A stretch of DNA of 64,000 bases from Paralichthys olivaceus (lineage: Eukaryota; Chordata; Actinopteri; Pleuronectiformes; Paralichthyidae), in assembly GCF_024713975.1 (NCBI RefSeq), contig NC_091100.1, positions 14,888,001-14,952,000 of the forward strand. The letters are read 5' to 3'. The notes under the pieces are model-generated. The model was not told the origin of the DNA, did no database searches, and saw only the letters and a program-made list of their open reading frames with translations. The position numbers were made by a program, and so were the translations under genes. This document shows positions 1 through 64,000 of this stretch, one piece after another. Each line of letters begins with the position of its first letter. Position 1 is the first letter of the stretch.

Positions 1-1559
1 ATGGGAAATGGTGGCAGTGTGGCCGAGGACTAAATTACACTGCAACACCGCAACACTGCCCCCTGGTGGCAGTAAACATAGATGTGAGGTGCATCTGTAT
101 GCATCATATGGCTCACTCAGCTCATCCGTCTTATAAACGCTTGAATTAAAGATTAATTTGCAGAGTGTCGCTCAGCTTGATGTCCGGCCTAAATCACTGC
201 AAGACGCTAGATTAGTCCTAATCGTCTCAGTGCAGACTGAACACATATGGGCCTGAGCAGCAGTTCTGTACAGTCTCTGTTCACAATCAACAAAAGACAC
301 GTCGAAACTAATTAAGTTAACTGATTAAAGAAGAATCGCTGATGAGAAGTAGCCACGACAGGAGCTGCTGAGAGAGACACAGACGCAGAGCGAGTACACA
401 GACTGATGCAAACCCAACATTCCTCGGAAGTGTCTATTAAAAAACAAATCATATTAGCAGACACACGATCTCCTCTCTCGCTCCCCTGTAACTTAAAATA
501 AACCATTGGTGTCAGTCAGAATTAATCTGACAGCTGCACTTCTCAACTTAAATTCCACTCCTGTGGTGACGGAGATTTAACTCCACTGACGGGTCGTGGT
601 TGTGTGTACAGTGTGTGGGTCAGCTGTAAGTCAGCGTCCGACCCGAGGAGGCTGATGCCAATTGCAGCGCAGCGTCCACTTCACACTGGGAGAGATTATG
701 CATCCTCGTTCTCGGAAGTCGTCTTTGACAGCCCGTCACATGAGGTTTACTTACTGGTGCTGTGCATATGATAGCTATTCAGACAACGTGTGTGTTCATT
801 CAATCAGAATAAGGAGACGCATGAGAAATACATTAGAGGTAAAGCCGACATGCTGACACACAGCAATACAGACAGGAAGGCTCTAAAACAACTGACCCTG
901 CAAAGCAAACACAAGCAGGGTGGCTTTGAGACGACTGCTGCCACTGCCTCCTCCAACAAAGAAAAGAAAACTCCTGAGAGAAAATGAATTTCAAAACTGT
1001 TCAATTACCAAATAAGTTGGAAAAAAAGAGCCACAACTTACCGGCTATTCTGTCGCGCTCCATAACTCAACAGCTACCTCAAATAACCACATGTAACCTC
1101 TGCTTTTTCTCTGCTCCTTCCTTCCCTCCCTTTTTTTCTTCTTGGAGACTTCCCCTTTCTCCTGACTTAGTCACCCTGTCCCCCTCTTTTAACCCTCCCT
1201 TCTCTCCTCCCTCTGTCTCCCTGTGCTCTTACTTCCTCCAAGTTTTAATGTCTTCAGTCTGTCAGGATAACAAGTGAGTGAAGCAGACGTGTGCAGCCAT
1301 ATGCTGGTCATATGGAGTCCCTCTCTTTTTTTCACTCTCTCCCACATTCATGTGACGCAGGATTTTATCCCAGAATATACACAACCTGCAATTTTTTTCA
1401 TTTTCCTTTTCTCTAGTGTTTTCTGTTACTCTTTCTTTAGCTGCCCCTCTCTCTCTCTCTCTCTCTCTCCTAGTTCCCCTTATGAGTCTCTCTGTCTTTC
1501 TCAAACACACAGTCATGTCTCCATGACTTCAGAGGACATTACACTGACTTACATTGGTT

Positions 1560-1770
1560 TCCTGGAAACTTATGCAAACCTAAACCTAAACCTTAACCGT
1601 AACAACTTGCCAAACCCTAACCTTAACCTTAACATTAAAACATGTCTTCAGCTTAAAATGTAATACTTGACATTATAGGGACTTGCTTTGTGTCCCAGTA
1701 AGGAAGACAAGTCCCCATAATGTGAAAGTGTAAACAGATTTAAGTCCCCACAACAAGAGTAATACCTGGA

Positions 1771-1864
<94 letters not shown>

Positions 1865-2170
1865 TTGCACAGTTATCATTATCAAGACAACGTAACCAAA
1901 ACGTTATCCTAACCTTAACCAATTCATGTCTAACCGTAACCTCAACCTAACCACAGTTCACGTCTAAATATCAATGTTAACCTAAAACCAGCTCATTAGG
2001 ACTGGTCTTTGGTCCCCATGAGGTCTACTGGTCCTTACAAGGTCAGTGTTTATGCTGGAAAAGTCCCTAAAAGTGTGACAAAAACAGTAAGCAAGGTAAC
2101 ACGTTCCTGTACTTCTATCTAAAACCATTACTTTAACCAAATCCTAACCCTACAGGTAAGAGTTAACCCT
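1560..2170. repeat. Composite teleost interspersed repeat with CCTAACC-like tracts around a CA microsatellite
   Basis: Degenerate CCTAACCTTAACC tracts occur at 1576-1632 and 1909-1955. Between them is a hairpin with arms ACATTATAGGGACTTG (from about 1670) and CAAGTCCCCATAATGT (to about 1723), then a (CA)n tract, and beyond it GGTCCCCATGAGG and GGTCCTTACAAGG. I recognise the GTCCCC blocks beside CA repeats as a common teleost repeat. The tracts look telomere-like but are too degenerate to be telomeric. Confidence 0.6.
1772..1861. repeat. (CA)n microsatellite, about 45 units
   Basis: Uninterrupted CA dinucleotide run of about 90 bp inside the composite repeat. Likely highly polymorphic. Apparent valine/cysteine open frames on the opposite strand are artefacts of this run. 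Confidence 0.95.
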
Positions 2171-2662
2171 CAAACAGCCCTTCCAAAAAGTGAGGACCAA
2201 CCTCGTAAAGATATATAAGTACACATACACACACATGCTCCCCAGACACGAGAGCTATATTTTGTCAAACAGAGCCTCAGCCAATTTGACCAAAGGTCCT
2301 GATCTGAAAATAAACTCAGTCCGCTTGTTACACGAGTCAAACTCCACCAGGACGTCCTGCACCACACCAACAACACACACTTCTACCATGTCATCATCAC
2401 TGCTATGCTACTGTAAATGATCAGGGTGTAGAAACTCACATAAAAGCAATGATTCAAACAACTGAGGAGTGGATCTAAGTGAGCAGAATGTCCTGCACAA
2501 TCATCGTCTGCAGGAAGTTCAGCCATTGGTCACTTCGTGCACGAAGAGGTTCTCAATAAGACTTAACAATCAGTGATGTAACCTCAGTGTCCCTCATATC
2601 AGCTCTACGATAAATGATTTGATGTTTTATAACAGTCTGAACTCATCATCATTCTGTAACCT

Positions 2663-2665
<3 letters not shown>

Positions 2666-2701
<36 letters not shown>
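2666..2701. repeat. (CA)n microsatellite
   Basis: Pure AC run of about 36 bp. Confidence 0.9.
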
Positions 2702-2703
<2 letters not shown>

Positions 2704-3213
2704 AACTTGCAGCTTGACAGGTTCAAGGGCCACTTAGCAAGCCATCGTCTCGGTGAGGAACTCGCAAGTACAACACACACACAGAAGGAGAAGGCCCAGC
2801 TCACTTCCTCTTCCTCTTTTCTTTCTTACTGTGAAAATATCTTCTCAAGACACACGTCTTCCAGATTTACCCATAGCAACACCAGCTTTAGCAGGAAGCA
2901 CAAATGTGGCCCAAAACAAACTGTCACACACCCACATGCATGTTTTTCTTCTCACTCGATAATGCAGGACATCCTTAAATGGAGGCAAGAAACTCACACA
3001 GGCAGCTGGAGTCAACAGGAACATCTTTCTTTCTTGGGTGAGGCCGGTGCTTGGATAAAGATAGGACCTGTTGTTTCTCCAAACAAGCAGTGATGACAAA
3101 TGCCTCTCTCTATCAGTGTGTGTGTTACCTCTTCAGAACCTTTTCCAGCATAAACAAAAGAGGCAAATCTTCATTTCTGAGTTCTGCGCTTTGTTTTTAT
3201 GGTTAAGGATAGA

Positions 3214-3470
3214 CATGAATTACATTCCACCAATCCGTACTGCCCTTCACTGGTTACCGGTGAGTTTTAGAAAGGATTTAAAGATTTGAGTACTCGTTTT
3301 TTAAAACCTTGAACTGTCAGGCTCCTGTCTATAATCTGGGATCTGATACCCCCTTATGTTTTTAAATTCCGAAATCACAACTCCCTGCCTGGAGTTCTCA
3401 GACAGTAAAACTCCTCTTTAAAGTCTCTTCTTCAGACTCACTTTTATTGTTTGGTATATTATTAACCATT
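3214..3470 (+). mobile_element. LINE reverse transcriptase 3' fragment, degenerate
   Basis: The plus strand encodes PPIRTALHWLPVSFRKDLKI before a stop; the HWLPVS block followed by R-x-D-x-KI is the typical region after the reverse transcriptase domain of fish non-LTR elements (L2, Rex1 and relatives). The following bases continue the same homology in shifted frames (a leucine/alanine-proline-Y-L-type segment near 3315-3360), so frameshifts have broken it. No endonuclease, 5' end or intact frame is present. Confidence 0.7.
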
Positions 3471-3479
3471 GGTGTGGTT

Positions 3480-5570
3480 GAAACTAAAACTTAAAAAGAT
3501 CAAATACTAATTACAGTATGAATGGGAGACGGGAGTCAATGCAAAGTCCTAAGGATAGCACAACAAACCTGTGAGTGTGTGTATTTTGTCAAAATGAAAG
3601 TAAAGTACATAAATGAGATTATGGTAGACGTTTATACAGTATAAGTACATCCACATACAGTTTATTAATAATCTCTAATGTCTGAGTTGGGACAGTCGAC
3701 CTCAGAGTAGTGTCTCCACCTCACTGTCAGTGCTCTGTGTATTTGATGGAGCGCTGTCTACACTGTATTCATGTTTCTGCAGCTTGTTATATTTGTGCAG
3801 AGCTGAACTACAACCATGTGCAGACACCAAAATCACAATTCTGCTCCAGGTGATAAGTAAATCCAGAAATTCAAGGATAAAAGCAGAGAAACCCAAAAGG
3901 AGCCGCGTTGGTGTGGGATCCATATGGAAAGCAGGAACGTTGGTCCTGTGACAAAAGTGCGGTTTTAAAAATAGAGGCATGTCTCTTTTGCCTGCAGGCT
4001 CTTTCTGTCTCATGGTTATTTTCCAGACTTACTAAAGGAATACGATTAATCACAGGGTCGGGGTCAAAAAAACACATGAAATGCACAACATGCGCGTATG
4101 CATATGTTGACTCACCGGCATTGGCATGACACACAATGACATGTTCTGATGTACACACATAGATACATATATACACGAGAAGCTTCCAGTGTCTTCTTGT
4201 GTACATGTGGATCACAGCTACTACTGCATGATTTACTTTAGGTCGTTTGTTTCTTTTTTTCCCTGCTGTTTGGTGGAAGCTAAATGGCAATGCCCCCCCC
4301 CCCCACACACACACACGTGCAACACAGTACGCTCATCTGGACACATAATAATTCAATAATAAGGACCTATAATATACCTATAAATTACTCGATCAAGATT
4401 ATGGACATTACATTACTTATTTCACCTGCATTTATTTTAATTTTAAGAATAATATTTCTCTAATTACCTCATATAACCTTCTTTGGAGAGGTAAAAATCA
4501 TCCAGGTGTCGCTGCTCAATTATTCGGTCCAGTGCTCCAAATATTTAAAGTGACACTGACCTTTCAGCTTTTTTTGTTTATTATGTTTTAAACATTAACA
4601 TAACTCCATTGACTCAAGGCAACTCATAAACTTATTTATTTTAGTTCATGTTGTGACCTATTTTGGTTTTATATTTCACAAAAGTACTTTTTTATTAAAA
4701 TATATGATATTCTGTTAAATATAAGATATATTTTTAACTACCTTTTCGGAAAATGTCATTTTTGCATCCAACATCTGTATTGTTTCCTGGTGCAATAAGA
4801 CACACTGCAGCAGTTAAATTACGTTGTTTGAACTTGTAAAGGACGTAATTCAGGCAGAGACATCACACAGAAAGGAAATCCCTCACTCACACCTCTCAAC
4901 ACTTCCCCCCCTTCATCATCGAAACCTGCTGGTCAAATACAGCCAGACCCACCCACAACACACACACACATACACATGAATGCATACAAACACTCAAACA
5001 TGCACTTAAAACCAGTAGCTTACAAATACACACAAAATCAACTGGCTATCTGAGCACATTCTTCTTGTATAACAGTACATCCTAAACACAACAAAGATAA
5101 CACACACACACGCACACACACATAGAACAAACACATAGCCTACATTTGCACCCAACTAGGCAGATGGTCGTGAGGCGCAGACGGACACGCGCGTTTGTTC
5201 ACTCATGAGACAAATGCAAACACACACAACCCCTAAAAAAAAGCTGTGCATCACACATTGACTAAGAGTGGATGGTGAGCCTTGGGGTGCACATTAATGT
5301 GAGCCGTCATCTCAGAGCATGACCTATGGCCATGCGCGTGACTCAAACATGCTAAATTTAGTTACATAACCGTTGAGCAAAAAACTCACCAGCATGCCAG
5401 CCAACACTAAAGGGATGCCTGCTGGGCAACGATGCACAGTGGAGGAGAAGGAACAGTGAGGAGAAGATAAAAGATAAAAGGAGAAGAGGAGGAGCAAGCA
5501 GGGGAAGTATAGTGAAAGAGGTAAATGGAGGGGAAGGAGAGAGGAGAGGAGGAAGAGAAGAAGGGAGCCG
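3480..5570. other. Intergenic, no gene seen
   Basis: AT-rich and CA-rich non-coding DNA with a C homopolymer (about 4292-4305) and scattered short ACAC tracts around 4960-5235. No plausible exon or RNA gene seen. Confidence 0.5.
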
Positions 5571-5579
5571 CTTGTGAAG

Positions 5580-5740
5580 GTGGTTCCAGAGGAGGATAAG
5601 AGCTGGCATGTAGGCAAAAAAAACGTGGTGTAAATGACGCCATATCGACTCGAATTTGAATGTCGGGGGTTACAGACACTTTGGTGACACCACACGAGCA
5701 GTATGGAGGCATTTTATGTTTTTAGACTGTTTTACTTGAA
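5580..5740. repeat. Fragment of the same teleost MITE-like family as in sumo2 intron 2
   Basis: Shares the blocks GTGGTGTAAATGAC, a short GTC-rich spacer, and GACACCACACGAGCAGTATGG with the element at 50200-50683 (GTGGTGTAAATGACAC and GACACCACAGGAGCAGTATGG there). Only the internal part is preserved; no terminal repeat is visible. Confidence 0.6.
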
Positions 5741-6154
5741 TTGTATTGGATTTGGTTGCAACTCTGTTTTGCCCAGGGTCAAAAATACATGTATAGATGT
5801 CACCATACACACACACGCACGCACACACAATAAATTAATGAAACAGAGCTATTGCTTATCTTAGAAGTAACACCCATAAGAAGTCAAAATGACTGCTGGG
5901 AAATACGCTGATTATACAGTACTGCATTTACATTATATGTAGTTTTTTTATACTACGATGGCAAAGTTTTCCCCCTCCCGCTACTTAAAAGGAGGAAATC
6001 TGTACAATCAATAGCAAGTAAAAAAATAAACAGATTCTTTAGCTTGCTTGATATTTTCTTCCCATTTCACAGATTCACCAGCAGAGGAAACAAGAAGGTG
6101 TAAAACATGGACTGGACTAACGTGTCTCCACCTCCTCCCACTAACATTTATCAA

Positions 6155-6297
6155 AAATGGCCCCAGATACCAACGGCACCATCTTCTGCATTTTATGACT
6201 TGTATTGCAGCCATCCATCAGGCGGCGATCGAGATGCTTTGGCTTCATTTTTGGGGAAAGTTATATTGTCCATCTTTACATGCAGTCTATGATGTAA
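6155..6297 (+). repeat. Teleost interspersed repeat (CTGCAGCCAGCCACCAGG type)
   Basis: The core TGCAGCCATCCATCAGGCGG, then CGATCGAGATGCTTTGGCTT, then TCCATCTTTACATGCAGTCT is a short repeat I recognise as widespread in teleost genomes. A second copy of the core lies in reverse orientation near 44836-44880. Confidence 0.65.
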
Positions 6298-6437
6298 ACA
6301 CACACACTTTTTTAAACATAAAAGCAGAGGTATAATAAATCCCTTCTGCTCAGAGAGGACGTGAAGGAGAGACAACATTGTGACCTGCAGGCTGCTGCGT
6401 TGCCCCCATCTCCTGCCTTATCTCCATCATACCCACA

Positions 6438-6441
<4 letters not shown>

Positions 6442-6499
<58 letters not shown>
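6442..6499. repeat. (GA)n microsatellite
   Basis: Pure GA run of about 58 bp. Arg-Glu open frames across it are artefacts. Confidence 0.95.
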
Positions 6500-6502
<3 letters not shown>

Positions 6503-7589
6503 TGTCCTCCTCATTTATGTCGCCTGCTGCTGCTTCAGCCTACACATCCGACCGGGGGCATGTACAGGGACGACACAATTCTTCACATCAGTCATCTTCA
6601 CAAGCCAAATTTAGAACCGGACCCCAGACTCACATGCAAACCATCAGGAAATAAAAAACATTTTAAAAGCACTGCTCACAGAGCTTGATCCAGAGAAATA
6701 TCACTTCCTGTCTCTTTTCGTCAGTGCTATTCAACCAAATTAGGGAAATACCACAATATGAGCCACCAAATAACCTAAATCATTGTGGTTCATACAACAG
6801 ATCACTCGGATGATTCCACAGCTGTGAGGCTAAATTTTAAATCTGGAATTCATTTCTGAAACGTCATGGTCCTCAACATGAAGTACCATCCAGAATAAGC
6901 CCAGGAGTTATTCAGACACTATTAGACAATAAGTATGTATCATTAAAGCAATCTGGGAATCAGAGGGTCTGATTGTATCTCAATTTTCCAATCAGACTTC
7001 CCAGCCTGGCTTGATGGCATCCACATGGCCCTAAAAATGATTCCCACTGAATGAGAGTGAGTACAGGGTAGAGGGATGGATGGAGGAGCTGGTGTGTTGT
7101 AGTCCTCTCATATAAAGTGACTAGATGTGCTTTTCCTTTTTATATCACATCGGATTATTCAAAATGATGTAAAATGTTAATGTAATGTAAATCTAAAGCA
7201 GCATCACTGAGTCTGCTTCTCATTTACTGGTGTGGTATTTTCATGCTGGGGTGCATCACTGCTGACCTGCTGGGTTAAGCGGACATAGTGAGCGGGGACT
7301 CAATAAAATGTATGAGTGATTGTCTGGGAATTGTAAACATGTTACAGGCAATTTGTAAATCTCTGTCAGGAAAACCCCTTTAAGATTCACTGAGCACTAA
7401 TTGGAACATTATGGGTTTCCAGGAACTGCTGGAAAATAATACTATGAAAAGTAACGTGGCCATTTAAAATCATATTCCTGTTGACATTATTGGGATCCCA
7501 CTGCTCTATCATAGCAGAGAGTAATTTCAGCCATTGTACTGATAAATGAGCAAGATTAGAATGAGCAATGATGAGAAAGTGCCACATGA

Positions 7590-7610
7590 GCAGCAGCAGC
7601 AGCAGCAGCT
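7590..7610. repeat. (CAG)n short trinucleotide tract
   Basis: Seven CAG/GCA units (about 21 bp) in non-coding DNA. Confidence 0.8.
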
Positions 7611-7784
7611 AACCTCTGTGCCCACAGACAATGAGTTCAGGCGCAGCTGTACTTTTCCTTCTAAAAGATCTCAGAGCCAAAAATACAATTTCTGTAATCA
7701 TTTGCAGGAAAACTGACTTTTTGGGTGAAGTTTAGGGTTAGGATAAGTAAACTTGAACCATTATAAGACACATGTAGACATCAT

Positions 7785-8040
7785 ACATTCATTGATTATC
7801 TATACAGCTTTGAGGGTCACAGGGCCCCTCCCAACTGACATTGGGCAAGGTCACCAGTGTATCACAGGGTCAACATACAACGACAAACATTCAAACTCAT
7901 ATTTACACCAATTCAAAGTTTCTTACTAACCTAACCCCAATTGCCATGTCCTTGGACTGTAAGAGGAAGCTGGAGTACCTGGAAAAAATCCAAGCAGACA
8001 CAGGGACATCATGCAAACAGAGAGACCCTGGCTGAACAAA
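7785..8040 (+). repeat. Teleost interspersed repeat (CCCCAAT...GGACTGTGGGAGGAAGC type)
   Basis: The order TTGAGGGTCACAGGGCCCC, ACATTGGGCAAGG, AACCTAACCCCAATTGCCATG, CTTGGACTGTAAGAGGAAGC, GCAGACACAGGGA and ATGCAAACAGAGA matches a very common teleost repeat that I recognise. It is diverged and non-coding. A fragment of the same family lies at 11440-11566. Confidence 0.7.
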
Positions 8041-8049
8041 GATTCCAAG

Positions 8050-9907
8050 ATTCCAAGATTCACGAAATTAAGAATTGGAAAAATCCATAATCTAACCTAC
8101 ATGGGGTAAATTACCAAAGTCAGTAGGATTTATCCTCTGGGAACAATGCATGAGCAATTCATTCAATAGTTGTTGTGATATTTCAGCCTGGAAGAAACTG
8201 AACTGAGCCATACCGTTAGCATGGCCAAAAGTAAAACAAAATCTGAAATGAGAGAGAACCACAATATTCTCTAGTGTTCCTCACAAAACACTGACCTCTG
8301 TCATTAGTACGGTCTATCACAACACAAACTGTCAACCACTGAAGATGTTTCACAGATCATAAAACCGGTGTAGTCAAAACAAAGCCGGGTTAGACTCATG
8401 GCCCAAGTCTCTACTGGTGTTGAGTCAGCAACTGGCACAACTTTCCATCAATTCTGAGCTACACTCCACCAATCAGCTACGAGAACCAGGGAAAATCATC
8501 ACGATAACCAATACATGACCCTGTTTCTCATGAGACACACAATACAGACGTACAATCCACGCACTCACACACTTTCCACTCGGATCACAGAAAACCCCAT
8601 CTCTTTAAGCTATAACTCACAAAGGCTCCTCTCTTCCCGTTCTCTGACAATTTAAATCCCACTTTCGGGTCATTTGGGCTGTCGGAGGCTGTGAAAGTGC
8701 TGGTAGTGCAGTCTACGCGTCTGTCCGTCCCAGCATGGCTGTGGTAAAACTGCTGGCTATTTCCTCCTCACCATAAGGTAATCATTAGACGTGAGAGGGA
8801 GCTGGCAGCAGACTACATAAAATAGGATATCCTCAAAGTTCCAGATCCCTTTCAGGAAAGACGGGGGTCTGTTGTACCAATTGATAAATATATGGACACT
8901 GTGAGGATATTGTAGATAGAATAAGGCCACTGCAGAAGTTCTGGCATCTTTCATCCAACCAGCAGGATTTTTGTAAGACTTCATTTTGGGGTTTTGAGTG
9001 GCACTGGAGCAAGAATAAAAACAGCCTGAAATGCTGGCTTCACAAATCCATATGAAATTTGTTAAGCTGGAACAACAACATTCTGTCAGCAGCACTTAGT
9101 GCCTGCTACAATGTGTACTATACCTCTTTCTGCTTTTTACTGTTACAACCCTCAGTGTTTAACTGTGCGTTAGCTAATTGAGTAACGTTACGCTTACACA
9201 GAGCGTGGATGAGAGGAGCAAAGCCCTGTGATTTGGCTGATTATCATAACGTAGAGAGCCCGGCCACATCGGGCCTCGGGCCTGCAGCTTTCACCTCCAT
9301 CCCAGCAAATTAGCCTGAACTGATGGAGGGATGCTGCTGGAAAGAGAAGGCGGGGGGAGAGAGAGAGGAGAGAGTTCCTGTGGTTCTCTGTGGCTTCAGA
9401 ACTCTGTAATCAGCATGCCAAGCTCCTGATGTCTAAATCCACAACCCCAACCCAGACAGTCTACATTTACTCTACACACATACACATGTGCACAGAGACA
9501 TGTGCACGCAGACACACAGCGCTCTGTTCATGTGGAGTTTGGCAAAGAAGCACAAACCAGAAAAAACACAAAATGACCGAGTGTGAAAAACTCATTTACA
9601 TAATATGCAGTACATTACGCATTGGACATGTATAATTCATTAGTTTCAGATTTCCTGATTTGATTACTGAGAACAAAATTATTCTTGGTGGAGACCAACA
9701 TGCGGGATTTTTGAGGGTGCACCAGTATCATTCTTATGGATGCCTAAAACCAGTACCTGATTTTTTGATAGGGATGCATTAATTGTAGTTAATGTAAAAA
9801 CAGTGACCCAGATACACATCAGAAAAAAGAGATGTAATCTGTATATTGTTATACATATCTTTGACATGTTTCTATTTAGAATCTGTTGTATAAATTATAG
9901 TAATGGT

Positions 9908-9976
<69 letters not shown>

Positions 9977-11430
9977 GTCAACTATCATACTCTCTGATAC
10001 ATATTTGTTATCAATGAATGATTTAGCAAGTTTATTGTTGGGACTCTTCTAGTTGGTAATGTGTGTTGTTCTGCAGCCGAGCGGGAATATGATTACCAGT
10101 GTTTCTCTGTGTATCATGAGTTGAATCTGAACATGGTGTGTTGGCCATAACTTGTCAATCATTGGAAAAGCTCTTCTCTGGTTGCTTGAAGAAAATGTCT
10201 GCAAATGCAAAAACTGTGAATACAGGGTGAAATGCAAAGAGCCCGAGTAAAACTTTAAATTGTTGGGAAATTAGTCTCTTATGACCAACAAATTTTGAGA
10301 AGCAAAATATGTTGCTTTTTTTATTTCTATATATGCATGCAAACAGGCACACCTCTATCACACGGGACAAAACACGTTATTCCTTGTAGTGTATCAAATT
10401 ATCCGTAATACAAAATTCCAAGTGACAAGACCGTCTCATCGAGATCAGCTGACATTTGACTGATGGCATCTGCTTTCAACATCAGGTGTTTCTCTAATGA
10501 GCATGCGGAGGAATCATTCACGACTGGCTGGTTGCTCATCACGGTAACCAGCAGTGACATGGCCTGTTTTCATCCTTATGTTATTCACAGGGCAGCTTTG
10601 TTAAAGCTGAGACGTCATCATCAGCCATCTCTATATATAGCCAAACTCTGACACAGTGGCGGATGATGTCATACACTCGCATCATTCCGCGCTACTTTGT
10701 GTGCGTGCACATGCCCACACAACTCATGCCCACATGCATTGTTGAAGCACGGGTCAGCAGTTCAGAGCCCAAAGCTGAGTTCAATCCGATATAGGAATTT
10801 TCAGCTGTGAAGAGAGATAAAGTGAGAGATAAAACCACATGAGAGACGGAGCAAAAACCATGTGTCACTTCCTGGAGTGGGAGGAAGAGGATTAGGCTTA
10901 TAGCCGAGGGAAAGTTTATCTAAGGGAAAAAAGTTCAGACCTTTCAATGAGAGAAACTTTAGTTGAATAACAGTATCTAAGGCAAACCTTATGAGCTAAG
11001 ACAGTGAGCTTTTGTACTTGTCACTTAAGAAAGAAGATCGCTAAAGGTGGTCTAATCCTCGGAGCAGAGGTTTTACTGTGATACAGATTATATAAAGAGG
11101 AGAGCTTGGGAGTTTGACACTTACGTAGTGGATGAACTCGAGGCTCACCAATGAATAGCGAAGTCTCCTAAGACAGCTCGACTCTCACAGGGAACAGTAG
11201 TGAATGTGGTGACACCCCGGGCCAATGTATGACTCAGACTGAAGGGAAACTAGCTGCGCTGTCACTGAAGAGCCATTGTTGAAGGGAAATAAAGAAGTGT
11301 ATTGACTTCGCTCATCTGCAGGTTCTCTGTGGGACCTACTGGTTTGGTTTAGTGGGAGGATGGATGACATGACGCAGGCTGCAGTTGAAAGTGTTGTTTT
11401 TAAGACAAGTCTAGTTTGAGTACAGCCCTG
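8050..11430. other. Intergenic or intronic, no gene seen
   Basis: Apart from the TA microsatellite I see no exon-like stretch, conserved motif or recognisable element. It could be intron of a gene starting at the CpG-rich region near 15.7 kb. Confidence 0.45.
9910..9976. repeat. (TA)n microsatellite
   Basis: Two TA runs separated by a short CATACACATACA interruption. Confidence 0.9.
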
Positions 11431-11439
11431 AGAATTATC

Positions 11440-11566
11440 TGGGCATTATAGACAATTTAGACAACTCAAAATAACCAAACCCCAATCTGAAAATCTGCAT
11501 GTGTTTGGACTGTGGGAGGAAGCTGAAGTACCTAGAGAAAACCTACGCAGACATGGGGAGATGTTG
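11440..11566 (+). repeat. Fragment of the GGACTGTGGGAGGAAGC teleost repeat
   Basis: AACCAAACCCCAATCTG, TTTGGACTGTGGGAGGAAGC and ACGCAGACATGGGGAGA match the downstream half of the element at 7785-8040. Confidence 0.65.
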
Positions 11567-11629
11567 AGTTAAATCAAAACTAATAAATAATAATCATTTT
11601 ACAGCCTTTCTCTCTCTTATTTCAATATA

Positions 11630-13300
11630 TACCTAATCCCTATGGACTGTTGGTTAAAAGTATTTTGGGCTCTGGTAACGTAAGGTGAACATTTTCCCCA
11701 ATTTTCTTTAGATTGTATTACCAAATAAATACATTTTCGGAATAATAAACTAATTCATTGCTAATCAACCACAGCCCTACATATGTCACAGTCCATTATG
11801 CAATCTCTTTTACCTCTGTTTTTGGTCTCAACCAACTCCTCAGAGAAACATCTGCTCAAATGACAATCAATCCCATTACTTTGACATTGTAGCTAATTGG
11901 CCTATAATCATTACTTTGGATAACATTGCCACTATGTGATCATATCATCATAACAGAAATGTTACTGAAATTTATAGTTAAAGATGACACTGAAGCATCT
12001 AAGTCCTATTAGAAATGCTCATATTTGTGTTTGGATGCGGAAAGGAACAGTTTTATTCAAGTGGCCTATTCTCGTTCGGATGGAATAACCAGTTTAATGC
12101 ACTAAGTCAGTGTTGTGTGCCTGTGCACGCCACCCCTGACATCTAATCCGGTTTATTAAACCCTGGCCATCAGCCCGTTTGTCTGCTGAAGAGTTGTGAG
12201 ATGTTACGTCATTGAATTAATCAGTCATTTCAAAAGCACACATCCAGCACAGTCAGTGTTCTAGGTCAACGTCTCTAACATGACAATATAGAGTGAAGAG
12301 GTTTGTTGAAGAATAAAACAACACTGTCATAGGAAAATATATGAAGTCAAAGTCATGTTCACTGGCACCAGCGTTACAACTACGGGTCAACATCAAAAAT
12401 GCCTCCCTGAGTTTTTATCAAATGTTCTACCGACGATGAAAGGTCCAACAAATTCACGTAAGCAGCCTCCAGCAAATGTTCCCCACAAAGGAGTGTATTC
12501 AAGCTGAGGACGAGCCTGTTTTCAAAAGTGACCCAACCATGAGAATATATAGCACAGCTGACTGGGACCTCTCATGCGCAGGATGATAGAAAGACGAAGA
12601 AAAAAAAGGAGGGGGGGCACAGTGCATTTACTCCGCTGGGTCTCCCGTTACTTGAAACTACAGAACAATATGGGTACATCCAGCTCATTAGGTCCAACGA
12701 GCTCCGGGTCTCTAGGGACTTTACTAAAACCATATTTTTTGTTAGTGATCTAAAAGGGGACAACACAATGTTCCCACTTTGACAGTAAATTAAACACGAG
12801 TGACTTGAGAGAGCAGAGATCTAAAAAATTCTTCCAAAAGAGGATGTAGAAACCAAGGGGTATTTCCAAATAAAAGAAACAAGCTGGTTTTCCAGGGTAG
12901 ATTTTGGTCACAGCATTTGTGATGTACGTATTTATAGACATTTTTTAGATTTTTCAGTATATATATAAAATCCCAATATACTGTTGAAAAAAAAATCCGG
13001 TCTCTGGTAAATTATGGTGGATTTTTTCAATTTTTTCTTTAAATTGCACTACTACATAAATATATTTTAAGAATAATTGATACACTGCTAATGAACATAA
13101 TTGGCCAAAGTTTTCAGATGTGGTTATTTAGAGTCTTTTATATTGATTTATTTCATATGGACTGTTGGGATATAAAATGGTTGTCCTCTTGTTAGTCATC
13201 CACGAAGTGAAGACACAATGTTCCCACTTTGAGAGTAAAGTCAAGCACAGGGGTTTTTCCAATAAAAAAAGCAGGTTTTCATGGTTAGATTTAGTCTATT
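11630..13300. repeat. Cluster of diverged local direct repeats
   Basis: Segment 11670-11770 resembles 12995-13100 (TCTGGTAA, AATTTTCTTTA/AATTTTTTCTTTAAATTG, ATAAATA, GAATAAT, TGCTAAT in the same order). Segment 12757-12915 resembles 13205-13300 (ACACAATGTTCCCACTTTGA, AGTAAA, GGTATTTCCAAATAAAA/GGTTTTTCCAATAAAA, GCTGGTTTTC/GCAGGTTTTC). TATGGACTGTTGG occurs at about 11640 and 13158. This looks like old duplicated or nested element copies; no terminal structures seen. Confidence 0.5.
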
Positions 13301-15720
13301 TTGTACTTTTTGGGCATTTCTCTCTCCTTGGTTTGTGCTTTCTATTTTTACAGGCGAAAGCTGCTCTCAATACACATCACCACAATCTTGCATGTCTGCG
13401 AACTCTGGCATTATCGCACCCTGAGTCAGCCCACACAAAAACTTTTGAAGTAGAGAATTATAGAAGAAAAGATGACGGGACAACCATCTTCATTAGGGAA
13501 AAATGTTCCTGCTAATTGGGTTCTCTCTCAGTTCAGCCATGAAATGCTCCAGCCTGAAAGATAATTTGACACCTTGAGGTCAAGATGCTGAGTTAAAAAA
13601 AAACTGCTGGAGCCTTGGTTAGCTTTGAACTGCAGGAGGATGGAGTGCGGCCGCCTGGTGTCACAGTTATACTCCTCATGTACAGAGAGCTGACTAACAC
13701 ACAGCCTAATGATCAAAGTGCCTAAAGATCTTAAAGTTAAAGTACTCTGCACAATTTAGTCAGCAGTGATGGATGACTCTGTCCTCTAACCTTCCTGGAC
13801 AGTAAATTAACATCTGGACTTGGTTTCATGGGAAAAAGCAGTGACACACAAGGTTGAAAACTTGATATTGCACAACTAAAGTGACCGACCCACCAGCAGG
13901 CTCCACAGCGGTCCGACCACCTACCGAGCCATCAATCCACCACTGCCTAAAGACAACATAGACAGTGTTAAGTGCGTTTGCAGAGTAGTGATGCGTCAGT
14001 GCAGGTGCGGCTTTGAGGATATCCAGAGAAAGCAACTGACAGTTAGTGATAAGACTCCTCTAACAGGCTAGTGCCTCACCTCTGAGAGTGACCTTTCCCC
14101 CCCATCTCTATTCCATAAAAGGTCGAGCAATGATTCCTTAAAGCTTGAGCTAAAATGCATGTGGTTAATAATCTGGATTTTCTGATGATAAATGGTAAGA
14201 TTGCAGAAAATCAAATATGGATGTAATGTGATGCCACAGACAGACCAATAATTTGAGGATATAAACAGACTCAGAATGTGAATATGCAAAACATAGAGAG
14301 ATGGACATTTTTCGGCTTCCGTTTGACCAATCATGTTTGATCAGGCTTTGGCTGAGATGCTGAACATCTGATTGAAATGCATCATCTTACAGCTTTTTTA
14401 TTTATCTGCATTAATATGCTGTTGATAGAGATTAGCCAAAATGTTCTCTGGACTTAAAACAGTGACAGAAAGTATCACTGTTTGTGTGGAGAAATGTTGG
14501 ATAGTAAACAGTGTAAGACAGAACCCCCCAAAATATTGTCCATTGCTCCCAGAGGCTAATTCTTCATCAGACAGGAGCCGATGCACTCAGAGATGCTGAA
14601 ATGAGGATATGATAACTGTTTAACAACGTGAGTTGAAAAAAAGCCAACTATATAAAAGCATTGCCAAACACCTTCAATATAAAAATCTCTATTTATATAT
14701 TTTGAGGAGAAAATGTTCTAATATCACTTGGTCACCATTTAAAGACCCCACAACCTCTTTCTGAAATTTTGAATTGGACTTCTCTCAAATAACTTTAATG
14801 CAGATATAGATATTAGCTTTGTCTTTTATGGCATGAGTGAACATGAGTGTTTCTTCAAGCTGAGTGTTAAATATGTGTCCTGTTTTCAACAAAAGCCTCA
14901 GCAGCTTGTGCCACATTTCTGTGTCTGTTTAATCTAGAGTGCTTTATTTTTCTCCCCAGAGCCCGTCCTGTATTCCTAAATGTTGAGGAGGGGGAGAGAA
15001 CACACAGATGGGTCCCCGAGCAAAGCCAGAGATGTGTTATTGTGTTGTATAACACTCAAAATTGTGCACTGTGTATATTGTGTCGTTCAGGGTGGAAGCA
15101 AACGTGTACACAAAACACGTACATTGACATCATGAGTGAGCAAACTTCTAAAATGTTTGATTGAGCCGACACACACACACACACCAACACATGTGCAGCA
15201 CTGCAGCCTGGAGGGGCCAGTGCATCCATACAGAAGGTCAGGCAGAGAAGGACAGATGATGATGGTGGTGATGATGCACATCAGGCTTTAATAGCCAGGG
15301 GACCCCTAGGTGCTCCCTGGGGTTCTGCACACTCAGCGACAAAAACAAGTAGAAATAAAGCGGAGGGGTAAAGATTAAGTGAAACAGTTTGACAAGTTGG
15401 AAAGGGAGAGAAGAAGACACCTCCAGATAAACAGAAATAAAGTTTATAGCAGATATGTTTTTCCAAGTGAAAGTCTTCTAAGCAGTAAAGGTTGTAACAC
15501 AGAAAGTCATCTAAATTATACATTGATTGCATGAATAATGTATTCTTTTTATTTGTTATACTCCCTGTGTGGCATTACTTTGACATGCAAACACGTATAT
15601 TTCATAGAATATAATTAAGCCTGTGCCAAAAGTAGGTCACATTCTATTTGAATTACATGTAATTTTGATCATGTAACAAAGATTCGCTCTATTGTGTATT
15701 ATAGAATGTTTTTATCAGTA
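13300..15720. other. Intergenic or intronic, no gene seen
   Basis: Non-coding by inspection; one short CA run near 15172-15184. The open frames here are short and lack supporting splice sites or family motifs. Confidence 0.45.
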
Positions 15721-15721
15721 C

Positions 15722-16420
15722 CTGAATTTGGAGTCTTCTTCATGCTCTGGGTTTCTTCCTCACGCAGTCGTCGGTAAAATCAGCGCTTCTGTCTTCAGTA
15801 GAAAACCCGGGACCGTCCGTCTGACCCGCGGTCGCGTCGTCCAAAAACACTGGAGTGGACTGGTCTCAGTTTCTCTCCGTGCGCTTTGCTCTTGCGCGGC
15901 TCGCTCTCGGTGCGTGATGACACAGTGGCACTGCGGGCGGCGCAGATGCAGATGTGCCGGGTGAGTCCGCTGAGCTCGATGATGTGCACTTCACTGGGAT
16001 GCTGAGAGTCCCGAAAGCGCACGACCATGATAAAGAGAAGCACATGGGAGCAGAGGGGGCGGGTGGGTGGAGAGGTCCGCCTTTACGCGCCTTTCTGCAC
16101 GGATCCCCATTGGAGACTGTGCCTTATGTTGCAGGATTGGGCTGTTCAGTGCTACCAAAAATAAATACAGTTCAATCCAAGCCATTAATTGCTAATATGT
16201 GAGGGCAATGTCGAAAATTGGTGCCAAATATTTGAGAGACTACATTTTATCAGAGTTATTCACCGATCAACATAAAACCACCGGTCTGACACTGCGTTGG
16301 GTCCTGACGTCACCAGGAGCCCAGTGCTGTCGGGCACCAAGATGGTGGCATCAGTGCCACGACTCAAGAGTTTGCTCGCGCTCACATGAGCTCCCTCTGA
16401 CATTCTCCGGAGTTACTATA
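15722..16420. promoter_or_regulatory. CpG-rich candidate promoter / first exon region
   Basis: CpG dinucleotides are dense between about 15770 and 15970 and again to 16420, unlike the AT-rich flanks. A perfect CRE palindrome TGACGTCA lies at 16305-16312. On the minus strand an ATG at 15743-15741 opens MKKTPNS and runs into a possible splice donor (CAG|GTACTG, donor at 15721-15720). This would fit a first coding exon of a gene whose next exon lies left, in a long intron. I do not recognise the peptide, no second exon was found, and the donor is not strong, so this remains a candidate only. Confidence 0.3.
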
Positions 16421-16713
16421 CTACGGTGAAGTGACTGGAAGAAACTGAAACTGAAAATCCGGAGCTTCTCGTTCTGACATGTGCTTCTCATATACAGCCA
16501 AAATAGAGAATGTCGGGAGAATATCCGGAGTTTAATAAATCTGTACCTCTCTGTCCTCCCTCTTGCCTCCATCGTCGTCGTGTACGTGTGGGTGTGGCTT
16601 CAATCACCTGACTCCAGCTAAGCTTCCTCACCTGTATAAACTTTAGGTTTATCTGGATTGTATGTAGCTGAACTGCTGACCTAATAAACTTACATATACA
16701 CCAACTAATAATG

Positions 16714-18275
16714 GTTGTACTAGATTTCAGTGTTTCTCAGCCTTGAAGTGGTCAACAAATATCTGCTCCTTACTTTTACCCATTCGTAAAATGTAAACAT
16801 TTGTGTTTCGAAATACATTATACACTGTTCATACTACATACTGGTGTGGCTACACAATAGTTGCTCATATATGTGATATAATATCCTGGCTTTAAAAATA
16901 GAATGACACAAAAAACAACACTGATTGTTGAACTCCATTTCAAACACTGCATGACCACTTGAGAAGACTCAAAGTGATTCCACAACAATATTTTAATATA
17001 TTTTCAGAAGGAGCAAAAATAGATGTAAATCACATTAAAATTGTCTTTAGTTAGTTTTACAGTTGAATTTTTAAAGAGTAATTGTTTGTGGGTTTCTGTG
17101 TTTGCACCATGATAGAAACACAGATGGGGGTGTGTGTGTATGTATGTGTGTGTTTTCATCCTTGAGGATTGCAGCTATTTCAGGGCAATGACAGTGTGTT
17201 TGTGATAATCATGTAACTCAATCTACCTTTATGAAATGGAAAGCTGACAGTGATGACAAGCAGGTAATGTTGAGCAAAAAGCACAAGTGAAGAGTTAAAG
17301 GTTCCATGTGTAATATTTAGGTGGAAGGGATCTATTGGGAGAAATTGAATATAAATAACCCTAGTTATGTTTTCACCAGAGTGTCTCATCTAAATTGTAT
17401 GAATTGTTGTTTTCTTTACCATAGAATGGACCTTTTATATTTAAATACTTTATATTTACATCAGGAGCAGGTCCTCTCTGTGGAGGTCATCAGGTTTTTT
17501 ACATTAGTCCAGACTGGACAGACTAAACATCTTTTGAGTTTTTATGACAACTGAAGTTCACCACAGGTTCTCTCTCATGTTTGGTGAGGTGAGGGTGAGG
17601 TGAGGGGTGTTCAGCTGCAACACGTAGCTTCACCACTAGATGTCACTAAATTCTACACACTGAACCTTTGGAGCAACTATCAACATACACACTCTTATAT
17701 GATCGTCCTCACCGGGGGCTACATGTACCTATTCCACTATGTTCTGACAAAATAGAGGCTGTGGTTGTGTGGTTTCCATGTGTTTGCACAGACATGCAGC
17801 AGCATGCCATAGTGTGAGACACATGTGATGCTGCTGGACAGGAACTTATGCAGCTGCAATAAGGAAATTTCCCCTCTGTGATATGAATAAAAAGTCTGAA
17901 TCTGAAACTGAATCATCCACTAACCAGAGTGTTGTCAGTTTGATCCCATTCTGGGATAGAGAAAGTGTTGCACACTATAAATTTATGTGTGAATGGGTGA
18001 ATGGCAAAACTGTACGGTAAAGCACGATGTAGAAAAGTGCTATATAAATACAGTCCATGTACCATGAAAATGTGTTTTAAGTTTATTTAGCCTGTTATAG
18101 TGTGTCTTTGCTCTGTCCCTGTCAAATACACAAATGAATGAAATAAAAAGCCCTAAACCTTTCTGAACTGTACAAACCATCATTACTCTATGACTGTCAG
18201 ACATTGTTTTCTTGCCACCTGTGGTTTGTTTTGTCATACACTTCCTGCCCACAAGTGGTGACATGTTGACTTCAA
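16714..18275 (+). repeat. Diverged tandem duplication, copy 1
   Basis: Matches 18653-20720 in the same orientation. The offset is about 1939 bp at the left end (TTGTACTAGATTTCAGTGTT), about 1682 bp through the middle, and about 2475 bp at the right end, so the two copies differ by an internal segment of about 257 bp (present here, absent in copy 2) and one of about 800 bp (absent here, present in copy 2). It contains a MITE (17297-17669), a LINE-type tail (17850-17914), and a short-repeat end reading GCTATATAAATACAGTCCAT. Confidence 0.85.
17297..17669 (+). mobile_element. MITE-like element with terminal inverted repeats (copy A)
   Basis: Begins AAAGGTTCCATGTGTAATAT and ends AAATTCTACACACTGAACCT plus TT; the ends are inverted repeats of about 20 bp with a few mismatches. 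It is about 373 bp and has no coding potential. I recognise the family as abundant in percomorph genomes. No clear target-site duplication is visible. Confidence 0.75.
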
Positions 18276-18652
18276 GTGAATTTATCAGTTAGCTGAACTG
18301 CTGACCTGATAAAGTTACCTTCATCCATTGCTCCAGTTCATGACCTTGGGCTTACCATGATCATTTTAATCTTCAACTCACTGAAATGACATTGCTAAAC
18401 CATGTGTGTACAAGTTGAACCCATTTAGACGTGGTCCTGTGAAGTGAAGCTTTCTGCTACAAGTTTTCAGTATTACAACAAACCGATATTTTAAAGTACA
18501 CAGAATGCTGCAGTGTAATTCCTGTCCAATGCCACTCTCTTCTGGTTAAGATTGGAAACAGGTTAAATGTTGCACTACAGCAATATTACAAAAACAGGTT
18601 CACATGTAATGCAACAGAAAAAGCACAGGAGGAACAGATAGCACTAATAATA

Positions 18653-20720
18653 GTTGTACTAGATTTCAGTGTTTCTCAGCCTAGAAGTGGTCAACAAATA
18701 TCTGCTCCTTACTTTTACACATACATGTACAAATTTGTGTTTCCAAAATACATTATAAGAGTAATTGTTTGTGGGTTTCTGTGTTTGCACCATGATAGAA
18801 ACACAGATGGGGGCGTGTGTGTATGTTTGTGTTTTCATCCTTGAGGATTGCAGCTATTTCAGGGCAATGACAGTGTGTTTGTGATAATCATGTAACTCAA
18901 TCTACCTTTATGAAATGGAAAGCTGACAGTGATGACAAGCAGGTAATGTTGAGCAAAAAGCACAAGTGAAGAGTTAAAGGTTCCATGTGTAATATTTAGG
19001 TGGAAGGGATCTATTGGGAGAAATTGAATATAAATAACCCTAGTTATGTTTTCACCAGTGTGTCTCATCTAAATTGTATGAATTGTTGTTTTCTTTACCC
19101 AAGAATGGACCTTTTATATTTAAATACTTTATATTTACATCAGGAGCAGGTCCTCTCTGTGGAGGTCATCAGGTTTTTTACATTAGTCCAGACTGGACAG
19201 ACTAAACATCTTTTGAGTTTTTATGACAACTGAAGTTCACCACAGGTTCTCTCTCATGTTTGAAAGGTGAGGGTGAGGTGAGGGGTGTTCAGCTGCAACA
19301 CGTAGCTTCACCACTAGATGTCACTAAATTCTACACACTGAACCTTTGGAGCAACTATCAACATACACACTCTTATATGATCGTCCTCACCGGGGGCTAC
19401 ATGTACCTATTCCACTATGTTCTGACAAAATAGAGGCTGTGGTTGTGTGGTTTCCATGTGTTTGCACAGACATGCAGCAGCATGCCATAGTGTGAGACAC
19501 ATGTGATGCTGCTGGACAGGAAAAGATAAACCACTGTCAGGAAGTAAGCTCAGACATGTTCAACTGTGGCTGTATGCAAACCCCTAAACAGCCACTCTCA
19601 CAAAATCTAACCATTATTAAGTATAATTTTAATTTTAACAAAGAATGAACAGTTTATTCCTTTAATCAATTCAACTGTGAATATGTTTTAGCTCAACAAA
19701 CATTTAGATTTTTATCAAATTGATTTTCAAACGCGTCAACAATCTTGCCACAGCTGACTGTATGTCACAAAGAAAAGATCAGTGAAGCCTTCGTCGGTGA
19801 ACAGTATAATTGCAAAACTACTTTTCAGTCTGTCATGTTTTTCGGTATTTTTTGTATCTACAGGAATAAAAAAACTGATCTGAAAACATTTAATCAAAAG
19901 GTTAAAAAATTACTGAAAAACAACTAAACCTGTACTCACTGATCAAGCAGCTCCACGCAGGCTTTTTAATTTTCTATGATTTCTATGATTAAACTTTTCT
20001 CATTTTAAAATGTATTTTTATTTAAGTTGAATTAACTTACACCTTTAATTTTAACAATGACACTTTAGGATGAAAAAAGCTGAACCAGGGACCATGATTG
20101 TAAGTTAGCCCCAGATAGAAATCCTACAGGCAGGTGCAGCTCTTAATGTACAATACTGTATATCACAGTTTCAAATGTAATCTCTTAGTGCAATCATTTT
20201 TTTTCTCTACCATATATATCAGAAGTGCAATTGCTCTATTTATATGTATATAACTTAGATTCTGTCTGATGTTTATAATTTTATATTTTTATTTTTATTT
20301 ATTTTCATTTAATTTGTGTACTTATGCAGCTGCAATAAGGAAATTTCCCCTCTGTGGGATGAATAAAAAGTCTGAATCTGAAACTGAATCATCCACTAAC
20401 CAGAGCGTTGTCAGTTGCACTGTATACATGTATGTGTGAATGGGTGAATGGCAAAACTGTACAGTAAAGCACTATGTAGAAAAGTGCTATATAAATACAG
20501 TCCATGTACCATGAAAATGTGTTTTAAGTTTCTTTAGCCTGTTATAGTGTGTCTTTGCTCTGTCCCTGTCAAATACACAAATAAATGAAATAAAAAGCCC
20601 TAAACCTTTCTAAACTGTACAAACCATCATTACTCTATGACTGTCAGACATTGTTTTTCTTCCACCTGTGGTTTGTTTTGTCATACACTTCCTGCCCACA
20701 TATTTCCAACAAGTAGTGAC
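18653..20720 (+). repeat. Diverged tandem duplication, copy 2
   Basis: Second copy of the unit at 16714-18275, about 95 percent or more identical by eye in the shared blocks. It carries an extra segment at about 19521-20320 that ends in the LINE-like tail GGAAATTTCCCCTCTGTGGG followed by ATGAATAAAAAGTCTGAATC. Copy 1 has this tail joined directly after GCTGCTGGACAGGAA, so copy 1 probably lost the extra segment by deletion. Confidence 0.85.
18976..19347 (+). mobile_element. MITE-like element, copy B
   Basis: Near-identical to copy A; it was carried along by the tandem duplication, since the flanks also match. Confidence 0.75.
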
Positions 20721-21589
20721 ATGATGGCTTCAGTGCATTCATCAGTTCATCGTTTTTTATTCTCTTCTGCATTTGTTTGCACACCACAAATTCAATTTCT
20801 TTGCTTTCACATCAAGACAAAATCTGACACATGGTTAAAAAACTGAAGAAAGACACAAATCAGACTCAGCACAGACAGCAGCCATAAAAAACACACAACA
20901 AACTAAATGGTTAAAGTCACAATACCAAAAAAGATATGTTATACAACTAAAAAAATATTTTAAATACAATCATTTTCATGAACACCTTTATTATTAGGGG
21001 TTCTGTTTGCATATTTAACATTATTCATGTTTGCTACAAAATGTGAATTGTCTCAATCATTATTAAATGCATTATATTAGATTTGTATTCATTTGTGATA
21101 TGAGCACACTGAGTTCACTTTGACCACCTGCCCCCGACCTCCTCTGTCATACAGTACACGTACTCACCTCTCCACCACACCACCTCCCTGCCTGTTTGTT
21201 TGTGACTCACTTGTAATTGTTTCATTTAATTTTTACTTCTATTGTGTTCCCTGCAGAACTCATGTGTCCCTTTAATTAATCATGGACATCCTTTGTGAGT
21301 TTTTAAAAATAAAATGAGTTATTTGAAATACTTTGGAATATTTTTTAATCAGACTGAATTCATTTGTGATTTTTATAAAGCTAAAACTCCTGCAATTTCA
21401 AATCAAATGCTTTATTAGCTTTTCTATCACTCATGTAAAAGCAGCCAAATACAGCAAAAATATAAGAAATATTAAAAGTGCTAATTTCAATAATGATTTC
21501 AATTAGGTGGCGTTTTAATAAGAATTAAACATATATAGCAGGTTTAATATGCTGATAAACTTTATATGCAAAATTTTATTTTTCCTAAG

Positions 21590-21595
21590 TTTATT
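21590..21595 (-). terminator. CD7-like gene polyadenylation signal
   Basis: AATAAA on the minus strand about 110 nt past the stop codon; a second copy lies 15 nt further on (21575-21580). Together they suggest a very short 3' UTR. Confidence 0.5.
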
Positions 21596-21705
21596 TAATT
21601 GACTCGAAAATTTGAATCGAACAAAACCTATTTAACAAGTAAAAACCAGGCATCAAGATGAAAATGGTCATTCATCAAATAGCACTCTCCCTGCATTTTC
21701 ATTTT

Positions 21706-24700
21706 TTAAGCGAAATCAAACTGATTTGGCGATGACAACCTGGGAGGGATGTATCTGTTCTTGGCCATGACTTCATACACAAGTTCGTTGGCGGCACTTC
21801 TTGCTCTTTTGCTTCTAGTCCATTGTTTCAACTGCAGGGAGTAAAATGTTAAAATTACAATCTGCATGTTAGAAAACCTGTTAAACATCATATTTGAACA
21901 TCAACTGACAACATTTAAAGGTCCAATTTTGTAGAGTGAGATTCACTTGTCTTCTGACTATGAAGCAGATCAAGGAGCTACATAAGTAAAGATAAAGCAT
22001 GCATCACAAAATGCTCAGTTTCAGAGAAACGAACACAACCTGAGTCAAACACTGAACCGAGCCGTCAGGACTTCTGTGACTTTGTGATGTCACTGGCCTC
22101 AACTCCAGCACACACTTACCAACAAAACAGGATTTAGCTTCTCAGAGTATTTACCCCGAATTTGATTTGTATTCTACTAAAGAGTCCTATCAGTGTTTTA
22201 TTCAGCCTCTCCAAATATTTAGCTTTTTCAACATTTTTCTTCGACCGATTGGTGGATCAACTTCATCTCACAGTTTTTTTATTTCATCTAGTGTGTTATT
22301 TGATTTATTGATTTGTTATTATTATGACTGTATATTTTGGGGATGCAAACTTCCATCCACTGCCTGGAGTCAATTGCTGATTATAATATCTTTTCAGCCG
22401 CCGCAGCATATTTCACCAGATCAGTGAGAATTTTTTTTAAGATAAATTATATTTAACTTCAGACATTGTTAGGAAAAAATTTAAACAGTACAACAATAAG
22501 TTTGAACACATGCAGACAGAGCATCAAGTAGTTTTAGACGTATTCAGCAACAACAGAGTAAACCTGATATCTTCAGCAGCAGTCCTGTGGGACAAGTGTG
22601 ATAAACTGATAAATTGTGTTAACGCACAATAAATCAATCTTTGCAGATATGCAGCAAACAGTTTGCAGTGCTTTGGTTGAGGTGAAAAGATTGAAACCAG
22701 AATAATCAAGTTTGATCAAGCACAGAGTTTTTTCCTCGTGGTCTGAACTCACCTTCAGAATCAACAGGACGAACATGATGGTAACAAATATGCTGATGAC
22801 ACAGGCGACAGCGATGACTAACACCAGAAGTAGAATATTCTCATCGTCGTGGGGGTGAGGCTCCTCTGTTGGACTGAAACAGGGTTCTTCTCCATGAAAA
22901 AAGGCAAGAAATGGATTACAGCAAAGGAAATGTACTGTCCCCATGGAAATGTTGCAATCCCAACACAGAGAGAGCGTATGTGGCACAGCTAATTTTGGAA
23001 TATTAAACTGAATTGTACATAAATCTGAAGGATAGGCCATGTGGAATTAAAATAAGGTGCACATTAAATATATACATAAAGACATAGGAAATGTTTTGAA
23101 TATATTTAATATACTCATCCTATATTCACTTTCACCAAAGAGGTTTACATCAGCATTGTTTGTTTGTCTGTTAATTTGTAGGATTAAATGAGAAGTACTG
23201 GACAGATTATTACAGAATTTAGTGGACGGATGCAGTATAGGTGAAGGAAGAACCCACTAAAGATCTGAAATGTACTTGGGTGCAAGTCCAGAATAAACTA
23301 ATTAAACCAATTCTAAAATTGATATGAGGCCAATGGAGAGTCACATGCTCTCTTTGAGCAGATTTGATGAGGAGTCTGGCGTTTTAAGAACGTGAGATTG
23401 GACGTCATTTGACACTTTCTCACCAATCTCCCCAGGAATGGATGCACGAATCTAGATTAGATTTAAGATTTAAGGATGTGAAAACCAAGATTGTGTGAAA
23501 TTTGGTGCAGTTTGATTGAATTTAAGGAGCTATGAGGTCTTGTGAGTGCCATTCGAGTTCCTATAAATCTTGTTCTGCCAGTCACTCATAACTATAGTCA
23601 TAAAAATGATATATTGAAGGAAAATCTAGATTATTACCCGATGAATAATACCATAAATTCAAAGAAGAATTAAATGGATATCTCACATGAAGTCCTGTGT
23701 TGACTTTCCTGCACCTTGGCCTTACTGCGACACAATACCTGAGCTGATAAAGTTAAAACCATGGTTAAAACGCACCTGATATTCTAAGTATGTAGACGTT
23801 GCATACAACGTCAGTCGTGGAAATACTTTTGTAGACACAGCTGTAGATGCCAGAATCCTTGGCGACCAGATTGCTGATGGTGATGGTGTGGTTCCTCAGA
23901 GATCCTATTTTCTCAACCCTCTCTTTGTAGCCGATTCGTGGGGTGATTTTTTCATATCCAGAGCCATTGAAATAGTGCAACACCTCCTCCTGCGGATTTA
24001 AACCATGATACAGATACATCCCCCTGAAGCCGTTGATGCTGCTGGGACATTCTGCAAAGCAGCACTCTAAGGTGACGTTCTCACCGGGCTCTCGCCACAC
24101 TACAACATCCCCTGTGATTAACAACAAAAGACAGTGTGATCAGAGGGTTTAAGGACAAACCACAAGACATAGACATCTGTTTTATTTTAACACTGACTGG
24201 ATAATCACAAGACTGTTAAACAGCTTTTACCTACAGGCCGTCAAAACCATCACCCCAACCCCACCCATACCTTCTAAGGACTGTTATACAACACACATAC
24301 ACACACACACACACTCCCCTTCACATTCTATCCAAGAACTGTTTTAAACAAGACACACACACAAGAAAACATTCACAGTTTTTTTCTGTAGCTGTAATTT
24401 TGCACGGAATCATTATGCACTAATACTCAGGTGGACTTTCAGGTTGACTGTCCTACTGTACAAATTGCACTGTTATTACGCTGTTACACTTATGTTTATT
24501 CTCTTTAGCTGTTTTTTTCATAAAATATCTACTTTTAGATTTTTACTTCTTGATTCTTGTTCGGATTTCTAAAAATCAGATCTGCTAAATAATTGTCACT
24601 GTTTCAACTGTTGGTGACAATCTTGAACATTGACAATAAAGGATTCTGATTCTGATTCTGATAACTTTCTGAATGTGATGTAATTGGAGTGTAATTGTGA

Positions 24701-24899
24701 CTTTTATTGATGAAAAGTACACAATATATACATACAATATTCAATATATATGTAATATATATTTATTGTTTATAAGACTTCAACTTCTCTGCTGATATGA
24801 CCTATCTTATCTATCTATCTATCCATCCTACACCACTAAAGCTATGAGATATTTATTTTTTATTAGACTTAGTTTTCATATCATATCATCTATTGTGTC

Positions 24900-24971
<72 letters not shown>

Positions 24972-25316
24972 ATTTTACCATTTGTATAGCACTTACCTAA
25001 ACTAGGTTACAAAGATAAATGAATGAAAAAAAGGCATTCAATTCAGTTCAGTTTTAAGGGCCAAATCGTAACATAAAAAGGTCAAGCCCTTATCAACCCT
25101 ACTACTATGCGATGTTCTAATTCCGATGGTATGTAACTATGCAAAGTGTTGTATAAAAAGTTTATTATTATCATCATCATGATAATACGATGAATGTTGT
25201 CGCAGATAGTCTTGAGCTGCAGAAAAACCTTCCCTCTCACGTTAAGAGAAGTGAATGGACTCACCTGTGTTTGCAGAAATACAGAGGAACACTGTAAACC
25301 AGCTGAGCAGCATCAT
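21706..25316 (-). CDS. cd7: CD7-like single-Ig-domain receptor
   Basis: Type I membrane receptor resembling T/NK-cell CD7. Coding exons: 25265-25316, 23776-24111, 22753-22889, 21706-21831; 651 nt, about 216 aa (human about 240). Residues 1-17 are a signal peptide. The V-type domain (about 18-129) has cysteines at 34/35 and C109 in DSGIYSC, plus N-glycosylation sites at N29, N66 and N91. The usual core tryptophan is replaced by NGFRGMYL; human CD7 has a similar G-L-R-G-I-Y-L there. A short acidic/proline stalk (130-147) replaces the longer human repeat stalk. The membrane helix is 148-174. The 41-residue tail contains Y194-E-V-M, a YxxM PI3K-binding motif like human YEDM, and LSSPNQ at 207-212 near the C-terminus, as in human CD7. 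This double match in the tail is why I call CD7 and not a generic Ig receptor. Two ATGs are adjacent (25316 and 25313). The exon 3 acceptor could lie 3 nt further in; both choices keep frame. Confidence 0.85.
24631..24664 (+). repeat. LINE-type 3' tail with (GATTCT)n
   Basis: GACAATAAAGGATTCTGATT and further TCTGATTCTG units are typical of the 3' end of L2-like elements in fish. About 200 bp upstream (from about 24400) may be the rest of the tail, too diverged to call. It lies in intron 1 of the CD7-like gene. Confidence 0.55.
24900..24971. repeat. (AAT)n microsatellite
   Basis: Pure AAT/ATA run of about 70 bp inside intron 1 of the CD7-like gene. Confidence 0.95.
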
Positions 25317-25329
25317 GCTGCAGCAATGA

Positions 25330-28200
25330 AGGCAGATGCTGTTTCTTACACGTACATACACGGTGACAACAGTTGCTTCCTGTGCTGCGAGATGTGGTGT
25401 GATAGCGTGCAACCTGTGAATGTAAAATCATTTGATTTCATTCTTCTTCCCGTCATGGCCCCGAAACAGAGATGTGACCTTTAACTTGTAGGACAGACAA
25501 GAAGGTTATGATGTTGAAAACTAAATGATGAATACATGTGTGGTTGTGGGAAAATGTAAATGCTAAAGAACTCATTGGGTTCAAAATGTTACACTTTATA
25601 TATTATGTTAACATTTGATTGCTGGTGTTTAAGTTAGATACTGATATTTTGTGTTTTTTACTCACCTCTTTGCTGCTCTAACATAAATTAGAAAAAAAAT
25701 AATTGTCTTGAAAACATGTCATAGGTTAAGGATGATAGATTACAATTGTTCACCTCTCAATAAATAATGACATAGTTTTAATAAATGTTCCGGTAAGTGC
25801 ACCCAAGTGCAGACATATGCAAAAAAAGGAAAAGGCTGAGCAAAATATTTCATCAGAATATGAACTGGTAAACAATCAGAGGGCAGGTGATCCAAAACTG
25901 AAACTCTAAAAGAAGAGGATGGACTAAACAGAACCAAAGAAAGAACAAAAACAAAGAACTCAAAGACAAATCAAAAAATCAAAAAACCCAAATGCAAGTG
26001 GGTTCTGACTCCACAACATAAATCAAAAGCCAAAATACAACAAGTCTCAAACTTCACAACCATGGAAGATGCATGTCACTAACAAGATCATTTTCTTATC
26101 TTTATCTCATTGTACTTTGTATAAACAGTAGAACAATAAGGCTCAATTTGAAGTAAGTGGTTAAATAAAAGTAAAAGCAAAGAGAAATCCCTGTGATGTT
26201 TGCATGAATAATATACCAAATTGAATTAAATATGTGGAAATACATGTAACATGTCGTATAAACCTCTATGTGGAAAACAACCTCATCTCAAATTGGAGTT
26301 ACTGGCTTGGCTTGAAGCTCTCATAGTCTTGTACTCTCTCTTTAAAACTTTCCATGACTCTTCTTGATGATATGTTAACATGCTGAAGTTTATGACTGCT
26401 TTAAAGCGGGACCACTGAAGCAGGCCCGCTACTGCTGGAGGTGATGTATCAAACTTATTCTGAAATCAAATCTACCATGCTATAAATACATTTTCATGTA
26501 GCTCACTTTTGCTCTCATGGCCAAACATGTTGTAATAAGATTTGTCCAGCAGATGGCAGGCTTGAGTGAAGTTTAAGCTACTTCTTGTTCAATGTGCATC
26601 AAAGTGATGTGAGATCAAAATATATCATTTTATTTACCAACATTACAAGACGATCAAAGGAAGATAAGAGAAGATCAATCTGATATTTGAATGGGAGAAA
26701 CATCAATGAGATGTTTGATCCAAATTTAAAGCCGAATAAAAAGTATCACAACAAACTGATACTATTAATTACACACAGTGTGTTTTAAGAACTGTGATAG
26801 TGCTGCACAACTTTAATTAACAGAGATAACAAAAGCCTGGAATAGAGGAAAAGGAACTGTGTACAAGAATTGTAAGCAGCGATGAGACACATTTTCCACA
26901 TAGACAAGGCAAAGAGAAAAGAGGAACAAGGATGATTATAATCTCTCTAACAGCGGAATGAGGAAGTCGAAAAGATCTGTACAATAGCAGGCTATTCTCT
27001 TATCGAAGTAGCTGATCAGGGAGGAGAAAAGATTTACAGGTCTATGTAACAAAACAGGATACCACAAACTGAGGGACAAGAAGTTATTACTGAAAAACAC
27101 AGACTTACACAGCCTTCATGTTTCCCACTTGTTTAACTGAAATGGAATACCTGAAATCTAATCTAGATGAGCGTGCGAAAGAAATAACAAATGCACCACC
27201 AACACACTCGCATTTTTCCGTTCAGTGTTTATTTAAGTCACATTAAAAGATCATACTTCACACAGTTCATGAACTTCATGTTAATCAAAGGAAAAGTGCA
27301 CGGTCCTATCATAGCTTTTATTTTTATCCTGACACACATGTTTTTATTTAAATTGCCAGAATGTGAAAATTGAAGCGATATTCAAAGTTCATACGGGTCT
27401 TGTTTTTCTCTCCTACAAGTTAACAATTGACCCAAAGAATCACAGGTCACAGGTTGTTAAGTTTACTGGTTGCACCTTATCTTAAGTCACATGAAAAATG
27501 AAACTGAATACCTGTCTGAGAGGGTGAAGCTAAGCTGCCAATTACTGCCAAACATAACACGAGCAGTTATCACAGTTAGTCAAACAAATACATTGTTTAC
27601 AATCCCACAGTAGCCAGAGAGTGAAATCATGTGACTTCTGGTACAACTGGTCTTTTAGTGTGGTACTTTCTCAGTGGCTAGAATGAGGATATGAAATTTG
27701 CAAGGGTTGAATTTTTTCATACACATGCAAATAAAATCAGACAGACCTAAGACCCCAAAACTTGTTATACATTTCTATATAAAGTTATATGCTACATATT
27801 TTTAATTGTCATGGAAATATAAATCTGAAAATATGTAATTTAAGAGTAATCATTTCTTGTGATTTACCTGAATTTATATCATACTCTGCCTCCTACTCGA
27901 TCTACCCAGACAACACCCCTCGCCTGATTGTCCTGCACATTATTCTGTTCTTATAAATGCTTCTGACTCAGAGATCCTCCCACTGCATTCTTCATATGTG
28001 AAATACAAATTCCTTTTCTGAAGTTTAGGTCTGAAAACAGCCTTACAAACACAGTGTTATTTTTTCATCTGATTTGTTACATTTGCTTTCATTAAGAAAG
28101 AAATATGGTATAACACACACACACACATTGAGTCATGTGGATAATAAAAGCAAAAGTCAAAATGTGTGCCATCATAACAGAAAGTTACATTAGTTTCATT
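25330..28200. other. Intergenic between CD7-like and B7-like genes
   Basis: AT-rich DNA upstream of the CD7-like start. No third Ig-domain exon (paired Cys plus D-x-G-x-Y-x-C) was seen on either strand. Confidence 0.5.
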
Positions 28201-28204
28201 TTGA

Positions 28205-28345
28205 CAGAATACACACACACGCACATCTCTCTATAGTTGTGAGGGCACTTGTTGATATAATGAATTCCCTAGCCACTTACCCTATCCTTAACCATCTCAA
28301 CTAAATGCCTAACCCTGACCTTTACCTAAAAGGTCCAGTGTGTCA
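28205..28345 (+). repeat. Teleost repeat, relative of the 1560-2170 composite
   Basis: CA-rich start, then CTCTATAGTTGTGAGGGCAC, AATTCCCTAGCCACTTACCC, TATCCTTAACC and AACTAAATGCCTAACCCTGA, a layout I recognise from many fish genomes. Confidence 0.6.
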
Positions 28346-28799
28346 CCGACCAGCACTGACCCAGATGTCCAACAACCTCACATTATGATATTGCTCTTTT
28401 TACCTGACATTTGCACTCCTGTATTAGATTCAGACTTGATTTTCAAAGTGTTATAGGAGATAATGGGTAAATGAAGATGTGCTTTGATGAATCACAGTAA
28501 TGATACAAGTTATCTCTGGTTATATTGTTCAGTGAGCACACAAGGAAGTGATGATTTCAGAAGCTGACAGTAAGTTATGTGAACATGAAGTGTTTCCTGC
28601 AGAGAGAGAGAGAAACTAAATTACTGCTAATACACACACACAAATATGCAACTGAAACTGGGGGGTGGATGCAGGAGGTTTCTCAATCAGGAGCCAGAAT
28701 TCACACAGAGAGGTCAATATCATTGAATATATTCTGACAGAAATTGTTCATTGTGTTCTTGGAAAAAGCTTATGTAACCCTGAATAAGACCCTAAATCT

Positions 28800-28946
28800 G
28801 GCTTCTGTCAGATCGAAGTCGACGAGGCTGACAAGCCAAAGACCACCTTCGTATTCCAACTTGGTTTCTGGGAGTTTAATCGCATGCCGCAGGGAGTGAC
28901 AAACACCCCAAGTACCTTCCAGAGACTGAAGTCTGTTCTCTGCTGA
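28800..28946 (+). mobile_element. Ty3/Gypsy-type LTR retrotransposon reverse transcriptase fragment
   Basis: A 49-codon stretch ending in a stop reads GFCQIEVDEADKPKTTF, then FNRMPQGVTNTPSTFQRL. The spacing of a D-based motif and the (M)PQG-x-(T)NTP-x-TFQ block is the fingers/palm region of Gypsy-family reverse transcriptase. The catalytic YxDD block, the rest of pol, gag and any LTRs are absent nearby, so this is a dead, isolated fragment. Confidence 0.75.
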
Positions 28947-28952
28947 CCTCTT

Positions 28953-28958
28953 TTTATT
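28953..28958 (-). terminator. Possible polyadenylation signal of the B7-like gene
   Basis: AATAAA on the minus strand, about 275 nt after the B7-like stop codon. It sits next to a retrotransposon remnant (28800-28946), so the transcript could end at the edge of old element sequence. Confidence 0.4.
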
Positions 28959-29231
28959 TAGGGCTCCGTTGTCGTACCTAGAGTTTTCTGATGTTAGCCC
29001 AGCTTTAATTCATAGTTAAGTAAATCAGTTATCAGTACACTTACCTGGAGAAACGGGTTACACTTAGAAAATATAAATCCTTAACAAATTGACATTTTTA
29101 CTCTTTGTAAGTAACCAAACACGTGACACTTCAGGGGCCAATGACATTTCAGCTAGGGCCTGTCTCTCCCCCTGGCCCCGTTCCCTGGCCCTGCCCCTGG
29201 GTGAAACTAATTTGACAGTGCTGCAGTTACC

Positions 29232-32200
29232 TCACATCTGGAAGCTGTTGTCGATTGCATCCAGACCTGTAAAAGTGAAAGTGAAAGCGTGAATTAGATC
29301 TTAAGGAATGCATGTGAGAACTGTTCTAAAACAAAGCTGAGTCAAAATACTGTCATTGAGACGTACCCTCCTCCTCGCCTGGATCGCTTCTCAAATGGCC
29401 ACCTGGAAAAAAAAAATGTAAAAGAGCATTACAATGACTGGTCATTCAAATACTGCTGATGAGTGGCTGAGCCCAGGTTTCCACAATCCCCAGCACAGTT
29501 TGATTCCCCGTGATAAGCAGCGTAAGAGAGAGCTGTTCAACCTGTCCGTGCACACTCTCTTAACAATGTCACTGTTGTGCGCTCGTGGACAGGTTGGGTT
29601 GCTGGTGGCTCTGCACTGCGTGAAGAGTGCGTGAATGAAGCTCCCCCACAGATCACATAGGAAACTATGATGACTGTGATGTTTCTCTGTATCATAGTCT
29701 GCCATGCCATATTTCTTAACTAAAGTTTTTCACTGAACTTTGATGTGTTTTCTCACTGTAAGCAAATGAGACATACAGATCATGATACAGAGTGCGCTGC
29801 CAGACTGCCAGCTTTGAGTCTAGACAGTGACGAACATGTGTGTGAGTATAAGCTCGAAAGAACTAGGAGTGAGATCGGAAACTGTGGTGCGTGTGTGAGT
29901 TTTATTTCATGTTGTTTCAAGTGTTATGTCTAGAGGAAGTGACCGACCCACGTGTTCTCTATGTTCACCACTCAAAAAAAAGCTTCCTTTTAATAGCGAT
30001 GAAAGTACCTTAATCTTAGTTAGTTTTAATTCAGATAAATCATCAAACGTCAGCAATTAATCTGTCAATCTGACGGAGTATAAGGGCCTCTTATAGAGAA
30101 TAAAGTCATAATTTTAAAAGAATAAAATCCTAATATTACAAGAATAAAGTCATAATTTTATGAGAATAAAATCATAGTTTTAGGCAACGTGTCATTTTAG
30201 AGTGATATTATATCAGAAGAACAGACTGATGCATCTTGTTGAGGTATACTATAATATGGGTTACTTTATATTATATTACATTAAATAATGAAATACTTAA
30301 TCTTTTGGCTCATCAGCTCCACATTATCAAATTTTTCTTCTTTCTTCTTGTCTTTATTTATTATGGCCCAAATACTTTGTCATAGTCAACACAGCAGAAG
30401 CTGATGTTCAGTTTCAAGCAGACAGAAACTTTATAAATCTATACACACACGGTCAGAAAGCCCTGTGTTTCTAAACATGGACGTACCCAAAATGGCTGCT
30501 TTGGATTGTCTCCGAGCATCTGTCAAGAAAATGGTCCAATAATTAACAGTTGCTACACCCCCCCTATTATTTTTTCTCCTTTCTTGGGTTGTATCTGTAG
30601 AGAAATCATATTTCGGTTTCATGTGTGCCGAGTATATATCATGGAAGTGACAATAAATCTGATTCTAATTTCTATGATGTGTAATAAATTAAATGTAGTT
30701 TGTTAGAAACACCAAGTAGCAGCAACTGTAGATTTTAATTGTACTTTCATGTGTGAAGTCATTACTCAAAAAGATCGGAATGATTCCTTTTGAACAGAAC
30801 TCATAAGAGTGCTTGTGTAGGTACTCACTCTGACGTCGGCGTCGAAGAAACAGCAGGGCCACCAACAATCCAACGATCAGTGATCCAATAACCACCACAG
30901 GAGCGATGATTTTGGAGGCTGCATCAAACTCTTTCTCTCGTCCTTGGGCTGCATGAGTTCAAATAAAAGTTTTTTCATGCTCTAATACATAAAGTGAGTC
31001 ACAATTGCATGAACTGGTGTGAATATCCATCTGAAAATATTTACTTTTATTTTTATCCCAGAGGGGTCTGCAAAGTTTGGACATGGGGTCAGATTTCAAA
31101 GACTTGCCCAGTCAAGCACAGTGTTGTTTCTTTGTCAGGTAAATTAAATTAACTTTTGATGACGATCAGATTAACAGATGTGTTTCAGCATGTCTGTTCT
31201 GTGAAGAGCGTTTGAAAAACAGCACAATGAGGGTTGGCTCCAGTTATGGATAAAATCAACAGACTTCAGCTAAGAGGAGGAAGAACATTGTTCAACTAAA
31301 CCCTCTGCTGTTTTTTTGGTGGTTTGATTTTTACAGGATATGTGTGAATTTCCTGGTCTTTCAAATCCCTTTTGGTTTCTGTTGGAAAACTGGGGCTATG
31401 TGGGAGTCCAACCACACAAAATATATTAGAAGTGGCTTGTGTTTCAAGTTCCTGTCAGTTGTGCAATCCTAAACAATGCTTTGCTTATGTAATAGTGATG
31501 ACATCTGTGTCGCTTCAAATTTCAGTTAAAACAGGGCCTTAGGTGCTACTATGGCTGATATGGCTTTTGTGTGCAGCGCATGGTGTAAACGGTGTGTGGT
31601 GGATAGTGCTGGGAAAAACTTACTTCCTAGGCTTGGTATGTCTTCTACTACAAATATGGCCTCTGCCTCTCTGCTGCCACTGGCACTATACACCGCACAG
31701 GTATACTTGGAGAAAATGGATCCTCGCAGCAGAGGCAGCTTGCTGGACAGGTGAAACAGACCCCTCTTGTCTAATTTTTCCTCCATTTTAGAGCCTTTGG
31801 TCCACTCCGTGTCATGCTCCACAATCCAGCGAATCTCCCCTTTTGGGTAGCCACCGTGCGATTCACATGTCAGGACGCCATCTCTTTTTACGGTAATCTC
31901 TTTAGGGTCGGAGCGTATAGTTGGTTTACTGTATTTGGCTGCAAAAAGAAAAAGGGGAGGCACAAGTGGTCGTTCAGCTGAACATATAAATAGACGGGCA
32001 GGATCCAACAGCAGTGATTATTTGTCACAGTGAAAGCGAAAATAAGGAAACACACCAATTGACAGTGCTTAGCTGCAAGGAAAGTCCCTCAAACTCCCAA
32101 CAATCAACAGAAAATTAAATCTTTCAAAAAGTAAATTGTCTACGTAACAAATTAGTTTACAGAAAAAGAAAACTACTTTACACAGGATAAAGCTTCGAAA

Positions 32201-32766
32201 TGAGTTAGATGCATCTGTGTCAAAGAGTTGTAAAAAATGTTTCAGCCGTCAGCCACAGCCGGAGTCTCTAACCTGTGACTTTGAGGTTGATGTCCCCCAC
32301 AGCATCGCCACTGTTCGTTATCACCATGCATTTGTAAGCTCCAGCATTTGCCATCGTAGTGTTGGCGATGAGCAGGGACACGTTCGTGTGCTTCTTGTTC
32401 AAGGGCGGCTCAGCAAGTTGGTAGCCTGGAGTCTTATTCATTTTCCCTTTGTTAAAAAACACTAAGGGCCCCTCCAACCCCTCTTTCGTCCAAGAGATGG
32501 CTCTGATTCCTGCATCTGTTGCCCCGTTGGCAGCTTGGACCCAACACTCCAGCAGTGACTGCTGGCCATACTGTCCAACGCTTTCAGTCTTGCATTGCAC
32601 GGTAAAAAGAACTGGAGAAGAAAAAGGGTCAGGATGAAGATAATATCAGCACCGAGGAGCATTTCACATTTGAAATGCACAGATAATGTTAAATCTTACC
32701 TTCCTTTGCTCCGACACATATGACAGTGAAAATGAAGAAGAGGATACCAATGGGGGCCATGTTCAT
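29232..32766 (-). CDS. B7-family-like membrane protein with V-type and C-type Ig domains
   Basis: Type I surface protein resembling B7 co-signalling ligands (CD80/CD274/VTCN1 group). Coding exons: 32700-32766, 32273-32611, 31624-31938, 30829-30948, 30487-30519, 29367-29402, 29232-29266; 945 nt, 314 aa plus stop. All six introns fall in phase 1, typical of immunoglobulin-superfamily genes. Residues 1-20 look like a signal peptide (IGILFFIFTVICVGA). Residues 23-135 are a V-type domain with C45, W63 and C117 in NAGAYKC. Residues 136-235 are a C-type domain with C160, the motif GGYPKGEIRW, and C216 in KYTCAVYS. Residues 254-275 are a transmembrane helix followed by RRRR. The cytoplasmic tail of about 39 residues is spread over three tiny exons and has no tyrosine, so no ITIM or ITAM. 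NAGAYKC plus the following ITNSG resembles B7-H4/VTCN1, while the GYPK text resembles PD-L1, so I do not assign an orthologue. A butyrophilin-like protein is the main alternative. It lies upstream of, and on the same strand as, the CD7-like gene. Confidence 0.87.
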
Positions 32767-32769
32767 TTA

Positions 32770-35700
32770 CCTGCAATGACAGTTAAAATAAACTCATTTT
32801 ATTCAAATGTAATACTCACATACACATTTGAAATCACAGGGATCTGTTTTTGTGAATCAAACTGCAAGTTGTTTTTTTATCTGGGCAGCATCTCCACAAA
32901 GTCTAACCACTAAAATTGCATATGATTCTACTCAGTCACAATAATGATAAATATTAGATCTTAGAACTTCTATAGGATTCATCTACCTAATATTTCCAGA
33001 AATCTCTGTCTGTCTGTATGTGTCTCACATACCTCGAGATCCATGTGGCATGTGCATGCATAGCATTGGTCATGCTCTACGTTTAATTTCAATCAAATTT
33101 CAATAAACAGACCATCGCCTATCGGGGGCAGCAGCGGTTGGGACTCGTCAGTGTAAGTGAAGTTGGTCTTTACTTGCGTCAGCTTAGTTACTGCACGTCA
33201 CTTCTACAGTTTCAGAAGGAATTCAGCAGCCAGCATCACCACCGGCCAAACAGCCCATTCCAAACAGGCCTTTTTAGAACGGGCACTGCAGTTGAAAAAA
33301 TATTTAGTGGCCCAATTAAGCACCAGTGAAAGGAGATGGACATTGTCCAATGTTTGCGAGTATAACTGTCTCCAACTTACCACACTTGCACTGCGAAAAA
33401 CTAAGGAAGAGCTTTATAGCTCAGGCTTGTTCTGCATCAGTGTTGTAACAAGATCAATTCAGGTACCTGTGGATCTGTTGTGTGTAGATGTGGTTTTACA
33501 GTGCACATCATTCATATTAGGGACTGACGATGGATCCCATAACTGCCCCATGTGACTGTATGTGAATTTCATGAGTCAGCAGGAGAAGCTTTCAGCTGAT
33601 GTTCATGACAGATACTAATTATGGAACAATCCCTTTTATGCCATTGCTTCCAAACACAATCTGATTTTTCAACAAACGTCTCCTGGTTTATAAAAGTATG
33701 ATAAAAAGAAAAAAATGGATAAAATGGTTTTGTGTGACTCAGATTCACTGTGAGTTGACTAAGGTCTCTACTACAAAGCAGGATTTGTGGTTGGCGAGGT
33801 AACTTCTGGTTTAATGGTGGCTCAGTTCTTACCGGGTAACATTGCCATGGTAACTCATGCTGCATCTCTAACCTGCTACAGAGGAGGTTTGTGACCCAAG
33901 TTATTCAGGAAGACGATGTTAGGCTCAGTGATGCCAGATAACAAGATGATATCTTGGGTGCGTTAAATATACTGGAATCACATGCTGCAGGACGAGATGT
34001 GTCGAAACATGTCCCTGAACAACTAGAGACTAACCGTCAGTCATAATCTTGACACTCCTGCATTTAGATTTTCCAGCTGAACTGGTCAACAAGTTTACTA
34101 AGTCAAGTGATTAGTGTTTATTGGTGAGATGGGAAATTCCAAAATTCCATTGACTCCAGTGATATTGTGAAAAACTGGGGTCCCACAGGATTTCACTGTC
34201 TATCTTCTCTCTTTTTGGCTACAACGTAAACATGGTCCGGGCTGTACACTTCCCATCTGGATCCTGTTCTCTAGTGGGAATGTGCCGTGGGATTCTCTTT
34301 CACATTGTTTCAAAGCTTAGCATCTGCTGGGCTGTGCTGTTGGAGGAACTTGGCAGTTGACATTACAGCCTAAGCAGAACTCCCATATGGTCATTTAAAA
34401 ATCCTCTTCTCATACATCCGATTTCTTTGATACTTTGATTGATTGATTTTTTTCTACACTGAACACCCACACAGCGCTGATGACATTCCGAGGAGCCGAG
34501 GCCCGACTTGTCGGCTGATTTCCTTTTCACTGTTGAAAAGTATCTGTCCATTTTGCCTCTCTTCTTCTGTCTCTGTCTCTCTCTCTCTGTCTCTCTCTCT
34601 CCCTCTCTCTCTCTCTGTCTCTCTCTCTCCCTCTCTCTGTCTCTCTCTCTCTCTCTCTCTCGGTCTAGCGCGTGCCACACAGTTTGTGAATGGCTGCCTT
34701 AATCACAAACGCACTCTGTATGTCTGACATGTCGTAAGGAGTCCTTTGGAGTTCAGTGTCTTACATAAGGACACCTGGCTTATGGCACACTGACTGTGTT
34801 GTGGTTAGAAATCAAGTTCCAATCGTGGTCCAAAAGTGCAAAAACTTCAGTCCAATAAAAGGCAGTTTTTCTTACTCTTGACACCATTATATCTGTCCAA
34901 ACCGTTTACTGTTTTTTACAAGATATTTGTCTCTGATTTGACACCATTATATTTCATTTTGTCAGACTGCCTTTTTTTAAAAAGATTAACATTTCTTCAC
35001 ACAAGATATACATACACTACATACTGATTGTTACACATAGAGTATAATATTTGATTCGTCATTGCTGCGTTAAACTTGTTGTAATCATCAGTAATTATGT
35101 TTCTCCTTATACTTCAGCACACATTAGATTGTAGTGCAGATTAAAGGTATATAGTGACGTTCATATTGTGACATTGTATAGTGACCAGAAATTACACTAC
35201 AACTGCTCAAGAAAGTATATCCACAGTTAAATGAGCCATTGCTCTTGTCTGAACCACTTCAAGTCTCCGTCATCGTAACTCAAGTCTCCACGCGCCCACA
35301 CTTCCTCCCACTTAATTGCAAGATACATAGACATAAATAGTCTAGAAACTAACTGCACACAAACAAATGTCAGACTTGCAATTGCTCTTCAACTATTAAC
35401 AATTATTAATGCTTTGTTGGTGAAGGTACTCTGTATATAGAACTGGTTCAGTTCACTATAAATGAAAGCCTAAAAATATGCTGTTGTCTAACTGTGATAT
35501 TATCAAGACTTCTGCTGCAACTTCAGCAAAACAATCTAGTTATTATTTCAGGACACACAGACTCCCTGTGCCTCATTTATTGCAAGTGAAACTTAAATGT
35601 GACCTATTTATACTTTGTGGAAGTTAACTTAGTCCCTCGATCATTGAGAAAAGTTAAATGTATGTTAGTTAAGTCGATCCTGAGTGAAAGTTGTGGTTTC

Positions 35701-35815
35701 TTCTTTATAGGTAGAGATGACAAACACTGTCACCCTGCATTTTCCTCCAAATATTTTTTATTTTAACCAGATAAATAAACTGCGCATACACAATAAGCAA
35801 TATATATAATTAACC
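32770..35815. other. Intergenic upstream of the B7-like gene
   Basis: Non-coding except for the CT-rich tract. The promoter of the B7-like gene should lie just above 32766, but no clear TATA box or CpG cluster is visible. Confidence 0.45.
34556..34662. repeat. (CT)n-rich low-complexity tract with longer periodicity
   Basis: CT dinucleotides broken by regular GTCT and CCCT interruptions at roughly 16 and 30 bp intervals, suggesting expansion of a longer unit. Arg-Glu open frames on the opposite strand are artefacts. Confidence 0.85.
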
Positions 35816-37319
35816 TTTGTTATATTGCTACTGATGAACATGATATGAAATGAATGATTATTTGTCCGAACCTAAGTTCAACCACATCACTGCGAGAGAT
35901 TCCCTTTAAGTTTGAAGTGTGTGAAACAGTGTCAGACTGGATTTGCTCAGGACAAATTCAACTCTGCACTGTCCGGCAAACCACAACTCAAAAGCTGGAG
36001 ATTACAAACCCCCGACATCTCCGGGGAAATTATGAAAACCACTCATAGACAGTGTTTACATGGCATGCACACACCGACTGACGAGAAACACATGGTCCAC
36101 TTCACCGTTCACTACACTGTCCATGCAGCGTGTGTCCCGAGAAGTGGTCAATCTATGTAAGAGATGACTGTAAACCTATCACACAATAATACAACAATAA
36201 AAAGACTTACAGTACACGCTCCTCCACAGACAGACACGCACACATCCGAAGTTTACATCGACACTGACGCTGGCAAAACTTACTTTCACTTTCATCATGA
36301 GTCAGGAAGACGAGGCAGCTGCTGATTATAGAGTAAAGGTTAGAACAAGGGTCGGGCTTCTTTGTTGAAGATTTAAATTTAGATTCAACATTTAAACAAT
36401 AAGATTAAGATTTAAAGGTTCAGTATGTAGAATTTAGTGACATCCAGTGGTGAAGTTACAAGTTGCAGCTGAATACCCCTCACCTCACCCTCACCTTCCA
36501 AACATGAAAGAGAACCTGTGGTAGACTCCAGCTGGACTACTGTAAAAAACATGGTGAGGACCCGCTCCGATGTTAATGTAAAGTATTTAAAAATCTAGGG
36601 TAACAACAACAACAATTCGTACAATTTAGATGAAACACACTAGTGAAATAATTAATAATTTATCCTTTAATGTCTGCCAATAGATCATTTTCACCTAAAT
36701 CTTACACACTGAACATTAACAAATATTTTTCACATTTAGATGTAACGGTTAACATTGAGAATCAAGATTTGGCTTTTGCATTTACGCTTAAATTTGATTT
36801 TTATATTATCTTTAATTACTTTCTGAGAAAAAGAAGTAAATATGACAAAGTTAGCAAATATTGCTATTTTTACTTTGAAAGCACAGCACTATTAAATCAG
36901 CATGTGCAGCTTCACAATCGGTGCCCTACACCACTGAACCAGGTGTCTTGCTGGAACGAGGTTGACAGTTTTTTAGCCCTTTTGAGATGTGTGATAAAAC
37001 AATGGTTTGATCCACATATAGGATAAAAATAAACATTAAATATAAAAATAAAATAAACACCACTCATCCTGGTTAAACCTGTCTTGTACCACATTTGTGT
37101 TACATCCAGATTAATGTTGGAGACTGCATTCCCTCATGTGCCTGTGACCAACGACCCCTTACTTCCTCTTTACCCTATCCTACAGCAGACCTCAGGACTG
37201 GACTCTGGACTTCCTGCAACACTATAAAAACAGTGAAAAGTTTGTTTGCTCAAATCCATCCTCCTGTTTATACTGGCCATTACAAGAGCCCTCCCTAATG
37301 CACATGATGACGCACATTG
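35816..37319 (+). repeat. Near-perfect 1504-bp tandem duplication, copy 1
   Basis: Identical by eye to 37320-38823 at a constant offset of 1504 bp, except A at 35936 versus G at 37440. Both ends share the short sequence TTTGT/TTGTTT, so the junction has microhomology. The unit is non-coding and contains one MITE copy at 36414-36717. Spurious open frames of up to 118 codons occur in both copies. Confidence 0.95.
36414..36717 (-). mobile_element. MITE-like element, copy C (reverse orientation)
   Basis: Begins AAAGGTTCAGTATGTAGAAT and ends CTTACACACTGAACATT. Its left part (CATCCAGTGGTGAAGTTACA, GCTGAATACCCCTCACCTCA) is the reverse complement of the right part of copies A and B. It is about 304 bp, shorter internally than those copies. 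Confidence 0.7.
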
Positions 37320-38823
37320 TTTGTTATATTGCTACTGATGAACATGATATGAAATGAATGATTATTTGTCCGAACCTAAGTTCAACCACATCACTGCGAG
37401 AGATTCCCTTTAAGTTTGAAGTGTGTGAAACAGTGTCAGGCTGGATTTGCTCAGGACAAATTCAACTCTGCACTGTCCGGCAAACCACAACTCAAAAGCT
37501 GGAGATTACAAACCCCCGACATCTCCGGGGAAATTATGAAAACCACTCATAGACAGTGTTTACATGGCATGCACACACCGACTGACGAGAAACACATGGT
37601 CCACTTCACCGTTCACTACACTGTCCATGCAGCGTGTGTCCCGAGAAGTGGTCAATCTATGTAAGAGATGACTGTAAACCTATCACACAATAATACAACA
37701 ATAAAAAGACTTACAGTACACGCTCCTCCACAGACAGACACGCACACATCCGAAGTTTACATCGACACTGACGCTGGCAAAACTTACTTTCACTTTCATC
37801 ATGAGTCAGGAAGACGAGGCAGCTGCTGATTATAGAGTAAAGGTTAGAACAAGGGTCGGGCTTCTTTGTTGAAGATTTAAATTTAGATTCAACATTTAAA
37901 CAATAAGATTAAGATTTAAAGGTTCAGTATGTAGAATTTAGTGACATCCAGTGGTGAAGTTACAAGTTGCAGCTGAATACCCCTCACCTCACCCTCACCT
38001 TCCAAACATGAAAGAGAACCTGTGGTAGACTCCAGCTGGACTACTGTAAAAAACATGGTGAGGACCCGCTCCGATGTTAATGTAAAGTATTTAAAAATCT
38101 AGGGTAACAACAACAACAATTCGTACAATTTAGATGAAACACACTAGTGAAATAATTAATAATTTATCCTTTAATGTCTGCCAATAGATCATTTTCACCT
38201 AAATCTTACACACTGAACATTAACAAATATTTTTCACATTTAGATGTAACGGTTAACATTGAGAATCAAGATTTGGCTTTTGCATTTACGCTTAAATTTG
38301 ATTTTTATATTATCTTTAATTACTTTCTGAGAAAAAGAAGTAAATATGACAAAGTTAGCAAATATTGCTATTTTTACTTTGAAAGCACAGCACTATTAAA
38401 TCAGCATGTGCAGCTTCACAATCGGTGCCCTACACCACTGAACCAGGTGTCTTGCTGGAACGAGGTTGACAGTTTTTTAGCCCTTTTGAGATGTGTGATA
38501 AAACAATGGTTTGATCCACATATAGGATAAAAATAAACATTAAATATAAAAATAAAATAAACACCACTCATCCTGGTTAAACCTGTCTTGTACCACATTT
38601 GTGTTACATCCAGATTAATGTTGGAGACTGCATTCCCTCATGTGCCTGTGACCAACGACCCCTTACTTCCTCTTTACCCTATCCTACAGCAGACCTCAGG
38701 ACTGGACTCTGGACTTCCTGCAACACTATAAAAACAGTGAAAAGTTTGTTTGCTCAAATCCATCCTCCTGTTTATACTGGCCATTACAAGAGCCCTCCCT
38801 AATGCACATGATGACGCACATTG
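37320..38823 (+). repeat. Near-perfect 1504-bp tandem duplication, copy 2
   Basis: Second copy, directly abutting the first; see the mismatch at 37440. Very recent origin or an assembly duplicate; the single difference argues weakly for a real locus or two alleles. Confidence 0.95.
37918..38221 (-). mobile_element. MITE-like element, copy D
   Basis: Copy of the preceding element produced by the 1504-bp duplication. Confidence 0.7.
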
Positions 38824-40290
38824 TTTTATAAAACACTTATCTGAATCCTCCTAAGTTCAATCAGCTCTACATATACTCATGCAATTATTCAGATAAAGCA
38901 CGGATACAGCACATGGTCAAGATTGATTTTTAATGTTAATTTCCACTTGTGCCATTTCTCAAATTCAAATTTCTGCAATGACTTAAATCGAGCAACAGGA
39001 ATTGGTAGGATGCTAACAGATGTGTCTTGCATCATCACACACATTAAAAAATAGTAGACACCACAGGAAATACACTTCATGTACCTGAAATGTGTTTTTT
39101 TTGTTGCACGACAGCTGGCTGACAGCAGTCACACACGCACGCACACACACACATGTAGACTCCACAAGAGAAAAGTAAGGAGGAGTTTGAATTTGGTTTG
39201 AGTGATGCGACATGAAATATACAAAAAGACTATTCTGTATTCTTTCAGGGTTGTTGGCAAATGTAAAAGGGGGTAAAACAAAAAAGCTGAGCTGTCATAA
39301 GGTCACTTGTCAAATCTAGGATGGGTCACAACCCACAACATTCCATTGACTCGCGATGGAAAAAAACAAGGTTGTGGTGATACTGGTAGGATGCTGTATG
39401 AGGAAACCCAGTCTTGTTTGATGTTTGTAGCCTAACACACAAACAGGCACACTTTATTTGAGAGTCAATTTCACCCCTAAAAACACGGGGCACTCAAAAC
39501 CGGCACTGGGGTTACAATAGTCTAAGGTTAGTGAGTGACTACTATATAAAAAAGGCTTATTCCAATTCTGTTACCTGACGTGGGACCTACAGTACTCATC
39601 TGAAGACAAATGTTTGCATCCTTCAGGTCACAATGACACTAATTTATGTGGCTCATATTTGGCTCCTATGTGGATATTAATACTATAATCAGTAGAAAGA
39701 TTCCAACTTCATGCAACAACAATACAACAACTATTCCACAAAGAAACAACTAACAAAGTTGAATTATATAAAAAAAAAAATCTTCACAGTTATGTTTCAT
39801 CTCACATTCATACATCACAGACCAGATGTGCATGCACAATGGGTCAAAACTGAACACAGTGCAAAAGTGACAGCTTTATCTTTGCTTGTGTTCTAGAAAC
39901 TGCTTGTATCATCACCTACAGCTTGTGCTGTTGCAATAAAATTAAGGGAAGGGGGGGTTTACCACTGGTTGATATGAGAGGTGTGGACCTTCTATTCTTT
40001 CTGACAGGTGTAATGCATTAGAGGGACAAAAGGCAGATGCTGAACCATATACATAGAAATACATAAAGTGCTTCTGTCAAAAATAAACAAACAATAAAAA
40101 CAGTACAAAACGGTTTCCAAAAAAGAGGTATCAAAACAATGCACTTGAGGATGTGGAGGGCACTGGTGCCTCTTGGGATTTTCTGTGGCACTGACAGATG
40201 AGCTGGGGTTCCTTGTTTGAAAACAAAAAAATAAGATAAAAGGATGAGTTCAGAGACACATGGAGGTAAAGAGGGGCAGTTGGCGGGGAT

Positions 40291-43200
40291 TCAACCCAGG
40301 ATGAGGCTGGACTTGCCCCCAGGGGGATTCCTGCGACCAGACGCTAATCCTGCGGTGGGCTCCTCAGCTGGAGGAGCCTCCTCCTGGTGTTCTGGAGCTG
40401 CTTCAGGCTCAGCTGGAAAGTTGTCTGAACACAGGCAGAGAGACCAGAGACATTTGATGACAAACAAGAGAATGGTTTGCCTGGGATGTGCCAGTTACCC
40501 TCAGTCTTTTCACCACTCACTCATGTACTGTATTCAGCCATTAAATCAATGTTAAATACCCTTCTCCAACATTCGCTTCCTAAAACAGAAACATAAAACT
40601 GCTTCTAACTTTCTCATGAGCTAAATTGGTGGGCTACATTGATATAGACAGCAAAACAACAAGTTATATTATATTTGTCAACCTGCTGTTTTAAAATTAA
40701 GGAGTAATAATACAAGTAAATAAGTCATACATTTATGAGAAAAAAAGTCAATATTTAAGGCTACGTGTAATTTTAGAGGCGTATCAGAGGATCTGCTGGT
40801 CTCCTGCATTAATATTAACATATTATAGATTTCAGAAAACAATAAAGTCAAGAATCCTTTGGCTCATCAACTCATATGACTAATAGAAACTGTCTCTATT
40901 CTGAAGAAGGAACAACACAGACGTGGAGGAAGTCTGTGTTGTGGAGGAGGAAACAGTCAACTGCTGACATTTCAAGGTTATGTCATAACTTAATAATAAT
41001 AATAAAAAAAACTGTGATTGGTAATTGAATCCAAAAGAAAATGTTGTTCTGTATTCACGTAATATCGTGACTTTTTCCTCATTAAAATACAACTTATTCT
41101 TGTACGACTTTCTTGAAATCTCTGCTTATGGCCTTGATACTCAATCATACCCTCTGCAGGTGCTGTACACATCAAGTTAAAACAAAACTACTGTGCATCA
41201 ATCTGTCAGCAGGTAGACTGCAGGTGACGCAGCAGCTCTCCCTGCATCTGTTTAACTGGGGTGATGGGAGCAGAACTAACAGGTGCTTACCATGATCACG
41301 CACAGGGTTTTCTGCATCCTAAAAAAAACAAGGTGAAGAGATCACTGTTTCAACAGCATTCATAAGAAATTCTGTACTGTCACAAGTCTACATGAAAAAG
41401 AAAAGTATCAGTAGGTATTGTTGAGGAATAACTTGAAGTTTCTGCACAGCCACATTTATTTGCTAAGTTATTAGTTACTGATAATATCTGGTCAGGTTGA
41501 AAATAGAAGGAACTTTGGTGAGAATTTATGATGTTTCAAAAATCTAGGTACCAATAAGAATAATGACGAATAAAAGGTTACCACATCCAAACAGACTAAA
41601 TTAACAGGAGCAAGGAGCTGTCACTCAAACTCATTTGTCCAAGCCTTCACAGGAGCAGTGTTTGTTGTCAGGACAGGTCATTTAGTCCTGTTCCTTTGTT
41701 ACTAATACAAAGCTTCCCTCCTCGTGTGAGACATTAAGAATTGGAAAAATGGATCACTTAATTTTACTTTCAGTGGCTTCCCTTTCTGTCTGACCTCAGC
41801 TTGTACTAAATAGCTTACTAAAACTCGTGATCTGGAGCATAATCTTACTGTGGTGCTGGCGTCTGCTGAGTGGTTTGTGCCGTTGTTCCCTCCTCTCCTC
41901 AGGGGAGCTGAGGGCTCACCACACAGCACCCCTGTGGGCTTTCCTCCTGAAGAACAAGGAGACAGAATGTTTCAGATCATTGAGGCTTCAGACTTTTTCA
42001 AAGAGACAAATAACATGGTGATATACAGTCTGTCAGATAATGGCAACATCGTCACAACTAGGGATGCACCGCTCCAATAATTATATCTGATATTCAATAG
42101 CTGGATCGGGTATCAGTGACAAGAGGGCAGAATTATGGGTTTATCTATTCAGTTCAGTTTTATGCAAACATCTCTGTCTTAGAACTACATTGTGTGACAG
42201 TAGACCCCCACACATACAGGTTCACAAGCAAAACTTCAACCTGGAGCAGTGTGAAAATCAACCAAGCCAGTCTCTGACACTTTCGTCGTTACTGTGGTGA
42301 TTCAATGTTTTCCCACTAGTAAATGATTATCATTATCATTAGCAAAGCATTCGTTTGAAGCAGGAGCAGACCAGCACAGGCAATTACAAATGCTCAACAA
42401 ATATTCAGCAGTCCACAAACCTGTATAACCTCCGGTGTAAATCTGGTTACTATTAGCATCAACTCTTAACTTCATCCTTACTGAACTGAAATACTTTTTG
42501 GGTTGTTGGTGAAGAAAAGCTTTGAAAACTCTTCACCTGTCGACCATTGTTCATTTCAATTGTAAATAGTAAACGGTCTATAATCACACTTTTCTAGTAT
42601 TGATGAAGTGGAACAGTTTTGCCATCCACCCATTCACACACACATTCATACAGTGAACCTACGCAGTGCCCTTTCTCCACCACATGCCACAAAGTCATAG
42701 CCGATAAACCCGTCAAGGGTGGTTTGGTTTCTAGCTTTTTCTAGCTTGACTGCATAATGATGCTTGACGCAATGTCGGGAGATAAAGACATAAACCCTAA
42801 CAGATAACAGTGTTTGTGGTTGGTTGTGGGAAACCTGAAATCTGTCTACCATCACCCAGACAAAAGGCCCAAATTCATGACTCCAGTACTAGAGTTAATA
42901 ATGACACAAGAGGAAGGAATAAATATTATAGCTGGAGACTATAATCGATTACCAAATAAGTTTCCAACAGTTTTTATAACCAATTATAATCGATGAGTTC
43001 GAAAGATGACATATACATGTATTTACAAAACAAAAACATTATGATGAAGGGCCAAACACAATTAAAGCTTGAGAATACTGAAGAGGCAAACAAGTAAAGC
43101 TTGCATTACCAAATTCAAAGACACTAATAAATCATAATTGAGAAAAAGGAGATTACAGAGAGCAAATGTTTATGTAATTTTGTATGTGGAAGAACTAGAG

Positions 43201-46200
43201 AAAATGCAATTTGGAAATATATTTGAAGAAACAAACTAAAAACTATCATCTGGAGACGATATACAAATTAATTAATTATTATGCTACAAAGTACGTAGCT
43301 ACGCATTCAGCTTCAAAACTATGAGAAGGTTAACAGAAAGTCCAAAGTTTATGAAATTCTTAATAATAATATGGAAGTTAGATATAAAAGTAAAAGTCTC
43401 ACTCTCTACAGAGCAGATCAGTAAAGTCAGATGGTGGGATGGACATTTACTTCTTTTGCCCTAATATTGAAAAAACTATTAATCCTGTTGAAAATACCAC
43501 CACAGCTAAGGTTGGAAAAGGTTCAGTATCAGTCAAAATTATGTGTCTCATTAGAAGACAAGAGGCAATTCAGATCCTTCAGGGAAAAAAAAAACTGAAA
43601 GTGGCAACTGACATTACTACTTGACATTATGACGCACATAAAGCTGGAATTTTTTTGTAGTTACTCCAACATAACTGGTTTCCTATTATTTTCCTGAGGG
43701 CTTAGATATGTTTAATTTCATTTTCACACTGAGTGTCCTTCTTTCATATAATAACTCCATTGATAATAATGTTAATTTTAAATTTCCAAAAAGTTGAAAA
43801 AATAGTTTTCCCCTGTGAATCATTTGACCTGTTTTCAGTCCCCTTATTCCCAGGCTCTTTGTCACTGCATGGACATGACTACACTTGTCGACATTTTAAA
43901 GAATTTAAAATAGTTTGTAGGAGGATCTTTTGAATCATGTATGAAAAGTTCATCAGACTTGTATTTTATTGCTCTGTTTGTGTGCTGCAGTACTGTCAAA
44001 TTATGTCAAAGATTATTAACCCAATATGATTTGTTTAAGATGATACCATTTAACATATCAAATAAATACCTGACTCCTAATTATACAATCATTTGAGTTG
44101 TTTTTAAAGCTTCTCTGTTACTACCATGTCAGTGTAATTGTCTGTGTATAAACTGTACATGACAGAGGACAACACAGGTGATCTTAGAATATTCTCTTTT
44201 AATTCCAAAATTAACTCTGGATATTTCAGATTCCCACATGGTAAGAAGAATAATGATTAATAGAAAAACACAAATGTTTGCATTTCTTATGACTGAAAGA
44301 GAAACAATGAACCATTAGGGCACCTCAACCTGTTCTTTTACTGCTGCAGAGAGACAATTTTACTTGTGTACATTTTATTTGTGTATTTAACTCTCTGAGG
44401 TTTTGAGTAGCCTGGGAGGCAGAGAAGTTTGTTAGAGTATAAAAACAACAACCTGTCATGTGTTATCATTAATTTAATGCCACTAATGTCAGAAAATCCA
44501 TTTATATTGTGGTAATCTGTCACTATACGTTGGATATGCACAGCTAAGACACATACTTTTGGCGATGAGGCAGAATTTACCTGGTGGGTTGTTCCTTCGA
44601 TTAGCATAGGGGTCCTCTGGCTCAGCGAAAACACTGGAAGCCATCTTGTTTTTTCGGGCGGGAGGTTTCCCCTCATCTGCACCAAGCGTAATGTTGGAGC
44701 CGCCACCCGGTGGGCGCAAAACCCTGAAAAGAGAGAGAGATGGTCAACACTGTTACTGAAAGGAATGCATAGAATCAATCAATGAGAAATGATTCACCAT
44801 CTACACTTAGTTTATTTGGAGACATTTTTCATTTGCTACTCTGAGGCCACCTGGTGGCTGGCTGCAGTATAGGTCATAAATCCCAATTCTTCCATGTAAT
44901 GGTCTCTTGTGGTTCCAAGAGTCTGTAAGAGTAGAACAGGAGGTAGATCCTTCAGCTACCAGGCTCCTCTCCTGTAGAACCAGCTCCCACTCTGGGTCCG
45001 GGAGGCCGACACCATCTCTACATTTACGGTTAGACCTTGGACGTTCCTTTATGTTTCGTGAGTCCTGAACCATCTCTTATTTATGCTGCTATAGGTCTAG
45101 ACTGCAGGGGGAATTCCCATCATGCACTGAGCACTTCTCCCCTTTTTTCTGTCTTTCTGCCTCCACATCCATTTATTTATTTTACTACATGTCACTAAGT
45201 TTTTTTCCCCTCCCATAGTCTCTCCCTCTCTCTCTTTGCAGGTATCTCTGACTCCAAAGCTGCAGGATAACAACAATTATTATAATTATTATTGTGAGTT
45301 GTTGCTGCTATCATTAATAACATCTTTACACTCTTATTGTTTTCATTATAACTAGTCAGAGCTGAGACCTGATGCTGTTCCTGGTCTCCCTATCTCACTC
45401 GTTTCTCTCCCTTCTTTTCCACCCCACCTCCCCATTTTTTCCCTGCTCACCCCAACCGTTCGAGGCAGATGGCCGCTCACATTGACTCTGGTTCTGCCAG
45501 AGGTTTATACGCTGCACAGTCACCACAGTGCTGCTCATTGTAACAAAGTCATCCATCTATCTAAAATATTAGAAACAGTTCTCAGGACAATGCAACAGAG
45601 TTGAACGACACAATTAACTACAGTCTACAAAGTGACATTCTTAAGAGCAGTGTTTATTGTGTTTGCTTTTTTTAACAACTAAACAAACAACTAAACTAAA
45701 CTCCTGCCATGTACCAATATTTATGAAGTATTTTTCTCCAAAATACAGTCATCACTAAATTGTTCTTACACACTGCAGTAAATATATTGGTCTTATGTAT
45801 TTTTTCTCACATTGTCTTCATTGAGCTATGCTATCATAAAACATTTTTGTTTGAGAATTATGAATTTTAAATATGAACTACTATAATAAGATAGATGTAC
45901 TTTATTCATCCCAAATTGGGAAATGATTGTGTTACAGCAGCATGTCAAGGGCATTGCACATAGAGACACTAAATACAAGAGAATGCTTAATAAGGGACAA
46001 GAGTGCAAAATTGCAGTAGTTGTTTGCAAAGGTTAGGGAATATGACTAAAATAAATATGAGTATAAGATGTGCAAAAACCAAAATCACAGTTATTGCAGG
46101 AGTAATCAGTTTTGAGAGAGTTTTGGACAGAAACTATAGGGCTCATGGATTTGAGAGATGTTTGTGGAATTGAAATATGACTTCCTCTGCATGTGCTCGC

Positions 46201-47070
46201 TGAAAACCATGAATTGGGGCTAGGCAATAAAAGTATCAATAATTATTCAAATGTATTTTCATCAATAGCAATAGAACAAAGGTTCAATACATATTGCTAT
46301 TTTGCATGTGCGTTGTGCATGCACGGTGAGGAGGTTTAACACACAACTGATCTACCTCAGATTTGAGTTTTAAACTTTTGAAATAAATAATGGGGTAACA
46401 ATCAACGGTTTAATCTGGCTTTGAGTTGAAATCGCTCAGCCCCATCGTAGACGCAGCTCTGGTTAATGTCAGGTGTGGTCAGCTGTAACGGGGCCTCGCC
46501 TCAGTGGGTGCACATGCAGGGCAGACTGGAGGATGTCTGAGCTTCCTCACTGGTCGTGTTGATGATCAGACAAACCACAGAGGGCCTCGCCCATGTGTCT
46601 TTCTCTTTTTCTTCCAATAAACACAATCACCTCGCTGAGGAAACACACGACAGACGCATGCTAGGGTTGAAAGGCCCACGTAGCTGACGCCGGGCACAGA
46701 GCAGCCTGGTGTGCACCTGCTAGCTCTGCAGCATCCCCACAAAAAGGGAGGGTGCTATCATGCTAGCTAACGCTCAAAATGGTACGTTCTGACGGACAAA
46801 ACCGTGAAGGTGTGGTTCCGAGCTTTATCCTGGATTTGTCCACCGGTGGTGATTCAATCCCACATCGAGCTGCGGAGATCAAATCACAGGCAGCGACAGT
46901 AGCAGACATGTTTTAAACGGCACGCTGTGTGTGGTTAGCAGCAGAGGATGCAGGACTTGTGGGATGGATGGTGGCTAACAGCTGGAATGGAACCGTCCGG
47001 ACGACGCCTTTTACCTGGAACTGCTTTTGGAGCCGGGCTCCATCCCTTGAAATGTGGTGGTGGTCGTCAT
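40291..47070 (-). CDS. jpt1: JPT1 (HN1), Jupiter microtubule-associated homolog 1
   Basis: Small, largely disordered protein of the Jupiter/HN1 family; the family is linked to microtubules and to cell-cycle and beta-catenin regulation, and the exact role here is not shown by sequence. Coding exons: 47015-47070, 44581-44723, 41849-41946, 41291-41318, 40291-40424; 459 nt, 152 aa plus stop (human about 154 aa). Exon 1 gives [19 protein letters not shown], close to the human start. Exon 2 gives [11 protein letters not shown], then [10 protein letters not shown] and RRNNPPG; the glycine run is completed across the junction by exon 3 ([19 protein letters not shown]). Exon 4 is a 28-nt microexon. 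Exon 5 ends [14 protein letters not shown], the conserved C-terminal PPGGKSS signature. All donors and acceptors are GT-AG. JPT2 is the alternative paralogue, but the N- and C-termini and the sumo2 neighbour favour JPT1. Introns 1 and 2 are large and hold LINE debris. Confidence 0.95.
42560..42800 (-). repeat. Teleost short interspersed repeat (CATTCACCCATTCACACAC type)
   Basis: CTTTTCTAGTATTGATGAAG, then TTTTGCCATCCACCCATTCA and CACACACATTCATACAGTG match the reverse complement of the block at 17985-18060 (GTGTGAATGGGTGAATGGCA, AGAAAAGTGCTATATAAATA). I recognise this as a very common teleost element. It lies in jpt1 intron 2. Confidence 0.6.
42840..42996 (+). mobile_element. LINE-1-like endonuclease fragment
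   Basis: The plus strand encodes [20 protein letters not shown], then [14 protein letters not shown]. The I-I-x-GD-(F/Y)-N motif after a hydrophobic helix is typical of the apurinic-type endonuclease of L1 elements. Frames further downstream are broken by stops, so it is a dead fragment in jpt1 intron 2. Confidence 0.5.
44815..45545 (+). mobile_element. Teleost LINE-type 3' remnant with short-repeat core
   Basis: The stretch at 44836-44880 is a reversed copy of the 6155-6297 repeat core. From about 44950 the order GGCTCCTCTCCTGTAGAACC, TCTGGGTCCGGGAGGCC, CTGAACCATCTCTTATTTAT, GCTGCTATAGGTCTAG, ATCATGCACTGAGCACTTC, and finally CCGTTCGAGGCAGATGGCCG plus TCTGGTTCTGCCAGAGGTTT matches the 3' region of an abundant fish non-LTR element (Rex1-like in my memory; the family name is uncertain). 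It lies in jpt1 intron 1. Confidence 0.65.
45888..46010 (-). repeat. LINE-type 3' tail, reversed
   Basis: GATAGATGTACTTTATTCAT then CCCAAATTGGGAAATGATTG on the plus strand is the reverse complement of the usual fish tail ending in ATGAATAAAGT and an ATCT-rich run. It lies in jpt1 intron 1. Confidence 0.55.
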
Positions 47071-47629
47071 ATCTGCACAAGAAGACGCGAAGTGTTTATT
47101 TTAAAAAGCGGACACGGTAAAAGACACTATCATTAGCAGCTCCTTTATCATTGTCTGCCCGGGCCGGTGGATGTCAGTAGTCAACCTGCCTCCTCCAGCC
47201 TGACGACACCAGGCTGTCCTGAAACACACCTCACTTCCGCTCCACTTTTCACAATAGCACACATCAACCTCACGAGTTAAGGAGATTCGGTTCCCTGAAA
47301 GTGAGTCACAACTCAATAGAGATTTTATATTTACGCATTTAATGGTGAATATTTTGTTTTGTTGTTTGCCTTAGTTTAAAAACAAAAATCACATACTTGG
47401 ATTTTAATTTGAAGACAGGAAGTCTTTATATCAAGTGTGGCAGCAGTGCGGACTGTAGTCGCTACACCCAAGCACCGCCCACAAGTGGACAGCGTCTCCT
47501 GTGATTGGATCCTGACACAGCGATCAAGCCTATGATTGGTTGGAGTATTTACATGAGACGCACACACTGTAACTCAAGTTTGACTCATAAATCCACCATC
47601 AGTTTTCATCAGGAGCTAAGAAACTATCC

Positions 47630-47631
<2 letters not shown>

Positions 47632-47660
<29 letters not shown>
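47632..47660. repeat. (TA)n microsatellite
   Basis: Short TA run between jpt1 and sumo2. Confidence 0.85.
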
Positions 47661-47662
<2 letters not shown>

Positions 47663-48383
47663 GAACACAGAGTGACAAGTAAAACGGTCAAATTCAGAAA
47701 CCAGTTTTGAAGATGTTAACTACAAGCATGTCTTCTGTGCAAACTTAGGATGTGAAAGTTATTTTATTAATTCAACTTTCAGGCATAGTTGATGATTTTC
47801 CCATTAAAGGGATTATGCCACACATGGCTTGATGAGAATTATAATAGTGCACCCTCTTTTCCACGAATACTGACACTGCAAACACCCATCTTGATGTCCA
47901 ATGCACAGGGACTGCTGTCCTGCAGTTATATTATCAATTTAAATAATTCCTGCACAAATGTGGGTTATGCTGTTATTCAAGGACAAATCTTTTAAGAAAA
48001 AAATACATTTAAAGAATCGCATGACAGAGTACATTTACATTACCTAGACTGAACCTGTTTTACCCACCTCTGGTTAAGATGATTAATGTCTCAGGCTACA
48101 GGATACATACTGTTGCATTTAGTATTTACCTAAAACAATACACACCTCTCATCCAGTATCAGGTTTGGCTGAGGTGCTGGAGCTTAAAGATTTCCTAAAA
48201 CATTCTGAAAACAAGAACAGGAGAAAAGCATCCAGGCTTTCATATTTGTACAAATATATTTATTTTACAGAGTATGCAGATGCTTTATCTCAGTTGGTAT
48301 TAACCTGCAAGATATCCGCTGTGTTAAGAATCCTAAAGTATCCATAAAACAAACGACAGGGACATGTATTAAAAAAAACTCAA

Positions 48384-48389
48384 TTTATT
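48384..48389 (-). terminator. sumo2 polyadenylation signal
   Basis: AATAAA on the minus strand, about 430 nt downstream of the sumo2 stop codon, with an A/T-rich stretch just beyond. It is the first strong signal I would choose for the end of the 3' UTR; the cleavage site would be near 48365. Confidence 0.5.
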
Positions 48390-48819
48390 CCAATACTACA
48401 TTTTCATAGCAGATGTCAATTAAAATGCAGGCTTACTTGACAACAATAACAAAATTCCATCTGAATCAAAACCTCAATGACAGAAGTATAAAAACAAAAA
48501 CAAGGACCAAGAAATTTATTTTTCCAGAACTTCTACAAAGAAAAAAAACCCCACAAGAAGCTATTAATTTCTTCGGCACATTAGACATACTGCAGCACAC
48601 GAGTTGTCGACACTGTGCAGTTCAGAAATGTTAACATGTGAATGACAGCTTGATGAAACCTATCTACACCAACTGTGCTGCTGTCTTCCAGCATTTTGAA
48701 AAAGTATTCCACTGGATGGTATCAACACTGGCATTTGAAGTCTGGCATTTGAAGTCTGGGCTTAATAAACATGTTCAGGGATGAAAAGGGGAGGTAGGGA
48801 TGTTCGTAGGAAACAGTCT

Positions 48820-51798
48820 TTAAAGAGAGAAGCCTCCGGTTTGTTGTTGGAACACATCAATCGTATCTTCATCCTCCATTTCTAGCTGTAAGAGATAGTC
48901 AGACCGAGTGTGCTTGTTAATAAAGTAAGACATAAGCATTACATTCCAGTGTGATGACATAACTTAATGTGGGTAGAAGTAGTTATATGAAAAAGCAGAA
49001 TTAGGCATTTTCACTTCAATTTAAGTAGATCTATGACAGGGCAAACTGAAAGTGACTTAGTGTTTCAAATATGATGTGAGCAAAAAGATGAAAAATTAAA
49101 TTAAATTAATCAAGACAAGAGGCAGCACAGCTGTCTCTTTGTACAGTATCAGTAACACATCAGTGAAAACACTGGAATGTGCACCTTGTCACTATTTAAA
49201 GTGAAAGATGAGCTTGAGAGTGGGTGTTTAAAGGCTTGTTCACATCCTGGAACTCTTTCTACACTTAGAATTGATTGTTAGTTTGACTGGTTTTTTAGTT
49301 CATTTAGTTTATTTGTCAGACAGATTATGCCAAAAACGTCTGAACCGTTTTCCACAAAACTTGTAAGGATGGAGCATGACCCTGGTAAGAACTCACAACA
49401 TTTAGTGGATGCAGATCAGGAGTTGTTCCATTAGTTGTTTCACATGTTCTTTAACTATATCTATGACGATTATTAATTTTGGCTTTTCTTGTAGTTGTTG
49501 TTTTATATTTCCACTACATTAATGTAAAGGATTATTTAGCCTTGGAGGCGATATGTGCTCCACTGACTGCCACTGTAGTTATAAAACTAAGTATGTTAAT
49601 GCTAATACTTACATTTTTGTACAGTTATTTTGTAAGTTAAGCTACATGCAGTTTGTTAAATGATTGAAAGTACATTTATTTAACCCGTCAACACTGTCAA
49701 CCACTGAATTGTGGTAACATTTTTAGTTTCAAATGTATTTTGCAAATAGAAGTAACACTGCTAAGGTTTTCACTTTTGGTAATCCAGCTCTCACCATGTT
49801 TTGTTTTTTTTTAAATAACACAATATATGTTCCACCCTTACAACTTACAAAGAATAAAATCTACATCATACACAGTGTCTAAAGTAGCAAAACTGTGAGG
49901 TGAATATATATCCTCTTATTCATCAAAAGCTCATGATAACAAAAATTGATTCGGGAGGTGATTGTTTGTAGGTTGAACAAGTGGGTGTATCTTACCTGTG
50001 AGGGCGTGTCTGTTTCATTGATAGGCTGACCATCAAATCGAAATCGTATTTGCCTCATTGCCAGCCCCTGTAGACAGAGAGACAAACCTTGTTTACTATA
50101 TTGAAAATTATCCATGTTACACCCAGAGGTTAAAAGTGCCCAAACATTTTCATCCCTGAATCCAGCATACATGTTTGTGTGATATAGTGAGCGATTCATA
50201 AAGGGATAGTTCACCAATTTTTTTAAAATTAACTCATTATCTACTCACCACTATGCCTATTGGAGGGGAGTGTGAAGTGTTTGAGTCCACAAAACACTTT
50301 TGGAGTTTTTGGAAGGTGACTGATTCTTCAGACATAAAATACGACAGAAAAATAAACAAACGTAAAATGCCTTCATACTGCTACTGTGGTGTCATTAAAG
50401 TGTCTCTAAACCCTGACATTCAGATTAAACATGTTTTATTTTCCCCTTTTCTTTAGCCTAAAAGACTGCTGTTATCCACGCACAATCAAATGCTCCAGAG
50501 GAGGATATTAGAGGACATTTAGGCTAAAAACATGGTGTAAATGACACAGTTTCACACTTGGAAGACACCACAGGAGCAGTATGGAGGTGTTTTCCTTTTG
50601 TGTTTTTCTGTTGTTTTTATACGTTTAAAGAAGCACTCACCAACATGTTTTGTGGACTTAAACACTTCACCAACTGTCCCTTTGAGGCTCACAAAGTTTT
50701 CCTCCACCCAATGACTTATCAGGAGTGGCATCACACTGGTGTAGTGGTCTCACCTGTCGTTCACAGTAAGCTTTCATCAGTTTGCTGAGAGGAGTGTGCC
50801 TTTTGATCTTGAACTGCACCACTGAGCCATCCTGGCCTGCCACCTTCAGATTGATGTGCTCATTGTTCTCCGTCTTCACTCCCTCCTGAAACACAGTGTG
50901 CAGAAAGTCAAGGAAATGCGATGCAGGGATGAACACGACGCCTTTTAAAATATGACCTCAAACATTTTTTAAAGTGCGTGCACCCCCCCCCAACCCAACC
51001 ACAAAACCCCATCAGCCTTTGCAGACCACTGAGGATTCATGCACAGTGTGTACCTCATTGATTTAAAACGTCAGTGTCAAAGAAGTCCAATACTAAAGTG
51101 AAGATATAAGTGAATCCAGTTCCTCTCTGTCTGACTGCACTAACCTCAGAATCTGCGTGATCGCTGGGCGCAGAGAGGACACATTACAACTTCAACATTA
51201 GCATTAGCATCTAGCGTTGAGCAATCGACAATGGCCTGCTAATTGTGCTCATTCCCCACGACCTCACCAAGGAGGAAAACGCATCCTGCACAGATCAACC
51301 CCTCCTTCTCCCGACACGGTTTAGGATTCACTTTGTGAACAGCGTAGTTTAACTATTTAATATTGAGTTAACTTGTTTTTTTATCAGATCATTCATTTGG
51401 TCCCATGGCGGTGTCGTTGTGCTACTCTCTCTTGTTGACGTTGTCTATGTAGAAAACAGTCGCATCGCTTCGTGCTAAATGACCATCACTCATACTGATA
51501 TCAGCTTTAGTGCAAGTGTGGAAACAGCGTATTCAAGATGACCACAAGTTGGTATTTATTTCTCAACGCCCGGGTCTCAAACACGCTAGCTTATTATGCT
51601 AACGTCGTTAGCTTGTTAGCTCGGCAGCGCTGTTGGGCGGTAAGCTCTATGTAACTCCGCGGTCGTTGACGCATCGGTGACACACGCCGGTCGTTCCGTG
51701 GTGTAAACCGAACAACGATGGCGCAGGGATGAGCTGCACACAGCCACCAAGCCCCCAGAACAAAAGCCACTGCTCACCTTGGGTTTCTCGTCTGCCAT
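48820..51798 (-). CDS. sumo2: SUMO2, small ubiquitin-related modifier
   Basis: Ubiquitin-like modifier conjugated to lysines of mainly nuclear proteins by the SAE1/UBA2 E1 and the UBC9 E2. Coding exons: 51778-51798, 50754-50885, 49996-50067, 48820-48885; 291 nt, 96 aa plus stop, no frame breaks. Exon 1 encodes only MADEKPK. Exon 2 supplies the chain-forming site VKTE with K11 and the start of the beta-grasp fold. Exon 3 reads [20 protein letters not shown]. Exon 4 ends QQQTGG followed by FSL, so SENP proteases would need to remove three residues to expose the Gly92-Gly93 pair; the human SUMO2 tail is two residues. SUMO2 and SUMO3 are hard to separate by sequence alone; position between jpt1 and gga3 decides for SUMO2. 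All junctions are GT-AG. Intron 2 contains a MITE-like repeat ending 70 nt from exon 2. A polyadenylation signal lies about 430 nt after the stop. Confidence 0.96.
50200..50683. mobile_element. MITE-like element in sumo2 intron 2
   Basis: Starts AAAGGGATAGTTCACCAA and ends CACTTCACCAACTGTCCCTT plus T; the outer 12 bases (AAAGGGAYAGTT) are inverted repeats. The internal order TCATTATCTACTCACCACTA, GAGTCCACAAAACACTTTTG and GCTACTGTGGTGTCATTAAA is a teleost element family I recognise. About 484 bp, non-coding. Confidence 0.7.
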
Positions 51799-52660
51799 GG
51801 CTGCCGCTATGTCTGCGCCTGTTCTGCTGCGACTGCGCTGTCCGGCGCGCCACTTTCCGTAAGGCTGCTGGGAGGCGCCCAGGAAATATACTGTGCCCAC
51901 ACAGTGTATATACCAGACCACGTCAGCCCAACCACATGGGTCTATATTATAATGCTAAATGCAAAACTAGGTTTTCAGCGAATATTTACTATTATTGTTG
52001 ACACCATATGTTCTGTATACGTTCTGGGGAGGTTATTTTAAAAGCAAAGCAAAATGATAGTCTACCTTCACAGGAGTGTATAGAATAAAAACAGCTCCAA
52101 TATTAATTCCATGCTTACATGCATACAACTATTTTACACTGTTACTTCTTATTTGAAATAATGATTATGATTGACAGCTGCATTAAAAATAGAAAACACT
52201 AATCAAAGTCATGTATCTTATATTTTAAAGTATGATTATGATATCATGATGTGTATTCATATTATTTCTTTTCATTTTCTTTCTGTTTTTAATGTGTAAA
52301 GTGTCTTTGAGCATTGTTAAAAGTACTATACAAACACAATGTATCATTATTATCATGGTTAGTAGTAAAAACACTTAGTAGATTTGCTACTACAGGATAC
52401 TGGACTTGAAGACACTGAAAAAGTAAGAACAAAGTTTGTGCAAATTGTAATACAAACAGACTCATCTCATTCTTTACTTTTTCCATGCACAGAAATAGAT
52501 TTTCAAAAAATATGTAATGACAAATTCATTTAACAATCTATGACAAATAAATACTTTTGTAAGAAATATGAAGAGAATCTCCTTTACAGCACTAACAGCT
52601 CCAGAAAGACAAAAAATCATTGATTTTTTTGGGATGAATACATGGAACCACCACCAAATT

Positions 52661-52662
<2 letters not shown>

Positions 52663-52722
<60 letters not shown>
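52663..52722. repeat. (TA)n microsatellite
   Basis: Pure TA run of about 60 bp between sumo2 and gga3. Confidence 0.95.
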
Positions 52723-52726
<4 letters not shown>

Positions 52727-53999
52727 TTTCTCAAGGCTTATTCTAATAAAAATCTTCCTAGTTTGATATCAGAAACTCCCACACAAACCAAACAATTTAC
52801 AAGTAATTCCTTCAGCTTTGTTTCCATAACAAGGTGTAAGAGCAGGAATATGGGCAAAGCTATAGCATTGGATTAAGTTCAAACAATAAATCCAGGGGTT
52901 AATTATCAGCTGGTCTGCACTTCCTTAAGCACATCCACACCATGTATACAGAGCATCAATCTCCCTGATGGCTCATGTTGAACCGGCCAAGGAAAAGGGC
53001 CAAATATCTCTGGCACAAGGCTGCAGTCTCTTTCTAGTAGTAATTATCTTGTCATAATAAAACACTATCCAAAGCTGTCCCTACTGCTGCTACATGATGC
53101 ATCATATTAGCAAATGTCTGTCTGAATATTTGGAAAAATAACCATCATTAATTTGTGCCTTTCGTCTGCAGAACAGAAAGCATCCAAGGAGATATTGGAA
53201 TAAAGTTGACAACTGCAGTATCAAACAGTCAGAACTCATAACATCCTCCACAGAAGAAAATAACAATACATTCATAACAATAAATACTGAGACAAAAAGG
53301 AAACCAAAGTCCGAGCTATGAGTTAGCATAAAAGTCAGAAGACAAGTTAGAGTATTCAGTAGTAACTGTGAGCCATACTGGGAGCAGTGAGTTGAGAGCA
53401 ACTGATTTCTAATGAGTCAATCTGTGCCTTTTATTTAGCAACAGAGGGGCTCTTGTCCGCTCGAGTCCAAGTTCTTCAGCGTAAAACACTGTTGTCCTAC
53501 ATTGTCAGCACACATACTGTACATGTGCACTCTCCTTCAACGTAAGTTTTCGCTCTATATTAAGACTGTCTGGCATCCAAAAGTGCAAGTGTTCTCCAAT
53601 CAGTTCTGATATGGCCGAGGGGCAGGAGCAAAAGGATATTACAACAGTAACAACTTAATACTCACTTAGCAATATTTTCCCATGCATCACCCATGTAATC
53701 AGCCAGTTCACTCTGTCATTGCACCATGTTGACTACCACTGGCACTAAAGCAAAGTTTACGTTGGATGTATTGCTACAGGACTTTGGCTACTTCAGTGAG
53801 AACATCCCAAGCAAACTCCTTCAAGTTCACTGAAAGTTTAGAATGTATTTTTTTTTTTTTAAAAAGAAAAATTAGAATTTTACCCAAAAACTTCCAATAC
53901 AACCCTTTCTTTTTACTTCTGAGCTGCACTAATAAAGTCATTTGTTAATTGAGTCTTGCAGTGTCCGCGTCTGGTCAGCCTACAGCAGAGGGCAGGGGG

Positions 54000-56900
54000 C
54001 TATAGAGCGCCCCATCTGTCAGCAGGAGGGAAATCATTAACCTCCCCCACCTCTGTGAGCAGTTGATCTCCCAATGTGACCGTCAGCTTATATCTCATCC
54101 GAACCTTCTCCTGCAAAACACAAACATGGAGTTAGGAATCTTGCTGGAATATACGAGATCTTGAGCACAGGCAGTCACTGACTACATTTACATAGATGTT
54201 AGACCTTATTCAGAATAAGACATTTCATTGTGTGCTAATAGAATATTTGATTCAAATCCCATGACTCACATGATTATGTCCAACACATCATGTTTAAATT
54301 TTTCTTACGATTTCAAATTCCCAACCTGAAATACTTTAATATGCCATGCAACCCTATAACATTTTGGGTGTTTTCTTTCTAATTTTGCAAAAGCTACAAC
54401 GATTTTTCCATCTCGTTTCCAAGCAGGGCACGTGTTGACAAGCAGTTGGTTACTTTCATACATGTCGATGTCAAAACGAAAACTCCAATAGGACGTTATA
54501 ATGCAATTAAGATGTAAATGTATTTATAGTGCAAAAGGTGTCGTATGCCACGTGTCTTAATTAGACTATTGCTTATTTTGAGTATGACCTTATTCAAGAT
54601 AGTTTATTCAGAAATACTGTTTACATAGCAGTGTCTTATTCAGAGTATTTTCTGCTTCGGGTTAATATTGGAATATTGGTGTCTGTGTAAATGTAGACAA
54701 CGATCAATACATGATCAAAACATGCTGCTTGTCATGTAAAACCAAAAAGTGGTAATACTGTGCTGAACTGTATGATCTCAACCACGGACATGGAGTACAT
54801 GAATGTTCTGTCAATTAATACATGACTTTTAATGCAGTAATAAATATTAAAAGCTCCTGAGCTTTACCTTGAGAGGATTGGCGAGCAACATGACCTGAGT
54901 AATGGCAGCAGGGGGAAAGATTGGATTAAAAGGAGCCAGCTCTGTCCCTGAAGGTGGCTGCAGTCTCACTTTCATCGTCTGGAAAAGTGGCAGAGCAGAC
55001 ATCCATGTGCATTAAACAGAAGCAGCAACCCACTGCAATTTCATGAGTCAAACATCTGCCTAAAAATAGCACACTGTGTGGCTCCCAATGCAGTCACAGA
55101 GCAGGTTTTACCTTGGGTACAGCCGCCTGCAGGGCAACATTCCTGATAGGTTGTGGTGCTGTGTTAAGCATGGACGCCACTATCACCAGTACGTCCGGCC
55201 TGCCTGGTGGACAATCACTAGCAAAGTGCAGCAGGACACGAACGCCGTTTTTGTCATACGCTGTCACAGGACACACTTTACCTAAGATTCAGGGCAAAAA
55301 GAGGAAGGTAAAGGTGATTATTAGATATTGATTAGGCACATGGGAACCTCACTGCGTTCAACTATATTAGTCAGCTAATGATGATTTTCAATAAAAACAT
55401 TCATCCTTATTGGTGTGATGGGGAAAACATCTCCTACTATTCATCAAGTTTGCCACACAGTGGCAGTAAGGGCTACAGTTCAGTATCACAACCACAACCT
55501 TTCTTAAATAGAAGGTCTTCTATCAAGGTCTGGAGATCAGGCAAAATACAGCACTTTAAGTTAAATAGTTTTGAACTACTGAGCAGTCAAGCTGCAAAGA
55601 TTTAGTCGATGAATCAAGCAAAAATAAAAAATAAAACATTAAGAAAATCTTAAAAACAGACACACTAGTTAAAAGCCCTTGTCCTGGAGCTCACTTGGTT
55701 TGATGGCATCCAAGGGGACAAAGACATTGGCCAGGGACACTTCCTCTCCCCTGCCGGGACTGGCCTGGCTCAGAGGGAGGATGGGGGACAGAGACCGTAA
55801 CAAGGGGCTGTCATCAGCCTGACTCTTAGCAGGTGGGGGAGCGGAGCCTCCATGCACCTCTTCTACGAGGAGTAAGGCTGATGTTGTGGGACACCAACAC
55901 TGTTGTGGGACACCAACACTGGAAGACAAAGGAGCAGGAGAGCACAGATCCTCACTCTTCACCAGCAAGCTGCTAAAGTCCATCACACCAGGTGTACTGT
56001 GTGGATAATTCAGAGAGAGAAAAACATTACAGTATATATTTGATTCAATGATGATAGAAATATATATCGATTACCTGTGTTGACAAAAAAATAACAGTAT
56101 ATAACAACAAATATTGTGGAGTCAGGTTAGATGTATCAAGGATATTTTGATATTTTTCATAATATGATTATATGTGAGTTACTCAAGAAATAATGCAGAG
56201 ATCTTGAGGGAAAATGTAGAGCAGCTGTCGTGCTGTCACTTAATGTTGCATCACATTTTGATAAAATGATGCGATGGAAAAGTAGGTTCTGGTTTAATGA
56301 AGAGACTTTTCTAAAAAAGAACATTCACCACAGCCTTTTACCATCTGCTCTGAGTGATGCTGCTTAGTTTAAAGGCCTGGGACATTGCTTAATAAAACAC
56401 TGAGGGGTCCCATATGGATCCCTTTGTATCAATGTGTAATGGAGTCCTGTGGATCGATCTGCATTTGCAAGATATTGGTTCAGTTGCACTTGAAGTTTCA
56501 TGGAGCAGAACAGAGAAATCGCTGATGAAGCATTTAAGTCACTTTTAGTTTTTAGACAACTGCTCTGGTCAGTCAATGCAAAATTTAAAACACTGAAAAA
56601 AGTGTTTTTTTAAATTAAGATCATCCAAGATAGTAAGAGTGACAGATGGACAGCTTGGTGTTTATCCATATTCGCTCCTCACTTTTACCTCATGGTTCAA
56701 ATACTACTTACTTTTTTGGACTTCCCAGATCCAACAAGGCCAGGTCTTGCAGGTTGTTATTGACAAAGGTTGAAGGAGAGTGGGAAGCACTGAGTGAAGT
56801 GGAGACCTGTGGAAAGACGTGGGGGGCTGAGGCCGAGGGCAAGGCCATGCTGAATGATTGAGTCTGAGCCGAGGAGGTCAATACTGAACTGAGGGACTGC

Positions 56901-59900
56901 GGGAATAAGACCGTTGTCGTTGAGAGAGATTCTGTAAAAACCGGAGGTGGTGGCAAGACAGGGCCAGGGAAGCTTAAGGTGGAGGCAGTTGGAGAAGGCT
57001 TTGCAGGGTTGAATGGGGCTGCAGCTGCAGAGAGGGTATTTGGAAAAAGTGAATATGTAGAAAATGTAGGACCCGAGGATGAAGTTGTGTCAAAGAGATG
57101 CACATCCTGCCTGGGATCCTGGAAACATGGCAATGCAAAACATTGCTGGTTAAAATATTAGATCATAAATAATTTATTGAAATAGAAAAAAAGATGACAA
57201 ATAATTGCTGTGGTTTGGATTGATTTACTTACAGGAGCAGGTTCATTGAGACCTGCAAATAAACAGAAATGTCTACATGAACATGTTGCATCTACGTTTT
57301 GAAAGATATGCCCAAAAATAATTAATGCTGTCATGAAAAACATCATAAAACTGCATCTTACCTAAGGATAGCAGCTCTTCATCCAGCAGAGAGAAAGCAG
57401 CAGAGGGTGAACTGGGGCTCGGGGACAGAGGCTCAGCAGCAGCAGACCCGCACAGCAGGTCAGCAGGAAAAGACAGAGAAGATGTCGGAGGTTGTTTCTC
57501 TGGCATAGAAGGGCTGTTGACATCCAGACCCACCAGGTCAATCAGAATCTCTGACTGGTTTGTGCTGCCTGACAGATTGAGGAAAACAATACAGCACAAT
57601 GAAGATGCATTCATTTTAAACTCAGATACTATATCCCTAAATCTGTCAAGTAAAATTAAAGGGTCAGTTCACCCAAATACTTGAGCAATGGCAAACTACC
57701 CACATGAATAGATCCAGTTTTAACACACTTAGAGATATCTAATGCTCAGGAGATACACACTGAGAGAAATGCTTACTTCCAGAATAATCAGAGACCCTGC
57801 AGGTGTTGACCATTATACCATTGGCACAATTTCTTGCAAGAGACAATCCTCTCTCATCCACTCAGAAAGTGGTTAATGCAATGTGTTAAGTCTTTCATCC
57901 AATGTAACTTTGACTGTAACAGAATAATTTGTAAAAACATAATGGAATATAAATGGGGTGTCCAATAACTGAGAATTGTGAGGGGAGAAAAAAATCTGGG
58001 AAAAGGTTATCTTGTTTGTTTAATTTTGCATCTTCACATATCTATGTTCCTTTTGAGATGTGACAACAGAAAGGAGATGTGATGACGTGTGATCTGTTAC
58101 TATGGTCCGTGTGATATATTCTTTCCACATTGCTACCTATGTCAAAACAGGATCTCTGTCTGTATATTCTTAATTTGGGACTGCACAAACTGGAACTTGT
58201 AAAAACAACACAATTACATTTAAGGGAATTGAAAATATGTCAGAACCTGTAATACCAAATGGCAAAATTATGACCATTTTCTACTGCGCTGTTCTATTAC
58301 TTAAAATGTACCTCGTCTGACTGATGTTCGTGGTTGTTGTGCTTCTTCACTCTCTCCGTTGATAGTCTGTCCTTTCATAATCGTCTTGTAGGAATTAATC
58401 ACATGGGACAGGTCATCACTGGCCTGCAGGATGTCTCCTGATAAATACAATTTTAATGGTTCAATCAAGATGAGGTTCATGACTTTCTGAAACAACAATA
58501 AACATGGTGACTAAATGTAAGAAGTCTTTGAGCAGAATATCTCTCAATCATGTGGGCACTCTGGTCTGACAGGCGGTCGGTCGTACATCAACACAAGGCC
58601 TGTGTGAATCATGACTCAACCTTTTTATTCTGTATAAAATGCAAGAGCTTTTTGAATTTCTCACCCAAGCTGCTGTCATTGTCCTCAGTCTCAGTAGCAA
58701 GTTGAGACACAGTTTGCCTGAGTTTGTCACAATCACCATACAACTCCTGAGAAGAAAGAAAAAAAAAAAGATCACTGAATTTCCACATCTTAAATATAAT
58801 TTAGACAGAGGATATAAAAAGAAAATTATGTCACTTAAGACTTATGTGAAATGTGTTCACTTATGTGAATGACGGTGATGACCTCAATCCCGCGGTAGGC
58901 ATCACATGACCGGGGTATTGCGGTAATGTGGTTACCGTCACAGCCCAACTGTTATCACTTGAGATCAGATCTCACTTCTCCACTGCAAATAAACACAGAC
59001 CTAATTTCTGTTTGCAGAGATTTTTCCCCATTTGAAAAGAAAACTTAATAGAAGTCATTATGTGGCGATCGATGTGGATATTGGGAGGGTGGCCACAAAG
59101 AAAATCAATGTATGGACACTGACAAGAGTAAAAATGCTTTTGATTCATTAAAATTGTAGGAGGTAAGAGGACGTCAGCTGGTTAGGCCCTTTATATGTGG
59201 TCCAGCAAAAAGAATGTGGCCGCATGTGTTCCAGACCACCTACGAATATCATTGTGCTTGGATCTCAGGCTTTATTGAGCATGGATTTGGATGAATCCGA
59301 CCTTATCTCAGAATAAATCTTAATAACAGGTGGGAATGGGTTCATGGGTCTGTTTCAATTGCTTCATACAAGGTTAAATTGAGCAGGAGCAAGTTACTGT
59401 TAACCCATCTGAAGCTGTATGAGCAAGATCAGGACTTTGTAAGTGTTTCCAGAAGGGTAAATAGATAACAAAGAAATGACTGAATGAATGAATTTGTTTC
59501 AAAAGGTCATTTAAGCCTCATCTGCTGAAGAACCAACCCTGATGAGCTCCTTGTCTTCATCCGTGGACTCTTCTGGGCTGAAGTGTGTGAGCATCTCATT
59601 AAGGAGTTTGACACTGTTGTTGACAGCGTCCAGTGTGCTTTTTTGTTTTGTCACTCTCTGTGTTCTCACATCGTCCTATGACAAGAAAAAAAAAAAGAAG
59701 GTTGAGTTGCATTTCTAAATGGACCTCATTAAACTGGAGTGTCAGTATAAACCTGTGTGGTGGGGTTTGTAGATAAAAGCTGAGAAATGCTTCCAATTGG
59801 CTTCCAATTTCTCGTGAACAGAAGCCATCCCAACTTTGGCCAAATTAAAATAACACAAACAGCAAAATCGGAACATTTAATTTTGACACTGACACACCTC

Positions 59901-62900
59901 CTTCACCATGTTCTTGATGAGCCGATTGGCCTCTTGCAGATCTTCAGGCTTCTTGCTCTTTAGCAGATCTGATAATCTCTGCAGGGATGAGAGAACCGTC
60001 AGTGAGTAAACAATCGAGCTCGTCTCCCACAGATCACCCAGGCACAAGCAGCAAAGTCACATCAGCTCCCGAATTCAGAAAAAACAAACTCCATCCATAT
60101 ATCAACTGCCGTCAACACAAAGTAAGCATGCAGCAGTGACCTGTTATGGCGAGGTGAAACCAGGGGGGCAGTGGGAACAAGAAAAAAGCAACAAGACCAG
60201 TTTCAGTGATGTCAATGCAAATTAAATATGACCCATTTTGCTGTGGGATAGCATCAAATGAATGACAAGCAACAGAGGGGAAGACAGAAAGGACAGAGAA
60301 TGATTTGATTTGAAACCCATGGAGGAATGAACACTTTGATTTATTTTGTTTTATTACTATTATTCAGTTTCTTCTAAGACTTTATTTCTAATAATAATGA
60401 GCTGCATTCATAAAAATGAATGCAGCAGTTAAATATGGAGACCATACACTCATTTTGACAAAAGAAACTTAGTTAAGTTTAGCATCAAACACTTTATAAC
60501 CTGAGTTTTGATCTGTATGAACTTTTTAAGTGTAAGCTGAATTTTTAAAAACAGTTATGTGATGGACTATTTCTTCACTGGGGGCAGTGACTTGTAGGAG
60601 CCAAGCTAACAATGCATATTACATCACATTTTATGGACATATATGACTAAAGAATCAATTTACTCATCTAACCATCGCCACAAAAGCAAATAAAGCAACT
60701 TAAAAAATGTCAAACTACTTCTTTAATAGTCATGAGCAGTGGATGATCTGGATATGATGGCTAAATAGGCAGGCACTCGAATACTTTGACCCCACAGATA
60801 CAAAACACTAAAAACTAGGGCTGAGTTTATCGATATCAGTACAGATATTTTTACAATTTGTGCGTGCAAGTGGCAGCGATTACAAGATCAGATCCCAAAA
60901 TGATTCTTCTTACCTTGCTCTTCTTCTCGTCATCAAACACAGGATTCTTGGGTCGCGGAGAGGGTGATGGTATTAAAGTGGCATCGAGAGGTATTTCTGG
61001 ATCAGCTAAAACAATACCTACAATAAAAATAACAACAGACAGCTAATGGAAACTGGAAATGACAATTTTTAGTAATTCATGCTAACAAATTATCTTACAA
61101 GGAACAAGACAGTCATAACAGACTGTTCATTAAGCATTCATATTGTTTTACCATGTTATTATATCTCATCTGCATTTTTCAACAGCTGTTTTAAGTGGCT
61201 GGTGTCTCACCCTGAGACTTGAGCATCTGATAAGCTTCACAGATCTTTGCTTCATCTGGCAGAGACACAGTCCAACTGTACAGCAGCTCGATCACTTTCG
61301 ACTTCACCTTTTCTGACACTTTGTCTCCCAGGTACTGAAAAACAATTAATGCAAAACTTATTTGACACCAAACGTCAATTCAAGAAAACACACTCCCATC
61401 AGAAGCTGTTTGAACATTTATATTACTTACTTTGGGTGAAACCACCTTAATTAATTCATTTAAAAACCTAAATTTCCCGACTTCATTGTGGAACCTTTGC
61501 CCACAGTTCTTCATACAAGCCTCGAGGACCTACACATGAAAACAAGTGTAAATAAAATAATAATATCTGCGGACTGTGCAACAAAAGGCAGAATGACAAT
61601 GGGGAAATGATTACGCTACAGACCGTTAACGCTTGTATCGCCTCCCACTCCTGAGGGGACTGAATCTTGTGAGCCAGCAGTCGAACGGATATTTGTGGGC
61701 TAGAAAAAAAAAAAACAGAGCGAAACATTTCCACGCAAACTCAATAACAAAAGGGAAAATTCAGAGCCTGGGTTATAAACAGCTTTACAATAAGCTCCAT
61801 GTGTTCACCACAGCGAGGACACAGACACAGTAATAATAGATGAGAGGGACACAACGTTATGGGACAGATTGACTTAATTGAATGAATGTGACCATACCCT
61901 TCCAGCTCCTTATTGATTTGGTCACAGAATCCCATTATGTACTCCCAGTCTTCCTGTCGGTTGGAGGGGTTGGTGGCTCTGTCTGAAAAGAAAAGGGGAG
62001 AGTGTCACCTGACCTTGCTGCTGACAGCACATTTATCACTCACTGTCACACACTCTCAACTACATATTCTGTATGCGGTAAATAACACTGAAATATCCAT
62101 TTCGCCAATAACTACTTATACTATTTCTTTGCACTACTTCTTTATTGCACTACTTGTACAGCTTAAACATACAGAGGATCTGATTTGATTTCCCATTCAT
62201 CATTCTATGTTTATTTTTTGCACCATTCTTAGCTTAATGTGCAGAATAGTAATGAACAGTAATGTATGTTAGTTTACGTAACGCTACGCTAAACAATACT
62301 CCTTTGCCAAAGATATACATACTTATGGTAAACTGTGCAAGGGAAAGGTAATAAATCATGACATTTGATATTATTGGTTTCTTTCATATCATATTATTTA
62401 AATACCATGTGCATGTATTACTTACTCCTTATTCATCTCTACTTACTGCTACTTGTACTAAGTATTAGTTTCACTGTATCATGCAACTTATAATACACTT
62501 TATTCACTGTATTCTATTATTGGTACATGACCTTCCTTCGAGGTGTGTCTAGTCTTATCTTATCTTCTATGATTTCAACCTCTGTCCCTCCGTAGACCAG
62601 CTTATAAAACAACCCAGACAGACATTAGCCACCATTTTAAACGTATTTTCTCTCAATCCTCCCTCTCGCTCCCTGCAGACACCCTGCTCCTGTTTGTTAT
62701 TGCTGCTTTACGTCCTGTTTATAATCTGGGTAAGTTAACGCTCCGGGCTGATAATGCAAATCCAGAGTGTGTTACCACGAGAACAGAGGAACGGAATCAC
62801 CCTCAACATTTATATATGTATGTTTTAGTTCGAGACACATGGAGACCAAGCGTCGAGGCTGATTAAGCTAGCGAACCGCCAGCAGCAGCCAGCAGCTGTC

Positions 62901-63108
62901 AGTGTTAGCCACTTTCTGACAGCAACACCCGAATTAACGCGATACTTGGCGTTTACACCGATGTCACGTGAGTTCAAATCGTGTGTTTGACAGCTACTGT
63001 TCCGCAGCACACAGCCGTGCACGTTAAATGTGAATAAAACCCGTGGGAATGGAGTTAGAGAGAGAACTTACTGAGCCAGGACTCCAGCGACTCTCCATCA
63101 TCCGCCAT
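54000..63108 (-). CDS. gga3: GGA3, ADP-ribosylation factor-binding Golgi-localised clathrin adaptor
   Basis: Monomeric clathrin adaptor that, with ARF-GTP, sorts acidic-dileucine cargo between trans-Golgi and endosomes. Coding exons (transcript order): 63072-63108, 61898-61982, 61624-61699, 61431-61529, 61211-61334, 60914-61017, 59898-59978, 59538-59675, 58665-58746, 58312-58437, 57362-57568, 57233-57252, 56712-57118, 55695-55996, 55112-55281, 54868-54978, 54000-54110. They sum to 2280 nt, open throughout, 759 aa plus stop; I recall human GGA3 as a little shorter. Residues 1-141 form the VHS domain (starts MADDGESLESWLNRATNPSN). Residues about 175-310 form the GAT domain (exons 7-10). The hinge follows, with a clathrin-box-like LIDL at 326-329 and an internal acidic dileucine DEELL at 380-384 that resembles the autoinhibitory motif. 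The C-terminal GAE ear runs from about 632 to 759 (VTAYDKNGVRVLLHF and on). GGA1 and GGA2 are alternatives, but the VHS and GAE text and the sumo2/jpt1 neighbourhood fit GGA3. Exon 12 is only 20 nt. Exon 3's donor (GTCTGT) is weak. Exon 14 carries a 19-bp tandem duplication. Confidence 0.96.
54181..54697. mobile_element. MITE-like element in gga3 intron 16
   Basis: Begins ACTACATTTACATAGATGTT and ends GTGTCTGTGTAAATGTAGAC; the ends form an inverted repeat of about 18 bp (CTACATTTACAYAGA). The interior repeats CTTATTCAGAATAAGAC and TCTTATTCAGAGTATTTTCT, themselves partly inverted. I recognise the family from other teleosts. No coding potential. Confidence 0.6.
55882..55919. repeat. Perfect 2 x 19-bp tandem duplication in gga3 exon 14
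   Basis: TGTTGTGGGACACCAACAC occurs twice without a gap inside the hinge-coding exon. Because 19 is not a multiple of three, the two copies are read in different frames (SVGVPQQ then CWCPTTSA). Confidence 0.95.
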
Positions 63109-64000
63109 GTTCTCTGTGCACAGTGATGCTGCGTTCAGGACAGCTCGGAAGTCCAGGTTCTCAAGCGCACACTCCTAATGTCCGCGATCAGAATAATGCA
63201 AAATAATTCAAAAAAAGTTTCAACGCATGAGAAATAAAGTTTTTGACTTCATGTCAAAGTATTGTTGAAGCGTTTATTTGTTACTATTTTCACACTTCAA
63301 TGGAATAAATGGAAACAGCACCATGACACAGATGACTATCTGCTTTGTCTGAATCTATTTTTCCATCTCTCTCTCCAGTTTCTGTTTTTCCATCTTCGTG
63401 TTATGATCAGTTAATTCTGTTTCCACAAGTTTCAGCATCTTGTGATGAGACTCTACAAGTAATATTGTGTCTCCACTCACTGATATATAAAGGGCTAGTG
63501 TTGGTGAGGATAATTCCAATTAGAGACCGATACCTGTTGAGCTAAAGAAGTCAAAACCTCCAACCCCAAATCAAACCCAGTCTTTATTTTATTTATTTGA
63601 GCAGTTGAACTTTGAGTTATCAGTGCTGATGAATGAATAAAATCCAGTCCAACAATACTGGATGAATAAGGATTGCTGGTCCCTTGCTCTGTATGGTGGC
63701 GTTTCTGTCTGTTCTTGTTTTCTGGCACTGCAGCCCTTCATCATCCTCTTCTCCACTCATGATGGTTGTGGTGGATTTAAGAAAAGATATTTGAAATACT
63801 TGTAAGAAGCCTTCAGGCAAAGCTGTCATGCTTCTGCTCCTCCTCTTTCTCCCACTGTTGTCTGCCAAACCTGCTCAACCAAGGGCCCAACCTCCACTTG
63901 ATCACTGACTCATTTCTGCAGCTCATTTCACTGTGCAGCCACATGGTGGCACTAAGAACTCAGGCAGAGAGAGTATGTCTGTGCTGTCACCTTTAGCTGT

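Follow-up and report, generated by a model that had tools for sequence, protein, structure and literature searches.

A very probable fish orthologue of CD7, with YEVM and LSSPNQ tail motifs, in Paralichthys olivaceus, and its probable duplicate

The stretch of DNA considered here (the window) comprises 64 kb, C8:14888001-14952000, of the 588-Mb genome of Paralichthys olivaceus, which is assembled in 25 contigs. Running down its minus strand from position 25316 to 21706 is a gene of four exons, with GT-AG borders and phases 1-1-0, which join into one open frame of 651 nt (216 aa) encoding a signal peptide, a single V-set domain, a membrane helix, and a cytoplasmic tail. Exon 1 (25265..25316; ATG at 25316, donor CAG/gtgagt, phase 1) provides the start codon and, as judged by eye, the signal peptide. 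The single V-set Ig domain is encoded by exon 2 (23776..24111; acceptor atcacag/GGG, donor CAG/gtgcgt); it contains NGFRGMYL and five cysteines and lacks the core tryptophan, there being no tryptophan between the two Ig cysteines and only one in the domain as a whole, near its start. Exon 3 (22753..22889; acceptor at 22889, donor AAG/gtgagt) supplies a stalk of about 17 residues and the transmembrane helix, read by eye as NILLLVLVIAVACVISIFVTIMFVLLIL, and exon 4 (21706..21831; acceptor ctgcag/TTG) supplies the tail of 41 residues, with YEVM and LSSPNQ, and the stop codon. These features agree with an initial annotation of the sequence, which had described a single-Ig receptor on this span with NGFRGMYL, YEVM, and LSSPNQ, a missing core tryptophan, a 41-residue tail, and a four-exon, 216-aa model. 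The last of these is reproduced with the exon 3 acceptor at 22889; the alternative at 22865 would give 208 aa. We prefer the longer form because exon 3 of a related gene on contig C5 (L017, described below) is likewise 137 nt long and also begins with EE. That the gene might instead be a decayed copy without a product seems to us extremely improbable, given that the four exons contain neither stop codons nor frameshifts and that every splice site is consensus. Within intron 1, at 24900-24970, lies a TAA repeat of 23.7 copies with a 100% match.

A B7-family gene with the orientation of the CD7 gene is located about 5 to 7 kb upstream of it (30700-32645, minus strand); in this gene we read by eye a V exon in frame at 32645-32271, a C domain at about 31940-31640, and a membrane exon in frame at 30958-30689. 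The best PDB match of its V and C domains is CD276 (E 5.8e-23), and tblastn of the two domains against 180 kb of C5 gave no match at E 0.1. Farther along the minus strand are a SUMO gene (49882-50957; one exon over the Pfam cut-off, a second under it) and a GGA gene (54850-62004; adaptin-ear exon over the cut-off, VHS and GAT pieces under it), both named by eye. Their human counterparts, SUMO2 and GGA3, are presumably located at 17q25.1. CYBC1 and FN3K, which we take to be the neighbours of human CD7, lie on C21 and C5, respectively, and neither is on C8. The window also contains a direct repeat of 300 nt at 100% identity (35816-36115 and 37320-37619, spacing 1504 bases); the presence of one and the same 124-aa frame at 36652 and again at 38156 points to a tandem duplication of greater length, with an assembly artefact as a further possibility.

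The Ig domain establishes the superfamily of the protein (Pfam V-set, E 3.8e-9) and hints at its identity. In a phmmer search of 177,635 distinct PDB sequences, the best match of the window protein was T-cell antigen CD7 (12hp_C, E 7.2e-5), first of 633 matches at E 10 and aligned through NGFRGMYL/GGLRGIYL, with a small margin over the runners-up, which were antibody fragments (scFv, E 1.3e-4) and myelin P0 (7.1e-4). In the region of the usual core tryptophan, the window protein and human CD7 both read R-G-[MI]-Y-L, and the R, G, and L are identical in a second C5 relative, L026. The human CD7 sequence used in the full-length comparisons is the same as PDB chain 12hp_C over the aligned part of the ectodomain. 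With the window protein this sequence gave a single collinear BLASTP alignment that spans the Ig domain through LSSPNQ (pairwise E without composition correction 3e-10; 2.5e-11 one way and 6.5e-11 the other). At E 10, tblastn of human CD7 against the window found two matches only, one in exon 2 (E 2.3e-6) and one in exon 4 (0.32). A PDB profile search with a three-sequence alignment placed CD7 first by construction, since the alignment contains CD7, and was not counted; SECTM1 was absent from the best 60 of its 7392 matches. The predicted structure of the Ig exon alone (pLDDT 44.5) was left out of fold searches.

At the genome-wide scale the same domain is less distinctive. A genome search with human CD7 at E 10, in which exons were scored singly, gave 46 matches. 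The window Ig exon came eighth (E 0.022); ahead of it stood five V exons on C20, one on C12, and the C5 gene L026. Of the six C12 and C20 exons we opened two (L023 and L024), and both were antibody light-chain V exons by eye. As to the refuting condition named in the initial annotation, best hits in another Ig receptor family, the PDB-wide best match was CD7, and within the genome the Ig exon was not the closest match to human CD7. In pairwise comparisons the window Ig domain scores 114 with a TCR-V-like exon, 108 with L017, and 93 with human CD7; for human CD7 and an antibody-like V exon the score is 102. Searching the genome with the window protein gave 54 matches at E 10, consisting of its own four exons, an array of 15 places on C12 (two members opened, both TCR-V-like by eye), C5:15339097 in L017 (35% identity, E 0.001), and a remainder of 34, all of them with E above 0.3. 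Because these genome and pairwise rankings favour other V exons, it is the tail and the overall layout that carry the assignment. Two further likenesses were seen: a second Pfam match of the window protein, Cadherin_C_2 at residues 151-195 (E 1.6e-5), falls below the Pfam cut-off, and a tandem array on the minus strand of C9 (15610307-15706575), with frames of about 800 to 900 aa, weakly matches the membrane stretch (E 0.4 to 1.3). The array looks like a protocadherin cluster (compare the Cadherin_C_2 match), and its match to the window gene is probably a chance hydrophobic likeness.

Aligned with the human CD7 tail, the window tail scores 47, a value equalled in only 1 of 20,000 tail shuffles. 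It has six identical residues near the C-terminus, separated from YxxM by nine residues in the window protein and seven in human CD7. When all stop-to-stop frames of 15 aa or more in the window and 180 kb of C5 are ranked (10,818 frames), the window tail is the top score; the next frame, which is unrelated, scores 46, and for this reason we regard the tail as persuasive only jointly with the Ig domain, the exon layout, and the position. The human tail used alone as a genome query returned no candidates, and a genome pattern search with guessed YEVM codons, which are not those of the window gene, found 172 places against 78 for the backward control and is without evidential weight. None of the papers covered by our literature search joined CD7 with LSSPNQ, and the search gave no printed confirmation of the human motif.

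We consider it very unlikely that the gene encodes some other single-V receptor with a YxxM tail, whether CD28H (TMIGD2)-like or fish CD300/pIgR-like, in which LSSPNQ would have arisen by coincidence. CD28H has a single V domain and is not known to carry LSSPNQ. V-domain scores do separate these families poorly, and for L017 the PDB search ranks pIgR first (E 6.6e-8, summed over domains); yet the PDB-wide best match of the window protein is CD7, and CD28H, of which the PDB may hold no entry, does not appear in the best 60 of the 633 matches. The YxxM motif is shared, as YEDM is reported from CD28H as well (PMC11599192); also against this reading are the six identical residues near the C-terminus at similar spacing and the rarity of equally good shuffled tails. 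The identification as CD7 with a YxxM and LSSPNQ tail, as first proposed in the initial annotation, is supported by the PDB search, the collinear BLASTP alignment, and the tail shuffles. We regard the window gene as very probably orthologous to CD7 and its product as a cell-surface co-receptor. We temper this assignment in view of the eighth place in the genome ranking, the small PDB margin, the empty tail query, the location of CYBC1 and FN3K on other contigs, and the presence of YEDM in CD28H.

The first of the two C5 relatives, L017 (also L029; C5:15337553-15340324, plus strand), encodes 204 aa in four exons with the same phases as the window gene, and its tail carries NNEVYEDM without LSSPNQ. 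Its BLASTP alignment with the window protein extends from the Ig domain through YxxM (E 4e-14 one way, 9e-18 the other). The tails themselves agree moderately, with 14 of 5000 shuffles as good for L017 against the window tail and 12 of 5000 for L017 against the human CD7 tail, where VYEDM alone is aligned. The position of the two genes is also alike: on both contigs a CD7-type gene is preceded by a GGA gene (minus strand of C8 at 14.948-14.950 Mb, plus strand of C5 at 15.303-15.305) and a SUMO gene (minus strand of C8 at 14.938, plus strand of C5 at 15.319-15.321), so that the transcriptional order GGA-SUMO-CD7 is the same on C8 and C5. Further GGA and SUMO copies occur on C5, C8, C10, and C12, and just these two pairs sit together. 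Based on the matching position, L017 is the probable genome-duplication partner of the window gene. Its own Ig domain looks more like pIgR, CD7 is absent from the best 60 of its 980 PDB matches, and the human CD7 genome query does not recover L017 at E 10. The gene structure, domain, sequence relationship, and motifs of the window gene, and the presence of a C5 relative in a matching place, are directly supported.

The second relative, L026 (also L046 and L045; C5:15472152-15469881, minus strand), is a CD7-like gene of 240 aa with phases 1-1-0, SLRGLHL, and PIYEEM. If the window gene were a CD7-family paralogue, this gene at 15.470 Mb could be the one-to-one orthologue of human CD7. Its Ig domain is in fact slightly closer to the human protein, both in the PDB search (top match CD7, E 1.1e-5 versus 7.2e-5 for the window protein) and in the genome search (E 0.0047 versus 0.022), and the SLRGLHL and YEEM motifs fit as well. 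The remainder of L026 fits less well: beyond YxxM its tail is unlike that of human CD7 (equalled by 715 of 5000 shuffles), LSSPNQ is absent, its F-strand cysteine is replaced by tryptophan, and its V-set match, at 18 versus 26 bits, lies under the Pfam cut-off. We consider this alternative improbable and retain the window gene as the orthologue. As a genome query the window protein misses L026 at E 10; pairwise BLASTP nevertheless gives E 8e-6. The substituted tryptophan of L026 is part of GLYMWEL, a stretch similar to GLYMWHL in human SECTM1. The GLYMW stretch common to the two scores 47, which none of 400 shuffles reached and which no other of the seven SECTM1 Ig comparisons exceeded; we note it as a lead only. 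A C5 frame at 15.451 Mb, read by eye as TNRC6, has no Pfam match, and this reading was set aside.

On one point our analysis departs from the initial annotation, which held that the stalk had been shortened. Between the Ig domain and the membrane there are about 17 residues in the window gene, about 19 in L017, and about 10 to 14 in L026, compared with nearly 50 residues in human CD7, where the stalk is a run of repeats resembling one another. Since three fish genes are short-stalked and the human stalk is repetitive, lengthening on the way to mammals is a simpler account than shortening in fish, and on these sequences the long human stalk more likely represents an expansion.

In its overall plan, then, the window gene resembles human CD7 (PDB 12hp and 12np, the latter containing CD7 plus SECTM1): one V-set domain, R-G-x-Y-L in the region of the usual tryptophan, a single membrane-spanning helix, and a short tail in which YExM is followed by LSSPNQ near the C-terminus. 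Besides the stalk, the two differ in their Ig-domain cysteines (five in the window gene, three in human CD7) and in their tails, which read YEVM and end in QFDFA in the window gene, versus YEDM and QYQ in human CD7. CD7 is described as marking T cells and as being targeted at present in T-cell leukaemia therapy. Fish CD7 is already in print, from zebrafish (Carmona 2017, PMC5340972; PMC11972081), tilapia (PMC8818700), turbot (PMC11659141), and pipefish (PMC10987989), and the window gene adds an intact-looking member. In zebrafish, single-cell data are reported to show T-cell-specific expression of an Ig-like gene with a relationship to CD7 (Carmona 2017, PMC5340972); this gene appears under the names cd7al and ENSDARG00000098787, which we infer to be one gene from the citation of Carmona 2017 in PMC11972081, and it is likened to the window gene, as a fish single-Ig gene, by its description only. 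What is new here is the probable C5 duplicate, in matching gene order, in which VYEDM appears to have been kept and LSSPNQ not.

CD7 is reported to recruit PI3K through YEDM, and the reference list of the same article names an association with type II PI4-kinase (PMC6099181). By analogy, the tyrosine of YEVM, once phosphorylated, would most likely dock the SH2 domains of PI3K p85, and such docking could deliver a co-stimulatory signal in T/NK-type cells, supposing that the fish gene is expressed in T cells. The LSSPNQF segment probably provides a second site of contact, one retained since fish and mammals last shared an ancestor. The tail partner at which the initial annotation hints for this C-terminal motif is inferred from two sequences, and the probable C5 duplicate does without LSSPNQ. 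With regard to the extracellular side, SECTM1 is described as a CD7 ligand with one Ig-like domain that adjoins CD7 in mammals; it is reported to be eutherian-specific, with zebrafish listed as without it (PMC4603632). Its ectodomain as a query on the Paralichthys olivaceus genome returned no candidates, and an empty answer of such a search carries no weight. To name the neighbouring B7-family protein as the ligand of fish CD7 would be a guess from its position.

One could combine these elements into a broader scenario, which we offer tentatively and on balance doubt: LSSPNQ would be a second, hitherto undescribed docking site of CD7 that acts beside YxxM, under selection since before the fish-tetrapod split; fish CD7 would have a ligand other than SECTM1, for example the neighbouring B7-family protein; and, after the teleost genome duplication, one copy would have kept both sites and the other YxxM only. 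If this were true, the two copies would constitute a natural test of the role of LSSPNQ. The probable duplicated pair, one gene with LSSPNQ and one without, makes a direct comparison possible, and, given that SECTM1 is reported absent from the lineage, a fish gene with both of these tail motifs would make CD7 signalling older than its known ligand.
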